From: Pseudomonadota bacterium
GTDB lineage: Bacteria > Pseudomonadota > Alphaproteobacteria > Rickettsiales > RGZB01
DNA length: 60,810 nucleotides
NCBI GenBank assembly: GCA_010031735.1
Contig: RGZB01000008.1
Span: forward strand, 1-60,810
Direction: 5' to 3'
Shown: positions 1 to 60,810 of the stretch, one piece after another
How the letters are laid out: each line of letters opens with the position of its first letter
Numbering within the stretch: position 1 is the stretch's first letter
Notes under the pieces: generated by a model
Told to the model about the DNA's origin: nothing
Database searches by the model: none
What the model saw: only the letters and a program-made list of their open reading frames with translations
Position numbers and translations under genes: made by a program

Positions 1-103
1 CCACGACCGAATCGATCTCTTTGCCATTGAGTGGAAGTTTCTCGGGTCTGGCCAGCACCGTTACGACCGCATCGCGGTTTATATCTTTATTAAATCCATT
101 CAC
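1..103 (-). CDS. N-terminal fragment of a divergent gene, possibly serB
   Basis: An open frame of 34 codons runs off the left edge, reading leftward from a GTG at 103. The visible peptide contains DAVVTVLARPEKLPLNGKEI, which would fit the start of a small alpha/beta or ACT-like domain. In many alphaproteobacteria the gene divergent from miaA is serB (phosphoserine phosphatase), whose N-terminus is an ACT-like region; that synteny is the only reason for the suggestion. Only 17 bases separate this start from miaA. Neither the GTG start nor the identity can be confirmed from this fragment. Confidence 0.35.
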   Translation of the reverse strand, partial: MNGFNKDINRDAVVTVLARPEKLPLNGKEIDSVV

Positions 104-120
104 GTCGCTATACCTTAGCC

Positions 121-1032
121 ATGTCTCATACGGTGTTCATTATCGGAGGGCCTACCGCCAGTGGTAAATCCGCTCTGGCGATGCTTTTAGCCGAAAAAAT
201 TCCTGCTGTCATCATCAATGCAGACAGCATGCAGGTTTACCGCGAAATCCCCATCATCGGCGCCCATCCGACCCCTGAAGAGCAGAAAATCATTCCCCAC
301 CGCCTCTACAGCATCATGGGGGCGGAAGAACGCGGCAGTGTCAGCCGCTGGTGCGAACTTGCGAAGGCAGCTATCGAAGCGACCTTCAAGGCAGAAAAAG
401 TACCTGTACTCGTGGGTGGCACCGGCATGTACCTCCTGAGCCTGATGAAAGGTATTTCGGATATCCCGACCATGGATGATGAAATCCGCGACCAGGCACA
501 GGCCGAGCTTGATGCCATGGGACATGAGAAATTCCACGCACGCCTGGCGGAAAAAGACCCGGAAGCCGGTGAGCGCATCAAAATCGGCGATTCACAGCGC
601 CTGATCCGCGCATGGGGTGTTTACCTGCAAACCGGGATTGCACTCAGCACCTGGCATCAGAAAAAACTGGAACCTTATCTACCCCACGTTACCTATAAAG
701 GCATTTTCCTGAATCCGGGTCGCGAGGTGTTATACAAACGGTCGGATGCGCGCTTCCTCTCGATGTTAGAAAATGGCGCGATGGAAGAAGTCATATCCTT
801 ATGGGAACGTAAACTGGATCCTTCGCTACCGGCCATGCGTGCACATGGAGTGCCGGAACTGATCGAATATCTGGATGGCAGGACAACACGGGAAAAAGCC
901 GTGATCGATGCACAGACGCATACGCGTAACTATATCAAGCGCCAGCTGACGTGGCACCGCAATCAAATGCCGATGTTACCGGAATGTGGAACGCCGGAAG
1001 CAGCGCTCGAATTATTGTTGAAGAATACTTAG
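121..1032 (+). CDS. miaA: tRNA dimethylallyltransferase MiaA
   Basis: MiaA transfers a dimethylallyl group to N6 of A37 in tRNAs that read codons starting with U, the first step of ms2i6A formation. The 303-residue length is normal. The P-loop GPTASGKS is at residues 10-17, followed by the substrate motif DSMQVYR at 35-41 and GGTGMYL near residue 100, all hallmarks of the family. The C-terminal region contains the usual THTRNYIKRQLTWHRN segment. The gene ends convergently with the unknown leftward gene at 1029, and the two overlap by four bases. No terminator is visible between them. Confidence 0.95.
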   Translation: MSHTVFIIGGPTASGKSALAMLLAEKIPAVIINADSMQVYREIPIIGAHPTPEEQKIIPHRLYSIMGAEERGSVSRWCELAKAAIEATFKAEKVPVLVGGTGMYLLSLMKGISDIPTMDDEIRDQAQAELDAMGHEKFHARLAEKDPEAGERIKIGDSQRLIRAWGVYLQTGIALSTWHQKKLEPYLPHVTYKGIFLNPGREVLYKRSDARFLSMLENGAMEEVISLWERKLDPSLPAMRAHGVPELIEYLDGRTTREKAVIDAQTHTRNYIKRQLTWHRNQMPMLPECGTPEAALELLLKNT

Positions 1033-1967
1033 GCACCCAACAGTTTCGGATCGTCTTTCGCCTGCTTGCGTTTATCCTCCAAGGTCTTCGCCTTATCGCC
1101 GATCGCCTCTCGTGCAGCCGAAGCGGCCACTGCAGATAAATCGCGCGTGAAGAAACCAACCTCACCGAGTTTTTCGACCACTTCTGCCACCGAGCCCTCG
1201 ATATAGAGGCCACCCGAATGGGCCGGATTGGTGGTTTTATCGTTGGCACGGCGGAAGGCAACACCCACCTGCTCTAAGAAGTGCTCAATGCGTTCATAAT
1301 CCGATTCCGGGCCTACTACCTCTAAACGCGAACTGCCTTTCAGTGCCGTTTCTTTGATAGTGACTGGATACGCGGCCGCCAAAGAGCCAAATTTCACACC
1401 GATCGGACGTTCGTACCTACCGCCCAAATCATGCACCACCAATTGTACGTTCTTACCGAACAATTCCTGGCCATAGCCTTCTTTATTCAGCGCAGCAAAC
1501 ACCTTACGTTTGGTATCGGCACTTACGCCTGGCATGTGATCGAACACTTGGCATACATCTGCTTCTTTCGACACATCCAGTTTTCCGAGTGTGGTTGCCG
1601 CATCTTGCGCAGTAATGACATCTTTCAAGGCCATAGCTACCGTAATATTGCCGGCGACATTATGGAGCTTTTCCTTTGACTTATCTTTGCCGGTAATGGC
1701 CAGTGTCAGGCTAGTTGCGACCGTCGGGGTCGTATCACGTTCCACACCTGCGGCCTGCATGAATTTCTCTTCCTTGAAGGTATCATAACCTGCCTTCTTG
1801 TCTTTGAGATCGATAATAACTTTTGGCGGCTCGTATTTATCTTCTGGCAGACGCACCCGTAATTCAGCGGTCGTTTTCCCGCCAAACGTACCGTCCGTCT
1901 TGAATTCGATGTTGCTGCCGATAGACCTACCAGCGTCATCATTCAAAACTTTATAATTGACTGCCAT
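1029..1967 (-). CDS. Hypothetical protein, 312 aa, unrecognised
   Basis: I do not recognise this protein. It has no signal peptide or membrane segment and is rich in Lys, Glu, Asp and Thr, so it is probably cytosolic. The N-terminal half (roughly 1-110) looks beta-rich with alternating polar and hydrophobic residues. The middle contains a helical segment around residues 115-160, and the C-terminus (from about 285) is a charged Lys/Asp-rich helix. It is a monocistronic leftward gene. A TTAA-N7-TTAAC box lies about 45 bases upstream of the ATG, which suggests control by CtrA. The flgH operon terminator lies just upstream, so the gene is insulated from the flagellar operon. Confidence 0.75.
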   Translation of the reverse strand: MAVNYKVLNDDAGRSIGSNIEFKTDGTFGGKTTAELRVRLPEDKYEPPKVIIDLKDKKAGYDTFKEEKFMQAAGVERDTTPTVATSLTLAITGKDKSKEKLHNVAGNITVAMALKDVITAQDAATTLGKLDVSKEADVCQVFDHMPGVSADTKRKVFAALNKEGYGQELFGKNVQLVVHDLGGRYERPIGVKFGSLAAAYPVTIKETALKGSSRLEVVGPESDYERIEHFLEQVGVAFRRANDKTTNPAHSGGLYIEGSVAEVVEKLGEVGFFTRDLSAVAASAAREAIGDKAKTLEDKRKQAKDDPKLLGA

Positions 1968-2011
1968 ATATCACTCCCCGTTATCATCCAACCTTAGTAT
2001 GCCAGAGAATG

Positions 2012-2027
2012 GTTAAGGTTGTGTTAA
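2012..2027 (-). promoter_or_regulatory. CtrA-type box TTAA-N7-TTAAC
   Basis: Reading leftward the sequence is TTAACACAACCTTAAC, an exact match to the alphaproteobacterial CtrA consensus TTAA-N7-TTAAC. The second half continues as TTAACCAT, the known half-site form. It lies 45 bases before the start of the unknown 312-aa gene and is intergenic. The match is seen directly; binding by CtrA is inferred, and no ctrA gene is in the window. Confidence 0.5.
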
Positions 2028-2060
2028 TGGAAAAGCCTAACTAACCTTCTGTTTTACAAT

Positions 2061-2090
2061 AAAAAACCCCGCCTCTACATGAGGCGGGGC
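2061..2090 (-). terminator. Rho-independent terminator of the flgFGAH operon
   Basis: Perfect nine-base-pair GC-rich stem, CCCCGCCTC at 2067-2075 with GAGGCGGGG at 2081-2089 and a five-base loop. On the leftward strand it is followed by six Ts (2061-2066). It sits about 40 bases beyond the flgH stop. Confidence 0.88.
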
Positions 2091-2128
2091 TCCACAGGAT
2101 ATCTAAGTAACGGGAATGGGGAAGTTAC

Positions 2129-2902
2129 TTAGAACGGGGACAGGATGTCGATGATCTGCTGGCCTGCGCGCGGTGCCTGGATATCGGTCACATGACCGCG
2201 GCCACCATAAGAGACGCGCGCTTCCGCAAGCTGAGCGAGCTCGACAGTATTGAGGGGGCTGATGTCTTCCGGACGGATCACACCTTTCACGGTGAGTTCA
2301 CGGATCTCGAAATTCACCCGTACTTCTTGGCTACCGCTGATCGCCAGATTGCCGTTCGGCAATACCTGGGTGACGACGGCGGCAACCTCGGTTTCGATCT
2401 TCTCCTTACGCTCGATCTTACCTTCGCCTTTGGAATTGGTCTTGCTATCGATGCCGAGCAGCGCTTGGTTCTGCACTTCACGCGGGAGTGCATCGTTCAG
2501 TTTTTTCTGTAAGCCAAAGACTTTCGGGAAACCCACATCTTCGGATGCATCACGCTTACGCTCGGTTTTGTTATCGAGTTTCGCTTGATCGTCGATGGCG
2601 ACTTTCACGGTCAGGATATCGCCTTCCTTACGTGCACGTTGGTCGCGGAAGAAGGTACGGGAACCTTGGAACAGCGAGTTTGCCGTACGCTTCACCGGAG
2701 GTTCCGGCGGCGGAGAAGGCCAGGATATCTTATGGTATCCTTCTTTATCCATCGGATTCGTGGAATCTTCCATCGGCGGCGCTTCACCGACATGTTTCAG
2801 TTTATCGATCTGGCCCATCGTGCAGGCGCTGAGTGCTGAAGCGCAAACCCCTACGAGTGCCAATTTATACGTACGCTGTAAAATAGTGGATATGGTTAAC
2901 AT
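2129..2902 (-). CDS. flgH: Flagellar L-ring protein FlgH
   Basis: FlgH forms the outer-membrane L-ring through which the flagellar rod passes. The 257-residue protein starts with a lipoprotein signal ending in the lipobox LSAC, with the acylated Cys at residue 27. The family core follows: SLFQGSRTFFRDQRA, then DILTVKVAIDD, the NGNLAISGSQEVRVN segment and the near-terminal GRGHVTDIQ. It is the last gene of flgF-flgG-flgA-flgH, nine bases after flgA, and is followed by a strong terminator. Confidence 0.95.
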   Translation of the reverse strand: MLTISTILQRTYKLALVGVCASALSACTMGQIDKLKHVGEAPPMEDSTNPMDKEGYHKISWPSPPPEPPVKRTANSLFQGSRTFFRDQRARKEGDILTVKVAIDDQAKLDNKTERKRDASEDVGFPKVFGLQKKLNDALPREVQNQALLGIDSKTNSKGEGKIERKEKIETEVAAVVTQVLPNGNLAISGSQEVRVNFEIRELTVKGVIRPEDISPLNTVELAQLAEARVSYGGRGHVTDIQAPRAGQQIIDILSPF

Positions 2903-2910
2903 AACGCCTC

Positions 2911-3813
2911 CTACCTTGCAGCTGCGAGCTTGGGTGCCGCATCCTGCTGGTTGATTACGATTTCGCCAAGGCCGGTCACTTGGCCCTGTACGATGGATTC
3001 ACTCTTGGCATTCTTCACGCGGATGAGTTCGCCTTTGCTGCCGTCCGTCAATGCGACACCCGTGGTTTTGAGTTCCATGGTCGGGGTGCGGTAAATCATC
3101 GAAACCAGTTTACCTTTCTCCACCAGACGCTCACTCTCTACATCCGAAAGACGGATCGGCGTACCTTGGCGAATCATGCGCTTGGGTGTTTTGCCGATGA
3201 TGTCGGTTTCATTCATCGCGATTGAACCGCGCACACGTTTCGTGAGTGTTTTCTGCCAATCGATATCCTTCATCTGGATCACATCACCGGCACGCAGGCT
3301 GCGGTTCAGCACCGGGATCTCGCTCATTTCATCGTAACGGCCACGGATGATGATCTCTTTTGCCCCATCATTGCTCGCAGCAGCACCTGGCACCACCGCC
3401 TTACCGGTATTCGCGTCGATGGCACCCGGATCGTCGATCGTTGCTGGGAGCGCGGAGTCTTGGGTTTTGATCACTGCTTCAAAGCGATTGCTTTGTGCGA
3501 CGACATCCATTTTCTCGATATAGACCGGCGCGGTGATCTTGAATTTATCCATGCGGTTGATCGAAACGGATTGTTCGCCCGGCGCATTCGCCATGGCGTG
3601 ATCGATGGTGATATCCCCGTCGACACCTTGCTCATGGATGGCATCCACCAACGCTTCTTTAATGTCCATCAGCAGGAAACTCTTCGGACCTTGCTCTTCC
3701 GCGGTTGCCTGCAGCTTCGGCGCACCTGCTGCACTCACGTCTTTACCTGCAGCGAGGGCATTTCCCGAAAGCCCCAGAAGCATCAGACATACAATCGTTA
3801 ATTGCTTTCCCAT
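2911..3813 (-). CDS. flgA: Flagellar P-ring assembly chaperone FlgA
   Basis: FlgA is a periplasmic chaperone that helps FlgI assemble the P-ring. The protein begins with a Sec signal peptide (cleavage likely after LAA near residue 22). It has a variable N-terminal region and then the SAF-type domain starting near residue 165 (EIPVLNRSLRAGDVIQ). The C-terminal half contains the family pattern RMIRQGTPIRLSDV, then LVSMIYRTPTMELKT and KGELIRVKNAKS. At 300 residues it is longer than enterobacterial FlgA because of the extended N-terminal region. It lies between flgG and flgH; flgI is not in the window. Confidence 0.9.
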   Translation of the reverse strand: MGKQLTIVCLMLLGLSGNALAAGKDVSAAGAPKLQATAEEQGPKSFLLMDIKEALVDAIHEQGVDGDITIDHAMANAPGEQSVSINRMDKFKITAPVYIEKMDVVAQSNRFEAVIKTQDSALPATIDDPGAIDANTGKAVVPGAAASNDGAKEIIIRGRYDEMSEIPVLNRSLRAGDVIQMKDIDWQKTLTKRVRGSIAMNETDIIGKTPKRMIRQGTPIRLSDVESERLVEKGKLVSMIYRTPTMELKTTGVALTDGSKGELIRVKNAKSESIVQGQVTGLGEIVINQQDAAPKLAAAR

Positions 3814-3832
3814 ACCTGTTCCCCTGTTTTCC

Positions 3833-4618
3833 TTAACTCAGTTGGCTGACGGTTTTCTGCATTTCATCGCCCGAACGGATGACGTTCGAATTCAGTTCGT
3901 AATTCCGTTGTGCGGTGATGAGCGAGGTGATCTCGTTCACCGCATCGACGTTCGATGCTTCCAAGAAACGCTGACGGAGCGAGCCGAAACCCGGATCACC
4001 ACCAAAGCCCTGAACCGCAGGACCCGAAGCCTGTGTTTCTAAGAAGAGGTTGTTACCGATCGCCTGCAGGCCCGATTCGTTCACGAACACCGCCATATCG
4101 AGCTGACCCAGAAGCTGCGGGTTCACCTGGTTGTCGATGGTCGCATAGACTTGGCCTTGCTCGTTGATCGTGACGTCGGTCGCATCCTGCGGAATCGTGA
4201 TTGCCGGAGAGACTTCGTAGCCTTCCGCGGTCACGATAAGGCCATCCTGGTTACGCTGGAATGTACCTGCACGGGTATACGCCGTATCGTTATTTGGCAG
4301 GGTGACCAAGAAATAACCACGACCATTCACGGCGATATCGAGTGAGTTGCCGGTTTGTTGCAGCGGACCTTGTTCGTTGATGCGGTAGGTGCCTGCCGGG
4401 CGCACACCGAGGCCGAGCTGGATACCCGTCGGGACGACCGTATCCGCCGAAGAAGAGGAAACACCCACACGTGTTTGGTTTTGATAGAGCAAATCGGAGA
4501 ACTCCGCACGCTGGCGTTTGAAGCCGGTGGTGCTTAAGTTCGCGATGTTGTTCGAGATGACCTCAACGTTTAACTGCTGGGCAAGCATCCCGGATGCTGC
4601 GATGGTTAGTGCTCTCAT
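3833..4618 (-). CDS. flgG: Flagellar distal rod protein FlgG
   Basis: FlgG builds the distal rod of the basal body. The 261-residue length is typical. The N-terminal rod signature MRALTIAASGMLAQQ, followed by NVEVISNNIANLSTTGFK, and the C-terminal ITSLITAQRNYELNS helix are those of FlgG. The central domain carries GRGYFLVTLPN and GTFQRNQDG. It follows flgF by 24 bases in the same transcription unit. Confidence 0.97.
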   Translation of the reverse strand: MRALTIAASGMLAQQLNVEVISNNIANLSTTGFKRQRAEFSDLLYQNQTRVGVSSSSADTVVPTGIQLGLGVRPAGTYRINEQGPLQQTGNSLDIAVNGRGYFLVTLPNNDTAYTRAGTFQRNQDGLIVTAEGYEVSPAITIPQDATDVTINEQGQVYATIDNQVNPQLLGQLDMAVFVNESGLQAIGNNLFLETQASGPAVQGFGGDPGFGSLRQRFLEASNVDAVNEITSLITAQRNYELNSNVIRSGDEMQKTVSQLS

Positions 4619-4642
4619 GGGTGGTCTCCTTCGTGTGTTGGT

Positions 4643-5371
4643 CTACTGTTGTCTGGTTAAGGTGGTGATGGATTTGATTTGCAGGTCGTGTACATCCGAC
4701 ATCAGTTTCGCAGTCGAAGTCACCGAACGCTCGACTTGCATCATGCGCGTCAGTTCGACTACCGGCTGTACGTTCGATTTCTCCAGTACACCTTGTGCAA
4801 CGCGCGATTCTTCATCGAGTTGCCCCGGCGTGGATGCGGTGTAAAAGCCATTACCGAATTTTTTAAGCAATTGCGGGTTATCGAAACGGAATATCGCGAA
4901 CTTTCCGCGTTCACCGTTATCCGCATTCGACGTGACCGTGCCATCCTCATGCACCGTGATATCCGTGTCCGTATCTTGCAGCGTGATCGCTTGACCACCC
5001 TCGCCCTGCACTTCGTAACCTTCCGGCGTCAGAATACGGCCATCATCACCGCGCGTAAAATTGCCCGCGCGCGTGTAACGTATGCCGAGCGGTGTATTCA
5101 CCGCAAAATATCCCTCACCATTAATAGCGACATCGAGTTGGCGACCCGTGGTGGTCATTGCACCTTGCGCGGTATTGGTGGTCGTGGAGATATCTTGCAC
5201 CCACGCACCCTTACTACCCGAAGCATTGAGCTTGTAGTTATAGGGGTTGAAGACCATCGACTGCGCGCGATAGCCGGTGGTATCCGCGTTAGCGATATTG
5301 TTCGCAATCACATCCATGTTGCGGAACGCTGTCGTTTGGCGGGAGAGAGATATGTAAGTCGTATTGTCCAT
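4643..5371 (-). CDS. flgF: Flagellar proximal rod protein FlgF
   Basis: FlgF is a proximal rod subunit and a paralogue of FlgG. The 242-residue protein starts MDNTTYISLSRQTTAFR and has the rod/hook N-terminal motif ANNIANADTTGYR and the C-terminal helix ELTRMMQVERSVTS. It is the first gene of the leftward flgF-flgG-flgA-flgH operon. Its start is about 60 bases downstream of a consensus sigma-54 promoter at 5433-5448, so the whole operon is probably a late, RpoN-dependent flagellar unit. Confidence 0.95.
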   Translation of the reverse strand: MDNTTYISLSRQTTAFRNMDVIANNIANADTTGYRAQSMVFNPYNYKLNASGSKGAWVQDISTTTNTAQGAMTTTGRQLDVAINGEGYFAVNTPLGIRYTRAGNFTRGDDGRILTPEGYEVQGEGGQAITLQDTDTDITVHEDGTVTSNADNGERGKFAIFRFDNPQLLKKFGNGFYTASTPGQLDEESRVAQGVLEKSNVQPVVELTRMMQVERSVTSTAKLMSDVHDLQIKSITTLTRQQ

Positions 5372-5432
5372 TGTATTTCCCCTAATCAGTTATCCTGTAT
5401 TCGCTACCTGTTCCCTCAGGCCACTATTGATT

Positions 5433-5448
5433 TGCAAGGAGCGTGCCA
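5433..5448 (-). promoter_or_regulatory. Sigma-54 promoter of flgFGAH
   Basis: Read leftward the site is TGGCACGCTCCTTGCA, which matches the sigma-54 consensus TGGCACG-N4-TTGCA at every conserved base, with GG and GC ten bases apart. It is intergenic, oriented toward flgF, and would start transcription about 50 bases before the flgF ATG. Inverted repeats 45-140 bases further upstream are suitable sites for an enhancer-binding protein. Confidence 0.82.
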
Positions 5449-5781
5449 ATTTAGTGATTTTCTATAATATTAAGGTAAATCAATTAGTTAAAAAGATAGG
5501 ACGGTATCTTTCCGACGATATCGCACCAGCCAAAGCCATGACATTTTTTGCCGATAGGAAATTTTTACCGGGTCGATTCGTGTCCTATCGCCGGAAAGCC
5601 GCGAGAATCTTGCCCCATCACCTTACTGTGACGGAAAAATCATGGCCCTTGCGCATTTCGCGATCGACCCGGCATCACCATAAGTATTTAGTGGATATTC
5701 CAAACTGACTTACTATATATTGTGTGTAATGTGCCCATACCCCGCGATAGGGATGGCATTTCAGAATAAAAAAGGTGAATT
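5449..5781. other. Divergent flgF/fliL regulatory region with inverted repeats
   Basis: No gene is visible in the 410 bases between flgF and fliL. Beyond the sigma-54 site it holds several inverted repeats: AAAGATA/TATCTTT with a six-base spacer (5492-5511), CGATAGGA/TCCTATCG (5552-5559 and 5583-5590), and CCGGGTCGAT/ATCGACCCGG (5568-5577 and 5663-5672). The repeats could be activator sites for the leftward sigma-54 promoter or could control fliL. I see no convincing promoter for fliL; an AT-rich stretch near 5715-5735 is the best candidate. Confidence 0.5.
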
Positions 5782-6450
5782 ATGGCCGATAAAAAAGAAA
5801 AAAAAGCCGAAGAAAAACAAGAGAAGAAGGACGCCGAAAAGCCTGAAAAAGAGGCCAAAAAAGGCAAAGGTGATGCCGCCGATACCGGTGAGAAAAAAGA
5901 AGGCGAAGCAGCAGAAGGTGCTGAAGGAGCCGAGGGTGCTGAAGGCGAAGGCGGCGGTAAAGCGGCGCGTAAAAAGAAACTCATCATTGCAGCGGCAGGG
6001 GTAGTTCTACTCCTCGTCGGTGGCCTGGGTGCTGCATTTGTAGCCGGCGCATTCAAACATAAAAGTGCGGAAGCAGCAGATGGTGCAGAAGCCGGTGCGG
6101 AAGGTGCTGAACACGGTGATGGTAAAGGTAGCCCTGCGGTGCCGCAGATCAGCTATCTCGACATGGAGGAATTCCTGGTTAACCTGAATACCGGCGGCAA
6201 ACAGAACAGCTTCCTGAAGATGAAGGTGACGCTTGAACTCCCGAGTCCAGCAGAAAAGGCCGTGGTAGAAACCCAGATGCCGCGGGTCAGGGACAGCTTC
6301 CAGATCTATCTCCGCGAACTGCGTGCAAACGACCTGCAAGGTGCAGGTGGTATGCAGCGCCTGCGTGAAGAATTACTGCTACGTGTGAATAAGATCATTT
6401 ACCCGGCAAAAGTCAGTGACATTTTGTTCAAAGAGATTATCGTTCAGTAA
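5782..6450 (+). CDS. fliL: Flagellar basal-body-associated protein FliL
   Basis: FliL is an inner-membrane protein that surrounds the stator and supports motor torque. The 222-residue protein has a long charged Lys/Glu/Ala-rich cytoplasmic N-terminus (about 1-70), one membrane segment (about 73-92), a Gly/Ala/Glu linker, and the periplasmic FliL domain with YLDMEEFLVNLN and FLKMKVTLEL. The domain ends in the usual KIIYPAKVSDILFKEIIVQ. The N-terminus is longer and more charged than in most FliL. It is followed by fliM after 20 bases. Confidence 0.92.
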   Translation: MADKKEKKAEEKQEKKDAEKPEKEAKKGKGDAADTGEKKEGEAAEGAEGAEGAEGEGGGKAARKKKLIIAAAGVVLLLVGGLGAAFVAGAFKHKSAEAADGAEAGAEGAEHGDGKGSPAVPQISYLDMEEFLVNLNTGGKQNSFLKMKVTLELPSPAEKAVVETQMPRVRDSFQIYLRELRANDLQGAGGMQRLREELLLRVNKIIYPAKVSDILFKEIIVQ

Positions 6451-6470
6451 TAGGCAACTGGTAAGTTCGT

Positions 6471-7547
6471 ATGGCTGAGGAACAAAAAACCCCCGCGTCA
6501 GGAGACGCAGCAAAAGACGAAGCTGCGATGGCAGCGGAGTGGGCTGCTGCCGCTGAAGGCGGTGGTGGCTCGCCTGCGGCTGAAAACAAAACCCTGAGTC
6601 AGGACGAGATTGATAGTCTCTTAGGTTTTGGCGGCGGCGGTGCGGGCAGCAAAACCGGCATCCGTGCACTGCTTGATCGCGCCCTGCTTTCTTACGAACG
6701 CCTGCCAATGCTCGAGGTCGTATTCGACCGCTTCGTGCGCACGCTGTCGACCAGCCTTCGTAACTTCACCTCGGACAACGTGGATATCGTCATCGATTCC
6801 ATTACCTCGATGCGCTTCGAAGATTACATGAACTCGGTGGAACTGCCCTGCCTGCTTAGTATTTTTCAGGCAGTCGAGTGGGAAAACTATGGCCTTATCA
6901 CCATCAACAGCTCCCTTACCTACTCGATGGTGGACGTGCTGCTGGGTGGCGGCCGCGTGAACCATCCCGTGAAGGTGGAAGGCCGCCCCTTCACCACCAT
7001 CGAACAAGATATCGTGAAAAGCCTGGCGACCCTGATGCTGGATGATATGTCGAGCTCGTTCAACCCGCTGACGCCGATCACCTTCCGCCTGGAACGTATC
7101 GAGACCAACCCACGCTTTGCGACGATCACCCGGCCTTCGAACGCCGTCATCGTCGTGACCTTGAAGATCGATATGGAAGGCAAAGGCGGACGTGCGGACA
7201 TCCTGATCCCTTACGCCACACTCGAGCCGGTGAAAGAGCTCTTAGTGCAGCTGTTCGCGGGTGAAAGCTTCGGTGATTCCTCTTGGGAAGACTTCTTCTT
7301 TAAGGAGATCCGCAGCATGATCGTCGATATCGAGGCCGTATGGCCGGAAAAGGCTGTCACCTTGAAGGATATCGCCAACTTGACGGTCGGTAGCACAATC
7401 ATGCTTGATAATAGCCCAGAAGACCCTATCCTGCTCCGCTGTAAGGGCATCGATATGCTCTCGGGGAAAATCGGCAGCGTGGACAGTAGCGTGGCAGTAC
7501 AGGTTTCAGAAGTAATCAACAAAGTGCAGGAAGAGGATCTGGTATGA
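6471..7547 (+). CDS. fliM: Flagellar motor switch protein FliM
   Basis: FliM is the C-ring protein that binds phospho-CheY and transmits the signal to the rotor. The protein contains LSQDEIDSLLGF around residues 42-53, the CheY-binding segment. This is preceded by an unusual 40-residue Ala/Glu/Gly-rich extension, whereas in most FliM the motif is at the extreme N-terminus. The central domain (SYERLPMLEVVFDRFVR, GRVNHPVKVEGRPF) and the C-terminal SpoA domain (from about 285) are intact. The stop overlaps the next start as ATGA, so the following gene is translationally coupled. Confidence 0.95.
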   Translation: MAEEQKTPASGDAAKDEAAMAAEWAAAAEGGGGSPAAENKTLSQDEIDSLLGFGGGGAGSKTGIRALLDRALLSYERLPMLEVVFDRFVRTLSTSLRNFTSDNVDIVIDSITSMRFEDYMNSVELPCLLSIFQAVEWENYGLITINSSLTYSMVDVLLGGGRVNHPVKVEGRPFTTIEQDIVKSLATLMLDDMSSSFNPLTPITFRLERIETNPRFATITRPSNAVIVVTLKIDMEGKGGRADILIPYATLEPVKELLVQLFAGESFGDSSWEDFFFKEIRSMIVDIEAVWPEKAVTLKDIANLTVGSTIMLDNSPEDPILLRCKGIDMLSGKIGSVDSSVAVQVSEVINKVQEEDLV

Positions 7548-8194
7548 TTCTCGATGCACTGCTTGCATGCTTATTGCTGGCCACCATCGGCTATAGCTGG
7601 AAACTGAGCCGTAAAGTCTCCGCCATCAACGATAGCCGTAAAGAACTCGAGAATTTCATTAAGGAATTCAATACCGCGATCTCGCGCGCCGAAGTCAGCA
7701 TCGCGACATTGCGCACGTTAAGCAGCGACACGGATGTTTCCTTGAAAAGCCACATCGAGAAAGCACGCTTCCTCACGAACGACCTCGCTTTCTTTACGTA
7801 TAAAGGTAACTCGGTCGCAAACCGCCTAGAAAGCCGTATCTCGGAATCCCGTATGGTCGATCCGGACCCAATGGGCCTTAAAAGCGGAAAAACAGCCGCT
7901 GAACCCGATGATGCTGCGAAAAGCGCTGTCTGGAAATTCCCGGAGAAGCCGGCACAACCCATAAAGAAATCCAGTGAAATGAGCCCTTCTAAGAAGCAGG
8001 CGCTCGATAGCGCGCTCGCACTGCTTGCCAAGCGCAAAAAACCAGAAGTGGATGCCCCGCGTGAAGAAAAGAAAATCATCCCCGGCGTGACCCAAAGGCC
8101 AGCAGCGGCAAAACCCGCTGATACAAAAGGCGATATCGTGAATGTACGCCAATCGGTCGATTCACTCCGCACCTCGCTTGAGATGAAATCCTGA
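7544..8194 (+). CDS. DUF6468-like flagellar-locus membrane protein
   Basis: A 216-residue protein with one N-terminal membrane segment (residues 1-19) followed by a long amphipathic coiled coil (about 25-110, including SRKELENFIKEFNTAISRAE) and a disordered, charged C-terminus. It matches what I recall of DUF6468, a protein found between fliM and motE in Rhodospirillales flagellar clusters; its function is not established. It is translationally coupled to fliM and sits two bases before the motE-like gene, so a role at the motor or stator is likely. The family assignment is from memory. Confidence 0.75.
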   Translation: MILDALLACLLLATIGYSWKLSRKVSAINDSRKELENFIKEFNTAISRAEVSIATLRTLSSDTDVSLKSHIEKARFLTNDLAFFTYKGNSVANRLESRISESRMVDPDPMGLKSGKTAAEPDDAAKSAVWKFPEKPAQPIKKSSEMSPSKKQALDSALALLAKRKKPEVDAPREEKKIIPGVTQRPAAAKPADTKGDIVNVRQSVDSLRTSLEMKS

Positions 8195-8196
8195 TC

Positions 8197-8997
8197 ATGA
8201 GAATCCGCTTACTCCCCGTCCTCATCCTGGCCTGCATTGGCCTTTTCGCAGTCAAAATAGATGCGATCTATGAACACCGTCAGGATTTCATGGGTGTCCT
8301 GTTCGTACCGAACTCCCAAGCTGCCGAAGACACCAAGAAAGCAGCTCCAGCTGCTGAAAAACCTGCCGCGGCGGGTGCAGGTGAGAAAAAATCCGGTGAG
8401 AAAGCGGCTTCCGGCGAACATACACCTGCAGCCGAAGCAGCGGCAACGGGTGGCAGCGGCAGTAGCGGTGCCGCCGCCGAAGCGCCGCCGCCGACCGTCA
8501 TCAAACCGCCGGAAACTTATAGTGACACCGAAGTCGAGATCCTGAAGCGCCTCTCAGAACGCCGCAAGAAACTCGACGAATGGGAACGTGACCTGGAAGT
8601 GAAGCGCAATGCTTTACAATTGACGGAGCTGCGCATCGAACAGAAACTCTCCGAACTCAACACGCTCAAAGTCGCGGTGGAGAAGCTCCTCGCACAGTAT
8701 AACGAGAAGGAAGACGCTAAAATCCGCTCGCTCGTCAAGATCTACGAGAACATGAAGCCAAAAGATGCTGCACGCATCTTCGACGAACTCGATATGGACG
8801 TACTGCTGCAGGTAGTCGACAAAATGAAAGAGGCGAAAAGCGCGCCCGTGCTGGCTAATATGTCACCTGCGCGCGCCAAGGAAATCACGCAGTATTTCGC
8901 ACGCCAGCGTAAACTGCCGGACGCCCCGATCGAGCCGCCGCCGCCAGCCGCCGCTCCGAAGCCCTACGTTCCAGGTGCAACACCTGTCACCCAATAA
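8197..8997 (+). CDS. MotE-like stator chaperone
   Basis: A 266-residue exported or membrane-anchored protein with a hydrophobic N-terminus (about 5-20), an Ala/Pro/Glu-rich linker (about 45-105), and a coiled coil (about 110-165). The C-terminal MgtE-N/MotE-type domain contains SLVKIYENMKPKDAARIFD and LLQVVDKMKEAK. In alphaproteobacteria MotE is a periplasmic chaperone that stabilises MotC and supports motility. The context after fliL-fliM-DUF6468 supports a motility role. It may be annotated elsewhere as an MgtE-like magnesium transporter fragment, but it lacks the transporter domain. Confidence 0.8.
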   Translation: MRIRLLPVLILACIGLFAVKIDAIYEHRQDFMGVLFVPNSQAAEDTKKAAPAAEKPAAAGAGEKKSGEKAASGEHTPAAEAAATGGSGSSGAAAEAPPPTVIKPPETYSDTEVEILKRLSERRKKLDEWERDLEVKRNALQLTELRIEQKLSELNTLKVAVEKLLAQYNEKEDAKIRSLVKIYENMKPKDAARIFDELDMDVLLQVVDKMKEAKSAPVLANMSPARAKEITQYFARQRKLPDAPIEPPPPAAAPKPYVPGATPVTQ

Positions 8998-9030
8998 TGG
9001 CCTGTACCCGCGTATAACACACCGCAATCG

Positions 9031-9060
9031 TTGACAGAAAAAAGCCAAACGCTCTAGAGT
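9031..9060 (+). promoter_or_regulatory. Sigma-70-type promoter of cheY
   Basis: TTGACA at 9031-9036, an 18-base spacer, then TAGAGT at 9055-9060. The -35 is a perfect consensus; the -10 has two mismatches. It lies 28 bases before the cheY start, suggesting cheY-cheZ are transcribed separately from the fliL-motE unit. Confidence 0.5.
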
Positions 9061-9087
9061 ATCGCAGAGTTCATTAGGAGATACTGT

Positions 9088-9474
9088 ATGGCCGTTGATA
9101 AAAATATGCCCATTCTGATTGTGGATGACTACCAGACGATGCGCCGCATTGTCCGGAACCTGCTTGAACAACTAGGTTTCAAAAATATTGAAGAAGCCAC
9201 CGATGGACAGAACGCACTCTCAAAACTCAAAGAGAAGCCCTTCAAAATGGTGATCTCTGATTGGAATATGGAGCCGATGTCTGGCTTACAACTCTTAAAG
9301 ACCATCCGCGCAGACGCAACGCTCGCTCCGCTCCCGTTCATCATGGTGACCGCGGAAAGTAAAGCCGAGAACATCATGATCGCAAAACAAGCGGGTGTGA
9401 ATAACTATATCGTGAAGCCGTTCAACGCAGAAACCCTGAAGACCAAACTTTCGGCAGTGCTCGGACCTTTCTAA
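9088..9474 (+). CDS. cheY: Chemotaxis response regulator CheY
   Basis: A single-domain receiver of 128 residues. The acidic pair is D13-D14, the phosphoacceptor is Asp58 in MVISDWNMEPMSGL, the switch Thr is T88 in MVTAES, and the conserved Lys is K110 in VKPFN. The DWNM-P-MSG-LL pattern is typical of CheY that binds FliM. It is followed 36 bases later by cheZ, matching a CheY/CheZ phosphorylation-dephosphorylation pair acting on the FliM in this cluster. A good Shine-Dalgarno sequence (AGGAG) precedes the ATG. Confidence 0.93.
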   Translation: MAVDKNMPILIVDDYQTMRRIVRNLLEQLGFKNIEEATDGQNALSKLKEKPFKMVISDWNMEPMSGLQLLKTIRADATLAPLPFIMVTAESKAENIMIAKQAGVNNYIVKPFNAETLKTKLSAVLGPF

Positions 9475-9510
9475 GGCCCGGGTAGGCTCAAAAATAAGAG
9501 GAATATTGCC

Positions 9511-10137
9511 ATGACTATGCCAGAAAATCTTGCGAAGGAATTCGTAAAACACCTGCAGGCGATCCGTAGTAAGACAACCGATGCGATCAAACCGGAAGAC
9601 CTCCAGGCCGCGCTCCAGAAAGTCAATAACGAGACCGCAAACGAGCTCTATAACGAAATCGTTGCTATCTCACAGAAAATCAATGTGGCATGCCACAACA
9701 TCAGCGAAGAAGAACGCCAGAAGATCGCCAAAAGTTCTATCCCTACCGCGAACGAAGAACTCGACGAAGTGGTGAAGGCCACCGAAAAAGCGACGAATGG
9801 TATCCTGAACGCAGCCGAAACCATTCAGAAGGCCGTCGAAGGTGCACCGGAAAATGTGAAAAATGCCGTGAATGCACAGGTGATGCAGATATTCGAGGCC
9901 TGCAGCTTCCAGGATATTACGGGACAACGCATCAAGAAAGTTGTCTCCACCCTGTTCGAGATCGAGAAAATGGTAGACCGCATCGTGGGTAAAGTCGGCG
10001 CGGCACCCGCAACCAAAGGCGCGCCCAAACCGGCAGGATCACTCAATCCAGACAGCGAGCGTCACCTGATGAACGGTCCGCAAATGCGCCAACCCACGCA
10101 AGAAGAAATCGACAAGTTGTTCTCGGACAACAAATAA
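9511..10137 (+). CDS. cheZ: CheY-P phosphatase CheZ
   Basis: CheZ speeds dephosphorylation of CheY-P. This 208-residue, mostly helical protein contains the family signature ACSFQDITGQRIKKVV (about residues 130-145), which includes the catalytic Asp and Gln. The extreme C-terminus, PTQEEIDKLFS, is the CheY-binding peptide. The segment between them is Gly/Pro-rich and flexible, as expected. It follows cheY closely in the same direction. Confidence 0.92.
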   Translation: MTMPENLAKEFVKHLQAIRSKTTDAIKPEDLQAALQKVNNETANELYNEIVAISQKINVACHNISEEERQKIAKSSIPTANEELDEVVKATEKATNGILNAAETIQKAVEGAPENVKNAVNAQVMQIFEACSFQDITGQRIKKVVSTLFEIEKMVDRIVGKVGAAPATKGAPKPAGSLNPDSERHLMNGPQMRQPTQEEIDKLFSDNK

Positions 10138-10321
10138 CAGCTGCATTATTTTGTTCCGGATAGAAATGGCGCAGGCTGAAGCCTCCCGCTCAGATGCCCT
10201 CTGAACACAAGGCTGGAAGCGGATTCCACGAGGAACGAATATCTTACATTTCCGATGCCTTCTTTGTTTACAATCCAAACCAAAACACTCTAAAATGCCC
10301 TTCATAAATAAAGGGTTGGGC
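10138..10321 (+). other. Leader region with mutually exclusive pairings
   Basis: Between cheZ and the large exported protein. AGCCT (10180-10184) can pair with AGGCT just upstream (10173-10177) or with a second AGGCT (10210-10214). CCGCT (10186-10190) can pair with AGCGG (10218-10222), crossing the second of these. TCAGA/TCTGA (10190-10204) forms a small hairpin. The pattern could be a structured leader, or chance. Confidence 0.3.
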
Positions 10322-13300
10322 GTGAGATTTGTATTTCTCCTTATCATGTGCATGGTGCTGGTTCTTGCCGAACCGCTGGCCGACGTGCGTGCGCAAGACG
10401 CTGCGGCGTCAGCGGTGGAGGAAATCACCGTGCGTGCGCAGAAAAATAAAGACTTCACACGGCTCATCTTCCGCGGCAAGATCGAGAATTTCAATGTCCG
10501 CTTCATTGGCGCCACGGTGCGCATCCAAACCGGCAATCCAGTCTCACTCAATTTCGACCCAGCAGCGAGCGGCGTTTCCGATTCGGTGATCGGTAGCAGT
10601 ACAGATGCCACCAACCGCACCATCAATATCACCCTTGCAAGCAAGAATTTCCGCGTACGCAAATTCGAAAGCAATAGCTTCGCAGGCATCGACCTGATCC
10701 CGCTGACTCCGGAAGAGATCGCGAAGAAAGCAGCGGATGAAGCAAAAGCAGAGCAGACGAAGAAAGATACGCCAACGGTCCTTAATCCACCGAAAGCCAA
10801 ACCCCAATCGATCGTACCACCCGCAGCAGGGACGAAGCCCACTGAAGCAGCGGATGCCGCTGCGAAGCCATTAAAGCCGCCGGCAGCAAAAAAAACCGAT
10901 GCACCAAAACCCTCTACGCCCTCGGAGAAAGCGACTCCTAAAACCGAAAAGAAACCCGAGACCAAGGTCGCGGAAAAACCTGTCATCAAAGGAAGCGTGC
11001 TGACCCTGCCGTTCCATGAACGTGCTTCTGCAGCCATCTATACGCGCGGGAATATCACCTGGGCGGTGTTCGACAAACCGCTGCAACTGAAGCCGGAATG
11101 GCTCTCGAACCAAAGTACGATCGACAGTGTCTCACAGATACCTCACCGCAATTTTACGATTATCCGCCTGAACCATGCAAAATCGCTTACTTCCTCCCAG
11201 GTCATAATCAAGAAGGATGAATCTACCTGGTCCGTCGAAGTAAGAAATGGTTCCCCCAGCAAACCCACACCGATTCCTGTGCTAACGGAAATCAAAAGCA
11301 CCATTTCCCGTGTCTTCCTCAATATCCTCCAAACCGCTGAACCGCTGGATTTCGTCGACCCCGTCATCGGCGACCGCCTCGTCGTGGTGCCGGTGGGCCT
11401 GCCGGATATGGGCATCGATCCCGGCCGTGGCTTTGTTGATTTCTCCCTGCTTCCCACACAACAAGGCATCGTGATCCAGCCGCTTACCGATGAGACCATC
11501 ATCAAAGTGATCCGTAACGGCGTACAGATCACCAGTGAGAAAGGGCTTAAACTCAATAGCTCGCGCGCTGCTGAAAAAGATGCGAATGCCACCGGCGCTT
11601 CCACACCAGCGCCCGTTTCCGCTGCGACAGCGCAAGCGATCCGCCAATCGCGCAGCTTGCTGCCTTTCGCACCGCAGCTTTCGAAGAAAAAAGATTTTCT
11701 GCCGCCACCCGAACCGGAAAAGAAGAAAAAAGGTAAGAAGGGGGAAAAGAAGGAAGGCGGTGAAACAGCCAGTGAAGAGAAGAAGGAAGAACCTGCAAAG
11801 GGCGAAGAAAAAAAAGATAGTGGCAAGGATGCTGCCAATGCCAAGACTGCTCCGCTCAAGATCCCACTCGTGCCGCCGATCTTAGAGAGCCGCCGTGAGA
11901 TGATTGATGCTATCAACAAAACCCCCTCACGTGAGAAAGCGAAATACCGCGTCGCGTATGCAAAAGCGCTCTTTGGTGAAGAACTGTATGCGGAAGCGCT
12001 CGGCGCGCTTACCGTTTCTTCGGATGCAGACCATAACCTGCTCGACGATAAATATTTCATGGTGCTCCTGGGCGGCACGCAATTCATGCAGCACCATTAT
12101 GCCGATGCCATCGATAGCCTGAAGCCACTCGAGAACCAGTTTGGTATCTCCGAGGGTCAGGAGGAAGTCAAACTGCTGCGCTGGGCTGCACAGGAAAGCC
12201 TTTTCCCCCGCACCGTCGTTGAGAACGTTCCCGTCGATGTAAATGGCCTTTATGGCGGCCTGCTGCAATCCTACCCCCAGAGCCTGCGTTTTGATCTGGC
12301 ACTCCTCGCTACTGAGAATTATATCGACTCCGGCGATCAGAAATCCGCAAAATCGCTACTCGATGCCATGGAAGAAGAGCTCGATATCCCACCGCATTAC
12401 CAGAACAGCGTGATGTTCGAACGTGCAAAATTGCTTGAAGCGCAGGAGCAATACAAAGACGCGATGTATCTTTACGGTAAGGTCACGGAAGATGTGCTGG
12501 ACTACCAAAACCGTGCACGTGCAGGTCTTGCACTCACCATGCTCAAACTACAAGTGGGCGATATCACCAAACCGCAAGCGCTCGTAGAACTCGAGAAACT
12601 GCGGAACGTATGGCGCGGCGATTATACCGAGATCAACTTGCTCGGCACCCTCGGCCAATTCTATGTCGATGAGAAAAAGTACCTTGAAGGTTTGCGTAGC
12701 TGGCGTGAACTCGTGAACAACTATCCAAACATCCAGGAATCTCTCTACACCGCCAGTGTGATGAAACAGACCTTCATTTCACTGTTTGATAAAAGCGGTA
12801 AGTTCGAGGTCGATCCGCTGACCGCGCTTGCCGCGTTCTTCGAATTCCGTGAGCTGACCCCGGTGGGCGTACAAGGCGACCAGATCGTCAGGAACCTCGT
12901 CGATTACTTCATCGATGCGGACCTCCTCGAAAATGCTGCAGCCGTGCTCACGCACCAAGTGCGCTTCCGCTCTGCTGGCGAAGAGCAGGGCCGCCTGTCG
13001 ATCAAACTCGCTTCCATACAGCTTCAGAACCGCAGACCCGACCTTGCGCTTGAGGTGCTGAACTTCATGAAGCTTGATCAGCTGTTCCCGAAAACCTTGG
13101 AGCAACGCAAATACCTGATGGCACACACCTACCTCGAACTCAACAAGCCGTTCGAGGTATTCAAACTCCTCGCAGAAGATGAGAGCGACGAAGCAGACGC
13201 GATCCGCCTCGAGACCTTCTGGCGCATGGGTAACTGGTTCGGCATCATGAGACTCGTGGAGCCGCAACTCCGCGGTTACCATAAACTCGGGCGCTATTTA

Positions 13301-13963
13301 AAAACACCGGAGATCCGCAACATCACCATGCTTGCGATGGCTTATGCGATCCAGCAAGACCGTCCGAAACTAAAAGCCGTGCGAGATATGTTCATCAACG
13401 AGATACAGGATAAGCCGAAGCGCGAATTCTTCGATTACATCACCGATGATGAAGGCGTCGTCTTCCATAAAGACTTAACCGAAACCGTACAGCTCGAGAC
13501 CACCAGCGAATTCATGGCCCGCCAATTCTATTGGCCGAATAAAGAATGGCCGAGCGTAGAGAATGTGCTGAAGCCTTTAGTCGAGCAGTTGCGCACAAAA
13601 CCGCCTGGGGAACTGACGGCAGACGACCAAGAGATCGTGGTGAAACTGGGTGTGGCACTCTTGATGCGTAACGACCCGGCATCACTCAAGGAGTTCCAGG
13701 CGCTGCAACGGGATTTCTCGAGCGTAAGGCTTACGAAAGATATGCTGCCATCACTCAATGCACTGGTCTATAAAACCGACCCGATCCCGGACAAAGACCT
13801 GGAGAAGCCGATTGCGCTTCGCGAACTCTCCGCCTTCATCGAGGCGCATAAACCGGTATTCACCAACAAGTTCGTGATGGAAGAGAAGCCGGCCGATACG
13901 GCCCCCACAGCGCCCACCACAGCAGCAGGCGCTGCAGCTGCTGCAGCACCCGTGGCACCGTAA
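10322..13963 (+). CDS. Giant exported helical-repeat protein of the motility cluster
   Basis: A protein of about 1213 residues with an N-terminal signal peptide. Residues about 25-110 form a beta-rich domain reminiscent of AMIN-type domains (DFTRLIFRGKIENFNVRF). A Pro/Lys/Ala linker follows (about 120-220), then a second beta-rich region (about 225-430) and a Lys/Glu low-complexity linker (about 455-510). The rest, to about 1170, is a helical array resembling TPR repeats, for example YRVAYAKALFGEELYAEALG. The end is Ala/Pro-rich. I chose GTG 10322 because AAGGG lies six bases before it; ATG 10295 would add nine residues but has no Shine-Dalgarno. The function is unknown. Position between cheZ and fliP suggests a periplasmic motor-associated scaffold. 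Confidence 0.85.
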   Translation: MRFVFLLIMCMVLVLAEPLADVRAQDAAASAVEEITVRAQKNKDFTRLIFRGKIENFNVRFIGATVRIQTGNPVSLNFDPAASGVSDSVIGSSTDATNRTINITLASKNFRVRKFESNSFAGIDLIPLTPEEIAKKAADEAKAEQTKKDTPTVLNPPKAKPQSIVPPAAGTKPTEAADAAAKPLKPPAAKKTDAPKPSTPSEKATPKTEKKPETKVAEKPVIKGSVLTLPFHERASAAIYTRGNITWAVFDKPLQLKPEWLSNQSTIDSVSQIPHRNFTIIRLNHAKSLTSSQVIIKKDESTWSVEVRNGSPSKPTPIPVLTEIKSTISRVFLNILQTAEPLDFVDPVIGDRLVVVPVGLPDMGIDPGRGFVDFSLLPTQQGIVIQPLTDETIIKVIRNGVQITSEKGLKLNSSRAAEKDANATGASTPAPVSAATAQAIRQSRSLLPFAPQLSKKKDFLPPPEPEKKKKGKKGEKKEGGETASEEKKEEPAKGEEKKDSGKDAANAKTAPLKIPLVPPILESRREMIDAINKTPSREKAKYRVAYAKALFGEELYAEALGALTVSSDADHNLLDDKYFMVLLGGTQFMQHHYADAIDSLKPLENQFGISEGQEEVKLLRWAAQESLFPRTVVENVPVDVNGLYGGLLQSYPQSLRFDLALLATENYIDSGDQKSAKSLLDAMEEELDIPPHYQNSVMFERAKLLEAQEQYKDAMYLYGKVTEDVLDYQNRARAGLALTMLKLQVGDITKPQALVELEKLRNVWRGDYTEINLLGTLGQFYVDEKKYLEGLRSWRELVNNYPNIQESLYTASVMKQTFISLFDKSGKFEVDPLTALAAFFEFRELTPVGVQGDQIVRNLVDYFIDADLLENAAAVLTHQVRFRSAGEEQGRLSIKLASIQLQNRRPDLALEVLNFMKLDQLFPKTLEQRKYLMAHTYLELNKPFEVFKLLAEDESDEADAIRLETFWRMGNWFGIMRLVEPQLRGYHKLGRYLKTPEIRNITMLAMAYAIQQDRPKLKAVRDMFINEIQDKPKREFFDYITDDEGVVFHKDLTETVQLETTSEFMARQFYWPNKEWPSVENVLKPLVEQLRTKPPGELTADDQEIVVKLGVALLMRNDPASLKEFQALQRDFSSVRLTKDMLPSLNALVYKTDPIPDKDLEKPIALRELSAFIEAHKPVFTNKFVMEEKPADTAPTAPTTAAGAAAAAAPVAP

Positions 13964-13974
13964 TTATCTAGGAA

Positions 13975-14727
13975 TTACACTCCAAAACTGCGAACCAGGC
14001 TGCCCGCGATCATGTGCCAGCCATCGATCAACACGAAGAAGATGAGTTTGAACGGTAGGGAGATAAGGACGGGCGGAAGCATCATCATACCCATCGCCAT
14101 CAAGGTCGCTGCGACTACCATGTCGATGATCAGGAACGGAATGAAAATCAGGAAGCCAATCTCGAAGGCACGACGCAGTTCACTGATCAGGAATGCCGGA
14201 ACGAGAATCTTGAGCGGCGTTGCTTCAGGCGATTCGATCTTCGGATTGCCTGCAAGCTCGACGAAGAGGGCGAGATCCTTCTCGCGTACATGCATCATCA
14301 TGAATTCATGGAACGGAGCCACGGTTTTCTCCCAGGCCTCCTTTTCCTTGATCTTGTTAAGCGTCAGGGGCTCGATACCGTCTTTATAGGCCTTCTCGAA
14401 CACCGGCTGCATGATGAACATCGTCAGGAACAGCGCTAAGCCGATCAGCACGGGGTTTGGCGGCGTTTGCTGGATACCAAGCGCGCTACGGAGCAAGGAT
14501 AACACCACGATGATGCGGGTGAAACTCGTGACCATCATCAGGATGGAGGGTGCCAGGCTTAGGATCGTCAGTAAAACGACTAATTGGAAAATACGGCGGG
14601 ATGCATCACCGGTGATATCCTCACCGAGATCCAGGCTGACCGTTTGTGCGGAAACCGCTACCGCGCCAAAACACAGCATCAGGCAAGCGATGATCGCGAT
14701 AAACTTTAAAGGCTTGGCAGCACGCAT
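13975..14727 (-). CDS. fliP: Flagellar export gate protein FliP
   Basis: FliP is the main pore component of the flagellar type III export gate. The 250-residue protein has a cleavable signal peptide (ending VSAQT, about residue 29) and four membrane segments. Family motifs include SLAPSILMMVTSFTRIIVV, SALGIQQTPPNPVLIGLALF, the helical RRAFEIGFLIFIPFLIIDM and the C-terminal LIDGWHMIAGSLVRSF. Its start overlaps the fliO stop as TAATG, so the two are coupled. fliQ and fliR are not adjacent. Confidence 0.97.
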   Translation of the reverse strand: MRAAKPLKFIAIIACLMLCFGAVAVSAQTVSLDLGEDITGDASRRIFQLVVLLTILSLAPSILMMVTSFTRIIVVLSLLRSALGIQQTPPNPVLIGLALFLTMFIMQPVFEKAYKDGIEPLTLNKIKEKEAWEKTVAPFHEFMMMHVREKDLALFVELAGNPKIESPEATPLKILVPAFLISELRRAFEIGFLIFIPFLIIDMVVAATLMAMGMMMLPPVLISLPFKLIFFVLIDGWHMIAGSLVRSFGV

Positions 14728-15083
14728 TAGCGTTTCTTTTCCCGTTTTTTGTCCTGAGGCTTTTTATCCTGGGTGCGGATGCCGCCTTCTATCACCAATT
14801 CATGATCAGGTGCAATCAAAACCAGATGCTCGACGTCATCCCGGCGGATCAGCACGAGGCGACGGCGAGGATCGAGTGCCATCATATCCGTGATGCCAAG
14901 GCGCTTGCCCTGCTTGGTGAAAGCCGCTTTACCGAGCATCGCCACCTGCGGGTTGGTCTTCTGGATCTCGCTACGGATGATGCGTTCTGCGCCAAAGCGG
15001 CGAAGCACCAGTGAGGTAAGCCCGACTAGCGCCAGTACGAATGCCAGCGCGGCGGTCGATTTGAACAGTGCGATCATTTCCAT
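14727..15083 (-). CDS. fliO: Flagellar export protein FliO
   Basis: FliO is a small membrane protein that helps assemble the FliP ring. This 118-residue protein has one N-terminal membrane helix (about 7-25) and a short cytoplasmic domain with LGITDMMALDPRRRLVLIRR followed by HLVLI, the typical FliO pattern. The C-terminus is a strongly basic Lys/Arg tail. It is translationally coupled to fliP, which supports the assignment despite weak family conservation. Confidence 0.85.
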   Translation of the reverse strand: MEMIALFKSTAALAFVLALVGLTSLVLRRFGAERIIRSEIQKTNPQVAMLGKAAFTKQGKRLGITDMMALDPRRRLVLIRRDDVEHLVLIAPDHELVIEGGIRTQDKKPQDKKREKKR

Positions 15084-15098
15084 GGGGGAATGCCTTGG

Positions 15099-15461
15099 TT
15101 ATTCTTCGGTGTCTTGCGGCGGCTTTTTATTAAGTCCTGGCATTTTATTGGTTTTACTATACGCCGACTGCGCCTGCTGGCCTTTATCGAGCGATGCAAT
15201 CTCTTTACGGATCTGTTCGCGGCGTTCCAGCAGCACCTTGAACATCTCTTCTAAACGACGGCTGATATCAGTGAGGCGCGCTTGGTACTTCGCGGCTTCC
15301 GAAAGCGGGAGGCTTCCAAGCGTGTCGCACATTTTCTTCACATTTTCTTCGAAGCCATGCATATCAATCATCTTCGACTCGGCAATATCTTTCTCATATT
15401 GCGCCATCGTCTCTTCAATCTGCGTCAGCATCGTATCCACGGAAGGTAATTTCATCACCAC
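15099..15461 (-). CDS. Small coiled-coil protein between flhX and fliO
   Basis: A 120-residue soluble protein that is almost entirely helical (about residues 5-95, including YQARLTDISRRLEEMFKVLL), with a short polar tail. I do not recognise a family. It starts eight bases after flhX and ends 15 bases before fliO, so it belongs to a flhX-this-fliO-fliP operon. Size, helicity and position resemble a flagellar export chaperone or FliT-like protein, but that is inference. An alternative ATG two codons downstream (MKLPS) is possible. Confidence 0.75.
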   Translation of the reverse strand: MVMKLPSVDTMLTQIEETMAQYEKDIAESKMIDMHGFEENVKKMCDTLGSLPLSEAAKYQARLTDISRRLEEMFKVLLERREQIRKEIASLDKGQQAQSAYSKTNKMPGLNKKPPQDTEE

Positions 15462-15469
15462 CTCGTTGG

Positions 15470-15772
15470 TTAATTTTTCTTGCGCGCGCCGGAGGCATTC
15501 TGCTTGTAAAGGTAGGACAGAATCTCTGCGACCGCGACGTAGGCTTCCAAAGGTATAAAAGAATCGAGTTCGAGTACAGTTAAAACTTTCACCAAATCGG
15601 CATCGCGGTGCACCGGGATGCCATTCTCTTTAGCGATCTTCAGGATTTGTTCGGCAACATGCCCTTTGCCTTTGGCGCTGATCTTCGGCGCTTCATCCTT
15701 CTTGATGTCGTATTCCAGGGCTACTGCAAGCAGTTGTGCCAGTTGTTTTTCCTGCTCCGGGGTGCGCGCCAA
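15470..15772 (-). CDS. FlhB C-terminal-domain homologue (FlhX-like)
   Basis: A 100-residue soluble protein matching the cytoplasmic C-terminal domain of FlhB/YscU: ALEYDIKKDEAPKISAKGKG, then ILKIAKENGIPVHRDADL and LDSFIPLEAYVAVAEILSYLY. It lacks the membrane domain and the NPTH autocleavage site. Such stand-alone homologues (FlhX/FhlB) can substitute for the FlhB C-terminal fragment and influence substrate switching in flagellar export. It heads the leftward flhX-coiled coil-fliO-fliP unit, nine bases after the ETF-QO gene, so it may be read from that gene's promoter. Confidence 0.88.
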   Translation of the reverse strand: MARTPEQEKQLAQLLAVALEYDIKKDEAPKISAKGKGHVAEQILKIAKENGIPVHRDADLVKVLTVLELDSFIPLEAYVAVAEILSYLYKQNASGARKKN

Positions 15773-15781
15773 CCTATCCCC

Positions 15782-17437
15782 CTACATATTCGGATAGCTG
15801 GGACCCCCGCCGCCTTCCGGCGTCACCCAGACGATATTCTGGGTGGGGTCTTTGATATCGCATGTCTTACAATGCACGCAATTCTGCGCGTTGATCTGGA
15901 GTTTCGGCTTACCGTCCTCACCCGTGATGATCTCATACACGCCCGCCGGGCAATAACGCTGCTCCGGTGCGTCGTAAAAAGCGAGGTTATGATCGACCGG
16001 CACACTCTTGTTCTTAAGCGTGAGGTGCGCAGGCTGGTCTTCCTCATGGTTCGTGTTCGAGATATAGACCGAAGACAGCAGGTCGAAAGAGACTTTTCCA
16101 TCCGGCTGCGGATAGTCGATCTTCTTGCTGACCGAGGCTTTACGGAGCGAAGTATGATCAGGATGGTGCTTGAAGGTCCACGGCGCATTGCCACGAAAAA
16201 TATAGGTATCGATCGCCGAATAGAGCAATCCAAGCCATAAGCCGAAACGGAAGGAAGGACGGATATTCCTGACCGCCTTTAATTCTTCATACACCCACGA
16301 GGCCTTGATTTTTTCCGGATACTCGGCAAGTACATCGGGGTTTGTGCCGGAAAGCGCTGCGAACACCGATTCGGCAGCGAGCATGCCGCTTTTCATCGCT
16401 GTATGAGAACCTTTGATCTTCGGTACGTTCAGGAAACCGGCGGCACAACCGATCAGCGCACCCCCTGGGAACACCAGACCCGGTATCGCCTGCAAGCCAC
16501 CTTCATTGATCGCACGCGAGCCATACGAAATGCGACGCCCGCCTTCGAATGTCGAGCGAATCGCTGGATGCGTCTTGAAGCGCTGGAATTCTTTGAACGG
16601 TGTCAGGTATGGGTTACGGTAATCCAGTCCTATGACATATCCCACCGCCACCTGGTTATTCTCCAGATGATAGAGGAACGAGCCCCCATAGGTTTCCGTA
16701 TCGAGCGGCCAACCCACCGAATGCATAACCAAACCGGGTTTATGTTTATCTGGCTGCACCTCCCAGAGTTCCTTGATGCCGATGCCGTAGGTTTGCGGGG
16801 CATCCGGCGCGCGGAGTTTAAACTGCGCTTCAAGCTCGCGCGCGAGGGAACCACGGCAACCTTCGGCAAACAAGGTATATTTGCCTTTGAGTTTCATGGG
16901 TGCCTGGTAGCTCTCTTTCTTTTCGCCGGATTTGCTGCGGCCGAATTCGCCCGTGATGATGCCGTTCACACGGCCATTTTCGATCAGTAGCTGGCGTGCA
17001 GCAAAACCTGGGAATATCTGAACACCGAGTGCTTCCGCCTGTGTGCCAAGCCAGCGGCAGACATTGCCGAGACTGACGATGTAATTGCCCGTGTTATGCA
17101 TTTGCGGGGGTGTAGGGAGTTTAAACGCATGCTTCTTCGTGAGGAATAGGAATCGATCCTCCACGACTGGTGTGTGGAATGGCGCGCCTTTCTCTTTCCA
17201 ATCCGGAATCAGTTCATCGATCGCACGGGTTTCGACCACGGCACCGGAAAGCGTGTGAGCACCGATCTCAGAAGCCTTATCGATCACGCAGACACTGATC
17301 TCTTTAGAAGCCGCCGTAGCCAGCTGGCGCAGTTTGATAGCAGCAGCCAGCCCTGCAGGCCCCGCCCCTACGATCACCACATCAAACTCCATCGCATCTA
17401 ACGTCTGGATCTCATTGGGTTCGGCGGCTATCGTCAT
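15782..17437 (-). CDS. Electron-transfer flavoprotein-ubiquinone oxidoreductase
   Basis: ETF-QO passes electrons from reduced electron-transfer flavoprotein to ubiquinone, linking fatty-acid and amino-acid oxidation to respiration. The 551-residue length is normal. The FAD-binding [17 protein letters not shown] starts near residue 20. The C-terminal 4Fe-4S ferredoxin-like segment contains [10 protein letters not shown] and [20 protein letters not shown], supplying the four cysteines, and the protein ends [10 protein letters not shown] as in the family. It is divergent from the glycosylase gene, with 54 bases between starts. Confidence 0.96.
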
Positions 17438-17491
17438 CGCACTGTTTTCCTAATTGCTAATATACCGTTCTGATTATATGTTCAGCGCTCT

Positions 17492-18337
17492 ATGAATAAA
17501 ACCGAATTATTAAAATTTCAGTTAGAAATGGGTGCGGACGAGTCGATCGGACACACTCCGGTGAACCGTTTGCTTGCTGCCAAGAAGCCGGTAGGATCAG
17601 AGACGGTGATAGAAGAGTCGAGAACAGCAACGAAGGCACCTACACCATCAGCGACAGCAGAACCCACGATGCCTGCCACAAAAAAATCCTCCACCCCCGC
17701 ACTCTCTTCGAACGTTTCCGCAGCGATCGCAAAGGCAAAAGAATTGGCCAGTGCGGCAAAAACGCTCGAAGAACTACGCGCGGCCGTGCAATCTTTCGAT
17801 GGTTTGGCGATCAAAAAAACCGCGACCAATACGGTGTTCTCCGATGGTAACAGACACGCACCGGTGATGTTCATCGGCGAAGCACCGGGCGCCAACGAGG
17901 ATGCAGAGGGCATCCCCTTCTGCGGTATCAGCGGCAAATTGCTCGACACCATGCTCGGCACGATCGGCATCACGCGTGCAGAGAATGCCTACATCACCAA
18001 CACGATCTTCTGGCGGCCGCCGGGCAATCGTCGTCCGACACCCGAGGAACTGATGATCTGCCGTCCGTTCGTTGAAAAACACATCGCACTTCTCAATCCA
18101 AAAATGCTGGTGCTGGTCGGTGGCACCGCAACTGCTGCACTGCTCGATGATTCCGTCAGTGTGTCGCGGCTTCGGGGTAAATTCCATAGCTACAAAACCC
18201 CGTTTGCGGAAAATCCGTACCCGGTTGGGGTCCTTTTCCACCCCTCCTACCTGCTCCGTTCACCGCTGCAAAAACGCCTTGCCTGGCACGACCTGCAGAT
18301 CCTCCGCGACCGTTTAGAGCAGGACAAGGTCCTCTAG
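17492..18337 (+). CDS. Uracil-DNA glycosylase, family 4-like, lacking most FeS cysteines
   Basis: Removes uracil from DNA in base-excision repair. After a disordered Ala/Thr/Ser/Pro-rich N-terminus (about 1-85) comes the glycosylase core with GEAPGANED (about 129-137), YITNTIFWRPPGNRRPT and the second motif HPSYLLR. Family 4 enzymes normally hold a 4Fe-4S cluster on four cysteines. Here the usual N-terminal pair is replaced by GLAIKK, the third position is Trp in FWRPPGNR, and only the fourth (MICRPF) remains. I believe the Trp form is common in alphaproteobacteria, so the enzyme is probably active without a cluster. Confidence 0.88.
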   Translation: MNKTELLKFQLEMGADESIGHTPVNRLLAAKKPVGSETVIEESRTATKAPTPSATAEPTMPATKKSSTPALSSNVSAAIAKAKELASAAKTLEELRAAVQSFDGLAIKKTATNTVFSDGNRHAPVMFIGEAPGANEDAEGIPFCGISGKLLDTMLGTIGITRAENAYITNTIFWRPPGNRRPTPEELMICRPFVEKHIALLNPKMLVLVGGTATAALLDDSVSVSRLRGKFHSYKTPFAENPYPVGVLFHPSYLLRSPLQKRLAWHDLQILRDRLEQDKVL

Positions 18338-18663
18338 TCCTTTTTCGGGCTGCTTATTCCCTCGGGATGGCGATTTGCGATGCCCAAATTATAAAAAATG
18401 AAACGTTTCTTGTAAATAGAAGGTAAAAATTACCCTTCGGTTAATATATTGTTTTAAAACAATAAAATTAGATTCTTGTGACCTCAATGCACCACGCGAA
18501 AGCAAAAATCGTTTCGCATTTTATAAAATCCGATGAAATGATTGGTGGCCATTTGCCATTAGAGTAGATTGACTATGTTGTCACACACATACTATGGTGT
18601 GAGGGTAAGTGAAACATGTCTCGGTGAGACATAACTAACAATGAAGACGTGGGAGAAATATGT
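18338..18663 (+). other. AT-rich, palindrome-rich region upstream of the pilin
   Basis: No gene is visible in this 326-base gap. It holds four successive inverted repeats: TATTGTTTTAAAACAATA, a perfect 18-base palindrome (18447-18464); ATTTTATAAAAT (18518-18529); TCACAC/GTGTGA with a ten-base spacer (18581-18602); and ATGTCTC-GGT-GAGACAT (18616-18632). The region is clearly more AT-rich than the flanking genes. The last repeat would form a hairpin in the 5' leader of the pilin mRNA. Confidence 0.6.
18569..18598 (+). promoter_or_regulatory. Possible pilin promoter overlapped by an operator-like repeat
   Basis: TTGACT (18569-18574), an 18-base spacer, then TATGGT (18593-18598). The inverted repeat TCACAC/GTGTGA straddles the -10, which would suit a repressor. 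The match is moderate. Confidence 0.35.
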
Positions 18664-19380
18664 ATGCGTCAAAAGACAAATCGTAAGAATAAGCAGGCGG
18701 GCTTCACGCTGGTAGAGTTGGCGATCGTGATCGTGATCATCGGCCTTATCGTCGGCGGCGTACTCGTCGGCCAAGATCTGATTAAAGCGGCGCAGGTTCG
18801 CGCCGTAGTATCTCAAATCCAATCACTGGATGCGGCGATCAATACGTTCCGTTCGAAATACGACGGCCTGCCGGGTGACCTTACCCGTGCAGTATCGTTC
18901 GGCCTTGGTGCAGCCAACGGTAACGGCGATGGTCTGATCCATGGTACCGCAACCCCGTATACGGCATTCGATGGTGAGATCCAGCAGTTCTGGCATCACC
19001 TGAGCGTGGCGCAGCTGGTTGCTGGTAACTATGACGGTTCTGGTACGCTGCTTGGTGAAGACTTCCCGGACAATAAACTGAAAAAAGGTGGTATCATTGC
19101 CTTTGGTCCGAGCGGTTCTTCACTGAACTTCTATGCGATCGGTGTTGCAACGGGTGGTGTGAACTACACCAACGGTATCACTCCGGTGGAAGCATTCGGT
19201 ATCGACTCTAAACTCGATGACGGTTTCCCGGATACGGGTATCGTGACCGCACATGATGGTGGTGCAGCTGTGGAAGGCGGCACGAATGCGGGTGGTTGCT
19301 TTACCAACGACACGCCGCGTGAATTCTCTATCCCGACCCAGAACAACCTCTGCGGTCTGCAAGTTCGTATCTCTGGCTAG
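18664..19380 (+). CDS. Type IV pilin-like (prepilin) protein
   Basis: A 238-residue protein with a class III prepilin signal. A short basic leader ends KNKQAG, followed by FTLVELAIVIVIIGLIVGG, with Glu at position 5 of the mature protein as in type IV pilins and type II pseudopilins. The globular domain is Gly/Asn-rich and has two cysteines near the end (GGCFTN and NLCGLQ) that could form a disulphide. The ATG at 18664 has GGGAG eight bases upstream and is preferred over a GTG at 18649. No pilus assembly genes are nearby. A strong terminator follows, so it is a single-gene unit. Confidence 0.88.
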   Translation: MRQKTNRKNKQAGFTLVELAIVIVIIGLIVGGVLVGQDLIKAAQVRAVVSQIQSLDAAINTFRSKYDGLPGDLTRAVSFGLGAANGNGDGLIHGTATPYTAFDGEIQQFWHHLSVAQLVAGNYDGSGTLLGEDFPDNKLKKGGIIAFGPSGSSLNFYAIGVATGGVNYTNGITPVEAFGIDSKLDDGFPDTGIVTAHDGGAAVEGGTNAGGCFTNDTPREFSIPTQNNLCGLQVRISG

Positions 19381-19404
19381 TCGATACGAATACGCAAGAA
19401 TACG

Positions 19405-19434
19405 AAAGGGCCATCTTCGGATGGCCCTTTTTTT
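19405..19434 (+). terminator. Terminator of the pilin gene
   Basis: Eight-base-pair stem GGGCCATC/GATGGCCC (19408-19427) closed by a TTCG tetraloop and followed by seven or more Ts. It lies 25 bases past the pilin stop. Confidence 0.93.
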
Positions 19435-19541
19435 ATCTGCTGTCTCTATGCGGAATCCTTAGAAATCCCCGCCTGCCCTGTATAGGTTCCTTATCAGAAA
19501 CGTTCTATCCCTAAAGATCATTCATTTATGGAGATAGACAT

Positions 19542-20048
19542 ATGACAACCATCACTGGAACCTTCAGCACCCGTGCAGAAGCCGAATCTGCCATCAGTTC
19601 ATTAGAAGCACGCGGCATTACGCCTTCTGAAATCGGACTGATGATGACGGACACCACGCATAAGAAAATGTTCAATGATTCCGTGAATAACGATGAACGC
19701 ACGGCAGCATCGGTAAAGGCTGCAGGCAGCGGTGCCGTGATCGGTAGCGCGCTCGGCGGTATCCTGGGTGGCCTCACGGCTGTTGCCGCGATCGGCGTCC
19801 CAGGCCTTGGCTTACTCGCTGCCGGCCCCGTGATCGCTATCCTAACCGGTGCGGGTGCAGGTGCGGCGACCGGAACCTTCGCAGGTGCCCTCATTGGTGC
19901 AGGCATCCCTGATGCAGAAGCCAACGAATATGAGGGTGCACTCCGGTCGGGTAAAGCGATCGTCACCGTACATACAAACGATGAGGCGAAAGCAACAACC
20001 GCAAAAGAAATATTGCGTCCTTATAATTCCTTTTATAGGGCTGCCTAG
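19542..20048 (+). CDS. Glycine-zipper stress-type protein
   Basis: A 168-residue protein. The N-terminus (TGTFSTRAEAESAISSLEARG) resembles the YflT/general stress protein 17M-type domain. The middle (about 62-130) is a long Gly/Ala-rich hydrophobic stretch with GSALGGILGGL and GAGAGAATGTFAGALIG, typical of glycine-zipper segments that insert into membranes. The end (SGKAIVTVHTNDEAKATTA) returns to a small alpha/beta fold. The function is unknown; similar proteins are often stress-induced. It has its own ribosome-binding site (GGAG) and terminator, so it is a monocistronic unit. Confidence 0.8.
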   Translation: MTTITGTFSTRAEAESAISSLEARGITPSEIGLMMTDTTHKKMFNDSVNNDERTAASVKAAGSGAVIGSALGGILGGLTAVAAIGVPGLGLLAAGPVIAILTGAGAGAATGTFAGALIGAGIPDAEANEYEGALRSGKAIVTVHTNDEAKATTAKEILRPYNSFYRAA

Positions 20049-20060
20049 CACGCATCAGAA

Positions 20061-20086
20061 AGGGGCGGATTTTCCGCCCTTTTTTT
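20061..20086 (+). terminator. Terminator of the glycine-zipper gene
   Basis: Stem GGGCGGA/TCCGCCC (20063-20069 with 20073-20079), a three-base loop and seven Ts. Confidence 0.88.
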
Positions 20087-20120
20087 GTACCGAAGAAGGA
20101 GGTGGTAGCTTAAGGGGAAC

Positions 20121-20195
20121 TGGTGCCACCAGTGGGAATCGGACCCACGGCCTCGTCATTACCAATGACGCGCTCTGCCACTGAGCTATGGCGGC
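20121..20195 (-). tRNA. tRNA-Thr(GGT)
   Basis: Read leftward the 75-base gene begins GCCGCCATAGCTCAGT and ends TGGTGGCACCA, with the CCA encoded. The seven-base-pair acceptor stem GCCGCCA/TGGTGGC has one G-U pair. The anticodon arm is CGTCA-TTGGTAA-TGACG, giving anticodon GGT, and the T arm has GTGGG-TCCGATT-CCCAC. Confidence 0.96.
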
Positions 20196-20237
20196 ACATT
20201 AGCGGCACACTTTCGCGACAGTCCGCGTAAAGTGGCG

Positions 20238-20266
20238 CTTGCAGGGGCACACACTTAGAATATAAT
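20238..20266 (+). promoter_or_regulatory. Sigma-70 promoter for the small basic protein
   Basis: CTTGCA (20238-20243), a 17-base spacer and a perfect TATAAT (20261-20266). Transcription would begin near 20273. Confidence 0.55.
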
Positions 20267-20298
20267 CGTTGGGAATGCAATATTTATGTGGGCCACCC

Positions 20299-20463
20299 GT
20301 GGAAAAAGATAGAGCTACTCAAAATCGTGAAAAGCGCCATGCTAATACGAAAAAGCAGCAGGATGCGCGTAAAAAGAAACTGGAAAAGGCGCTCAAAGAG
20401 AATCTGCAACGTCGGAAAAAATCTTCTGCAGAGTCGCCCGATTCTGAGGGTAGCAAAGGTTAA
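20299..20463 (+). CDS. Small basic protein, hypothetical
   Basis: A very basic peptide of 54 residues from GTG 20299, or 62 residues from ATG 20275. It is rich in Lys, Arg, Glu and Gln and helical in the middle. The motif ALKENLQRRKK resembles small alphaproteobacterial proteins near dcd/murA that I remember with ALRANLRRRKAQ; no function is known. A good promoter ends nine bases before ATG 20275, so that start would give an almost leaderless message. Neither start has a clear Shine-Dalgarno. A weak AT-rich hairpin (ATTACAT/ATGTAAT, 20474-20494) follows. Confidence 0.55.
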   Translation: MEKDRATQNREKRHANTKKQQDARKKKLEKALKENLQRRKKSSAESPDSEGSKG

Positions 20464-20504
20464 TGACGATTTTATTACATGAATAAAATGTAATTAAAAT
20501 TCTT

Positions 20505-20828
20505 TTGTTTCCCGCGTTTTTTGACTACCATTCATACGTGGGCAGAAAAGTACCAAAAACAAAGAAACAAAAAGCACGTGCGCGGATGCGGCGCCTGCAT
20601 ATCATATTAGCCCACGAACGCATCCACGAAGAGAATCGGCGCAAGATCAAGGAAGAGGAGCAGACGCGTCGAAGAGGGTTTAAACGCAAACTAACAGGAG
20701 GCTTCGCAGTGCCGCAGAAAGAAGAGTTAGGCGACAAGGTCGAAAAGTGGCGTGAACGCGTAGACTCGATGCGTTCCAAAATGCGTTCTGGCCGCGAGCA
20801 GGCCCGCAACATGTGGAAAGGCCGCTAG
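20505..20828 (+). CDS. Small basic, helical hypothetical protein
   Basis: A 107-residue, Arg/Lys-rich protein with long helices (residues about 20-55 and 75-100, for example HEENRRKIKEEEQTRR). The first 12 residues look unlike the rest; a GTG at 20538 (starting VGRKVPKTKKQ) gives a more homogeneous 96-residue protein and may be the real start. No family recognised. A short stem-loop with a T-run begins at its stop codon, supporting that it is transcribed. Confidence 0.5.
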   Translation: MFPAFFDYHSYVGRKVPKTKKQKARARMRRLHIILAHERIHEENRRKIKEEEQTRRRGFKRKLTGGFAVPQKEELGDKVEKWRERVDSMRSKMRSGREQARNMWKGR

Positions 20829-20850
20829 GCTTCTTCCCAAGCCGTTTTTT
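20828..20850 (+). terminator. Short terminator after the small basic gene
   Basis: Five-base-pair stem GGCTT/AAGCC (20828-20832 with 20839-20843), then G and six Ts. Weak stem but good T-run. Confidence 0.55.
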
Positions 20851-20864
20851 ATCCCATTTAATCC

Positions 20865-20893
20865 TTGCACTGCTGGGCAATTAGCCCTATGAC
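20865..20893 (+). promoter_or_regulatory. Possible promoter of dcd-murA
   Basis: TTGCAC (20865-20870), a 17-base spacer, TATGAC (20888-20893), located 34 bases before the dcd start and just after a terminator. Confidence 0.42.
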
Positions 20894-20926
20894 TTTCTTC
20901 TATTTTATTGCTTTGGAGAATTACTG

Positions 20927-21496
20927 ATGTCGGTCATGTCTGACCTTTGGATTCGTGAGCAGGCGCTGAAGAAAGGCATGATTGAACCTTTCGTCGACCG
21001 CCAGCAAAAAGAGGATGCGAAAAAACGTGGTATGATTTCATACGGACTCTCCTCGTATGGTTACGATGCCCGTGTCTCCAACGAATTCAAGATATTCACC
21101 AACGTCGACTCCGCGACCGTCGATCCCAAAGCATTCGATACCAATAGCTTCGTCGACCGTAAAACCGATGTCTGCATCATCCCGCCGAACAGCTTCGCAC
21201 TCGCTCGCACGGTCGAATATTTCCGTATCCCGCGTGATGTGCTCGTCGTTTGCGTTGGCAAATCCACTTATGCGCGCTGCGGCATCATCGTGAACGTCAC
21301 CCCGCTGGAGCCGGAATGGGAGGGGCATGTGACCTTGGAATTCTCCAACACCACGCCGCTGCCGGCAAAAATCTACGCCAATGAAGGCGCGTGCCAGTTC
21401 CTCTTCCTGCAAGGCGACCAGAGCTGTGAAACATCGTATGCCGACCGTGCAGGTAAATACATGAAGCAAACCGGCGTGACCTTACCGAAAATTTAG
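20927..21496 (+). CDS. dcd: dCTP deaminase
   Basis: Deaminates dCTP to dUTP to feed dTMP synthesis. The 189-residue protein shows the trimeric dUTPase-like fold signatures: [54 protein letters not shown] and the C-terminal [13 protein letters not shown] second in-frame ATG three codons downstream (MSDLW) is also possible. The gene is followed six bases later by murA. Confidence 0.96.
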
Positions 21497-21501
21497 CAAC
21501 T

Positions 21502-22794
21502 ATGGATGCAATTCGTATCAGCGGTGGAATTCCTTTGCATGGCACGATCCCGGTCGGCGGTGCAAAGAACGCGGCGTTACCTTTGATGGCCGCATGCCTT
21601 CTGACAGACAAGAAGATGACATTATCCAATCTTCCCCATCTGATGGATATCACCACGATGGCAAACCTGCTCGTGCATCTGGGCGTACGTCTCTCGCTGG
21701 ATGGCTGTTCGGAATTCGATGGACACACCGGTCGTGTCATCGAGTTCGATGCAAGCGGCGTTACCAATACCACCGCACCTTACGAATTGGTAAGCAAGAT
21801 GCGCGCTTCTGTCGTCGTGCTGGGTCCGCTGGTTGCCCGTTTGGGCCATGCCAAAGTATCACTGCCGGGTGGCTGCGCAATCGGTCCGCGCCCGATCAAC
21901 CTGCATCTGCAGGCACTCGAGAAACTCGGCGCGCAAATCACGCTTGAACACGGCTATATCGAAGCGAAAGCACCGAAAGGGCTAAAAGGGGCTGAGATCC
22001 ATTTCCCGATCGTTTCCGTCGGTGCGACGGAAAACGCGATGATGGCCGCAACACTTGCGGAAGGCACTACCGTTATCCATAACGCGGCATGCGAGCCAGA
22101 GATCACCGACCTTGGCCAATGTCTGAACACCATGGGTGCTGAAATCTCTGGGCTTGATACGCGCACACTCGTGATCAAAGGTAAACCTTCGCTCGGATCA
22201 ACGAACTATGCCGTGATTGCCGACCGCATCGAAGCCGGCACTTACGCGATTGCCGCTTCCATCACCGGTGGGGATATCGAACTCACCGGCATCAACGAAT
22301 CCATCATGGGCGCGACGTTCGAGAAATTGCTCGCCTCTGGCACCGAGATATCGAAAACGGAAACCGGCCTGCGCTTCCGCCGTAAGGGCGATATCCTTCC
22401 GCTCGATATCGAGACGGCACCCTACCCGCTCTTTGCCACCGATATGCAAGCGCAGTTCATGGCATTACTCTGCCTTGCAAAGGGCACCTCGCACTTAACC
22501 GAAACCATCTTCGAGAACCGCTTCATGCATGTGCCGGAACTGATGCGCATGGGTGCAAAGATCGATGTAGAGGGCAATACCTGTACCATCTATGGCATCA
22601 AGGCATTCAAAGATGCTGAGGTGATGGCGACGGATCTCCGTGCTTCGGTGTCACTCGTGCTGGCCGCCCTCGCTGCAAAAGGTGAAACCACCATCAACCG
22701 CGTGTATCACATCGACCGCGGTTATGAATCCATCGAAGAAAAATTGGGTGCGTGCGGTGCAAAGATCGGCCGCGTGCGCGCACTCGCGACGTAA
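21502..22794 (+). CDS. murA: UDP-N-acetylglucosamine 1-carboxyvinyltransferase
   Basis: MurA adds enolpyruvate to UDP-GlcNAc, the first committed step of peptidoglycan synthesis and the target of fosfomycin. The 430-residue length is normal. The active-site loop [14 protein letters not shown] has the nucleophile Cys125, so the enzyme should be fosfomycin-sensitive rather than the Asp variant. The N-terminal [14 protein letters not shown] and the [12 protein letters not shown] and [13 protein letters not shown] segments also match. It is cotranscribed with dcd and ends one base before the convergent exporter gene. Confidence 0.97.
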
Positions 22795-22795
22795 G

Positions 22796-24559
22796 CTAAT
22801 TCCCAAACTGCATTTCTGCCAGGCGCGCATAGAGCGAACCTTGCGCCACGAGTTCCTTATGTGTGCCCATCGCTTCGATGCGGCCTTTATCGATCACGAT
22901 GATCTTGCTTGCCTTGAGCACCGTTGCTAAACGATGTGCGATCACGATGGTCGTGCAACTCTGCATCACTTTCTCCAGCGCCTCCTGAACCAGGTGCTCG
23001 CTTTCGGCATCGAGTGCATTTGTAGCCTCATCCAGGAGCAGCACTTTCGGCTTCTTCACCACCGCGCGTGCAAGCGCGATACGTTGGCGTTCACCGCCGG
23101 AAATGCGCACACCACGCTCCCCGAGGAAAGTATCGAACCCTTGTGGTAGGCGCTGGATGAAACCATACGCATTGGCGATCTTTGCCGCTTCTTCGATTTC
23201 CGCATCCGTTGCGCTTAGATTGCCAAAGCGGATATTCTCACGCGCGGTTTCGGAAAATACCACGGGGTCTTGCGTGACATAGGCAAATTGGTTTCGGAGC
23301 GCCTGCAGATCGACCTCCTTGATCGGCAACCCATCGAGGCGAATCTCGCCGCTTGCCGGGTCGTAGAAACGCAGAAGTAGCTGTAGGATCGTACTTTTAC
23401 CGGCGCCGGACGGCCCTACGATCGCCACCATCTCGCCTGCATTTACCTTGAAAGAGACATGATCGAGCGCTGGTGTGCCTGGCTTTGAGGGATACGAGAA
23501 CTTCACATTATCGAATTCCACCTCACCTTTGCCACCCGCGGGGATGGAGCGCGGATTGTCCGGTGAGCGAATGGGCGATACGTATGCGAGGATCTCTGCG
23601 ATACGTTCCGATGCACCTGCTGCGCGCTGCAAATCACCCACGATATCGCTGATGACACCCAAGGCTGAAGCTGCCATCACCGCATAGAAGATGAAGGCAG
23701 AGAGTTCACCGGCTGAGATACGTCCCGCAAGCACATCTTTGCCGCCGAGCCATAGGATGAGTGTGATGAAACCGAACACCAGCATGATGGTGAGCGAAGA
23801 AAGTTTGGAACGCGCACGCACGCGTTGCATTGCTGCCAACCTTGCATCTTCGACCACGACACCGATGCGTGCTGCCTGTTCCGCCTCGCGGCCGTAAGCC
23901 TGCACGGTCTTGATGTTATTGATGATCTCGTTTACGGATGCTGAAACCGCCGCGACCTTATCCTGCGATTCACGCGAAAGATGGCGCACTTTTTTCGCGA
24001 GCGATAGGATTACAATCACAATGATCGGGATCACCACCGCGACATAGAGCGAGAGCTTCGGACTGGTAAATACAATCAACACGATACTGCCAACGAGAAT
24101 GAGAGCGTTACGCACCAGGAACGCAAGGCTGGTGCCAATCACCATCTGCAATACCGTCGTATCCGTGGTGATGCGCGATAACATCTCACCGGTTTTGGCT
24201 TGCTCGTAGAATTCCGGGGAGAGCGACAGCAGCTTGCTGAAAATATCTTTCCGTATCTCGGCTACCACCTGCTCCCCTACCTTGGTGATAAGGAAGTGGC
24301 GAAGATAGGCCGCCACCGAAAGGATGGCCGTTACGGCAAGTAACCCGCCGAGTGCGGCATCGAGCATCCAGCGGTTGTTATGGGAGAATCCGGTATCGAT
24401 CAGGTTCTTCAAACCCACACCGAGGGAGAGCAGGCTCACCGACGAGATCGCGAGCACAAAGAACAAGAGCACGATATTGCGACGATGCGGCTGTAGATAC
24501 CGCATGATGAACTTCAGGTTCTTCAGGCTTGATTTGGGTGCTTGGCCTTCGGGAATCAT
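22796..24559 (-). CDS. MsbA-like lipid/multidrug ABC exporter
   Basis: A 587-residue half-transporter with an N-terminal six-helix membrane domain (about 25-315) and a C-terminal ATPase domain. The ATPase has Walker A GPSGAGKST, the Q-loop YVTQDPVVFSE, signature ISGGERQR, Walker B VLLLDEATNALD and the H-loop IVIAHRLAT. This architecture fits MsbA-type flippases of lipid A-core or related multidrug exporters; the substrate cannot be read from sequence. I chose the start at 24559 because its ATG overlaps the cyaY stop as ATGA and the protein then begins MIPEGQAPK. A 48-residue longer frame would run far into cyaY. Confidence 0.93.
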   Translation of the reverse strand: MIPEGQAPKSSLKNLKFIMRYLQPHRRNIVLLFFVLAISSVSLLSLGVGLKNLIDTGFSHNNRWMLDAALGGLLAVTAILSVAAYLRHFLITKVGEQVVAEIRKDIFSKLLSLSPEFYEQAKTGEMLSRITTDTTVLQMVIGTSLAFLVRNALILVGSIVLIVFTSPKLSLYVAVVIPIIVIVILSLAKKVRHLSRESQDKVAAVSASVNEIINNIKTVQAYGREAEQAARIGVVVEDARLAAMQRVRARSKLSSLTIMLVFGFITLILWLGGKDVLAGRISAGELSAFIFYAVMAASALGVISDIVGDLQRAAGASERIAEILAYVSPIRSPDNPRSIPAGGKGEVEFDNVKFSYPSKPGTPALDHVSFKVNAGEMVAIVGPSGAGKSTILQLLLRFYDPASGEIRLDGLPIKEVDLQALRNQFAYVTQDPVVFSETARENIRFGNLSATDAEIEEAAKIANAYGFIQRLPQGFDTFLGERGVRISGGERQRIALARAVVKKPKVLLLDEATNALDAESEHLVQEALEKVMQSCTTIVIAHRLATVLKASKIIVIDKGRIEAMGTHKELVAQGSLYARLAEMQFGN

Positions 24560-24885
24560 GCGAGTTTCACTTTCATACCGGCAACGGCGGCGAGTTCTTG
24601 TTCCAACATATCGAGTAGCAACGGCCCTTTTTTGGAACGCCACGCCTTTACCGCCGGATCGTAGACAAAATAACTGGCGCCTGAGACCGGGGATGCCATC
24701 CATATCTGCTGGGTGGGCTTGTGCATATTGATGACATACTGGCGATCGTCTTTGAGCGTTATCTCGAGGATACCCGACATATATTCCACACTGAGCGCAC
24801 GGGCAGCGTCCGCATCCTCTATCGTCTCCGCCAGGCGCGAGAGCAGGCCTTCTACCATGGTCTGATATTCGTTTTCCGGTAACAT
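24556..24885 (-). CDS. cyaY: Frataxin-like iron donor CyaY
   Basis: A small acidic protein matching bacterial frataxin: an N-terminal acidic helix (EYQTMVEGLLSRLAETIEDA), the beta strands SGILEITLKDDRQYVINMHKP and QQIWMASPVSGASYFVY, then WRSKKG and a final helix. Frataxins bind iron and tune iron-sulphur cluster assembly. The start at 24885 gives 109 residues, the usual CyaY size, and leaves 95 bases for a divergent promoter with the PBP gene; the longer frame from 24966 (136 residues) would leave only 14. It is translationally coupled to the exporter gene. Confidence 0.85.
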   Translation of the reverse strand: MLPENEYQTMVEGLLSRLAETIEDADAARALSVEYMSGILEITLKDDRQYVINMHKPTQQIWMASPVSGASYFVYDPAVKAWRSKKGPLLLDMLEQELAAVAGMKVKLA

Positions 24886-24980
24886 AAGTAGACCGAAGGT
24901 TTCCAGTTGTGTGTTCGGCGCAATAAGTATATCTTCTTGCCGCAGCTTACAACCCATTTCTGACAAGACTAGCGCGCCTT

Positions 24981-27146
24981 ATGGCACAAATACGAATCCC
25001 GAAGAAAAACACCAAACCCAGCAGCCCGAAGCGCAGGTCCGGCGCGGGTAAGGTCCTGTCTGTCACGGCGGGTGGTGTAAAGACGGGCTATAAGATATTC
25101 CGCAAACTACCGCTCAAGACTTTATTCAAGACCGGTATCTTCCTTGGCGTATGGCTGGTCATAGTCGGTTTCATGGTGGGTCTTTACTACCTGCATGACA
25201 TCCCGAACCCCAAAACGCTCCTTAAAGCCAATAAATCCCATACTATCCGCTATCTGGCGGCGGATGGTTCGCTCCTTGCGGTACAAGGCAATACGTATGG
25301 GGATGAACTGAATTATGAAGAATTCCCGCCGCAACTGATACAAGCCGTGATGGCGATCGAAGACCGCCGCTTCTTCAACCATTATGGTGTCGACCCGATC
25401 GGCATCATGCGCGCGATGGTGGTGAACCTAACTTCCGGCCGGGTGGTGCAGGGTGGCTCTACGCTTACGCAGCAGCTCGCGAAAATCAGCTTCCTGAAAC
25501 CGGACCGCACGATCAAACGGAAGATTCAAGAACTGATACTCGCCCTTTGGCTCGAATACAAATATTCGAAGGAAGAGATCATCTCGATGTACCTGAACCG
25601 CGTGTACTTAGGTGGCGGTTATTATGGTGTGGATGCGGCAGCACACGGCTATTTCGATAAATCCGCGCGCTGGCTGAACCTCGGCGAATCCGCGATGCTC
25701 GCAGGTTTGCTCAAAGCCCCGTCGCGCTATTCTCCGTTCAGCAACCCGGAGCTCTCGAAGCAGCGCGCGAACCAAGTGATCGAAAGCATGATCGATGCCG
25801 GCTATATCACCGAGAAGGATAAGAAGGTCGTCACCATGCTGCCGCGCACGCAGCCGAAGGGTAACAGCGCCTACTACTTCATCGACTGGATCGCAGCACG
25901 TGTGCCGGATTATGTCGGCAACGTCGAAGAAGATTTAACGGTCGTTACGACGCTCAATCCGAACCTGCAGAATTTAGCGGCAAGCACGCTCAAGAAGTGG
26001 ATGGATGATGTCGGTAAGAAACAGAAAGCATCGCAAGCTGCCTTCGTCGCCATGTCGCCGACCGGCGAGATCCGTGTGATGGTCGGTGGTAAGGATTATT
26101 TAGAAAGCCAATATAACCGCGCGGTGGAAGCACATCGCCAACCGGGCTCCTCGTTCAAGTTCTTTGTTTATCTGACGGCGATGGAACAAGGCTTTAGCCC
26201 GAGCGATATCTTTGTGGATGAACCGATCTCGATCGGTGGCTGGGAGCCAAAGAACTATCTCGAGCAATTCAATGGCGAGATGCGCCTCAGGGAAGCCTTC
26301 GCACAATCCATCAACACGATTGCTGCGCAGCTGATCATGCGCGTCGGTGTGCGTGAAGTGATGAAAACGGCGTACCGTTTAGGCATCGAATCTCCGCTAG
26401 CGGAAAATGCAAGCCTCGCACTTGGCACCAGCGAAGTGACGCTCCTCGAGATGACGCAGGCCTACGCCCATATGGCCAATAATGGCCGTAGTTTACGTGC
26501 GTACGGCATCACCGAGATCCAAAACAGCCATGGCGAAGTGCTCTACCGCCGTAGCGGCGACTATTCTGAACAAGTCATCAGCCCATCGGCACTCGTGCTG
26601 ATGAACCAGATGCTGATGGCCGTGCTGCAGGAAGGTACGGCGAAATTCGTGAATATCGACCGTCCGGCTGCGGGTAAAACCGGCACCAGCCAGGATTTCC
26701 GCGATGCCTGGTTCATCGGCTATACGCCGGATATCGTGGTCGGTATCTGGGCGGGTAACGACGATAACAGCCCGATGAAGAAGGTAACGGGTGCAGCCCT
26801 TCCGGGCCATATCTGGCAGGAATTCATGAATACGGCCTTCGAAGGCGTGGATTCGAGCGATATCCCGACCTCTACCGGTATGCTGCCCTTCATCGACGAA
26901 GAGAACCAAATCCAGCCGAGCACAAATGTACCGATGGATAGCGAAGAGAAGAAAAAATCCTTCTGGGACAGAATCTTAAGCGGAAATAAGCCGGAAGAGG
27001 AAGTACATCCGAATGCCTTCCCGGTACCCGCTCCGAATGCCCCGGTGGACAGTCAGGATCTCGCCCCACCGACGCCAGGGTCAACCCCAGGCCAAGAGCC
27101 GCATACGCCAGAGAATCCCGAAGGCATGCAGGACCAGCCGCATTAA
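24981..27146 (+). CDS. Class A penicillin-binding protein (PBP1A family)
   Basis: A bifunctional peptidoglycan synthase of 721 residues. A basic cytoplasmic N-terminus is followed by one membrane helix (about 52-72). The GT51 glycosyltransferase has Glu127 in EDRRFFNHYGVDP, then GGSTLTQQLAK and RKIQELILALWLE. The transpeptidase has the SSFK motif (Ser390/Lys393), SQSINT and KTGTSQDFRDAWF. The C-terminus is a Pro/Glu/Asn-rich disordered tail of about 75 residues. It stands alone, divergent from cyaY. Confidence 0.95.
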   Translation: MAQIRIPKKNTKPSSPKRRSGAGKVLSVTAGGVKTGYKIFRKLPLKTLFKTGIFLGVWLVIVGFMVGLYYLHDIPNPKTLLKANKSHTIRYLAADGSLLAVQGNTYGDELNYEEFPPQLIQAVMAIEDRRFFNHYGVDPIGIMRAMVVNLTSGRVVQGGSTLTQQLAKISFLKPDRTIKRKIQELILALWLEYKYSKEEIISMYLNRVYLGGGYYGVDAAAHGYFDKSARWLNLGESAMLAGLLKAPSRYSPFSNPELSKQRANQVIESMIDAGYITEKDKKVVTMLPRTQPKGNSAYYFIDWIAARVPDYVGNVEEDLTVVTTLNPNLQNLAASTLKKWMDDVGKKQKASQAAFVAMSPTGEIRVMVGGKDYLESQYNRAVEAHRQPGSSFKFFVYLTAMEQGFSPSDIFVDEPISIGGWEPKNYLEQFNGEMRLREAFAQSINTIAAQLIMRVGVREVMKTAYRLGIESPLAENASLALGTSEVTLLEMTQAYAHMANNGRSLRAYGITEIQNSHGEVLYRRSGDYSEQVISPSALVLMNQMLMAVLQEGTAKFVNIDRPAAGKTGTSQDFRDAWFIGYTPDIVVGIWAGNDDNSPMKKVTGAALPGHIWQEFMNTAFEGVDSSDIPTSTGMLPFIDEENQIQPSTNVPMDSEEKKKSFWDRILSGNKPEEEVHPNAFPVPAPNAPVDSQDLAPPTPGSTPGQEPHTPENPEGMQDQPH

Positions 27147-27171
27147 TTCTGTCCTAAATCCTATAAAAAGC

Positions 27172-27200
27172 TTGTTTTTACCCCTGCTTGCGGTTATAAG
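27172..27200 (+). promoter_or_regulatory. Promoter of the rpmI-rplT-pheST operon
   Basis: TTGTTT (27172-27177, within CTTGTT, the form common in alphaproteobacteria), a 17-base spacer, TATAAG (27195-27200). Transcription would start near 27207, leaving a leader of about 145 bases. Confidence 0.48.
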
Positions 27201-27205
27201 ACACC

Positions 27206-27301
27206 TCCCTTTGAAGACCTTGGCTTGAACTTCGGTTCTTGTAAAGGGACGCTACTTCGGTAGCGGTAGTGCACGTCCGGTGCGTAAGGGTTTTACCCTT
27301 A
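27206..27301 (+). promoter_or_regulatory. Structured 5' leader of rpmI-rplT
   Basis: A dense run of hairpins. TCCCTTT/AAAGGGA (27206-27212 with 27243-27249) encloses GAAC-TTCG-GTTC (27227-27238). It is followed by CGCTAC-TTCG-GTAGCG (27250-27265), GCAC/GTGC (27271-27283) and TAAGGGT-TTT-ACCCTTA (27285-27301). Two loops are the stable UUCG tetraloop. There is no T-run, so it is not a simple terminator. Leaders of L35/L20 operons often carry r-protein autoregulatory structures, so this is a candidate for feedback by L20; I do not match it to a named RNA family. Confidence 0.6.
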
Positions 27302-27352
27302 AAAGGCATGCCCGGCTGCAGAAGCAAAACCTTAAACTTATAGGATATCAAA

Positions 27353-27550
27353 ATGCCAAAACTGAAAACCAAAAGTGGCGCTAAGAAGCGCTTCTCTTTC
27401 ACGGCTTCCGGCAAACTTCGCCGTAACAAAGCCAACAAACGTCACGGTATGACGAAAAAATCCAAGCGCCAGATTCGTAATCAGCGCGGTACCACGGTTG
27501 CTTTCGAGGGCGATGCGCGTCTGATTAAGCAAGTGATGCCTTACCGTTAA
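27353..27550 (+). CDS. rpmI: 50S ribosomal protein L35
   Basis: A 65-residue, strongly basic protein starting [20 protein letters not shown], the L35 signature, and containing [19 protein letters not shown]. It is first in rpmI-rplT-pheS-pheT. The infC gene that usually precedes rpmI is not here; a PBP gene and a structured leader occupy that position. Confidence 0.97.
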
Positions 27551-27595
27551 GTTCTTAAAGACGTTTACACACACATATAGTGAAGGAGATTTCCT

Positions 27596-27952
27596 ATGCC
27601 ACGTTCAACTAATGCCGTATCACGTAACGCTCGCCGCAAAAAGGTCCTTGGCCTTGCCAAAGGTTTCCGCGGCCGCAGCAATAACTGCCACCGTATCGCA
27701 CTCGAGAAAGTCGAGAAGGCGCTGAAATATGCATACCGCGACCGTCGTCGTAAAAAACGCGACTTCCGTAAGCTCTGGATCCAGCGTATCAACGCCGGCG
27801 TCCGCGAGCACGGTATGGTGTATTCACAGTTCATCAACGGTCTCAACAAAGCGAACATCACGCTCGACCGTAAGGTGCTCTCTGATCTCGCGATCCACGA
27901 ACCAGCTGCATTCAAAGCGATCGTAGAACAAGCGAAAGCCGCGCTGAAATAG
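27596..27952 (+). CDS. rplT: 50S ribosomal protein L20
   Basis: A 118-residue basic protein with the L20 core: [38 protein letters not shown] and [21 protein letters not shown]20 assembles early on 23S rRNA and in other bacteria represses its own operon by binding the leader. It has a good Shine-Dalgarno sequence (GAAGGAGA) and follows rpmI by 45 bases. Confidence 0.98.
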
Positions 27953-27981
27953 CACTTTTTGCTTCGCAAGGAGTGTGGCGC

Positions 27982-29079
27982 GTGAGCGATCTAGAAACCA
28001 TCCGTAAAGAGGCCACGCAGGCTGTAGCGAGCGCGCAGGATATCGATGCGCTCGAGAAAGTGCGCGTGGCCTATTTGGGCAAGACCGGCGTCATCACCTC
28101 ACAGATGAAAAGCTTAGGCACCCTGCCGCCGGAAGAACGCAAAACGTTCGGGGCTAGCGTCAACGTGGTGAAAGACGAGATCACCGCACTGATCGAGAAT
28201 ACCAAGCAGGCACTCGAAACCGCCGCGCTCTCCGCCCGCCTTGCGCATGAGAAAATCGATATCACCCTGCCTGTCCGCCCCGAGCAGAAGGGCAGCATCC
28301 ACCCGATCACACAGGTGATGGAAGAACTGACCGCCATTTTCGGAGCACTTGGCTTCACCAGCGAAGAAGGCCCGGATATCGAAGACGATTTCCATAACTT
28401 CACCGCGCTCAATATCCCCGCAAACCATCCGGCACGCCAGATGCACGACACCTTCTATATTAAGGATGAGAAGGGCGAAGGCGGCAACGGCAACGTGCTC
28501 CGCACGCATACCTCCCCGGTGCAGATCCGCGTGATGGAACGTTTCGTGAAAGAAAAACAACAGTCTCCGCTCCGCTTCATCGCGATGGGCCGCACCTATC
28601 GCTGCGATTCGGATATGACGCACTCCCCGATGTTCCACCAGATCGAAGGTCTGGTGATCGAAGAAGGTGTGACGATGGCAAACCTCAAAGGCTGCCTCAC
28701 CGAATTCGTGCGCGCCTTCTTCGGCCGTGACGATATCCCGCTGCGTTTCCGCCCGAGCTTCTTCCCATTCACGGAACCGTCGGCGGAAGTGGATATCGGC
28801 TGCTCGTGGGAGAACGGCGAACTCAAGATCGGTGCGGGCAAAAGCTGGCTCGAGATCGGTGGCTGCGGCATGATCAACCCGAATGTACTGAAGAACGTGG
28901 GTCTCGATTCCACGAAACTGCAAGGTTTCGCGTTCGGTATGGGCATCGAGCGCATGGCGATGCTGAAATACGGCATCCCGGATCTCCGCCCGATGTACGA
29001 ATCCGATATCCGCTGGCTGAATCATTATAATTTCGGCGCGCTCGATATCCCCTCTCTCGTCAAAGGAGTAGCTGGATGA
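27982..29079 (+). CDS. pheS: Phenylalanyl-tRNA synthetase alpha subunit
   Basis: The catalytic alpha subunit of the heterotetrameric PheRS that charges tRNA-Phe. It has an N-terminal coiled coil (about 1-90) and the class II catalytic core with HPITQVMEELTAIF, RTHTSPVQIRVM, FRPSFFPFTEPSAEVDI and GFAFGMGIERMAML. I chose GTG 27982 (protein starting SDLETIRKEA, 365 residues) because AAGGAG lies eight bases before it; an upstream GTG at 27973 overlaps that ribosome-binding site. The stop overlaps the pheT start as ATGA. Confidence 0.97.
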   Translation: MSDLETIRKEATQAVASAQDIDALEKVRVAYLGKTGVITSQMKSLGTLPPEERKTFGASVNVVKDEITALIENTKQALETAALSARLAHEKIDITLPVRPEQKGSIHPITQVMEELTAIFGALGFTSEEGPDIEDDFHNFTALNIPANHPARQMHDTFYIKDEKGEGGNGNVLRTHTSPVQIRVMERFVKEKQQSPLRFIAMGRTYRCDSDMTHSPMFHQIEGLVIEEGVTMANLKGCLTEFVRAFFGRDDIPLRFRPSFFPFTEPSAEVDIGCSWENGELKIGAGKSWLEIGGCGMINPNVLKNVGLDSTKLQGFAFGMGIERMAMLKYGIPDLRPMYESDIRWLNHYNFGALDIPSLVKGVAG

Positions 29080-31451
29080 AATTCACCCTGAACTGGCTGA
29101 AAGAACATCTGGATACGAATGCTTCGCTCGCCGAGATTGCGGATAAGCTCACGGCGCTTGGGCTTGAAGTCGAAGGCATCCAAGACCGTGCGAACGATCT
29201 CGCACCCTTCCGCGTGGCGGAGATTCTGGAAGCCGAAAAACATCCGAACGCCGATAAACTGCGCGTGTGTAAAGTGAATACGGGCAGCGAAGTGCTGCAG
29301 ATCGTGTGCGGCGCACCGAACGCACGTGCAGGCATCAAAGTGGTGCTGGCTCCGGTTGGTGTCACCATCCCGGCGAACGGCTTAGTCATCAAGAAATCCA
29401 AGATCCGCGATGTGGAAAGCAACGGGATGCTCTGTTCGGCGACCGAACTTGCGCTGGGTGACGATAGCGACGGCATCATCGAACTCCCGGCTTCTGCAAA
29501 AGCAGGCGAACCCGCAATCAACGCACTCGGTGCGAACGATCCGGTGATCGAGATCGCCATCACCCCGAACCGTGGCGATTGCCTCGGCGTGCGTGGTGTA
29601 GCACGTGACCTCGCAGCGGCAGGCCTCGGCACGTTAAAGCCGCTTGAAAGCAAACAAGTGAAGGGCAGCTTTGCCTCCCCGATCACGGTTTCCATCGAAG
29701 ATACGAAAAAAGCACCGCTCTTCATCGGTCGTTACTTCAAGAACGTAAAAAATACTGAAAGCCCGGACTGGTTGAAAACGCGTCTTAAAGCGATCGGCCT
29801 GAAGCCGATCTCCGCCTTGGTCGACATCACGAACTATCTCACGTTCGATCTTGGCCGCCCTGCGCATGTGTATGATGCGAAGTTACTCAATGGAAACCTC
29901 ACGGTGCGTGATAGTAAAGAAGGTGAGGCATTCGAATCACTTGCGGATAAAACCTATAAACTCTCTGCAGGCCACGTGGTGATCGCAGATGGCAAAGGCC
30001 CGGTAGCACTAGGCGGGGTCATCGGCGGCAAGGCGAGCGGTGTATCGGATAAAACCACGGATGTGTTCCTCGAGATCGCACTCTTCGACCCGGCAGAGGT
30101 CGCGAAGTCCGGCCGCGCACTCATGATCGATTCGGATGCGCGTTACCGTTTCGAACGCCATGTCGATCCGGCATTCGCTCACACCGGCGCCGATATCGCT
30201 TCCGCCCTCATCACGGAAACCTGCGGCGGCGAAGCGAGCGAATATGTTAAAGCAGGGAGCGCCGATGTTCCTGCAAAATCCGTAAGCTTCACGAATGCAC
30301 GTGTCAAAACACTGGCAGGCGTCGATGTTCCGGCGGCTGAAATCGCGCGCATCCTTTCTGCACTCGGCTTCAAGCAAGAAGGCGAAGCAGTTTCTGCACC
30401 GAGCTTCCGTCCCGATATCGATGGCGAAGCAGATATCGTAGAAGAGGTGGTGCGCATATTCGGTTATGACAAAATGGATGCGGTACCACTTCCGACCATA
30501 CGCCGTTTGAAACCGACGCTCACACCGGCGCAGCGCGCCGTGTCCCATGCTCGCCGTTTGCTTGCTGCACGCGGCCTCCATGAATCCGTGACCTTCTCGT
30601 TCATGGATGGTAAATTCGCACCGCTCTTCGGTAACAAAGAGCAATTGATCGCCCTCGCGAACCCGATCTCAAGCGACCTCTCCACGATGCGCCCTTCGAT
30701 TCTGCCGAACCTGATGCAAGCGGCTGCAAAGAACGCGGCGCGCGGCGCTGAGAATGTCGGTTTCTTCGAAGTGGGTCCGGTATTTGCTAAATCCGCGAAC
30801 AACTCGCAAGAACTAGTAGCCGCTGGCATCCGTACGAATCTCAACCATGCGAAGAATATCTATAAAGACTCCCGTAGCGTCGATGCACTCGACGCAAAAG
30901 CGGATCTGATCGCTGCGCTCTCACCGTATATTCCGGATGCTTCCCGCCTGAACCTCACACGTGATGTACCATCACATTACCATCCGGGTCGCGCGGGTGC
31001 TTACGTGCTCGGCAAGAACGTGATCGGTTATTTCGGTGAACTTCATCCCGCGGTAGTGAAGGCACTGGGCCTGGAGGGCAGCATCGTAGGTTTCGAGCTC
31101 TTCCTTGAGCGCCTGCCACAACCGAAAACCGCGAAGAACACCGCACGTGCAAAACTGATGCTCTCGCAATATCAATCCGTGCTCCGCGATTTCGCTTTCA
31201 TCGTGAATGAAGAGGTTACGGCAGATACCATCGTACGCGCCGTTCGCCAGGCCGAGAAAACGCTGGTGACGGAAGTATCGCTCTTCGACGTATACCAAGG
31301 TAAAGGCATCGATAGTGGCAAGAAATCGATTGCGTTCAGCGTGAAGCTGGAGCCGCACGACCGCACCCTCACCGATGCCGAGATCGAACACGTTTCCAAT
31401 ACCATTATTGCCGCCGTGGAAAAATCCGCTGGCGGTGTTTTAAGAAAGTAA
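29076..31451 (+). CDS. pheT: Phenylalanyl-tRNA synthetase beta subunit
   Basis: The 791-residue beta subunit of PheRS. It begins MKFTLNWLKEHLDT, followed by the EMAP-like tRNA-binding domain (about 40-150, HPNADKLRVCKVNTG), B3/B4 editing domain (about 200-390), B5 (about 400-470, with RPDIDGEADIVEEVVRIFGYDK), the catalytic-like domain and the C-terminal anticodon-binding FDX-ACB domain. It is translationally coupled to pheS and ends six bases before lepA. Confidence 0.98.
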   Translation: MKFTLNWLKEHLDTNASLAEIADKLTALGLEVEGIQDRANDLAPFRVAEILEAEKHPNADKLRVCKVNTGSEVLQIVCGAPNARAGIKVVLAPVGVTIPANGLVIKKSKIRDVESNGMLCSATELALGDDSDGIIELPASAKAGEPAINALGANDPVIEIAITPNRGDCLGVRGVARDLAAAGLGTLKPLESKQVKGSFASPITVSIEDTKKAPLFIGRYFKNVKNTESPDWLKTRLKAIGLKPISALVDITNYLTFDLGRPAHVYDAKLLNGNLTVRDSKEGEAFESLADKTYKLSAGHVVIADGKGPVALGGVIGGKASGVSDKTTDVFLEIALFDPAEVAKSGRALMIDSDARYRFERHVDPAFAHTGADIASALITETCGGEASEYVKAGSADVPAKSVSFTNARVKTLAGVDVPAAEIARILSALGFKQEGEAVSAPSFRPDIDGEADIVEEVVRIFGYDKMDAVPLPTIRRLKPTLTPAQRAVSHARRLLAARGLHESVTFSFMDGKFAPLFGNKEQLIALANPISSDLSTMRPSILPNLMQAAAKNAARGAENVGFFEVGPVFAKSANNSQELVAAGIRTNLNHAKNIYKDSRSVDALDAKADLIAALSPYIPDASRLNLTRDVPSHYHPGRAGAYVLGKNVIGYFGELHPAVVKALGLEGSIVGFELFLERLPQPKTAKNTARAKLMLSQYQSVLRDFAFIVNEEVTADTIVRAVRQAEKTLVTEVSLFDVYQGKGIDSGKKSIAFSVKLEPHDRTLTDAEIEHVSNTIIAAVEKSAGGVLRK

Positions 31452-31457
31452 ATATCC

Positions 31458-33260
31458 ATGGACCAGTCCCGCATCCGCAACTTCGCGATCATCGCGCACA
31501 TCGACCACGGCAAATCCACGCTCGCGGACCGCATCATCGAAACCTGCGGTGGTTTGGATAAACGTGAGATGACCTCACAAGTGCTTGATTCGATGGATAT
31601 CGAGAAAGAGCGCGGCATCACCATCAAAGCACAGACCGTCCGTCTGAAATACGTCGCCAAAGACGGCCATACTTACTTCCTGAACCTGATGGACACGCCA
31701 GGCCACGTCGACTTCGCTTACGAAGTGAGCCGCTCACTCGCTGCATGCGAAGGGTCGATCCTGGTGGTGGATGCGAGTCAGGGTGTCGAGGCGCAGACAC
31801 TTGCGAACGTTTATAAAGCGATCGAGAACAACCACGAGATCATCCCCGTCTTAAACAAGATCGACCTTCCGGCGGCAGAACCCGAGCGTGTGAAACAGCA
31901 GATCGAGGAAGTCATCGGCATCGATGCTTCCGATGCAATCCCGGTCTCCGCCAAAACGGGTGTCGGTATCCCGGACTTACTCGAAGCACTCGTCACGAAA
32001 CTGCCTGCGCCGAAGGGTGATGGCGAAGCGCCGCTCAAAGCCCTCCTCGTTGACAGCTGGTACGATGCGTACTTAGGCGTCATCGTCCTCGTGCGTGTGA
32101 TCGACGGCAAGATTCAGAAGAAAACCCGCATGAAGATGATGTCGAATGGTGCCGTATACGATGTCGATAACGTCGGTATCTTCACACCGAAAAAAGTGAT
32201 GGTGGATTCACTCTCCGCCGGTGAAGTAGGCTTCATCAGCGCTTCGATCAAACAAGTGGCGGACTGCCAAGTGGGTGATACGATCACCGACGACCGCCGC
32301 CCGACCGCTGCTGCATTGACCGGCTTCCAGAAATCGCAACCGGTCGTATTCTGCGGACTCTATCCGGTCGACGCCGCCGATTTCGAAGACCTGCGCGAAT
32401 CCTTAGGCAAACTGCGCCTCAATGACGCAAGCTTCGAATACGAGACCGAAACCTCCAGCGCCCTCGGTTTCGGCTTCCGCTGTGGCTTCTTAGGTCTGCT
32501 GCACTTGGAGATCATCCAGGAACGTCTGGAGCGTGAGTTCAACCTCGATCTCATCACTACGGCACCGAGTGTGGTATACAAAATGTATCTGACCGATGGT
32601 TCCTATAAAGAACTCCACAATCCGGCCGAGATGCCGGAGCCGAACTTCATCGAGAAGATGGAAGAGCCGTGGATCAAAGCAACCATCATGGTGCCCGATG
32701 AATATCTGGGTTCCGTGCTCGAACTGTGCACCAACAAGCGCGGCGTGCAGGTGGAACTCACCTATGTCGGTAGCAACCGTGCGATGGTCGTCTATAAACT
32801 GCCCCTGAACGAAGTGGTATTCGACTTCTACGACCGCCTGAAGTCCGCGACCAAAGGGTACGCGAGCTTCGACTGGCATATCGATTCGTACGAAGAAAGC
32901 CCGCTCGTGAAACTCTCGATCTTGATCAACGGCGATCCGATGGATGCGCTTTCCATGATCGTGCACCGCACGCGTGCGGAAACCCGCGGCCGCGACATCT
33001 GTGCGAAACTCAAAGAGCTGATCCCAAGGCAGATGTTCCAGATCGCGATCCAAGCCGCGATCGGCGCGAAAGTAATTGCCCGTGAGACCGTGAGCGCGAT
33101 GCGCAAAGACGTACTGGCGAAATGCTACGGCGGCGACGTGACGCGTAAACGTAAGCTGCTGGAAAAGCAGAAAAAAGGCAAGAAAAAGATGCGTGAATTC
33201 GGCAAGGTCGAAATACCACAGTCTGCCTTTATCGAAGTGTTGAAAGTCGACGGGAACTAG
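31458..33260 (+). CDS. lepA: Elongation factor 4 (LepA)
   Basis: A translational GTPase that back-translocates or remodels stalled ribosomes and aids 30S assembly. The 600-residue length is canonical. The GTPase motifs are AHIDHGKST (G1), RGIT (G2), DTPGHVDF (G3), NKID (G4) and SAKTG (G5). The LepA-specific C-terminal domain ends in KKLMREFG-like sequence ([25 protein letters not shown]). It lies directly after pheT, in the same direction, and is likely cotranscribed. Confidence 0.98.
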
Positions 33261-33319
33261 GATTTTCTGGCGTTTTTGCCCTGAAAACCTAGAATTTAAG
33301 CGGGATTTTTAGGGCCGCC

Positions 33320-35518
33320 ATGATATCGGATTTTTTACAGAAGATACCTTTTATACGCCGCATCACCGGCAGCTATACCGCGCTCTTGATGCTCTCGGTA
33401 GTGGCGTTGATCGGCGTCATCACCTATTCGCTCATCGCTAAAAGCGGAAACCCCTTTGGCCCAAGCCCGCGCATGGTGATCTCGCTTGCCATCACCAACC
33501 TGGCCTTACTGCTCGCGCTCGGCATCATCATCGCACTCAAGGTGATCAAGCTCTGGCTTGCACGCAAACACCATTCGGTGGGCTCCAGGCTGCAAACGCG
33601 CATTACTATCGTGTTCAGTATGCTCTCGATCCTGCCTACACTCATCGTCGCCCTCTTCTCGATGATTTATTTCAACCTCGGTATACAAGTATGGTTCAAC
33701 GAACGCGTGGGTACGGCACTGGGGCAATCCGTCGCAGTCGCAGAGAGCTATCTTGCGGAGCACCGGGAGATCATCCGCGGGGATGCACTCGCGATGGCAA
33801 ACGACTTAAGCCGCGAGGCCGTCGAATTCTCGAAGAACCCGAAACAGTTCAGCACCGTGCTCTATGCACAGGCGGCCCTTCGCTCACTCACCGAAGCGAT
33901 CGTCTTCCAGAACGATGATATCTTGGCTACCACACCCCTTGCCTTCTCGCTGATGTTCGAATACCAGCAACTGCCGAAAGAATATTTCGAACGCGCCAAC
34001 ACCGGTGAGGTGGTGATCATCACCAGCGAGAACGAAGACCGCGTACGTGCCCTCGTGAAATTGCAGAATTTCTATAATACCTATCTGCTGGTCGGCCGTC
34101 CTGTCGATGCGAAGATCATCGACCACGTCGAACAAACACGCAGCTCTGCAAGCGAATATCTCAAACTCCGTGCCGATATGGGCAACATCCAGTTCAAATT
34201 CTCCGTCATGTTCTTCGGCGTTGCGCTTCTGCTCTTATTCGCTGCTATCTGGGCAGGCTTACTGTTCGCAAGCAAACTCGTCGAACCCATCAACGATCTT
34301 GTGACGGCGGCGGAACGTGTGAAGGCAGGCGACCTGCAGGCACGTGTGCGTGAACGCCCGGCAGATGATGAGATCGGCACCTTAGGCCGCGCTTTCAACC
34401 GTATGACCGGTCAGCTCGAGAAGCAACGCACCGAACTGGTGGAAGTGAACCGGCAGATCGATGCCCGTCGCCGCTTCTCAGAGGCCGTACTGGCCGGGGT
34501 CTCGGCAGGCGTGATCGCACTCGATCGCGACCAGCGCGTGAACCTGCATAACCGCTCAGCGCTCACCCTGCTGAACCTGCAGCCCGAGCAGATGAACCAG
34601 GCAACCATCACGCAGCTCGTACCGGAATTCTCAGCACTTCTGATGAAAGCCGCGAATTCCGATAAGGCAGCGCAGGAACAGATCAGCGTGGCACGCAGTA
34701 ACGGTGCAGCATCGTTCTTAGTCCGTATCGTCGCACAGAAGCTGGGTGAAGAGATCGAAGGCTACATCATTACGTTCGATGACATCACCGAACTGCAAGC
34801 CGCACAACGCAGTGCCGCATGGGCAGGTGTCGCACGCCGCATCGCACACGAGATCAAGAATCCACTGACCCCTATCCAGCTCGCCGCACAACGCCTCAAG
34901 AAAAAATATTCCAAGGAAGTGCTCTCCGAGCCGGAGGTATTCAATAAATACATCGACACCATCACACGCCACGTGGGTGATATTGGAAAGATGGTCGAAG
35001 AGTTCGTGAACTTCGCACGCATGCCCGCACCGGTGTTCGAGAATACCGATATGTCGAATATCATACAGCAAGCCGTCTTCTCCCGCCGCGAAGTGGATAC
35101 GGATATCCACTTCAATGTCAGATTACCGGAACAGGAAGCCATTGTGCGTGCCGATAAAGGACAGATCGAGCGCGCGATATCGAACGTGATCAAGAATGCG
35201 ATGGAGGCGATGGAATCACGCGCAGTGGAAACAGGCAAACCAAAAGGCACGATCGATATTGGTCTCGAGGAAGTGTTGGGCAAATGGTGTCTCTCGATCC
35301 GCGACGATGGTCCAGGCTTTCCCTCCGAACTGATCGATCAACTCACCGAGCCCTATGTCACCACACGCGAGAAAGGAACCGGCCTGGGTCTTGCGATCGT
35401 GAAAAAAATCATCATTGACCATGATGGCACGCTGCAGCTCTCCAATCTCAAGGATAGTAATGGCAACGTGAAAGGCGCGCTGGTCTTCATTACGCTGCCG
35501 AAAATAAAATCTGTCTAG
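33320..35518 (+). CDS. ntrY: NtrY-like sensor histidine kinase
   Basis: A 732-residue membrane kinase. Three N-terminal membrane helices (within about 15-120) precede a periplasmic domain (about 125-285), a fourth helix (about 292-315) and a HAMP domain (LVTAAERVKAGDLQARV). A PAS-like domain follows (about 380-490), then a HisKA with phospho-His near residue 510 in HEIKNPLTPIQLAAQRLKKK, and an HATPase with NVIKNAMEAM and GTGLGLAIVKKI. Partner of the adjacent ntrX. In alphaproteobacteria NtrYX links nitrogen, redox or envelope signals to gene expression. The usual ntrBC pair is not upstream; lepA is. Confidence 0.93.
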   Translation: MISDFLQKIPFIRRITGSYTALLMLSVVALIGVITYSLIAKSGNPFGPSPRMVISLAITNLALLLALGIIIALKVIKLWLARKHHSVGSRLQTRITIVFSMLSILPTLIVALFSMIYFNLGIQVWFNERVGTALGQSVAVAESYLAEHREIIRGDALAMANDLSREAVEFSKNPKQFSTVLYAQAALRSLTEAIVFQNDDILATTPLAFSLMFEYQQLPKEYFERANTGEVVIITSENEDRVRALVKLQNFYNTYLLVGRPVDAKIIDHVEQTRSSASEYLKLRADMGNIQFKFSVMFFGVALLLLFAAIWAGLLFASKLVEPINDLVTAAERVKAGDLQARVRERPADDEIGTLGRAFNRMTGQLEKQRTELVEVNRQIDARRRFSEAVLAGVSAGVIALDRDQRVNLHNRSALTLLNLQPEQMNQATITQLVPEFSALLMKAANSDKAAQEQISVARSNGAASFLVRIVAQKLGEEIEGYIITFDDITELQAAQRSAAWAGVARRIAHEIKNPLTPIQLAAQRLKKKYSKEVLSEPEVFNKYIDTITRHVGDIGKMVEEFVNFARMPAPVFENTDMSNIIQQAVFSRREVDTDIHFNVRLPEQEAIVRADKGQIERAISNVIKNAMEAMESRAVETGKPKGTIDIGLEEVLGKWCLSIRDDGPGFPSELIDQLTEPYVTTREKGTGLGLAIVKKIIIDHDGTLQLSNLKDSNGNVKGALVFITLPKIKSV

Positions 35519-35702
35519 ATCTTTTTTTTATTATGCTATCGACGTATTTTTCGTCTCGATTCTTTATTGTGAAAACCATCCATTCGTAAAAATTTTGTAT
35601 TTTTATGAAAGTTTTTCTTGCAAGATTTTGCCGTTGCAGATACAACACATTTGTTGCATTAATATCACTAGCTAAATTTTAGCTTATACATGTAGTAGGA
35701 TC
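35519..35702 (+). other. AT-rich ntrY-ntrX intergenic with inverted repeats
   Basis: A 184-base gap, markedly AT-rich. It contains CAACA-CATT-TGTTG (35643-35656) and AGCTAAA-T-TTTAGCT (35670-35684), the latter ending 18 bases before the ntrX start. These could be operators for separate control or autoregulation of ntrX. No clear terminator is seen after ntrY apart from a T-run at 35522-35529. Confidence 0.45.
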
Positions 35703-37121
35703 ATGCTGATAGACGTACTAATTGTTGACGATGAATCTGATATCCGCGAGCTAATTTCCGACATCCTGAAGGATGAAGGGTACGCCCCGCGCACCGCAAA
35801 AAATAGTGTGGAGGCGTTTGATGCGATCAAATCACGCGTTCCTACCGCTATCATTCTCGATATCTGGTTGAAAGACAGTCCACTCGATGGTCTCGGCATC
35901 CTGGAATCGGTGAAGCGCAAATATCCGCATGTCCCGATCATCATGATCTCCGGCCATGGTACGATCGAGACCGCGATCACGTCCATCAAGATGGGCGCAT
36001 ACGATTACATCGAGAAACCGTTCAAAGAAGATAAGCTGCTACATCTGCTGCAACGTGCCATCGAAACGGCGCGTCTCAAGATCGAGAACAAAGAACTGAA
36101 AACGCGTGTGGCTCCGCCGGCAGAGCTGGTCGGTAAATCCGCGACGATCACACAACTCAAACAAGCCGTCGAACGTGTGGCCCCGACCGGTAGCCGCGTG
36201 TTCGTCACCGGCCCTGCCGGTACGGGTAAAGAAGTCATCGCCCGTCTTATCCACCAAAAATCACAGCGTCGGAAAGGCCCCTTCGTGGTGCTGACCGCTG
36301 CAAGCATGGTCGAGAACCTGGTCGACACCGAACTGTTCGGTACGGAAGAAGACGACAGCATCAACGGACCGCCGCGGAAGATCGGTATCTTCGAACGCGC
36401 TGCGGGTGGTACGCTCTTCATCGATGAGATCAGCGATATGCCACTCTCGACGCAAGCGAAGCTGCTTCGCGTGCTGCAGGATAACTCCCTCACCCGCATC
36501 GGCGGCAAACAGCCGATCGAGGTGGATGTACGCGTGATCGCGGCATCGAATAGCAATATCCAAGACCTCATCAAAACAGGCAAGTTCCGCGAAGATCTGT
36601 ATTACCGCCTGAACGTCGTGCCGCTCAAGGCTCCTTCGCTCAGTGAACGCCGCGAAGATATCCCGCTTCTGACCGAATACTTCATCAAAGCATGTGCGGA
36701 AGCCAACGGCACGCAAGCCTGCGTCCTTTCGGAAGATGCGATCGCTGCCATGCAGGTCTATGACTGGCCGGGCAACGTGCGTCAGCTCAAAAACGTCATT
36801 GAATGGCTGATGATCATGTCTGCGACCAACAGCGACCCGATCACCTCCAGTATGTTACCGAAAGAAATCCTTTCTTCTGGCCCGGCGGCGCTCGGACCGG
36901 AAGTGAACCCGGAAATCATGGCGATGCCGCTCCGCGAAGCACGCGAATTGTTCGAACGCCAGTATCTGATCGCTCAGATCAACCGTTTCGGTGGCAATAT
37001 ATCCCGCACTTCGGAATTCGTGGAAATGGAACGTTCGGCACTGCATCGTAAGCTCAAACTGCTGAACATCGGCAATTACGAAGCAAAAGAAGCGACCAAG
37101 ACCACGACCAGCTCTTCTTAG
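35703..37121 (+). CDS. ntrX: NtrX-like response regulator
   Basis: A 472-residue NtrC-family regulator. The receiver has phosphoacceptor Asp53 in IILDIWL. The AAA+ domain has Walker A GPAGTGKEV near residue 170 and Walker B GGTLFIDEISDMP. The C-terminal Fis-type helix-turn-helix contains NRFGGNISRTSEFVEMERS. The GAFTGA loop that contacts sigma-54 is missing: after ELFGTEE the sequence is DDSINGPPRKIG. Alphaproteobacterial NtrX proteins are reported to lack it, so this one probably acts on sigma-70 promoters. It therefore cannot be the activator of the sigma-54 flagellar promoter in this window. Confidence 0.94.
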   Translation: MLIDVLIVDDESDIRELISDILKDEGYAPRTAKNSVEAFDAIKSRVPTAIILDIWLKDSPLDGLGILESVKRKYPHVPIIMISGHGTIETAITSIKMGAYDYIEKPFKEDKLLHLLQRAIETARLKIENKELKTRVAPPAELVGKSATITQLKQAVERVAPTGSRVFVTGPAGTGKEVIARLIHQKSQRRKGPFVVLTAASMVENLVDTELFGTEEDDSINGPPRKIGIFERAAGGTLFIDEISDMPLSTQAKLLRVLQDNSLTRIGGKQPIEVDVRVIAASNSNIQDLIKTGKFREDLYYRLNVVPLKAPSLSERREDIPLLTEYFIKACAEANGTQACVLSEDAIAAMQVYDWPGNVRQLKNVIEWLMIMSATNSDPITSSMLPKEILSSGPAALGPEVNPEIMAMPLREARELFERQYLIAQINRFGGNISRTSEFVEMERSALHRKLKLLNIGNYEAKEATKTTTSSS

Positions 37122-37150
37122 TCCAACATCAAACCTCGAAGAGGGTTGCC

Positions 37151-38530
37151 TTGAAAGTCATCATCTGCGGCGCAGGACAGGTTGGCACATCCATCGCACG
37201 CCAGCTGGCGCGTGAGGATCATGACGTCACCATCATCGACAATTCCGCTTCGCAGATCGAAAAAATCAACGATACGCTCGATGTGAAAGCGTATGTCGGC
37301 CAGCCCTCGCACCCTTCGGTATTGGAGCAGGCCGGTATCGGCGATACCGAGATGATCATCGCCGTCACGGCCTCCGATGAAGTGAACATGGTGATCTGCC
37401 AGGTGGCAAGCTCACTCTTCGGTGTCCCCACCAAAGTCGCACGTGTGCGCCACCAGAATTACCTGCAGCCGGCGTACGAGAATCTCTACCGCCAGGATAA
37501 CCTGCCGATCGACTACATCATCTCGCCCGAAACCGAGGTGGCAAAAGCCATCATGAACCGCATGCAGGTTCCGGGTGCGATGGACATGATCCCGTTCGCC
37601 GATGGTCGCCTCCGTGTCATCGAGATCCGCTGTTCCCGCACCTGCGGCCTGATCGGTATGGGACTCACACAAATCCGTGAGGTGTTGATGGATCTGAATG
37701 TCTCCATCATCGGCCTGGTACGTAATGAGGAATTCATCATCCCGAATAAAACCGATGAACTGAAACCGGACGATGCGCTCTTCTTCGTTACCGGCGAGAA
37801 GTATGTGAAAGCCGCCATGAAGATGTTCGGCCATGAGGAGCGCGAAGCACGCCGTATCGTGATCGTCGGCGGCGGCAATATCGGGCTCTCGCTCGCACAA
37901 CAACTCGAGGCGGAAGAGCAGTCGCTCAACATCAAGCTGATCGAAGTGAATAAAGAGCGTGCCGAATTCATCACCGAGCAACTGACGAAAACCATCGTGA
38001 TCAACGGCGATGCCCTCGACCAGGAAATCCTGTCGGAAGCGAATGTGCAAGCAGCAGAAACCATCATCGCCGCAACCAACGATGATGAAGTGAATATCTT
38101 CTGCTCGCTGATTGGAAAACGTGCCGGCTGTCAACGTGCGATTGCACTCGTGAACAAAAGCGCTGCCTATTCTTCGCTTGTGAGCGCACTCGGCGTCGAT
38201 ATCGTGGTGAACCCACGTGAGATCACCGTTTCCACCATCCTGCAGCACGTCCGTAGCGGTAAAGTGCGTGCCGCACACTCCATCTGTGGTGGTGCCGCAG
38301 AAGTGATCGAAGCCGAGGCATTCCCGAACTCCACGCTCATCGGACAGACCATCCGCGGCCTGAACCTGCCGCAAGGGGTGCTGATCGGCGCTATCGAGCG
38401 CGGCGAGAAGATCATCGTGCCGCACAACGACGAAGTCATTCAAGTGAATGACCGCATACTGCTGCTTTCTATCACATCGCAGCTTAAAAAAGTTGACCGC
38501 ATCTTCTCTTCCCGCCAAGATTATTTCTAA
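37151..38530 (+). CDS. trkA: Trk potassium uptake regulator TrkA
   Basis: A peripheral membrane protein that gates TrkH/TrkG potassium channels in response to NAD(H). The 459 residues form two RCK_N-RCK_C repeats, the first Rossmann motif being IICGAGQVGTSIARQLA and the second IVIVGGGNIGLSLAQQL (near residue 237). The start is TTG, preceded by GAGGG; no ATG is available near the conserved N-terminus MKVIICGAG. It follows ntrX by 29 bases, the usual ntrYX-trkA order. Confidence 0.95.
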   Translation: MKVIICGAGQVGTSIARQLAREDHDVTIIDNSASQIEKINDTLDVKAYVGQPSHPSVLEQAGIGDTEMIIAVTASDEVNMVICQVASSLFGVPTKVARVRHQNYLQPAYENLYRQDNLPIDYIISPETEVAKAIMNRMQVPGAMDMIPFADGRLRVIEIRCSRTCGLIGMGLTQIREVLMDLNVSIIGLVRNEEFIIPNKTDELKPDDALFFVTGEKYVKAAMKMFGHEEREARRIVIVGGGNIGLSLAQQLEAEEQSLNIKLIEVNKERAEFITEQLTKTIVINGDALDQEILSEANVQAAETIIAATNDDEVNIFCSLIGKRAGCQRAIALVNKSAAYSSLVSALGVDIVVNPREITVSTILQHVRSGKVRAAHSICGGAAEVIEAEAFPNSTLIGQTIRGLNLPQGVLIGAIERGEKIIVPHNDEVIQVNDRILLLSITSQLKKVDRIFSSRQDYF

Positions 38531-38536
38531 GAGATT

Positions 38537-39418
38537 ATGACAGTCACCCCCACCCGCATCAGCTATGTGAACGGTCGTTATGTGCGCCATAACGAAGCCG
38601 CGGTGCATATCGAGGACCGTGGCTATCAATTCGCTGACGGTGTGTACGAAGCGATCCTCATGGAAAACCATGTGCTGATCGATGGTAAACAGCACTGGAC
38701 GCGCCTGAAACGCTCGCTGAAAGAGCTCTCGATTGCGATGCCCTGCTCCGTGAATACCATCGAATCAATCATCCAGGAACTTTTCCGCCGCAACCGCATG
38801 AAAAGCGGCACGATCTACCTGCAAGTGACACGTGGTGTCGCTAAACGCGACCATCCGTTTCCGAAAAAACCCGTGCCGCCTGCTTTGGTGATTACGATCA
38901 CACCGCGGAAAACCCCGAGCGAGAAAGAACGCACACTAGGGGTGCACGCCATCACCCATCCCGACATCCGCTGGCTTCGGCGCGATATCAAAACCATTTC
39001 CCTTCTCCCGAACGTCCTTGCCAAGCAGGCGGCGGTGGAAGCGGGTGTGCGCGAGGCATGGCTCTATACCGATGAAGGCTTTTTCACGGAAGGAAGCTCC
39101 ACCAACATCTATATCGTGGACGCAAAAGGTGTGATCCACACCCATCCGGCGAATGAAATGATCTTGGGCGGTGTCACGCGTGATACCATGCTGAAGCTTG
39201 CGAAGAAGGCCCGTATCCCGGTGATCGAGAAGCCCTTTACCCTTGCCGATATCAAAAAGGCGAAAGAGGCTTTCCTCACCAGCACCACCGCATTCTTACT
39301 TCCGGTCGTGAAGATCGATAAAATCACGATCGGCACCGGTAAACCCGGAAAGATCGCCTCGCAACTCCAAGAACTGTACGCAAAACATGTCCAAGCCCTC
39401 AGCAACCCCAAAAAGTAA
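38537..39418 (+). CDS. dat: D-amino acid aminotransferase
   Basis: A fold-type IV PLP enzyme of 293 residues that interconverts D-alanine and D-glutamate, supplying D-amino acids for the cell wall. Features are the N-terminal YVNGRYVRHNEAAVHIEDRG, IYLQVTRGVAKRDHPFP, the PLP Lys in RDIKTISLLPNVLAKQAA and GFFTEGSSTNIYIVD. Branched-chain and 4-amino-4-deoxychorismate aminotransferases share the fold, but RGVAKRDHPFP and the context after trkA favour a D-amino acid transaminase. Confidence 0.9.
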   Translation: MTVTPTRISYVNGRYVRHNEAAVHIEDRGYQFADGVYEAILMENHVLIDGKQHWTRLKRSLKELSIAMPCSVNTIESIIQELFRRNRMKSGTIYLQVTRGVAKRDHPFPKKPVPPALVITITPRKTPSEKERTLGVHAITHPDIRWLRRDIKTISLLPNVLAKQAAVEAGVREAWLYTDEGFFTEGSSTNIYIVDAKGVIHTHPANEMILGGVTRDTMLKLAKKARIPVIEKPFTLADIKKAKEAFLTSTTAFLLPVVKIDKITIGTGKPGKIASQLQELYAKHVQALSNPKK

Positions 39419-40133
39419 TGCGGTGAAGATCACGCTCGCCAATGCGCACAAGCACCTGCCGCGCCCGACCGCGATCCTGTTCGATTGGGACAACACGCTT
39501 GCCGACACCTGGCAGATCATCTTCGAATCCCTGCATGACACCTTCATCGCGATGGGACATGAACCATGGTCGATGGAAGATGTGCGTGGTGGCCGCGAGG
39601 GCATCCATCACTCGCTCCGCGACTCTTTCCCGCGCATCTTCGGCGATAAATGGAACGATGCCCGCGAGGTCTACTACAAAAGCTTCCTGAAACATCATCT
39701 CGATAAGATCGCAGGGCTTCCGGACGTACCCTCCGTGCTTCGCCTGCTTTCCGAATCGGATATTTATGTCGGCATCGTTAGTAATAAGACCGGCGAATAC
39801 CTGCGCCAGGAAGTGACGCATCTGGGCTGGGATAGTTATTTCCGTAAGATCGTGGGGGCAACCGATGCAAAACGCGACAAACCCTTCCCCGATCCGGTGC
39901 ACCTGGCCATGGAGGGTAGCAACATCGATATCGGCAAGCATGTGTGGTTGATTGGCGATAGCATAACTGATATAGAGTGTGCGGTTAATGCAGGCTGCAC
40001 GCCTATCCTGTTCGGTGAGAACGTGGTGCGTGTCGGTGATAAGCACATGAATTGGCCTGTCGATTTCGATCATCTTGTGCATGTGAAAGATCACAAACAA
40101 CTCGAAACCTTAATGCGAAAGGTACTCTCATGA
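39387..40133 (+). CDS. HAD-family hydrolase, phosphoglycolate phosphatase-like
   Basis: A 248-residue HAD phosphatase with the nucleophile motif DWDNTLADTW (motif I), the motif II Ser/Thr in GIVSNKTGEYL, the Lys in DAKRDKPFPDPV and the acidic motif IV GDSITDIECA. The substrate is not readable; phosphoglycolate phosphatase and related sugar or nucleotide phosphatases look alike. The ATG at 39387 lies inside the end of dat (32-base overlap); a GTG at 39423 is an alternative. Its stop overlaps the next start as ATGA. Confidence 0.85.
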   Translation: MSKPSATPKSNAVKITLANAHKHLPRPTAILFDWDNTLADTWQIIFESLHDTFIAMGHEPWSMEDVRGGREGIHHSLRDSFPRIFGDKWNDAREVYYKSFLKHHLDKIAGLPDVPSVLRLLSESDIYVGIVSNKTGEYLRQEVTHLGWDSYFRKIVGATDAKRDKPFPDPVHLAMEGSNIDIGKHVWLIGDSITDIECAVNAGCTPILFGENVVRVGDKHMNWPVDFDHLVHVKDHKQLETLMRKVLS

Positions 40134-42301
40134 TTCTCCGCCTGTTGTTCCGTCTGTTCTTCATCGCCATCCTTGCGGCGGTAGCCTTGGGCGTCGTCGG
40201 CGTACTGGCACTCCCGAAAATCATGCCACCGGAAAAAGTGAAGGCGCTCGCCATCGAGAACACGAAGAAATACACCGGCCGCGACCTTACGATCGCCGGC
40301 GATGTCAGTTTCTCTTTCTGGCCGAACCTCTCGCTTGAGGTGAACGATGTCACCTTCGCGAATGCGGAATGGTCGAATAACAAAGAAATGGTGCGCCTGG
40401 CTTCCCTCTCGCTCGGCTTGAAACTGCTGCCGCTCCTCACGGGTAAGGTCGATGTCGATAAATTCATCATGCTGAATCCTGTGATCGTGCTCGAGAAAAA
40501 TTCTGCAGGCAAAGGCAACTGGGAGTTTGCGACCAAAGAACCGACCGAGAAAGTGGAACAGAAATCGGGTGAAGGTTCTGGCGTAGAAGGCTTCATTACG
40601 GGTGTTTCACTCTCGAACGTGCGCATCGTGAACGGCACCATCGTGTATGCCGATGTGAATACCGGCGATAAGCAAAAAATCTCTGACCTTAACTTAGAGG
40701 TAAAAATCGCGGGTATCGACAAACCGATCAGCCTGAAAGGCGATACGGTCGTGAATGGTCAGAAGATCACGCTCGACACGACGGTCGATAGCCCGATGAA
40801 ACTCAAGAACAACGAAGAAGCGAAAGTGTTCGCGAAACTGAGTGTTGCCGGCACCAATGTGGATTACAGCGGCGCGCTCCGTAAAGTCAGCGATGATTAC
40901 AATGCCGACGGTGATCTGAAAGTGGATGTCTCTTCCTTAAAGGACCTGATGTCTGCGACCGGCAGCACGAATCCGCTCCCGCCGCAGGCCCCTAAAAAGG
41001 TGAATATCCAGGGCAAAGTATCCGCGAAAGGCAGCAAATCCATCGCCTTCTCGGATGCCGTCTTCAAAGTAGACAATATCGAAGCCAAAGGCAGTGTAGC
41101 GGCGGATATGTCTGGTAAAGTGCCGGAGATCAAGGCCGCGATCAATATACCGCTCCTTGACCTGCAGCCGTACCTGATCGCCGGCGCACCGGCAGCAGAG
41201 CCAGCGAACACCGACCTCAAGGCCGCACCGAAGGGCTGGAACAACGATCCGATCGTGCTTGCAGGACTCACCAAAGTGAATGCGGATATCTTAGCGAAAG
41301 TCACCCGCATCACGCTTCCGAAAACCACGATCGATAATACCGAGATCGCACTCAAATCAAACGGCGGTAAACTCACTGTCGATCTGAAAGAGACCAATCT
41401 TTACGACGGTAAAGGTAAGGCCTATTTCGTACTGGATGGCCGCGGCGATATCCCATCCATCTCGCAGCAGTTCACGCTTGAAGGCATCAATGTCGGTAAC
41501 TTCCTGAAAGACTTCTACCATAACGAACAGGTCGAAGGCACTGGCAACGTATCGCTGGATGTAAACGCGATGGGCCGCAGCCAGCTTGAGCTCATCAGCA
41601 ATGCCGACGGTAAAGGCAGCATCAGCTTCAAGAATGGTAAGCTGAAAGGGATCGACGTACTCGACATGCTGAAGCAGGCGACACTCGCGAGTGCGACCAT
41701 CGGCAACCTCTTCGGCCAGGCGAAAGAAACGCAAGTGACCGAACTTTCCGCGACCTTCGATATCAAACAGGGCGTTGTGCATAACAACGACCTGAACCTG
41801 GTGACACCACTCGGGCTTGTCACCGGCGAAGGCGAAGTGAACCTGCCGAGCAGGCTGATCCGCTACCGCGTGACACCGAAACTCGATCTCAAATCGGCCA
41901 ATGCCGAGGACCCAACGAAACCGGCACAACCGAACGAAGTGAAAGCCGCAGGCTTCTCGCTCAAGGTTCCAGTGCTGATCGAAGGTTCGTTCGATGCGCC
42001 GCAAGTGAAACCAGATACCAAGAAACTGCTGACCGAAGGTCTGCAGATCGAGGGCCTGGATCCAAATGCGACACCGGCTGAGAAACTCGAAGCCATTAAG
42101 AAAGGTGCGAAGAACCTGGAGAAAGGTGTCACCAGCGGCTTCAAGAGTGATGCCGGCAGTTCGGTTGATGGGGTACTGCAGCAGTTTGGCGTGCCTTCAG
42201 GCCTCGTGGGTGGCTTCCTGAAGAAGAAGCAACCCGCTGCACAACCGGCTCCAGCCCAACCTGCGCCAGCAGCGCCGGTAGCGCCAGCACCCGCACACTA
42301 A
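40130..42301 (+). CDS. AsmA-family protein
   Basis: A 723-residue inner-membrane-anchored periplasmic protein with one N-terminal helix (about 4-25), an AsmA N-terminal domain (IMPPEKVKALAIENTKKYTG, FSFWPNLSLEVNDV) and an AsmA_2-type C-terminal domain (DVLDMLKQATLASATIGNLFG, GVVHNNDLNLVTPLGLVTGEG). AsmA-like proteins are thought to bridge the envelope and move phospholipid to the outer membrane. The start is set by the ATGA overlap with the HAD gene. The C-terminus is a Pro/Ala-rich tail. Confidence 0.9.
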   Translation: MILRLLFRLFFIAILAAVALGVVGVLALPKIMPPEKVKALAIENTKKYTGRDLTIAGDVSFSFWPNLSLEVNDVTFANAEWSNNKEMVRLASLSLGLKLLPLLTGKVDVDKFIMLNPVIVLEKNSAGKGNWEFATKEPTEKVEQKSGEGSGVEGFITGVSLSNVRIVNGTIVYADVNTGDKQKISDLNLEVKIAGIDKPISLKGDTVVNGQKITLDTTVDSPMKLKNNEEAKVFAKLSVAGTNVDYSGALRKVSDDYNADGDLKVDVSSLKDLMSATGSTNPLPPQAPKKVNIQGKVSAKGSKSIAFSDAVFKVDNIEAKGSVAADMSGKVPEIKAAINIPLLDLQPYLIAGAPAAEPANTDLKAAPKGWNNDPIVLAGLTKVNADILAKVTRITLPKTTIDNTEIALKSNGGKLTVDLKETNLYDGKGKAYFVLDGRGDIPSISQQFTLEGINVGNFLKDFYHNEQVEGTGNVSLDVNAMGRSQLELISNADGKGSISFKNGKLKGIDVLDMLKQATLASATIGNLFGQAKETQVTELSATFDIKQGVVHNNDLNLVTPLGLVTGEGEVNLPSRLIRYRVTPKLDLKSANAEDPTKPAQPNEVKAAGFSLKVPVLIEGSFDAPQVKPDTKKLLTEGLQIEGLDPNATPAEKLEAIKKGAKNLEKGVTSGFKSDAGSSVDGVLQQFGVPSGLVGGFLKKKQPAAQPAPAQPAPAAPVAPAPAH

Positions 42302-42312
42302 TGGCAGGGCTG

Positions 42313-43017
42313 TTAAGCGGCTTCGAGCGTAATGCCTGATTTCTTGAGGGTAGGAAGCGCTGCTTCGATGAAGAGTGGCGCAAGCGTCGCGGGCTCCGGC
42401 AGCGTCATCGGGTCTTCGCCCGGCATCGCGGATGCCCGCATATCGGTGCGCACCACACCCGGATCGATGAGGTTCACTTTGATCGGTGTATTCGATACTT
42501 CCGCGGCGTACGTCTTCACCATGGTCTCAAGCGCCGTCTTCGAGATCGCATACGGACCCCAGTAAGGGAAGATGTTTTGCGTGACACCGGAGGTGACGAA
42601 GATCGCACGTCCTGCATCCGATTTCCGAAGCAGCGGGTCCATCGAACGTAGCAGGCGGAAATTGGCATTCACATTCACCTGCATCACCTCGTTCCAGATC
42701 TTATCCGGCGTGTGCGTGAGCGGCGAGAGTTTGCCAAGAACACCTGCATTACCGACCAAGATATCAAGCTTGCCATAGCGGCCTGCCAGACTGAATGCGA
42801 GCTGGTCTATCTTCTCCAAGTCTTTGAGGTCGATCGGCACAATGGTGGCCGTGCCCCCTGCTTGCTGGATGGCATCGTCCACTTCCTCAAGTGCACCCAC
42901 GGTGCGTCCCGCCAGAACCACATGCGCACCTTCGGCGGCATAGGCTTTCGCCACCGCTGCCCCAATACCGCGGGAAGCGCCTGTCACCAGTGCGATGCGT
43001 CCTTCGAGTCGTTTCAT
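42313..43017 (-). CDS. Short-chain dehydrogenase/reductase
   Basis: A 234-residue SDR with the NAD(P) motif TGASRGIGAAVAKAYA (about 14-29), the structural NAG motif in LVGNAGVLG, and the catalytic Ser and Tyr-X3-Lys in VTSG and YAISKTA. Substrate unknown. Its start overlaps the purF stop as TAATG, so it is the last gene of the long leftward dnaB-to-SDR unit. In other alphaproteobacteria an SDR also follows purF. It ends convergently with the AsmA gene, with 11 bases between the stops. Confidence 0.93.
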   Translation of the reverse strand: MKRLEGRIALVTGASRGIGAAVAKAYAAEGAHVVLAGRTVGALEEVDDAIQQAGGTATIVPIDLKDLEKIDQLAFSLAGRYGKLDILVGNAGVLGKLSPLTHTPDKIWNEVMQVNVNANFRLLRSMDPLLRKSDAGRAIFVTSGVTQNIFPYWGPYAISKTALETMVKTYAAEVSNTPIKVNLIDPGVVRTDMRASAMPGEDPMTLPEPATLAPLFIEAALPTLKKSGITLEAA

Positions 43018-44504
43018 TATTTTTTCTTTTTTGCTTTGGTGGCTTCCATGAGGGGAAGCGGTTTCACTTTATGCACATCGTCGGAAATCGAGATGGGGTA
43101 ATCGCCCGTGAAACATGCATCGCAGTATTGCGGCGATTTCTTGTCGCGCTTCGCTTCACCCACGGCACGGTACAGACCATCCATCGAAAGGAACGCAAGC
43201 GAATCGACACCAATAAACTCTGCCATCTCATCGACACTCATGCGGTGCGCAAGGAGCTTATCCTGGCTTGGCGTATCGACACCATAGAAGCAGGAATGTG
43301 TTGTCGGCGGACTCGAGATGCGCATGTGCACTTCCTTCGCGCCCGCTTCGCGCACCATCTGCACGATCTTCTTCGAGGTCGTACCACGAACGATACTGTC
43401 GTCGATCAAGACCACGCGCTTGCCCTGGATCACCGCGTTGTTCGCATTGTGTTTGAGTTTCACGCCAAGATGGCGCACCTGATCCGTCGGCTCGATAAAC
43501 GTCCGGCCGATATAGTGGTTACGGATGATGCCAAGTTCGAACGGCACTTTTGCCTCTTCGGAATAACCGATCGCCGCAGGCACACCGGAATCCGGCACCG
43601 GTACGATCACATCGGCCTTCACCGGCATTTCTTTGGAGAGCTCACGGCCCATGGCTTTTCGCATGTGATACACATGCTTGCCTTCGATGAAGCTATCAGG
43701 CCTGGAGAAATACACATACTCGAAAATGCAGAAGCGCTTCTTCTCGTTCTTGAACGGATGCATGCTCTGGATCTTGTCACCGTTGATGACCACGATCTCG
43801 CCCGCATCGATATCGCGCACATAACGCGCACCGATGATATCGAACGCACATGTTTCAGATGCAAGCACATACGAATCCGCAAGTCTGCCGAGCACCAGCG
43901 GACGCACGCCGAGCGGGTCACGCACACCAATCATCGCGTCTTTCGTGAGAGCTACGAGCGAGTATGCACCCTGCACCTGGCGTAGCGCATCGATCAGGCA
44001 TTCGAGCACGGTGCTACCGCTACTTAACGCCACGAGGTGAAGGATCGCTTCCGTATCCATTGTGGTACGGAAGATACTGCCGCGCTTGACCAGATCGGCA
44101 CGCAGTTGTTTCGCATTGGTGAGGTTACCGTTATGTGCCACCGCGAAGCCGCCGAAATCAAGTTCAGCAAACAATGGCTGGATATTCACATGTTGGGAGG
44201 CCTTATCACCGCTCGTGGAATAGCGCACGTGGCCGATGGCGCTATCGCCTTTAAGCTCCCGGATGACGGATTCCGAGTTGAAGTTATCACCCACTTTACC
44301 CAGTGCGGTATGCACGCAGAATTCTTTACCGTCGGTAGAGACGATACCGGCGGATTCCTGGCCGCGATGTTGCAGCGAGTGCAGGCCGAGCGCTGCGAGC
44401 GCCGCGGCATCCTTACTGTGGCTGATACCGAATACGCCGCACTCTTCCTTGAGCTTATCGTCGTCGAACGGGTGAGTGGTGAGTGCCTGCCGCACGCTAT
44501 TCAT
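43017..44504 (-). CDS. purF: Amidophosphoribosyltransferase
   Basis: Catalyses the first step of purine synthesis, PRPP plus glutamine to phosphoribosylamine. The N-terminal Ntn-hydrolase glutaminase has nucleophile Cys22 in EECGVFG, exposed after removal of a 21-residue propeptide. LHSLQHRGQESAGI, GHVRYSTSG and NGNLTNA follow. The PRTase domain has the PRPP loop VVLIDDSIVRGTTSKK. The C-terminus is a Lys-rich tail. It overlaps cvpA by eight bases and the SDR gene by one, consistent with the classic cvpA-purF pair. Confidence 0.97.
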   Translation of the reverse strand: MNSVRQALTTHPFDDDKLKEECGVFGISHSKDAAALAALGLHSLQHRGQESAGIVSTDGKEFCVHTALGKVGDNFNSESVIRELKGDSAIGHVRYSTSGDKASQHVNIQPLFAELDFGGFAVAHNGNLTNAKQLRADLVKRGSIFRTTMDTEAILHLVALSSGSTVLECLIDALRQVQGAYSLVALTKDAMIGVRDPLGVRPLVLGRLADSYVLASETCAFDIIGARYVRDIDAGEIVVINGDKIQSMHPFKNEKKRFCIFEYVYFSRPDSFIEGKHVYHMRKAMGRELSKEMPVKADVIVPVPDSGVPAAIGYSEEAKVPFELGIIRNHYIGRTFIEPTDQVRHLGVKLKHNANNAVIQGKRVVLIDDSIVRGTTSKKIVQMVREAGAKEVHMRISSPPTTHSCFYGVDTPSQDKLLAHRMSVDEMAEFIGVDSLAFLSMDGLYRAVGEAKRDKKSPQYCDACFTGDYPISISDDVHKVKPLPLMEATKAKKKK

Positions 44505-45228
44505 TGCCTTCCTCGATCACAGTGGGTTTCTCGCTATCGACTTTATTCTTGCTGGAACCAAACATATTACCGAAATATTCATCGATGCTCGCACCCCAGC
44601 TTTTCGGTTTGTCTTGCTTGATTTTCCCAAGCTTGTCGCGGTCCATGTTCTTCGGTGCGTCCTCTTTAAGGTTCCGGAGGGATTTTGGCAAGTGTTCTTC
44701 TGTGTTAGCGCCGTCTTCCTCTTCGTCTTTGAAGGGGCTCTCGGAATCCTTCATGTATTTCGTCAGGCGCTTATGCATCAGTTCGCCGCCGATACGGGTC
44801 ATTTGATAGGTTTCACCCTTCCTTAACCATTTTGGTCCTTCGATCTTGCCTGCGAACAGGATGATAACGAAATGGATCACCGAAACGATCAGCAAGCCAC
44901 GCGCGAAACCGAAACCCATACCAAGCGTACGGTCGAACATCCCGGCGCGCACGTTCCTCAAGTTGTCGATCACCATCATGTTGACGAGTGCGATTACCGC
45001 AAGTGTGACCAAGAACACGATAATGACCGAAGCGATGTTCGCGAAAACAGCATTCTTGAAAATGCCGTGCATACGCTCAGCGAATATCGGGAAGGTATAG
45101 AACGTGACGACGGCAGCACCCAACCAGCCCACCATCGAGAGTGTTTCTTTGATAAAACCGCGAAGTAAGCCGACAAGGGTGGAAAGTGCAAGGATGACGC
45201 AGACGAGAATGTCGAAATCGGTAAACAT
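44497..45228 (-). CDS. cvpA: CvpA-family membrane protein
   Basis: A 243-residue inner-membrane protein with four helices in the first 130 residues; DILVCVILALSTLVGLLRGF and the GxxRG-type LGMGFGFARGLLIV segments mark CvpA. In enterobacteria cvpA is linked to colicin V production and envelope resistance; its biochemical role is unclear. The C-terminal 100 residues are charged and probably disordered. It sits between radA and purF. Confidence 0.9.
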   Translation of the reverse strand: MFTDFDILVCVILALSTLVGLLRGFIKETLSMVGWLGAAVVTFYTFPIFAERMHGIFKNAVFANIASVIIVFLVTLAVIALVNMMVIDNLRNVRAGMFDRTLGMGFGFARGLLIVSVIHFVIILFAGKIEGPKWLRKGETYQMTRIGGELMHKRLTKYMKDSESPFKDEEEDGANTEEHLPKSLRNLKEDAPKNMDRDKLGKIKQDKPKSWGASIDEYFGNMFGSSKNKVDSEKPTVIEEGNE

Positions 45229-45251
45229 CAGGGCTCCGTTGCTGCAGGCTT

Positions 45252-46610
45252 TTAAGCGAGGGAATTCTTGAGCTCCTTTATATACCTAATCTCCTGCAAA
45301 ATAAAGTTTTTACTTGATGCAGATAGGCCTTTTTGGGCCGGTGGCACCAAGGCACGGGAAAAGCCCAGTTTTTCAGCCTCCTTCAACCTCGCAACACCGT
45401 GCCCGACCGGTCGAATCTCGCCGGATAAGCCGATTTCGCCGAAAACCACGGTCTCTTGCGGGAGTGCAACCCCGGCTAAGGACGATACGATGGCCGCCGC
45501 TACGGCCAGATCTGCTGCCGGCTCGTTGATGCGTAAACCACCGGCTACGTTTAAGTACACCTCTTTATCGGCCAGGTTGATGCCCGCCCGGGCACCGAGC
45601 ACGGCCAGCACCATGGCCAAACGGTTGCCATCCCAGCCCACGACGGCGCGGCGCGGCATCGCCATGGGTGACGGGGAAACCAATGCCTGGATTTCCACCA
45701 GCACCGGCCTAGAACCTTCCATACCCGCGAATATCGCTGAGCCACTCACCTGCCCTGCCTTACCCGAAATGAAGAGCGAGGATGGATTCGGCACTTCGCT
45801 TAAGCCTTTATCTGCCATCTCGAATACGCCGATTTCATTGGCGCCACCGAAACGGTTCTTCACGGCGCGGAGTATGCGGAACGGATGGCCGCGCTCGCCT
45901 TCGAAATAGAGCACCGTATCCACCATGTGCTCGAGCACTTTCGGGCCCGCAATCTGCCCTTCCTTAGTGACGTGGCCGACCAGGAACAGCGAGATACGGT
46001 TCGCTTTCGCATAACTGATGAGTTCATGCGCCGCACCGCGCACCTGGCTCACCGTGCCGGGTGCGGATTCGATCGCGGATAAGAACATCGTTTGGATCGA
46101 ATCGATAATGATGACCTGCGGCGGGGATTTCTTGAACGACGCGAGCATGTCATCGACCGACGTCGCTGCCGCGATATCGACTGGCGCTTTATCGAGTGAC
46201 AGGCGGCGCGCCCTGAGGCGTACCTGGTCAGCGGATTCCTCGCCGGTGATATACGCCACGCGTTGGGTGTTCTTGGCAAGCGTTGCCGCCACTTGCAACA
46301 AGAGAGTGGATTTACCGATACCCGGATCACCACCAATGAGTATTGCGGAACCTGCGACCAAGCCACCACCGAGCACGCGGTCGAACTCCGCGATGTTCGT
46401 ATGGATACGGGCGATATCCGGGACATCATCGGCGAGCGATTCGAACGCGATCGCAGCACCACTCTTACCTTCCGAAACCTTAGAGAAGCCGCCGCCGCCC
46501 AGTTCTTCGACAATCGTGTTCCATGAACCGCATGCCGTACACTGTCCCGACCATTTAGTGTGGCTTGCCCCGCATTCCTGACAAACGAAATTTTTCTTTC
46601 TCTGCACCAT
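45252..46610 (-). CDS. radA: DNA repair protein RadA (Sms)
   Basis: A RecA-like, Lon-related helicase that promotes branch migration in recombination. It has the N-terminal zinc finger CQECGASHTKWSGQCTACG, Walker A GGDPGIGKST, Walker B VIIIDSIQTM, the RadA-specific KNRFGGANEIG motif and a C-terminal Lon-like domain (GVALPQETVVFGEIGLSGEI). The 452-residue length is normal. Its start overlaps the prim-pol stop as TAATG. Confidence 0.97.
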   Translation of the reverse strand: MVQRKKNFVCQECGASHTKWSGQCTACGSWNTIVEELGGGGFSKVSEGKSGAAIAFESLADDVPDIARIHTNIAEFDRVLGGGLVAGSAILIGGDPGIGKSTLLLQVAATLAKNTQRVAYITGEESADQVRLRARRLSLDKAPVDIAAATSVDDMLASFKKSPPQVIIIDSIQTMFLSAIESAPGTVSQVRGAAHELISYAKANRISLFLVGHVTKEGQIAGPKVLEHMVDTVLYFEGERGHPFRILRAVKNRFGGANEIGVFEMADKGLSEVPNPSSLFISGKAGQVSGSAIFAGMEGSRPVLVEIQALVSPSPMAMPRRAVVGWDGNRLAMVLAVLGARAGINLADKEVYLNVAGGLRINEPAADLAVAAAIVSSLAGVALPQETVVFGEIGLSGEIRPVGHGVARLKEAEKLGFSRALVPPAQKGLSASSKNFILQEIRYIKELKNSLA

Positions 46611-47260
46611 TATTTTTTACCAAAAAACCTTAAAAATGGTCCGACCATAAAATACAGTAGTTGCTTCAAGCCCATATACTTAATGGAGTTCCAGGAAAAC
46701 TGGTCATACCCCATATGGGGTACAGCATTAATTTTCTCCAACAGTTGCTGGGGAAGTGCTTCAATCCTGTGCCCTTCATTCACCCAGGTATAATGCTTGT
46801 CTTGGCTTTTCTTTGACGGAGGCATCACTAAATAGGAGTAATCACCTTTTACATCGATATAGCGATGAATCTTTCTTGCAGAACTTGATACCCTGCTCAC
46901 CCCTTCAGGATAAGCGTAATAAAGATGGTATCCAGTCGGTGTCTTCACCGTAAGTGTTTTTGGAAGCGCAAAATCAGAGATAATTTGATCAAACTCGCTC
47001 TCTTTATCAATATCCAGACCTACAATGCCGGAAATTTTCCCACAACGGATACCGATATTCGAAGCGGGATCTCTGGAAAAAATCTTCTTTGCACGCACGG
47101 GGTTTTTTGTACCCCTAAAAATCCCTAGCATGCCCTTGGTTAGTTTCCCGATATCCTTAACATATTTGATATTCATATTGTGTTCCTGCCCATAGATGGG
47201 AAGAACATACCACCCCCTGCTGGCGTACTGCTCTGCACAATCTGCCAGTGATTTTTCCAT
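46610..47260 (-). CDS. Stand-alone prim-pol (bifunctional primase/polymerase) domain protein
   Basis: A 216-residue protein matching the N-terminal bifunctional primase-polymerase domain (archaeo-eukaryotic primase superfamily). Metal-binding DxD is at Asp83/Asp85 in VGLDIDKES, after NIGIRCGKISG; the (S/G)xH nucleotide motif is GYH at 110-112; the third acidic residue is Asp136 in YIDVKGDYSYLVMPPS. No helicase or primase C-terminal domain follows. The base composition is more AT-rich than its neighbours. It begins one base after the mlaF stop and ends overlapping the radA start, within a normally conserved mlaF-radA junction. The start MEKSL at 47260 is preferred over a 14-residue longer frame inside mlaF. 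Confidence 0.85.
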   Translation of the reverse strand: MEKSLADCAEQYASRGWYVLPIYGQEHNMNIKYVKDIGKLTKGMLGIFRGTKNPVRAKKIFSRDPASNIGIRCGKISGIVGLDIDKESEFDQIISDFALPKTLTVKTPTGYHLYYAYPEGVSRVSSSARKIHRYIDVKGDYSYLVMPPSKKSQDKHYTWVNEGHRIEALPQQLLEKINAVPHMGYDQFSWNSIKYMGLKQLLYFMVGPFLRFFGKK

Positions 47261-47261
47261 G

Positions 47262-48143
47262 TCAGTGGTCTTGCAGCTTGATTTCGATGGGGCCATGGGC
47301 ACGGCCGTGGATGAATTGTTCTACGAACGGATTGCCGCTGTGGTCGATATCGGATTTATCACCCTCCCAGATGATCTTACCGCCGTAAATCATCGCGATG
47401 CGGTCCGCGATCTTGCGGGCGCTGGCCATATCATGCGTGATGGTGATGGTGGTCGCACCGAGCTCCTTCGAGCGCTCCACGATCAAATCGTTGATCACAT
47501 CCGCCATGATGGGGTCTAGGCCCGTTGTCGGCTCATCGAAAAAAATGATTTCCGGGTTCACAGCAATCGCACGGGCAAGCGACACACGTTTCTGCATACC
47601 GCCGGAAAGCTCGGACGGATAGAGTTCGCCCACGTTTGCATCCATACCGACCGACCGCAGTTTCTGGATGGCGATTTCCTTCGCATCTTTGCGGTTCATG
47701 CCTTTTGCCTGGATCAAGCCGAACGCGATATTCTCCCAGATGCTCAAACTGTCGAACAGCGCACCACCTTGGAAAAGGTAGCCAAATTTATACATGATGT
47801 GATTGCGTTCGGAGGTCGAAAGCCGTGAGGTTTCTTTGGTATCGACTTTGATGCTGCCCTTATCCGGACTCATGATGCCGATGATGTTCTTAAGGAGTAC
47901 GGACTTGCCCGAACCCGAGCCACCGATTACCACGAGCGACTCACCCTTATGTACTTTAAGGTTCACACCGTTAAGCACATGTTTGCTGCCGAACGCCTTG
48001 TGTACATCGTTCATCTCGATCTTGGCAGGGCCGGTGAATTTAGGCTTTGCCGGAGATTTCACGCTGATTTTCTTTGCAGCGTTCTTTAAGGCCTTTTTTG
48101 CCTTTTTTACTGCCTTGGTTTTCTTGACGGATTTTTTGGCCAT
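47262..48143 (-). CDS. mlaF: Mla-type phospholipid ABC transporter ATPase
   Basis: The ATPase of an Mla/Ttg2 lipid transport complex that maintains outer-membrane asymmetry. It has Walker A GGSGSGKSV, Q-loop LFQGGALFDSLSIWENI (typical MlaF), signature LSGGMQKR, Walker B IIFFDEPTTGLDP and the switch His in ITHDMASARKIAD. Residues 1-40 form an unusual Lys/Ala-rich extension (KKSVKKTKAVKKAKKALK). It is paired with mlaE three bases upstream; mlaD is not adjacent. Confidence 0.92.
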   Translation of the reverse strand: MAKKSVKKTKAVKKAKKALKNAAKKISVKSPAKPKFTGPAKIEMNDVHKAFGSKHVLNGVNLKVHKGESLVVIGGSGSGKSVLLKNIIGIMSPDKGSIKVDTKETSRLSTSERNHIMYKFGYLFQGGALFDSLSIWENIAFGLIQAKGMNRKDAKEIAIQKLRSVGMDANVGELYPSELSGGMQKRVSLARAIAVNPEIIFFDEPTTGLDPIMADVINDLIVERSKELGATTITITHDMASARKIADRIAMIYGGKIIWEGDKSDIDHSGNPFVEQFIHGRAHGPIEIKLQDH

Positions 48144-48146
48144 GAC

Positions 48147-48920
48147 CTAGCTCCCGAAGAAAAGTTCAGTGACGAGATAGTTCGAAAGCAGGATCAGGAT
48201 CGAAGCCGTCACCACTGCATTCGTGGTCGCCTGACCCACACCTTGTGCACCCCCGCGGGAATTGAAACCGTGGTAGCAACCGAGGAGCGAAATGATGAAG
48301 CCGAACACCGCAGCCTTCACGAGTCCTGAGAACACATCTTTGAATTGGAGGAAATCAAACGTGGTCTTGAGGTAGGTGGAAGGATTGAAGCCGAGTTTAT
48401 GGATACTCACCATATAACCGCCCATGACCCCGATGATGTCCGCAACGAGCACTAAGCACGGCAGCATCGCAAGGCCCGCAACCAGGCGCGGAGCGATCAG
48501 GTATTTGAAGGGGTTCGTGGAAAGCGTGGTAAGTGCGTCAATCTGCTCCGTCACACGCATGGTGCCGATTTCCGCTGCCATCGCGGCACCGACACGACCT
48601 GCGACCATGAGGCCCGCAAGCACGGGACCCAGTTCACGCGTGATGGAGATCACCACCACGGCAGCAATCGAGCTTTCCGCATTGAAACGCGAGAAGCCGG
48701 TATAGCTTTGCAGTGCAAGCACCGCACCGGTGAAGATAGCGGTGAGTCCCACGACCGGGAGCGAAAAGTAACCGATCTCGACCATCTGACGGATCAGGTG
48801 GCGCGGATAATAAGGTGGTATAAAAACCGATTTCACCGCATGCGCCGTGAAAATAGAAAGCCTGCCGAGCGATTCCAAGAAACCCAAGAATACACTGCCG
48901 ATTACTGCCAATACATTCAT
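48147..48920 (-). CDS. mlaE: Mla-type phospholipid ABC transporter permease
   Basis: A 257-residue permease with five to six membrane helices and the MlaE signatures GLTAIFTGAVLALQSY, RELGPVLAGLMVAGRVGAAM and AAEIGTMRVTEQIDAL. It is the membrane partner of the downstream mlaF. It starts two bases after the alr stop, so alr-mlaE-mlaF are read together. Confidence 0.94.
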   Translation of the reverse strand: MNVLAVIGSVFLGFLESLGRLSIFTAHAVKSVFIPPYYPRHLIRQMVEIGYFSLPVVGLTAIFTGAVLALQSYTGFSRFNAESSIAAVVVISITRELGPVLAGLMVAGRVGAAMAAEIGTMRVTEQIDALTTLSTNPFKYLIAPRLVAGLAMLPCLVLVADIIGVMGGYMVSIHKLGFNPSTYLKTTFDFLQFKDVFSGLVKAAVFGFIISLLGCYHGFNSRGGAQGVGQATTNAVVTASILILLSNYLVTELFFGS

Positions 48921-48922
48921 AG

Positions 48923-49993
48923 CTATCCTTTATATTCTCTTATAAAACGGTCGCCAAGGCGGGTCAGGATCTCGTAGCCGATCGTGCCCGCTTTTGCCGC
49001 CAGATCATCGATCGTGATATGACTGCCCATAAGCTCCACTTCGTCGCCGAGTTTTACCCTAGCCTGTATATCGGTAACATCCAGCACAATCAAGTCCATC
49101 GAAACCCTGCCAACCAGCGGGACGTGTTTACCGTGGATATAGCCCTCTGCCGTATTACTGAGCGCACGCAGATAGCCATCTGCATACCCTACCGGGAGTG
49201 TCGCAAGCACTGTGCCTTTGGGAAGTATACGGGTAGCACCGTAACCCACCGCCTCTTTTGCCTGTAAGGTCTGAAGTTCGATAATGCGCGCTTTTAGCTG
49301 CACCACAGGCTTCATGATGTTGGGCTTGTCCGTCGGGCTGGAGCCGTAGAGCGCAATACCCGGACGCACGAGATCGAAATGGAAGCAGCTATCTAGAAAC
49401 ACCCCTGCGGAATTCGATAAACTCACTTCTGCCATCGGGAATACTTTTCGTGCTGCATTCATGCGCTTCAATTGTTCGCGGTTCATCGGGTGGGACGCAT
49501 CGTTCGCGCAGGCCAGATGGCTCATGATATAGCGGATATCAAGACCGGCCGCCTTCAACCCCTCCAGTTCATCATACGAAAACCCAAGGCGGTGCATACC
49601 CGTATCGACATGGAGGATCGCCGGCAGTTTCTTATTCGCCTTTTTTGCCGCCAGTTGCCAGAGCCTTGCTTGTTCCGGGTGGTTGAGCACCGGTATCAAG
49701 CGGTGAGTGATGAATGCACTCGCCTCATGCTTTCCGATACCGTGGAACACATAGATCGGATGCTTTTTAATGATATTACGAAGGGTGATCGCTTCATCGA
49801 GTGTCGCCACAAAGAAATGCTCACAGCCTTTTTTCTCGAGGAAAGGAGCCACTTTTGCAGCACCCAGACCATACGCATCGGCTTTTACCACGGCCGCAGC
49901 CTCGGCGTGCTTTGCACGTTTCTTCAAGCTAGAGTAATTAGCGGCAATCGCGTTCAGATCGATGATGAGACGGGAATCTGAATAGCGCGGCAT
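48923..49993 (-). CDS. alr: Alanine racemase
   Basis: A PLP enzyme that makes D-alanine for peptidoglycan. The PLP Lys is Lys37 in VVKADAYGLG. The catalytic Tyr lies in the C-terminal beta domain, near VGYGATRILP and PVGYADGYLRAL, with GRVSMDLIVLDVT. The 356-residue length is normal. It ends the dnaB-alr pair, three bases after dnaB, and precedes mlaE. Confidence 0.96.
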   Translation of the reverse strand: MPRYSDSRLIIDLNAIAANYSSLKKRAKHAEAAAVVKADAYGLGAAKVAPFLEKKGCEHFFVATLDEAITLRNIIKKHPIYVFHGIGKHEASAFITHRLIPVLNHPEQARLWQLAAKKANKKLPAILHVDTGMHRLGFSYDELEGLKAAGLDIRYIMSHLACANDASHPMNREQLKRMNAARKVFPMAEVSLSNSAGVFLDSCFHFDLVRPGIALYGSSPTDKPNIMKPVVQLKARIIELQTLQAKEAVGYGATRILPKGTVLATLPVGYADGYLRALSNTAEGYIHGKHVPLVGRVSMDLIVLDVTDIQARVKLGDEVELMGSHITIDDLAAKAGTIGYEILTRLGDRFIREYKG

Positions 49994-49996
49994 GGA

Positions 49997-51532
49997 TTAG
50001 AACGGAGCCTCACCACTATATTGATAATCCTGCTCCAGATCCTTGAAGCTGGTGGTCGCACCGTTGAACATCAGCTGTACGTTACCGATCGGGCCGTTAC
50101 GGTGCTTCGAGATGATGACTTCCGCTTTGTTGCGGCACTGCATCCAGCGCTCGCCATTCTTCTGTGTCCATTCATCAAGCTCTGGTGAACCATCCGCCGG
50201 CTTGGTGCGTTCCAGATAATATTGCTCGCGGAAGATGAACATCACGATATCCGCATCCTGCTCGATAGAGCCCGATTCACGAAGATCGGCGAGTTGCGGG
50301 CGTTTATCGTCGCGCGATTCCACCTGGCGCGAGAGCTGGGAGAGCGCAAGCACCGGGATATCCAGTTCCTTCGCGATGGCTTTAAGACCCATCGTGATCT
50401 CGGAAACTTCCTGCACACGGCTTGATTCGCTGACCTTACTCACACCCCGGAGCAGTTGCAGGTAGTCGATGACCAGCAGTGAAAGATTATGTTTACGCTT
50501 CAGGCGGCGTGCACGCGTGCGGATCGCGGCAATCGAAAGCGCGGGCGTATCATCGATATACATCGGCAGATCGTAAAGATCGCGGTTCGCAGCGACGAGT
50601 TTCTCGAACTCGCCACTTTTATCATCGAGGCGGCCGCGGCGGATGTCGTTCGAGCCGATACCGGTTTCCATAGAGAGCAGACGAGACGCCAGCTGCTCCG
50701 AAGACATCTCGAGCGAGAACACGCCCACGCTTGGGCATGGCTCGGTTTTGTCTTCCTGTTTCGCGTATTTTTCCTGGTAATGCTTCGCGGCATTCATCGC
50801 GAAGTTGATCGCGAGTGCGGTCTTACCCATCGACGGACGACCTGCCAGAATCACGAGATCCGAATTCTGGAAACCACCGAGCATACGGTCCATATCGCGG
50901 TAGCCGGTGGTGATGCCCGTCACTTCATCTTTCTGTTTATACGCTTGCTCGATACGGCGCAGTGACTCAGCCAGAGCCGATTTCAGGTGCGCGAAGTTTT
51001 TATCGCTCGAGCCATCGCTTGCGATCTTGAAGAGTTTTTGCTCGATCTGTTCGACGATCTTTGACGGTGGCTCTTCGAGTTTCGTGTCGTACATATCCTC
51101 GACCATCTCGTTGCCGAGACGAATAAGGGAACGCGCGATCGCGAGTTCATAAATCGTTTGCGCATAATCTTTGACGTGCACGACACCGGTTGCAAGTCCA
51201 GTGATCTTCACAAGATAGCCGGCACCCCCGATATCCTTTAATGCTTCATCGCCATCGAATTGGTTTTTCAGGGTGACAGGATTGGCGGTAAGCCCACGCT
51301 CCATGAAACGTTGGATCGCCGCAAAAATACGGCCATGCACAGGTTCATAGAAATGATCCGCATTCAGGAAGTCGGAGATCTTGAAGATCGCTTCGTTATC
51401 CACCAGGATCGCGCCAAGCACCATTTGCTCGGCTTCGGTGTTATACGGCTCTTTATATTCTTTTTCTTTCGCAGATGGTGCGCCTGGAAGCGCGCCGGAA
51501 AGTGCGGTGACGTTCGCTTTAACGGTAGTCAT
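49997..51532 (-). CDS. dnaB: Replicative DNA helicase DnaB
   Basis: The hexameric 5'-3' helicase of the replication fork. The N-terminal domain (EAEQMVLGAILVDNEAIFKI) is followed by the RecA-like motor with Walker A GRPSMGKTA, FSLEMSSEQLASRLLSME, Walker B LLVIDYLQLL and the arginine-finger region ISKHRNGPIG. I chose the ATG at 51532 (511 residues) because AAGGA precedes it; an upstream in-frame ATG at 51565 has no Shine-Dalgarno. It is separated from rplI by a terminator. Confidence 0.96.
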   Translation of the reverse strand: MTTVKANVTALSGALPGAPSAKEKEYKEPYNTEAEQMVLGAILVDNEAIFKISDFLNADHFYEPVHGRIFAAIQRFMERGLTANPVTLKNQFDGDEALKDIGGAGYLVKITGLATGVVHVKDYAQTIYELAIARSLIRLGNEMVEDMYDTKLEEPPSKIVEQIEQKLFKIASDGSSDKNFAHLKSALAESLRRIEQAYKQKDEVTGITTGYRDMDRMLGGFQNSDLVILAGRPSMGKTALAINFAMNAAKHYQEKYAKQEDKTEPCPSVGVFSLEMSSEQLASRLLSMETGIGSNDIRRGRLDDKSGEFEKLVAANRDLYDLPMYIDDTPALSIAAIRTRARRLKRKHNLSLLVIDYLQLLRGVSKVSESSRVQEVSEITMGLKAIAKELDIPVLALSQLSRQVESRDDKRPQLADLRESGSIEQDADIVMFIFREQYYLERTKPADGSPELDEWTQKNGERWMQCRNKAEVIISKHRNGPIGNVQLMFNGATTSFKDLEQDYQYSGEAPF

Positions 51533-51610
51533 GTGGTCCTTGTCCCCTTCAAGTGAGTTCACCATACAATGGAGAGGTTTTTTTTACTACTCGAAAGTGG
51601 CTTAGGAAAT

Positions 51611-51639
51611 AAAAAAGCCGGAGATGAATCCGGCTTTTT
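51611..51639 (-). terminator. Terminator of rpsF-rpsR-rplI
   Basis: Stem GCCGGA/TCCGGC (51617-51622 with 51629-51634) flanked by A-run and T-run, so it could work on both strands; here it closes the leftward ribosomal operon and separates it from dnaB. Confidence 0.85.
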
Positions 51640-51666
51640 CAGAATTCTGTAGAAAATCTTTAGAAA

Positions 51667-52326
51667 CTAGGCAGCGGCTTCGTCTGCGTCTGCTTTCTTG
51701 GATTTCTTTTTTGCTTTTTTCGGAGCTTCAGCACCTTCAGCAGCCGGAGCAGCTTCTTCAGCAGCTTGCGCCTCAGCCGGAGCTTCGGTTTTCGCCTGTT
51801 TCACAGCGCGGCCGGTCGCATCAACGCCTTCCATCACCACTTCACCACGCGCGAAGCGTGCTTTTGCATCGGCTGCTTCGTCTTCCGAGCGAGAGATGTT
51901 CGGATGCACGTTCACGGATACTTCACCATGCAGGTGCAGTTGGACCGTGTGTACGCCGATCGCTTTCAGCGGGGTCGTGAGGATCACTTGACGGCGATCC
52001 ACGTTGAAGCCCGCTTCCGCGAGCGCTTTTGCAACGTCGCCCGAAGTGACAGAACCATAGAGGCGGCCATCTTCACCCGCTTGACGGATGATCGTGACAA
52101 CAGCACCTTCCACTTTTTTGCCTTGTGCTTCCGCTTCTTTTTGCTTTTTTGCGTTCTCTTTCTCGAGTTCCGCTTTTTTCTCAGCGAATACCGCTACGTT
52201 CGCATCCGTTGCACGGATGGCTTTTTTGTTCGGGAACAGGAAATTGCGCGCGTAGCCGTTTTTTACTTTTACGACATCGCCGATTTTACCCAGATTACGC
52301 ACTGGCTCGAGAAGGATGATTTCCAT
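51667..52326 (-). CDS. rplI: 50S ribosomal protein L9
   Basis: L9 has an N-terminal domain starting MEIILLEPVRNLGKIGDVV with GYARNFLFPNKKAI, a long connecting helix and a C-terminal domain (LYGSVTSGDVAKALAEAGF). At 219 residues it exceeds the usual 150 because of a 70-residue Ala/Glu/Lys-rich tail ending KKAKKKSKKADADEAAA. It is the last gene of rpsF-rpsR-rplI. Confidence 0.97.
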   Translation of the reverse strand: MEIILLEPVRNLGKIGDVVKVKNGYARNFLFPNKKAIRATDANVAVFAEKKAELEKENAKKQKEAEAQGKKVEGAVVTIIRQAGEDGRLYGSVTSGDVAKALAEAGFNVDRRQVILTTPLKAIGVHTVQLHLHGEVSVNVHPNISRSEDEAADAKARFARGEVVMEGVDATGRAVKQAKTEAPAEAQAAEEAAPAAEGAEAPKKAKKKSKKADADEAAA

Positions 52327-52352
52327 GACCGACCTTTAAAACTTAAGTTGAT

Positions 52353-52667
52353 TTATTTATTTACGAACGGCAGCAGCGCCAGATTACGAGCGCGTTTGAT
52401 TGCCGTTGCGAGTTCGCGTTGTTTCTTTGCAGAGACCGCAGAGATACGACGCGGCATGATTTTGCCACGCTCAGAGATGAATTTGCTGAGCAGGCGGACG
52501 TTTTTGTAATCGACCGCCGGCGCGCCTTTTTCAGACAGCGGGCAGGTTTTACGACGACGGAAAAACACTTTCTTACCGCGCTCACCACCACCGAAACCGC
52601 CTTGACCGCCCTCAGCGCCTTGTGCGCCACGGGAATTGCGGTTGTTGTCTCTTGCTTCTCTAGGCAT
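52353..52667 (-). CDS. rpsR: 30S ribosomal protein S18
   Basis: The S18 core is [20 protein letters not shown] through [20 protein letters not shown] to [13 protein letters not shown]. The first 30 residues are a Gly/Arg/Asn-rich extension not found in most S18 (104 residues compared with about 75-85). It overlaps rpsF by eight bases. Confidence 0.97.
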
Positions 52668-53022
52668 TGGATACCTCTTCTTCAGTCGCTACATCATACG
52701 TGTTGTTTTGCAGAACCGGTGACGGTTCTTTCGAGATCGCTTCCACGCGTACGGTGAGTTGGCGGATCACGTCTTCGTTAAGACCGATCTTACGTTCCAT
52801 TTCTTTCACAGCCGCTGCCGGAGCATCGAGACCGAAGAATACGTAGTGGCCTTTTTTGTTCTTTTGGATGACATACGCGAGGTTACGAAGACCCCAGTAT
52901 TCATTTTTCACGATTTTGCCGCCGTTGGTTTCAACGATCGAAGAAAATTCTTTCGTCAAACGCTCGACATCCGCTTGGGAAATGTCCTGACGCGCGATAA
53001 ATGTGCTTTCGTATAACGGCAT
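52660..53022 (-). CDS. rpsF: 30S ribosomal protein S6
   Basis: S6 binds S18 in the 30S platform. The 120-residue protein has the S6 pattern: [35 protein letters not shown] and an acidic C-terminal tail. First gene of rpsF-rpsR-rplI, with AGGAG nine bases before the ATG. Confidence 0.97.
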
Positions 53023-53220
53023 AACGCTCCTGTTAATCGATTCGGGAACACCCCGAAAATCTCATATTTTTGCTAAGTATTACCCCATAGCTCTATGGGC
53101 TTGGGAGGCGGCATCCTACACATTTCTATTTCGATTGCAAGTGTGGAATCATGAGAAATCGTGTTTTTGCGCCCAAAAACCGCAGATTCTCGGGGCGCTT
53201 AGGGCCAATATGCTGTAATA

Positions 53221-53553
53221 TTAGGACTTTTTCTTGCGCGCGGCTTTTTCATCGATACCCGAAGTACCCATACGGTCTTCGAGCTCCTGCATGATCTCAG
53301 AAGGGTGGATACCCTTCATGACACATAATACGGTCAGGTGGAACATCAGATCCGCGCATTCATTGATGAAGTCTTTTTTGCTTTCAGCAAGTGCGGCGAT
53401 GATAACCTCAACCGCTTCTTCACCCGCTTTCTGGGAGACCTTATTGATGCCACGGCTGAATAGCTTCGCGACATACGATTTTTCCGGATCGCCTTTTTTA
53501 CGCGAATCCACCAAATCGTATAAATCTTCCCATGTATCGTTCGTTTTACCCAT
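53221..53553 (-). CDS. hisE: Phosphoribosyl-ATP diphosphatase
   Basis: The second step of histidine synthesis, hydrolysing PR-ATP to PR-AMP. The 110-residue MazG-like all-helical protein contains SYVAKLFSRGINKVSQKAGEEAVE and NECADLMFHLTVL, with the metal-binding Glu/Asp residues. It is a stand-alone HisE, not fused to HisI, and ends in a basic tail (ARKKKS). It is separated from the other his genes by the metal cassette and parS region, although in many alphaproteobacteria hisF and hisE are adjacent. Confidence 0.95.
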   Translation of the reverse strand: MGKTNDTWEDLYDLVDSRKKGDPEKSYVAKLFSRGINKVSQKAGEEAVEVIIAALAESKKDFINECADLMFHLTVLCVMKGIHPSEIMQELEDRMGTSGIDEKAARKKKS

Positions 53554-53618
53554 GATGCCTCAGTATCGTACGTTTAACCTTCTGTAACCTATAACAAATA
53601 GGAGGGGAATAATTAATA

Positions 53619-53645
53619 TTGCAATATACCCCCCATGGGTATAAT
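53619..53645 (+). promoter_or_regulatory. Promoter of the metal cassette
   Basis: TTGCAA (53619-53624) and a perfect TATAAT (53640-53645) with a short 15-base spacer; TATTGC at 53617 would give 17 bases. The -10 overlaps the right half of the CsoR-type operator, ideal for repression. Confidence 0.55.
53625..53643 (+). promoter_or_regulatory. CsoR-type operator
   Basis: TATACCC-CCCAT-GGGTATA: seven-base inverted arms around a C-rich centre. The TACCC/GGGTA arms match the operators known for CsoR-family repressors. It overlaps the -10 of the cassette whose last gene encodes a CsoR-like protein, implying autoregulation. Confidence 0.65.
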
Positions 53646-53667
53646 ATAACCTTCATAGGTTGCTTTT

Positions 53668-54315
53668 ATGAAACGTTTACTCACCGGCTTAAGTTTTGCC
53701 GCCACGCTTACCTGCACACTCCCCCCGCAGGCGCTGGCGGTGAAGCCGATCAATTTCGCCGGTGGGTACGTCATCATGAATGAATATTCCTACAACGGCA
53801 AAATGCTGCATATGTATTATTCGCCGTCCGCCACCTTCTCGTTCGGTTTAGATACCGAGTGGATGGAAAAGGATGATAACGAATATACCTCTTATATCGC
53901 CCGCACGAATTATCTACTGAAACGCTGGAACATGCCCGAAGCACAGGCCAATGTGTATTTCAACATCGGGTTAGGTGTCGCGGAAGATGATAATAATACG
54001 AAATTCGCGGCCAAAAGCGGCATCATGGCCGATTATGAAACCCGCCGCTTCCTGGTGTCCTACGAAAATAAAGCATACCACGCCACCGACATCGACAATC
54101 ATTTTGAGCAAAGCGTACGTGCGGGTTTTGCGCCTTATGTCGGTGAATACGGCGATCTGCATACCTGGTTTATGATCCAGGCAGACCACCACCCCACCAA
54201 CGATGACCAGTTCGTCATCACGCCGCTCGTGCGCATGTATTACGGCACGGCGCTTTGGGAAGCCGGCTATAGCAGCAATAACAATCTATTTGTGAGTCTT
54301 AACTGCCAATTCTAG
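53668..54315 (+). CDS. Small outer-membrane beta-barrel of the metal cassette
   Basis: A 215-residue protein with a signal peptide cleaved after ALA (residue 24). It has alternating hydrophobic strands rich in Tyr, Phe, Asn and Gly, and a C-terminal aromatic residue (LFVSLNCQF), all typical of outer-membrane barrels, probably of eight to ten strands. It carries several His/Asp clusters (QADHHPTNDD, YHATDIDNHFE) that might contact metal. It is the first gene of the cassette, directly behind the CsoR-type operator. I do not recognise a named family; metal passage across the outer membrane is inferred from neighbours only. Confidence 0.8.
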   Translation: MKRLLTGLSFAATLTCTLPPQALAVKPINFAGGYVIMNEYSYNGKMLHMYYSPSATFSFGLDTEWMEKDDNEYTSYIARTNYLLKRWNMPEAQANVYFNIGLGVAEDDNNTKFAAKSGIMADYETRRFLVSYENKAYHATDIDNHFEQSVRAGFAPYVGEYGDLHTWFMIQADHHPTNDDQFVITPLVRMYYGTALWEAGYSSNNNLFVSLNCQF

Positions 54316-54324
54316 GAGGATGTT

Positions 54325-54612
54325 ATGAAACGCCTATTATTTACGACTGCATTGATTGCGACTTTATTCACCACTCCTGCATTTGCAGCGCATAAGGCGG
54401 ATGTAACGGTAAACGGTATGGTCTGTGACTTTTGCGTACAAGGCCTGAAGAAAACCTTCGGCAAGCGTGAGGAGGTAAGTGGTATCGATGTCAGCCTAGC
54501 AGAAAAGCGCCTAACGCTCGATTTCAAGCCTGGCAAGGATATGGATGATACGACCATCACCAAGCTCGTGACGGACAACGGACTTAATGTCGGCGGCATC
54601 AAACGCGAGTAA
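54325..54612 (+). CDS. Periplasmic heavy-metal-binding protein (MerP/CopZ-like)
   Basis: A 95-residue HMA-fold protein with a signal peptide (about 1-22) and the metal site GMVCDFC, Cys34 and Cys37. It continues as a ferredoxin-like beta-alpha-beta fold (VSGIDVSLAEKRLTLDF). Exported HMA proteins next to MerT-like permeases pick up Hg(II) or Cu(I) in the periplasm. It begins nine bases after the barrel gene and ends three bases before the MerT-like gene. Confidence 0.9.
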   Translation: MKRLLFTTALIATLFTTPAFAAHKADVTVNGMVCDFCVQGLKKTFGKREEVSGIDVSLAEKRLTLDFKPGKDMDDTTITKLVTDNGLNVGGIKRE

Positions 54613-54615
54613 TAT

Positions 54616-54993
54616 ATGAACCTCAAGAGCAACCAGATCATCACGACCTTAAGCCTGTTCACGTCGTTCAGCACCCTGTTCTGCTGCGCGCTGCCGGCAT
54701 TGTTCGTAGCACTCGGCATGGGTGCGGTGGTGGCCGGTGTGGTGTCGAACGTACCGCAACTAATCTGGCTTTCTGAACATAAGATCGGCTTATTCTCGGT
54801 CGCGGCCTTGTTGCTTATTGCCGCCGGGTTTATGACCTGGAAGAACCGCTACGCCCCCTGCCCGACCGACCCGGTGCAAGCGAAAGCCTGCACGCGTTTA
54901 CGTAAAATCAACGCGTGGATTTACGGCATCTCCGTAACCTTGTATATGATCGGCTTCTTCTTCGCGTTCATTGCAGCCAAACTGGTGAGTTAG
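54616..54993 (+). CDS. MerT-like inner-membrane metal transporter
   Basis: A 125-residue membrane protein with three to four helices. A Cys pair, Cys23-Cys24, lies in the first helix (TLFCCALPALF), and a second pair, Cys82 and Cys92, lies in the loop before the last helix. This is the two-pair layout of MerT mercuric permeases. With the MerP-like partner directly upstream it forms a MerTP-like import or relay module; the metal is not fixed by sequence, and the CsoR-like regulator points to copper. It ends two bases before the regulator gene. Confidence 0.85.
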   Translation: MNLKSNQIITTLSLFTSFSTLFCCALPALFVALGMGAVVAGVVSNVPQLIWLSEHKIGLFSVAALLLIAAGFMTWKNRYAPCPTDPVQAKACTRLRKINAWIYGISVTLYMIGFFFAFIAAKLVS

Positions 54994-54995
54994 AT

Positions 54996-55304
54996 ATGAA
55001 AGATTGTTGCGGCCACGGCCCAGAGACCCATCACGAACATCCCGACCATTCGGGAGAGATTTCACGCGTGAACCGCATCAGCGGGCAGCTCGCAGGCGTG
55101 AAAAAAATGATCGAAGAGCACCGCTATTGCCCCGAGATACTGATACAGCTGCGCGCCATCCGCTCCGCCGTGAAGGCGCTGGAAGCGAATATCTTAGAAA
55201 CGCATCTCGGCCATTGTGTGAACGATGCGATGAACAGCCAAGATGCCAAAGAAGTGAAAAAGAAGATCAAAGAACTGCAAGAAATCTTCAAGCGCTTCGA
55301 CTGA
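54996..55304 (+). CDS. CsoR-family metal-sensing repressor
   Basis: A 102-residue all-helical DUF156 repressor. The ligand set is Cys45, His70 and Cys74, with the same spacing as the Cu(I) ligands of Mycobacterium CsoR (36, 61, 65), in the contexts HRYCPEIL and THLGHCV. This differs from the C-H-H set of RcnR. The N-terminal 18 residues are an extra Cys/His cluster (DCCGHGPETHHEHPDH) that may bind metal as in InrS or RcnR. The gene closes the cassette and probably represses it through the operator at 53625-53643. Confidence 0.93.
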   Translation: MKDCCGHGPETHHEHPDHSGEISRVNRISGQLAGVKKMIEEHRYCPEILIQLRAIRSAVKALEANILETHLGHCVNDAMNSQDAKEVKKKIKELQEIFKRFD

Positions 55305-55319
55305 TTACCTAGATATAAT

Positions 55320-55346
55320 GGGAGATAGCGTTAAAGCTATCCTCCC
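55320..55346 (+). terminator. Hairpin after the metal cassette
   Basis: GGGAGATAGC pairs with GCTATCCTCCC with one bulged C and a six-base loop. It lacks a T-run, so it may be a poor terminator, or it may be related to the adjacent parS. Confidence 0.4.
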
Positions 55347-55349
55347 AAA

Positions 55350-55365
55350 TGTTCCACGTGAAACA
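55350..55365. other. parS centromere site
   Basis: TGTTCCACGTGAAACA differs at one base from the symmetric chromosomal parS TGTTTCACGTGAAACA, and is the strand complement of TGTTTCACGTGGAACA, a form used in alphaproteobacteria. ParB nucleates here. The site is intergenic. It suggests that the segment is within tens of kilobases of the replication origin, which fits the his-hslV neighbourhood. Confidence 0.88.
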
Positions 55366-55495
55366 ATCAACAAATTGTTACATCTAGCATAGCAGCACTT
55401 CCGGATGTGAGCGAAGTGTGCATCCATAATATTTCTTAAATACAATAGATTAGCTATAAACACTTTCTTAACCGCCGGTAGGTTATAGTAAATCT
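55366..55495 (+). other. Leader of the 381-aa gene with interleaved repeats
   Basis: CACTTC (55396-55401) pairs with GAAGTG (55413-55418), and GGATG (55403-55407) with CATCC (55421-55425); the arms are interleaved as in an H-type pseudoknot. TAACC/GGTTA with a seven-base spacer (55469-55485) lies just before the start of the next gene. Confidence 0.4.
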
Positions 55496-56641
55496 ATGGC
55501 CATACAACCCGCACGCTTCATTGTGATGCATGAGAATACCGCCCGTGAGCAATCGGAGGGGTATCCGGCGAAACTTGTTGCTGCGTCAGAGGAATTGCTG
55601 GCTCTATATCCCCGCACGATGAAAGATTTCATGGCAGCGCTCGCAGTGGTCGTGCGCAATCACTTAGGAACCACAAAAAATGAATACGACCGCTTCGGCC
55701 AAGTGATTACAGCGGATTCACTCGTGGATACGCCCCTTATGGGTAGAACCTATTTCGAAGCGTTCGAAGCGGCGTATAATGCACGCCACCAAGAACCGCT
55801 TGTACAAAAAACGTTCTTCGATGGCAGTATCGTACATACATGGAATCCCGTGTACAGAGTGCCGAAAACAGGTGTCGAACTACCGCTCACGATCATCACA
55901 AACAGTCCCACCCAATTGCATGAATTCGATAGGCTCTGCCCGCAGGGGCTTGGGCTGCAAGGCCCTGCTATGCTGGACGACGTACAGAAACCACTGAAAG
56001 GCGTGCCGCGCATATTGCATCCGAATTATGTGCACAGTCCGGGCTTCTTCGATGCAACAGAGGATGCGTATCTCTGCTTGCTGGGTTCCGGCTCGCGCAA
56101 TGACCGTGAAGCCGCACATGATTTATTGATGCCACTGATCGGCCATTCGATCGGCCTTATCGCACGCGGCGGTACGAGCGCAACACTGATCGCACGCGAG
56201 ACATTGCCGGTGCTGGGGCATCTCGATGAACCCGCGATGATGAAGAAGGGCACGGATTACTGGGCGCATGTCATCGTACGCACGGTGGAAGAAGCGGTGG
56301 CGGATCACAAAAACTGGTATGACCGGACGCTCGATCCTCGAGAAGTGATGGATTGGCATCTATCGCATGCAGAGAAAAACGCCGTCCGCAAAAGGCGTGA
56401 GCATGAGATGGATTATATCCAGTTGACCGGACCTTATATGGAGGATCAAGAAGCCGACGCACTCCGCGCTCAGTGGAAAGTACGCGCTGACACCACAGCC
56501 GATCCAGAGGAGCTGGACCATCTCACCCGTATGAGAGTCATCCTCGGTTTACATAAGCCGGAGAAACGTGGTGGATTCGATATGGAGGCGCTCGCCGCAC
56601 TCTTGAAACAGATGCGTGCACCGGGGCAAGACAAGCAATAA
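55496..56641 (+). CDS. Hypothetical protein, 381 aa, unrecognised
   Basis: I recognise no family. There is no signal peptide or membrane helix. The N-terminal half mixes helices and strands (FIVMHENTAREQ, EELLALYPRTMKDFMAAL, FFDGSIVHTWNPVYRVP), a layout compatible with a sensor-type alpha/beta domain. The C-terminal third is charged and helical (HLSHAEKNAVRKRREHEMDY). It is a single gene between parS and convergent hisF. The ATG at 55496 has no strong Shine-Dalgarno; an ATG ten codons later (MHENT) is an alternative. Confidence 0.78.
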   Translation: MAIQPARFIVMHENTAREQSEGYPAKLVAASEELLALYPRTMKDFMAALAVVVRNHLGTTKNEYDRFGQVITADSLVDTPLMGRTYFEAFEAAYNARHQEPLVQKTFFDGSIVHTWNPVYRVPKTGVELPLTIITNSPTQLHEFDRLCPQGLGLQGPAMLDDVQKPLKGVPRILHPNYVHSPGFFDATEDAYLCLLGSGSRNDREAAHDLLMPLIGHSIGLIARGGTSATLIARETLPVLGHLDEPAMMKKGTDYWAHVIVRTVEEAVADHKNWYDRTLDPREVMDWHLSHAEKNAVRKRREHEMDYIQLTGPYMEDQEADALRAQWKVRADTTADPEELDHLTRMRVILGLHKPEKRGGFDMEALAALLKQMRAPGQDKQ

Positions 56642-56644
56642 GGA

Positions 56645-57400
56645 TCAGCGAACCGGGATACCGGATTTCTTCAAGTGATCTTTCACCTGTGCGATCGAGA
56701 ACGTGCCGAAATGGAAGATCGACGCCGCAAGAAGCGCGGAGGCATGGCCTTCCTTCACCCCTTCCACGAAATGGTCGAGCGTGCCGACACCACCGGAAGC
56801 GATCACCGGAATCTTCACCGCATCCGCCACCGCGCGGGTGAGCGGCAGGTTGAAGCCTTGCTTGGTGCCATCACGGTCCATGGAGGTGAGGAGGATTTCA
56901 CCTGCACCATAATTTTCCATACGCTTGGCCCACTCTACCGCATCGATGCCCGTGGCATTGCGGCCGCCGTGCGTGAATATCTCGAATGTATTTGGCCCTA
57001 CCGATTTAGCATCGATCGCGACCACGATGCATTGGGCCCCGAATTTCTCTGCCGCTTCCTTCACGAATTCCGGGCGCTTCACCGCTGCCGTGTTGATCGA
57101 GACCTTATCGGCACCGGCAAGCAAGAGATTCCGGACATCATCCAGCGTACGCACCCCACCGCCAACCGTCAGGGGCATGAAACACTGCTCCGCCACCTTG
57201 GTGACGACGTTATACATCACGTCGCGATTATCGCTGGAGGCTGTGATATCTAGGAAACAGAGCTCGTCCGCACCTGCTTTATCGTACAGTTTGGCCTGTT
57301 CCACCGGATCGCCTGCATCCACAAGGCCAACGAAATTGACGCCTTTGACCACGCGGCCGTCCTTCACATCGAGGCACGGTATGATTCTTGTTTTCAACAT
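56645..57400 (-). CDS. hisF: Imidazole glycerol phosphate synthase cyclase subunit
   Basis: HisF uses ammonia from HisH to convert PRFAR to IGP and AICAR. The 251-residue TIM barrel has catalytic Asp in [17 protein letters not shown] and Asp130-region [11 protein letters not shown], with the phosphate loops GGGVRTLDD and [11 protein letters not shown]. It is separated from hisA by a rightward membrane-protein gene. Confidence 0.97.
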
Positions 57401-57451
57401 GCCTGCTTTTCTAGTATCTTATAGGGATAACGGCAACACTCAAATTGAGGG

Positions 57452-58267
57452 TTGATGCTAAGGTTCTTAATACTCTTCCTGTGCCTGTTCTGCTTTGCTG
57501 CGCTGCCAGCCATGGCGGGAAACCGTACCGCAAAGGAATGGGAGTTCCAGACACCCGGCGGCAACTTCATCGGCAAGAACGATATCTTCTTTCATAAAGG
57601 CGTCGTGATCTACGATAAAGAACAGAAAACCTACGCCACGTTCGTGCGTAGTTCCCGTTTCTATCCCGGCTTCATCGCCGGCGAATCGGCAGAGGGCTTC
57701 TTCCTGTTCGATGAAACGGACCGGACGACCGCCTATTTCATCAATGCCGAAGATTTGAAAGAAGCCATCCGCACCCACGGGCTGTTCCCGACCCCTATCA
57801 GCGAGATACGCGACCGCTTCAACCTTGCCTCCCCTTTCGTACCGCTTGTGATCCTGCTCTATATGCCCATCATGTTCGGGCTGATCCTGTGGTTCCTGCG
57901 CAAAAAACTGCAGCGCCGCGCTAAACGCCTGCAAGTCGCAGGCTTCCTCGTGTTCGAAGGAGTGATCATAAGCATGAGCGTGTTGTGGCTGATGATCGGC
58001 TTCGGCGGCTTCTTCATGACGCTCAATTTCCATGGTGAGAAATTCGATATCGATATCATCATCAATGTGTCGATGATGATGCTCTCCCTCTCGATGATCT
58101 GGCTGATGCTGTATCTGAATGACGAAATAACCCGTGGCCTGTGGCCATGGCTCAGCAATGTCACGCGTCTTACCTCGTTCGTGCTGTTCGCGATATTCGC
58201 TTTCTGGATGGCATCGAGCTATTTCAGCCCGATACTGCCGGTGGAATACTGGCAGGGCGCGTACTAA
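57452..58267 (+). CDS. Unrecognised membrane protein inside the his cluster
   Basis: A 271-residue protein with a signal peptide (cleavage after AMA, about residue 22), an exported domain of about 105 residues ([31 protein letters not shown]-like segment), then four membrane helices (about 129-150, 165-190, 205-223, 235-256). No family is recognised. It reads rightward between leftward hisF and hisA and overlaps the hisA stop by four bases. The first two codons are both Met. Confidence 0.8.
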
Positions 58268-58989
58268 GCCTCGAGCACCCTGATCGCCTCGGCGATATTG
58301 ATTTTGCCGTCATAGATCGCACGGCCTGAGATCACACCCATCACACCCGAGCTCTCGATCGCCTTGATCGCCTTGATATCCTCGATCGAGGATACGCCGC
58401 CCGATGCTATCACCGGGGTCGAGATTTTCTCTGCCAGGGATTCTGTGCCCTTCACGTCCGGCCCCTGCATCATACCGTCTAAATCGATGTTCGTGTAGAT
58501 GATGGCGGCCACCCCCGCGTCCTCGAATTTGAGTGCGAGTTCTTCGGCTTTCATCTCGGAGGTTTTTGCCCAGCCTTCCACCGCGACCTTGCCACCTTTC
58601 GCATCGATACCGACCGCGACCTTATCCGGGAACTGGCGGCAGGCCTGGATCACGAGCGTTGGGTTCTTAAGCGCGATGGTGCCCAGGATCACCCGGTTCA
58701 CACCTGCATCGAGCCACATGCCGATGGTGCGGACATCGCGGATACCGCCACCGAGCTGCACCGGGATCTGCACGGAAGAAAGAATATTCTCGACCGCTTT
58801 CTTATTCACCGGCTTGCCTTCGAATGCACCGTTTAAGTCCACGATATGGATCCAGCGCGCACCCGCTTCCTCGAAGCGTTTGCCTTGGGCACCCGCATCA
58901 TCGTTGAACACGGTAGCCTTCTCCATGTCGCCTTTCAGTAAGCGCACACATTTTCCATCTTTAAGATCGATCGCGGGGAATAAAATCAT
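58264..58989 (-). CDS. hisA: ProFAR isomerase
   Basis: HisA isomerises ProFAR to PRFAR in histidine synthesis. The 241-residue TIM barrel has the catalytic Asp in [18 protein letters not shown] and phosphate loops GGGIRDVRT and [10 protein letters not shown]. It begins one base after the hisH stop and is read with hisB-DUF2628-hisH. Confidence 0.97.
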
Positions 58990-58990
58990 A

Positions 58991-59620
58991 TTACACCGAT
59001 AAGAAGTTGCGGATGAGTTTCATACCAGTCTCCTGGCTTTTTTCCGGGTGGAATTGGGTGCCCATCACGTTATCACGCGCGATGATCGCAGTGATGGTGC
59101 CGCCGTAATCCACCGTGGATTGCACGTCGTTCTGGTTTGCGCATCGCATAGCGTATGAGTGCACGAAATACGCATGATCGCCCGAAGTAACGCCCTTCAC
59201 GAATGGGTGCGAACCTTTCACCATCAAGTCGTTCCAGCCCATGTGCGGTATTTTGAGCGACGCATCTTTCGGCGTGATCCTCTCGACCGTACCTTTGAAC
59301 CAACTGAGACCTTTGTGCTCGCCGTGCTCAAGCCCTTTTTCCGCGAGGAGCTGCATACCGACACAAATGCCGATGAACGGTTTTTGCTTGTGTGCCACCT
59401 GTTCATTCAACATATCAATCATGCCGGAAACAGCCGTAAGACCGCTCATGCAGTCGCCAAACGCGCCGACACCCGGAAGTACGATGTGATCGGCTTTCGC
59501 CACGATTTTCGGATCGGAGGTGACGATCACTTCCTTGCCCATCTCCGACGCCACGCGCTCGAATGCTTTCGCGGTGGAGTGGAGATTGCCGGAACCGTAA
59601 TCAATGATGGCGATACGCAT
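58991..59620 (-). CDS. hisH: Imidazole glycerol phosphate synthase glutaminase subunit
   Basis: A class I glutamine amidotransferase that feeds ammonia to HisF. The nucleophile Cys lies in [13 protein letters not shown], and the His-Glu pair is in [10 protein letters not shown]. The start at 59620 gives the conserved N-terminus [15 protein letters not shown] and 209 residues; a longer frame adds 12 residues unlike the family and overlaps the upstream gene. Confidence 0.97.
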
Positions 59621-59621
59621 G

Positions 59622-60023
59622 CTATGCCCCGGCTGCACTAGGAAGCAGTCGATCATAGAAACGTTGCACCGCGAGTGGTTCGGAGGTTGCAGAGACGATG
59701 TCGATCAGCACGTAGCCGCGCTTCTGCAGACCCGCACCCACCCAATCCTGCCCGTTGAAGCCGAGCCACGCAAGGAAGCCGAGCTCGATCACAACGCTCT
59801 CGCCATACGAAATGATATCGAATTCCGTCGCCTGATAGAGAAGGCCGTAGAACGTGAACACCATCAGCGCCACGAGCCAGAGGCGGTTATAGAGCGCCCA
59901 GAACATGTGGAACAGAAAGGCATAGATCGTGAAACCTTCGCGCACAAAGAGCACACGCTCGAGCTTGCGGTCGCCCTCGAGTGCATAGACATTGTAGATT
60001 TTAAGCGTTTGCGGGAACAGCAT
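59622..60023 (-). CDS. DUF2628 membrane protein
   Basis: A 133-residue membrane protein with two to three helices, starting [20 protein letters not shown] and containing LERVLFVREGFTIYAFLFH, the DUF2628 pattern. Genes of this family lie between hisB and hisH in many alphaproteobacteria; function unknown. Its ATG overlaps the hisB stop as TAATG, which fixes the start, and its end is one base before the hisH start. Confidence 0.88.
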   Translation of the reverse strand: MLFPQTLKIYNVYALEGDRKLERVLFVREGFTIYAFLFHMFWALYNRLWLVALMVFTFYGLLYQATEFDIISYGESVVIELGFLAWLGFNGQDWVGAGLQKRGYVLIDIVSATSEPLAVQRFYDRLLPSAAGA

Positions 60024-60652
60024 TACTTCTTCTTGCCTTTTTTCGCAGCCTTCTTCATCGAGCCGCCGAGCGTACCCTTCGTAGAAGGAATCTCGTTCTT
60101 CTTGCGTGGGTCGATCGCAAGCGCCACTTTCAGCGAACGCGCGAGTGCTTTGTAGCAGGATTCCACGATATGGTGGTTGTTCGTGCCGTAGATATTCTCG
60201 ACATGGAGCGTGATGCCCGCTGCCTGCGCGAACGCCGCGAACCATTCCTTGAAGAGTTCGGTGTCCATCTCACCCAGTTTGTCGCGAGTGAAATTCACTT
60301 TCCACACGAGATACGGACGGCCAGAGAAATCGAGTGCCACGCGAGAAAGCGTCTCATCCATCGGGACATAGGAATGCCCATAACGTTCGATGCCTTTTTT
60401 CTCGCCCAATGCCTGCGCGATCGCCTGGCCGATGGTGATGCCCACATCTTCCGTCGTATGGTGGTAATCGATGTGCAGGTCGCCGGTCGCTTTTACCGTG
60501 ATGTCGATGAGTGAGTGGCGGGAGAGTTGTTCCATCATGTGATCGAGGAAGCCGATGCCCGTATTGACCTTATAGACCCCGGTGCCATCGATATTGACGG
60601 TGGTGGTGATCTGTGTTTCTTTGGTGCGACGTTCGACAGTGGCTTTACGCAT
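60023..60652 (-). CDS. hisB: Imidazoleglycerol-phosphate dehydratase
   Basis: Dehydrates IGP to imidazole acetol phosphate. The 209-residue enzyme has the two His-rich metal motifs, [12 protein letters not shown] with DYHHTTED, and [14 protein letters not shown], plus the C-terminal PSTKG. It is the monofunctional form and ends with an added Lys-rich tail ([11 protein letters not shown]). It is first in the leftward hisB-DUF2628-hisH-hisA unit, divergent from hslV. Confidence 0.97.
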
Positions 60653-60720
60653 AAAAATCCGGCTAGTCCTTGAAAAATGGAAATTTAACCTTATCTAACC
60701 CTAAATAAAGGGAAATTTCA

Positions 60721-60810
60721 ATGGCACATTCCAATTCTGAGCATTCTACCCATACCTGGTATGGCACAACCATCCTGTGCGTGAAAAAAGACGGGAAAAC
60801 CGTGATTGCA
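60721..60810 (+). CDS. hslV: ATP-dependent protease subunit HslV, N-terminal fragment
   Basis: The first 30 codons are visible before the right edge. After a 13-residue His/Ser-rich leader comes YGTTILCVKKDGKTVIA, the HslV N-terminus in which the first Thr of TTI becomes the catalytic nucleophile. It is preceded by AAAGGG nine bases before the ATG and is divergent from hisB, as in many alphaproteobacteria. Confidence 0.9.
   Translation, partial: MAHSNSEHSTHTWYGTTILCVKKDGKTVIA

Follow-up and report, generated by a model that had tools for sequence, protein, structure and literature searches.

A large, putatively exported AMIN and TPR protein in a Rickettsiales flagellar gene cluster, a probable local ortholog of the stator-linked protein FssB

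Background

The closest described system is FssB of Caulobacter crescentus (CC_2058), reported as a secreted TPR protein that is required both for stator activity and for flagellar signalling to the holdfast; when fssB is deleted, filaments are present, the cells are nonmotile and the flagellum is paralysed (PMC7885107). CC_2058 is adjacent to CC_2059, which encodes MotE (PMC11870540). A second protein, MotK of Cereibacter, is described as having an AMIN-like N-terminus and TPRs, as binding MotE and MotB2 and as being needed for rotation; the stability of MotE depends on it, and it is found at the flagellated pole in dependence on MotA2/MotB2 (PMC10954123). In the same source CC_2058 is proposed as a distant MotK homolog by structure and position, the Caulobacteraceae genes not being similar to motK by BLAST. 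Knowledge of FssB and of MotK thus comes from a single species in each case, and the two have been linked in print by structure and position. Since CC_2058 and MotK have both been used in published work as BLAST queries within the class, the idea of a family is not new.

A comparison of CC_2058, MotK and MotC with the PflA spokes is likewise in print (PMC11870540, PMC13023049). In Campylobacter jejuni the AMIN part of PflA is described at the rim, together with PflB. MotE, for its part, reportedly entered the literature as a chaperone of MotC. As for the Caulobacter motor, the published tomographic description gives it 11 stators, which it terms the lowest number encountered, and reports no PflAB-type scaffold (PMC7534056).

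The gene and its neighbourhood

We analysed a window of 60,810 nt (that is, the whole stretch of DNA under study), in which an intact open reading frame on the forward strand extends from position 10295 to a stop at 13963. We consider this gene the local ortholog of FssB, an exported AMIN and TPR flagellar motor protein acting at the stators, with a probability of roughly 0.8. Pfam matches to FliL, FliM, DUF6468, MgtE_N (in MotE), CheY, CheZ and FliP give the following gene order.

5782..6450, +, fliL (PF03748)
6471..7547, +, fliM (PF02154; TIGR01397)
7544..8194, +, DUF6468 gene (PF20072)
8197..8997, +, motE, candidate for an E-ring protein like FlgY/FlbB (PF03448 MgtE_N above cut-off; NF047368 FlbB at 3e-6, below cut-off; class-wide alignment A7)
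9088..9474, +, cheY (Pfam)
9511..10137, +, cheZ (PF04344)
10295..13963, +, fssB/motK-type gene (open reading frame and family membership; 1222 aa from ATG 10295, 1213 aa if the start is GTG 10322)
13975..14727, -, fliP, convergent (PF00813)
14727..15083, -, fliO (TIGR03500 at 5.6e-8, below cut-off; Pfam FliO also below cut-off)

The initial annotation had placed a giant open reading frame in a motility cluster, between cheZ and fliP and downstream of fliL and motE, and both the intact frame and its placement are confirmed by these matches. The convergent fliP lies 12 bases beyond the stop of the gene, which is separated from motE by cheY and cheZ. By its position after fliM we equate the DUF6468 gene with pflI, described in PMC10954123. 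Elsewhere in the window, a 312-aa open reading frame without a Pfam match (1029-1967, minus strand) adjoins flgH.

The longest frame starts at ATG 10295, and the alternative GTG 10322 has an SD-like AAAGGG closely 5' of it, as judged by eye; either codon may be the start. A chance or fragmentary open reading frame was ruled out by relatives at E ≤ 1e-3 in 32 of 55 genomes of the same order (its own genome included) and by those in the class sample. No Pfam or NCBIfam model reached its cut-off on the window protein, and the best matches below cut-off were TPR-like, for instance ARM_TT21 at 1e-4. Known TPR families were considered and rejected: BamD (17.9 bits versus a cut-off of 81.4), YbgF and SprE all stayed below the NCBIfam cut-off, and matches to these families and to LapB were either below cut-off in the window protein or weak and scattered among the relatives.

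Domain architecture and fold

The full-length protein was modelled by AlphaFold2 from the window and 69 named loci, 70 sequences in all, with a mean pLDDT of 81.4 and 719 of the 1189 mature residues at 90 or above, and a separate prediction from 58 sequences covered the N-terminal 392 residues. Alignments A5 and A6 contain 69 of 80 named loci and 57 of 67 rows, respectively. The model has three beta modules, a pair of disordered linkers and a stretch of TPR helices of about 660 residues, with the features below (residue numbers are those of the mature protein, except for the export signal).

10295..10393, +, putative N-terminal export signal (residues 1-33, VRA↓Q, by eye)
10418..10702, +, AMIN-like domain 1 (residues 9-103; AlphaFold2; VIA-align to AmiC 4bin, Z 10.4, rmsd 3.5, 101 aligned)
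10757..10963, +, disordered linker 1 (residues 122-190, pLDDT < 50)
10973..11248, +, AMIN-like domain 2 (residues 194-285; AlphaFold2; VIA-align to PilQ 4av2, Z 7.8, rmsd 2.2, 91 aligned)
11279..11536, +, third beta module with a conserved DP..GD...QG motif (residues 296-381; AlphaFold2; conserved columns D322, G326, Q357 and G358)
11570..11875, +, charged low-confidence linker 2 (residues 393-494; pLDDT < 50 at 393-409 and 428-494)
11879..13864, +, TPR-like helical repeats (residues 496-1157; AlphaFold2 and TPR matches)
13511..13870, +, extra C-terminal module, second copy of the last module of the family (residues 1040-1159; profile match, i-Evalue 1.4e-8)

The N-terminus has a hydrophobic core followed by the putative cleavage site, again as seen by eye. 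Strands of the model at 9-103 and 194-285 form beta sandwiches and those at 296-381 the third module; the linkers fall below a pLDDT of 50 at 122-190 and 428-494, helical hairpins cover 496-1157, and no strand of at least 3 residues occurs between 382 and 1157. The layout first proposed, with two linkers and more than 600 helical residues, is therefore retained in the model, with three beta modules in place of the two then counted. As far as the published passages cover the matter, the conserved third module is absent from descriptions of the family.

On the N-terminal model the first VIA-align hit was the PilQ chain of 3jc8 (Z 10.8, 188 aligned, with an overall rmsd of 20.7), and AmiC 4bin and PilQ 4av2 outranked small heat-shock domains (Z 7.4 down). 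Foldseek on the same part gave nothing at E ≤ 0.001, its best match being the same 3jc8 chain at 4.7e-3. An AMIN-like Pfam match was found in 5 of 21 relatives and not in the window protein itself, and PilQ sequence matches partly align proline- and alanine-rich linkers, so that the AMIN assignment rests on the VIA-align structure comparison. In the predicted model, then, the first two beta modules appear to match the AMIN domains of AmiC and PilQ, and an AMIN fold at the N-terminus is found together with a TPR-like helical C-terminal region, two of the features expected of the FssB/MotK family.

An AMIN or beta domain followed by a TPR superhelix is also the layout of PflA, and it is present in the model of the window protein. 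This likeness favours an explanation in which the protein is part of a scaffold of the PflA/PflB kind, which would enlarge the stator ring and bring in additional stators for greater torque. With the whole model as query, Foldseek ranked 9hmf_K, a chain of the C. jejuni periplasmic scaffold, second in the PDB (E 5.4e-8, TMq 0.17) and 9hmf_L fourteenth; from its length (773 residues), 9hmf_K is probably PflA. We see no more than a similar layout in this match, because as many as 250 chains have E-values within 0.001, TPR repeats cross-match, and VIA-align of the whole model listed generic TPR proteins, with 9hmf not among its best 50 entries. In a PDB profile search generic TPR matches likewise dominate, and neither PflA nor PflB is named among the 60 of 71 matches listed. 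Generic TPR proteins thus score equally well, none of the loci examined had a recognisable counterpart of PflB, and Caulobacter has CC_2058 yet the low stator number given above, so that we regard a ring-widening scaffold as improbable.

Distribution in the order and the class

Within the order the relative was found in 32 of 55 genomes and FliM in 31 of 55. Three carriers lack a FliM match (G015, G036 and G017), all with FlhA and rod proteins, whereas two genomes with FliM lack the relative (G020 and G028, 70 and 80% complete). In a class-wide sample of 289 genomes the profile built from the order matched 165 at 1e-3, of which 149 at ≤ 1e-30 were considered strong matches and the 16 genomes between 1e-30 and 1e-3 were not. 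FliM was found in 160 of the 289, and 142 genomes had FliM together with a strong match; FlhA is present in all 7 strong carriers that lack FliM. The family is therefore present in most of the flagellated Alphaproteobacteria sampled, and the initial annotation was too narrow in confining the protein to this lineage. It had also named presence in non-motile relatives as one observation that would speak against a motor scaffold: every carrier, 149 of 149 strong ones in the class and 32 of 32 in the order, has FliM or FlhA, and those lacking FliM have FlhA in each case.

MotE was found in 154 of the 289 genomes; of the 149 strong carriers, 141 have it. Among the 160 genomes with FliM, the table of MotE against the TPR protein reads 138/4/9/9 (Fisher p 1.8e-7, kinship ignored). 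New here are the class-wide sequence profile and the close association of the family with MotE. Three genomes that have neither FliM nor a strong TPR match (G076, G236 and G304) gave a MotE-like match, and these matches may be non-flagellar relatives of MotE or false ones.

Counting against orthology with FssB, 18 of the 160 genomes with FliM have no strong match. Six of the 18 have weak matches, and several weak matches of genomes with FliM stop at contig ends. Other non-carriers with FliM have a low-scoring FliM, and we presume that these are perhaps genomes with Rhizobiales-type motors.

Relatives and gene order

A scan of named genomes gave 371 pattern matches and 330 relatives, of which 80 were kept; they include Brevundimonas, Pseudovibrio, Roseibium, Thalassobaculum and Sneathiella. 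Among the nearest are metagenome-assembled genomes titled 'Rickettsiales bacterium' (L117, L118, L121, L133, L135 and L139). Shorter members occur on plasmids of Azospirillum, Erythrobacter and Sphingobium, within flagellar clusters (6 records). A scan of genome contigs with the single protein confirmed no relative, and a literature listing on flagellated Rickettsiales with MotE had nothing on the window protein.

The link to FssB comes from the Caulobacteraceae. Profile A5 matched 36 of 40 genomes of this family, 35 of the 36 at 1e-224 or better, and in 11 of 14 testable regions motE lies upstream in the same orientation, at no more than 3.5 kb; the members are open frames of about 940-1110 residues. 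A5 itself contains three Caulobacteraceae rows (L154, L156 and L187), and the order-only profile A1 matches these at 1e-140 to 1e-172 (the Brevundimonas locus L154 at 1.9e-143), which makes the link independent of the rows in A5. Through the profile, the window gene is thus connected to FssB by members that mostly occupy the position downstream of motE. The links to CC_2058 and MotK are drawn by way of the orthologs in Caulobacteraceae and of the similarity in domains that has been published; on that basis the FssB family seems to include MotK as well.

In the class sample motE was within 3.5 kb 5' of the family gene at 12 of 13 testable loci, and in the named genomes at 42 of 62 (L116, which holds the fliM region and not the TPR gene, was excluded from these counts). 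In the order of the window this was so at only 5 of 26 testable loci, which counts against the FssB ortholog, and the gene stands away from motE at the other 21, as would an envelope TPR protein that merely shares an operon and has no role in the motor. Such a protein would hardly co-occur with FliM or FlhA in the genomes of all strong carriers of the class, nor orthologs at the fssB position in Caulobacteraceae, where fssB is reported as needed for swimming (PMC7885107), and we consider this explanation very improbable.

Three loci depart from the usual form. A reduced member of 592 aa (L097:7997-9772, genome G111) adjoins fliL-fliM-motE. FliM is matched twice in this genome, and a fused-looking FliM frame of 577 aa overlaps fliL. 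Tblastn of this divergent protein against plasmids gave no match, and the fliM of the locus led to plasmid regions of Roseobacteraceae and Komagataeibacter, which provided no comparison with MotK. In two metagenome-assembled genomes the gene is broken up into two open reading frames (L168:5650-9125 and L180:5632-9097), by gene fission or by an assembly error.

N-terminal-only copies and module duplication

Two genomes carry intact proteins with the beta part only and no TPR, of 345 aa (L099:7305-8339, G092) and 377 aa (L100:6136-7266, G219), which keep the conserved DP..G...QG-like motif and have similar-looking genes upstream and nearby. Profile searches of the class sample found no FliM, FlhA or MotE match in either genome. 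N-terminal-only copies in genomes without detected flagellar genes are new here; they too count against orthology with FssB, and their retention is the other point in favour of a protein without a motor role.

At the other end of the protein, the second copy of the last module was recognised with a profile built without the clade of the window. It is also present in L117 (9.9e-12), and L118 has residues at this place in the alignment. The last two modules of the window, compared pairwise, gave a score of 34 against a shuffle mean of 26.6 (sd 4.6), which is not significant, so the duplication is seen by profile only. This C-terminal duplication in the window, L117 and (by alignment) L118 is a new observation.

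Taken together, FssB and MotK could be one ancient, class-wide spoke family, with an N-terminal beta platform (two AMIN modules and the third module) that serves as a separable envelope anchor, retained alone in one lineage (G092/G219) without the TPR arm, MotE or detected flagellar genes, and a TPR arm lengthened by module duplication in the clade of the window. We put this forward tentatively, as possible rather than probable.

Proposed function

The window gene probably encodes a large periplasmic protein that helps to switch on the torque units of the flagellum. After export, the N-terminal AMIN modules would bind peptidoglycan or a partner in the motor, an anchor other than peptidoglycan being possible in view of the position of the PflA AMIN part at the rim with PflB. 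The two flexible linkers could let the TPR superhelix span, like a spoke, from the MotE ring around the MS ring to periplasmic MotB. Stators held or activated by the protein would then let the assembled flagellum turn, and without it the flagellum would be built but paralysed. Against a spoke counts the published Caulobacter tomogram, for which no PflAB-like stator scaffold is reported (PMC7534056).

The main task of the protein could instead be to stabilise or chaperone MotE or MotB, and not to serve as a built-in spoke, as the dependence of MotE on MotK in Cereibacter and the first description of MotE itself as a chaperone would suggest. The reported location of MotK at the flagellated pole via MotA2/MotB2 is that of a structural part (PMC10954123), and the large size and the AMIN modules better fit an anchor, for which reasons we hold a chaperone to be unlikely. 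Of the periplasmic scaffold proposed at the outset, an FssB-type stator protein keeps the periplasmic-type, flagellum-linked TPR protein with relatives needed for stator function, for which the PflA comparison is already in print (PMC11870540, PMC13023049); the widened stator ring is not supported, given the 11 stators of Caulobacter (PMC7534056).

Since the profile finds the family in about half of the class-wide sample, in step with MotE, it provides a list of orthologs for testing PflA-like spokes in alphaproteobacterial motors.

Comparison with known systems

The window protein shares with FssB that CC_2058 is reported as a secreted TPR protein adjoining motE in a flagellar cluster, and that Caulobacteraceae members at the CC_2058 position match the family profile. 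It differs in length, 1222 residues with an extra C-terminal module versus about 940-1110 in Caulobacteraceae, CC_2058 being known here via these orthologs.

MotK of the Fla2 system of Cereibacter sphaeroides, compared by description only, has in common with it a signal peptide, an AMIN-like N-terminus, a helical TPR region and an operon context with fliL, pflI and motE. MotK is, however, of 652 aa, with one AMIN-like domain reported and with motA between motE and motK.

MotC of Sinorhizobium meliloti and FlcA/FlcB of Borrelia, as reviews describe them, are likewise periplasmic proteins of the motor that are rich in TPRs and have MotE or FlbB as a partner. PflA of Campylobacter and Helicobacter differs in that no PflB partner was recognised here and that in C. 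jejuni the spokes are arranged 17-fold within a larger disk system; what it shares is a periplasmic AMIN or beta domain joined to a TPR superhelix, in a partner of the MotE-like E-ring protein FlgY.

Follow-up and report, generated by a model that had tools for sequence, protein, structure and literature searches.

What could a pair of proteins resembling the mercury transporters MerT and MerP do when it is encoded together with an outer-membrane β-barrel and controlled by a CsoR-family repressor? This question is raised by a four-gene cassette in the window, the whole stretch of 60,810 nucleotides that we analyzed. MerT and MerP of the mercury system import Hg(II), and CsoR is a repressor that is released from DNA by excess Cu(I). 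A reading of the window made from the sequence alone had proposed a CsoR-controlled cassette for a thiophilic metal, most likely copper, that lacks mercury reductase, and our analysis supports that part of its proposal.

Results

Gene organization of the cassette

The cassette extends over positions 53668-55304 of the plus strand and comprises four open reading frames (ORFs) separated by 9, 3 and 2 bases. They encode a β-barrel protein, an exported HMA protein with a CxxC motif, a MerT-like protein and CsoR (Table 1). The ORFs, domain searches and AlphaFold2 (AF2) models confirmed the arrangement given by the sequence-only reading, namely four genes 2-9 bases apart encoding these four protein types. 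As it had also stated, merA, merR and P-type ATPase genes are absent from the cassette, hisE lies upstream and parS lies downstream. Its description of the cassette as inserted was not supported, as the GC content was 51% in the cassette and 53% in the window. The parS site is a perfect TGTTCCACGTGAAACA at 55350-55365, approximately 45 bases past the csoR stop codon, and the cassette adjoins this chromosome-partitioning site. Directly after parS, positions 55496-56641 encode a 381-residue protein for which no Pfam or NCBIfam match over the cut-off was found.

Table 1. Coordinates and properties of the cassette genes and their putative control elements.
Feature	Position	Strand	Description
Weak -35-like TTGCAA	53619-53624	+	15-base spacer; direct sequence reading
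CsoR type-2 operator ATATACCCCCCATGGGTATAA	53624-53644	+	core TAC-X9-GTA; 2 mismatches to the published consensus
-10 hexamer TATAAT	53640-53645	+	perfect; overlaps the right half of the operator; direct sequence reading
Outer-membrane β-barrel protein	53668-54315	+	215 residues; 12 strands; exported; C-terminal Phe
Exported HMA (MerP/CopZ-like) protein	54325-54612	+	95 residues; GMVCDFC motif
MerT-like inner-membrane protein	54616-54993	+	125 residues; CC (23,24) and C82/C92
CsoR-family repressor	54996-55304	+	102 residues; C45-H70-C74; His-rich N-terminus

Structure of the barrel protein

The structure prediction suggested by the sequence-only reading yielded a 12-stranded barrel. The AF2 model, built with 14 relatives, contained antiparallel strands with a mean pLDDT of 88.5, and its fold matches were 12-stranded barrels with Z-scores of 15-17, including unrelated autotransporter domains and KdgM/NanC-type porins. 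Together with a signal peptide (read by eye), the even number of strands and the terminal Phe are those of an outer-membrane barrel. At the sequence level, no match was found in Pfam, NCBIfam or the PDB sequences; a match to an unrelated known family, which the earlier reading had named as evidence against itself, was thus not obtained.

The invariant residues of the barrel (R86, N88, D122, E124, R126, R189 and E198) were charged, polar or structural. In the model, D122, E124 and R126 would point one way by strand alternation, probably into the barrel lumen. The alignment of relatives contained no invariant Cys, His or Met, and so gives no sign of a copper site in the barrel itself. The barrel was also considered as a relative of CopB/PcoB, and this was rejected at an hhalign probability of 1% over 30 columns. 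PcoB (7pge) was present among the fold matches with a Z-score of 12.5, no better than unrelated 12-stranded barrels.

The exported HMA protein and the MerT-like protein

The HMA protein scored 27.3 bits against PF00403 (gathering score 24.8), carries a signal peptide and a CDFC motif, and its CxxC was invariant in 24 relatives. Against the MerP model TIGR02052 it reached 25.6 bits, compared with an equivalog cut-off of 92.55. The NCBIfam CopP/CopZ models outscored MerP, all of them remaining below their cut-offs, and among PDB entries the HMA profile was closest to copper ATPase and CopZ domains, which were nearer than MerP.

Both Cys pairs that had been noted in the MerT-like protein were found in the MerT layout, with the CC pair in the first helix and the second pair in the loop that leads into the last helix; all four Cys were invariant in 25 relatives. 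Alignment with true MerT by hhalign gave a probability of 88% and an E-value of 3e-6, with CC aligned to CC. The AF2 model, which is of moderate confidence (pLDDT of 74.5), placed helices at residues 3-45, 56-78 and 86-124 in a MerT-like order. No PF02411 (MerT) match was found for the protein of the window, and weak matches were present in 4 of its 25 relatives (best E-value, 3e-4). Judged from these alignments, the protein is a remote MerT relative, of a family that falls below all curated cut-offs.

A sister arrangement was observed at three loci (L079 5482-8339, L081 969-2596 and L087 7019-8673), where MerT-like and MerP-like genes stand beside a gene for a larger exported protein that starts ..FNTALP(I/L)S.. 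and, in L079, matches PF13557. This may be a second barrel family paired with the same MerT/MerP-like relay.

CsoR and its operator

CsoR scored 90.6 bits against PF02583 (gathering score 22.8) and is the sole PF02583 protein in the window's genome. Aligned to the solved CsoR and InrS proteins, its C45, H70 and C74 coincide with their ligands and form the Cys-His-Cys triad. The published operator consensus ATATACCCCTNAGGGGTATAT (PMC3902906) matched the window once, with two mismatches, at 53624-53644, whereas 0.02 matches were expected in the window. This site has the type-2 form, TAC-X9-GTA with G tracts, and stands at CsoR's own operon; type 2 is the form of CsoR, and type 1 is that of RcnR (PMC3902906). 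A genome-wide count of the perfect core with five-base half sites, TACCC-N5-GGGTA, gave just two sites in 2.38 Mb. The CsoR-type operator of the sequence-only reading was therefore confirmed as a near-consensus site overlapping TATAAT. The consensus promoter scan, which demands a spacing of 16-18, did not report the promoter at 53619-53645.

Recurrence of the barrel-MerP-MerT triad

Relatives were searched with the barrel and the MerT-like protein, and 63 non-redundant loci were retained after duplicate removal. A MerP-like gene was present at all 63 loci with a barrel gene beside a MerT-like gene, and the absence of recurrence named by the earlier reading as grounds for abandoning its proposal was not observed in this synteny check. 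The loci were spread over Alphaproteobacteria, Gammaproteobacteria and Bdellovibrionota. By rank, relatives were found in 24 of 196 good genomes of the same order, 22 of 315 of the class and 6 of 338 of the phylum.

Plasmid records contained only distant MerT/MerP variants, and the barrel family was not detected in them. On two Vibrio plasmids (L029 4276-6146 and L031 4212-6347), a MerR-type regulator and a GDCCVxC (seleno)protein are encoded along with MerT-like and HMA frames that overlap; in L029 these genes adjoin copper-resistance genes. The parts of the triad each belong to a known superfamily or fold, and the barrel family has no name in the tested libraries. No description of the triad was found among open-licence PMC papers on MerT-like proteins with copper or on CsoR with MerT/MerP.

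Alternative controllers

Across the 63 loci, the controller was CsoR at 13, a MerR-family activator at 11 and a CutF-like upstream ORF at 23, and none was found at 16; no locus had two kinds together. The CsoR operator pattern was present upstream at 10 of the 13 CsoR loci and at none of the 50 others (Fisher p 2e-9, an overstatement of independence, as for all controller and operator p-values here, since the loci are mutually related). The same pattern matched twice in 829 kb of control DNA.

Ten small upstream ORFs were scanned against Pfam for DUF2946 and gave no match; therefore, the published CutF rules were used to classify the Cys-rich upstream ORFs. As given in PMC9973294, these rules are a length under 150 residues, a signal peptide, PP within the last 15 residues and location on the same strand. 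In our scan, the signal peptide was taken from a crude hydrophobic-stretch rule, the gap was limited to 300 bases or fewer, and the hits had several Cys. The rules were satisfied at 23 of the 63 cassettes and by none of 631 control genes. CutF is a co-translational copper sensor, and CutF-like upstream ORFs with Cys motifs are mostly linked to copper, according to PMC9973294 and PMC8456105.

On a tree of the barrel and MerT-like proteins, at least seven controller switches were required even when loci without a controller were ignored, and one sister pair differed in its controller (CsoR in L092 and CutF-like in L095). Across these loci, the transport module was kept intact while the sensor was exchanged. 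The controllers themselves also varied. At the position that is Ser in the copper sensor CueR, the aligned MerR-family controller has a Cys, shared with CadR and with a solved MerR of the Hg type and repeated in most relatives of this controller; from the alignment, this residue would fit divalent metals. In 2 of the 13 cassette CsoR proteins (L014 5382-5702 and L092 6168-6590), Tyr replaces the ligand His, while the two Cys are retained and a CC is present at the N-terminus. These two proteins possibly answer a different signal.

Copper genes near the cassettes and in their genomes

Genes for multicopper oxidase, CopB, P1B ATPase or cupredoxin flanked 12 of the 63 cassettes and none of the 59 control regions (p 3e-4; with the first 20 control regions p was 0.06, and the set was then enlarged to 59 with no region dropped except one single-base one). 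At nine of these 12 cassettes, at least two copper genes stood together.

The copper search of the window's own genome took in copper ATPase, multicopper oxidase and COX1. It revealed the haem-copper oxidase subunit I (COX1), no multicopper oxidase and no copper P-type ATPase over the family cut-off. The best ATPase match was a P1B-like ATPase at G000:C175:16476-18092 (L183 6267-8126), which has no HMA domain and carries a TPC motif, TPCPL, in place of CPC; the other was KdpB. About half of the cassette genomes have CopA and about half have no copper ATPase over the cut-off, an absence that is provisional as some of the genomes are incomplete. Since about half also have CopA, the cassette is not simply a CopA substitute.

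Discussion

Proposed mechanism and direction of flow

Sequence comparison supports regulation by CsoR, the operator and the conservation of the module; the metal carried, the contacts among the three proteins and the direction of flow we infer. The metal is probably copper, a well-supported assignment because CsoR with its type-2 operator, the CutF-like upstream ORFs and the copper-gene neighbours agree. The best explanation of the cassette, which we hold somewhat above an even chance, is an envelope-spanning copper relay that is inducible by copper stress. Rising cytosolic Cu(I) would cause CsoR, through C45, H70 and C74, to leave the operator overlapping the -10 box, and this release would allow transcription of the operon. 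Thiol exchange between the MerT-like protein and the exported HMA protein would then carry Cu(I) over the inner membrane and on through the periplasm, from where the 12-stranded barrel would offer it a way past the outer membrane. The net flow of Cu(I) would most likely be outward, for detoxification, in place of CopA/Cus, which seem to be absent from the genome.

We favoured export because CsoR de-represses under copper excess. By analogy, outward flow would contradict the nearest precedent, import by MerT/MerP, and it is not evident what would power export by so small a thiol relay. This precedent of Hg(II) import lends some weight to copper acquisition, in which the barrel would admit copper, the MerP-like protein would capture it and the MerT-like protein would pass it into the cytosol or on to the assembly of the respiratory oxidase, and the genome does carry a haem-copper oxidase subunit I. 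In addition, PMC9426467 describes CruR, a CutF/CruR-type upstream ORF, as controlling the TonB-dependent transporter gene bfrG. However, with CsoR freed by excess Cu(I), an importer would be induced just when copper is poisoning the cell, and the neighbouring multicopper oxidase, CopB and P1B genes are copper-resistance genes that act in detoxification. We consider acquisition unlikely, with roughly one chance in five; the earlier reading had favoured it, and induction by excess Cu(I) together with relatives inside copper-resistance islands left that part of its proposal unsupported.

It is less probable still that the cassette serves another thiophilic metal (Hg, Zn/Cd or Ni) and that the copper genes are merely neighbours. 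The divalent-metal Cys of the aligned MerR-family controller, an N-terminal His of CsoR that lies close to where the nickel sensor InrS has its fourth ligand, and the mercury precedent of MerT/MerP are consistent with this. In contrast, MerA over the cut-off was found in none of 45 cassette genomes (the window's own and 44 others), so that no merR/merA operon was seen; with the MerP and MerT family cut-offs also unreached, membership in a mercury operon was rejected. The operator is of the CsoR type 2 and not the RcnR type 1 (PMC3902906), the copper-gene neighbours point the same way, and so do the CutF-like upstream ORFs, which with Cys motifs are mostly copper-linked (PMC9973294). Finally, it is highly improbable that nothing is transported and that reducing power passes through the inner membrane by way of the MerT-like Cys pairs, so that the exported HMA protein keeps its CxxC reduced and buffers periplasmic Cu(I). 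Four invariant Cys over a helix and a loop, with an invariant CxxC in the exported partner, would also suit thiol-disulfide exchange, but searches revealed no resemblance to thioredoxin-like proteins or to DsbD/CcdA, and the distant relative that was identified, MerT, transports metal.

Returning to the copper relay, we suggest tentatively, and at somewhat less than even chances, that the triad represents an undescribed, ATP-independent route of copper export across the envelope that takes the place of CopA/Cus in proteobacteria with small genomes and was repeatedly rewired to CsoR, MerR-type and CutF-like sensors. If so, a thiol relay of the mercury MerT/MerP type would be widely used for copper, with a dedicated barrel that the family libraries do not name, and it would provide a copper defence for bacteria in which neither CopA nor multicopper oxidase is found. 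The loci would also be a naturally occurring set of variants, with the same module placed under a cytosolic repressor in some, under an activator in others and, in others again, under a nascent-chain periplasmic copper sensor.

Comparison with known systems

CopB/PcoB resembles the barrel in being an outer-membrane barrel of approximately 200 residues found in copper loci, but the two have no profile similarity, and CopB, where it flanks a cassette, is a separate gene. The systems of the cutFOG/CruR type share a small exported Cys-rich ORF with a C-terminal PP just upstream, as seen in 23 related cassettes under the published rules. In contrast, the window has no upstream ORF of the CutF type and CsoR senses instead, and the available portions of the CutF literature name no downstream barrel-MerP-MerT set. 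In mer operons of the Tn501 type, too, a gene for a small membrane protein of several helices, bearing a first-helix CC and a Cys pair in a loop, adjoins one for an exported CxxC HMA protein; the cassette differs in that MerP precedes MerT, an outer-membrane barrel comes first, control is by CsoR, and merA and merR are lacking. The CsoR-copZ-copA operons are similar in their C-H-C CsoR, their type-2 TAC-X9-GTA operator and a CopZ-like HMA gene within the operon, whereas the cassette has no copA, its HMA protein is exported, and this protein is accompanied by a barrel and a MerT-like protein.
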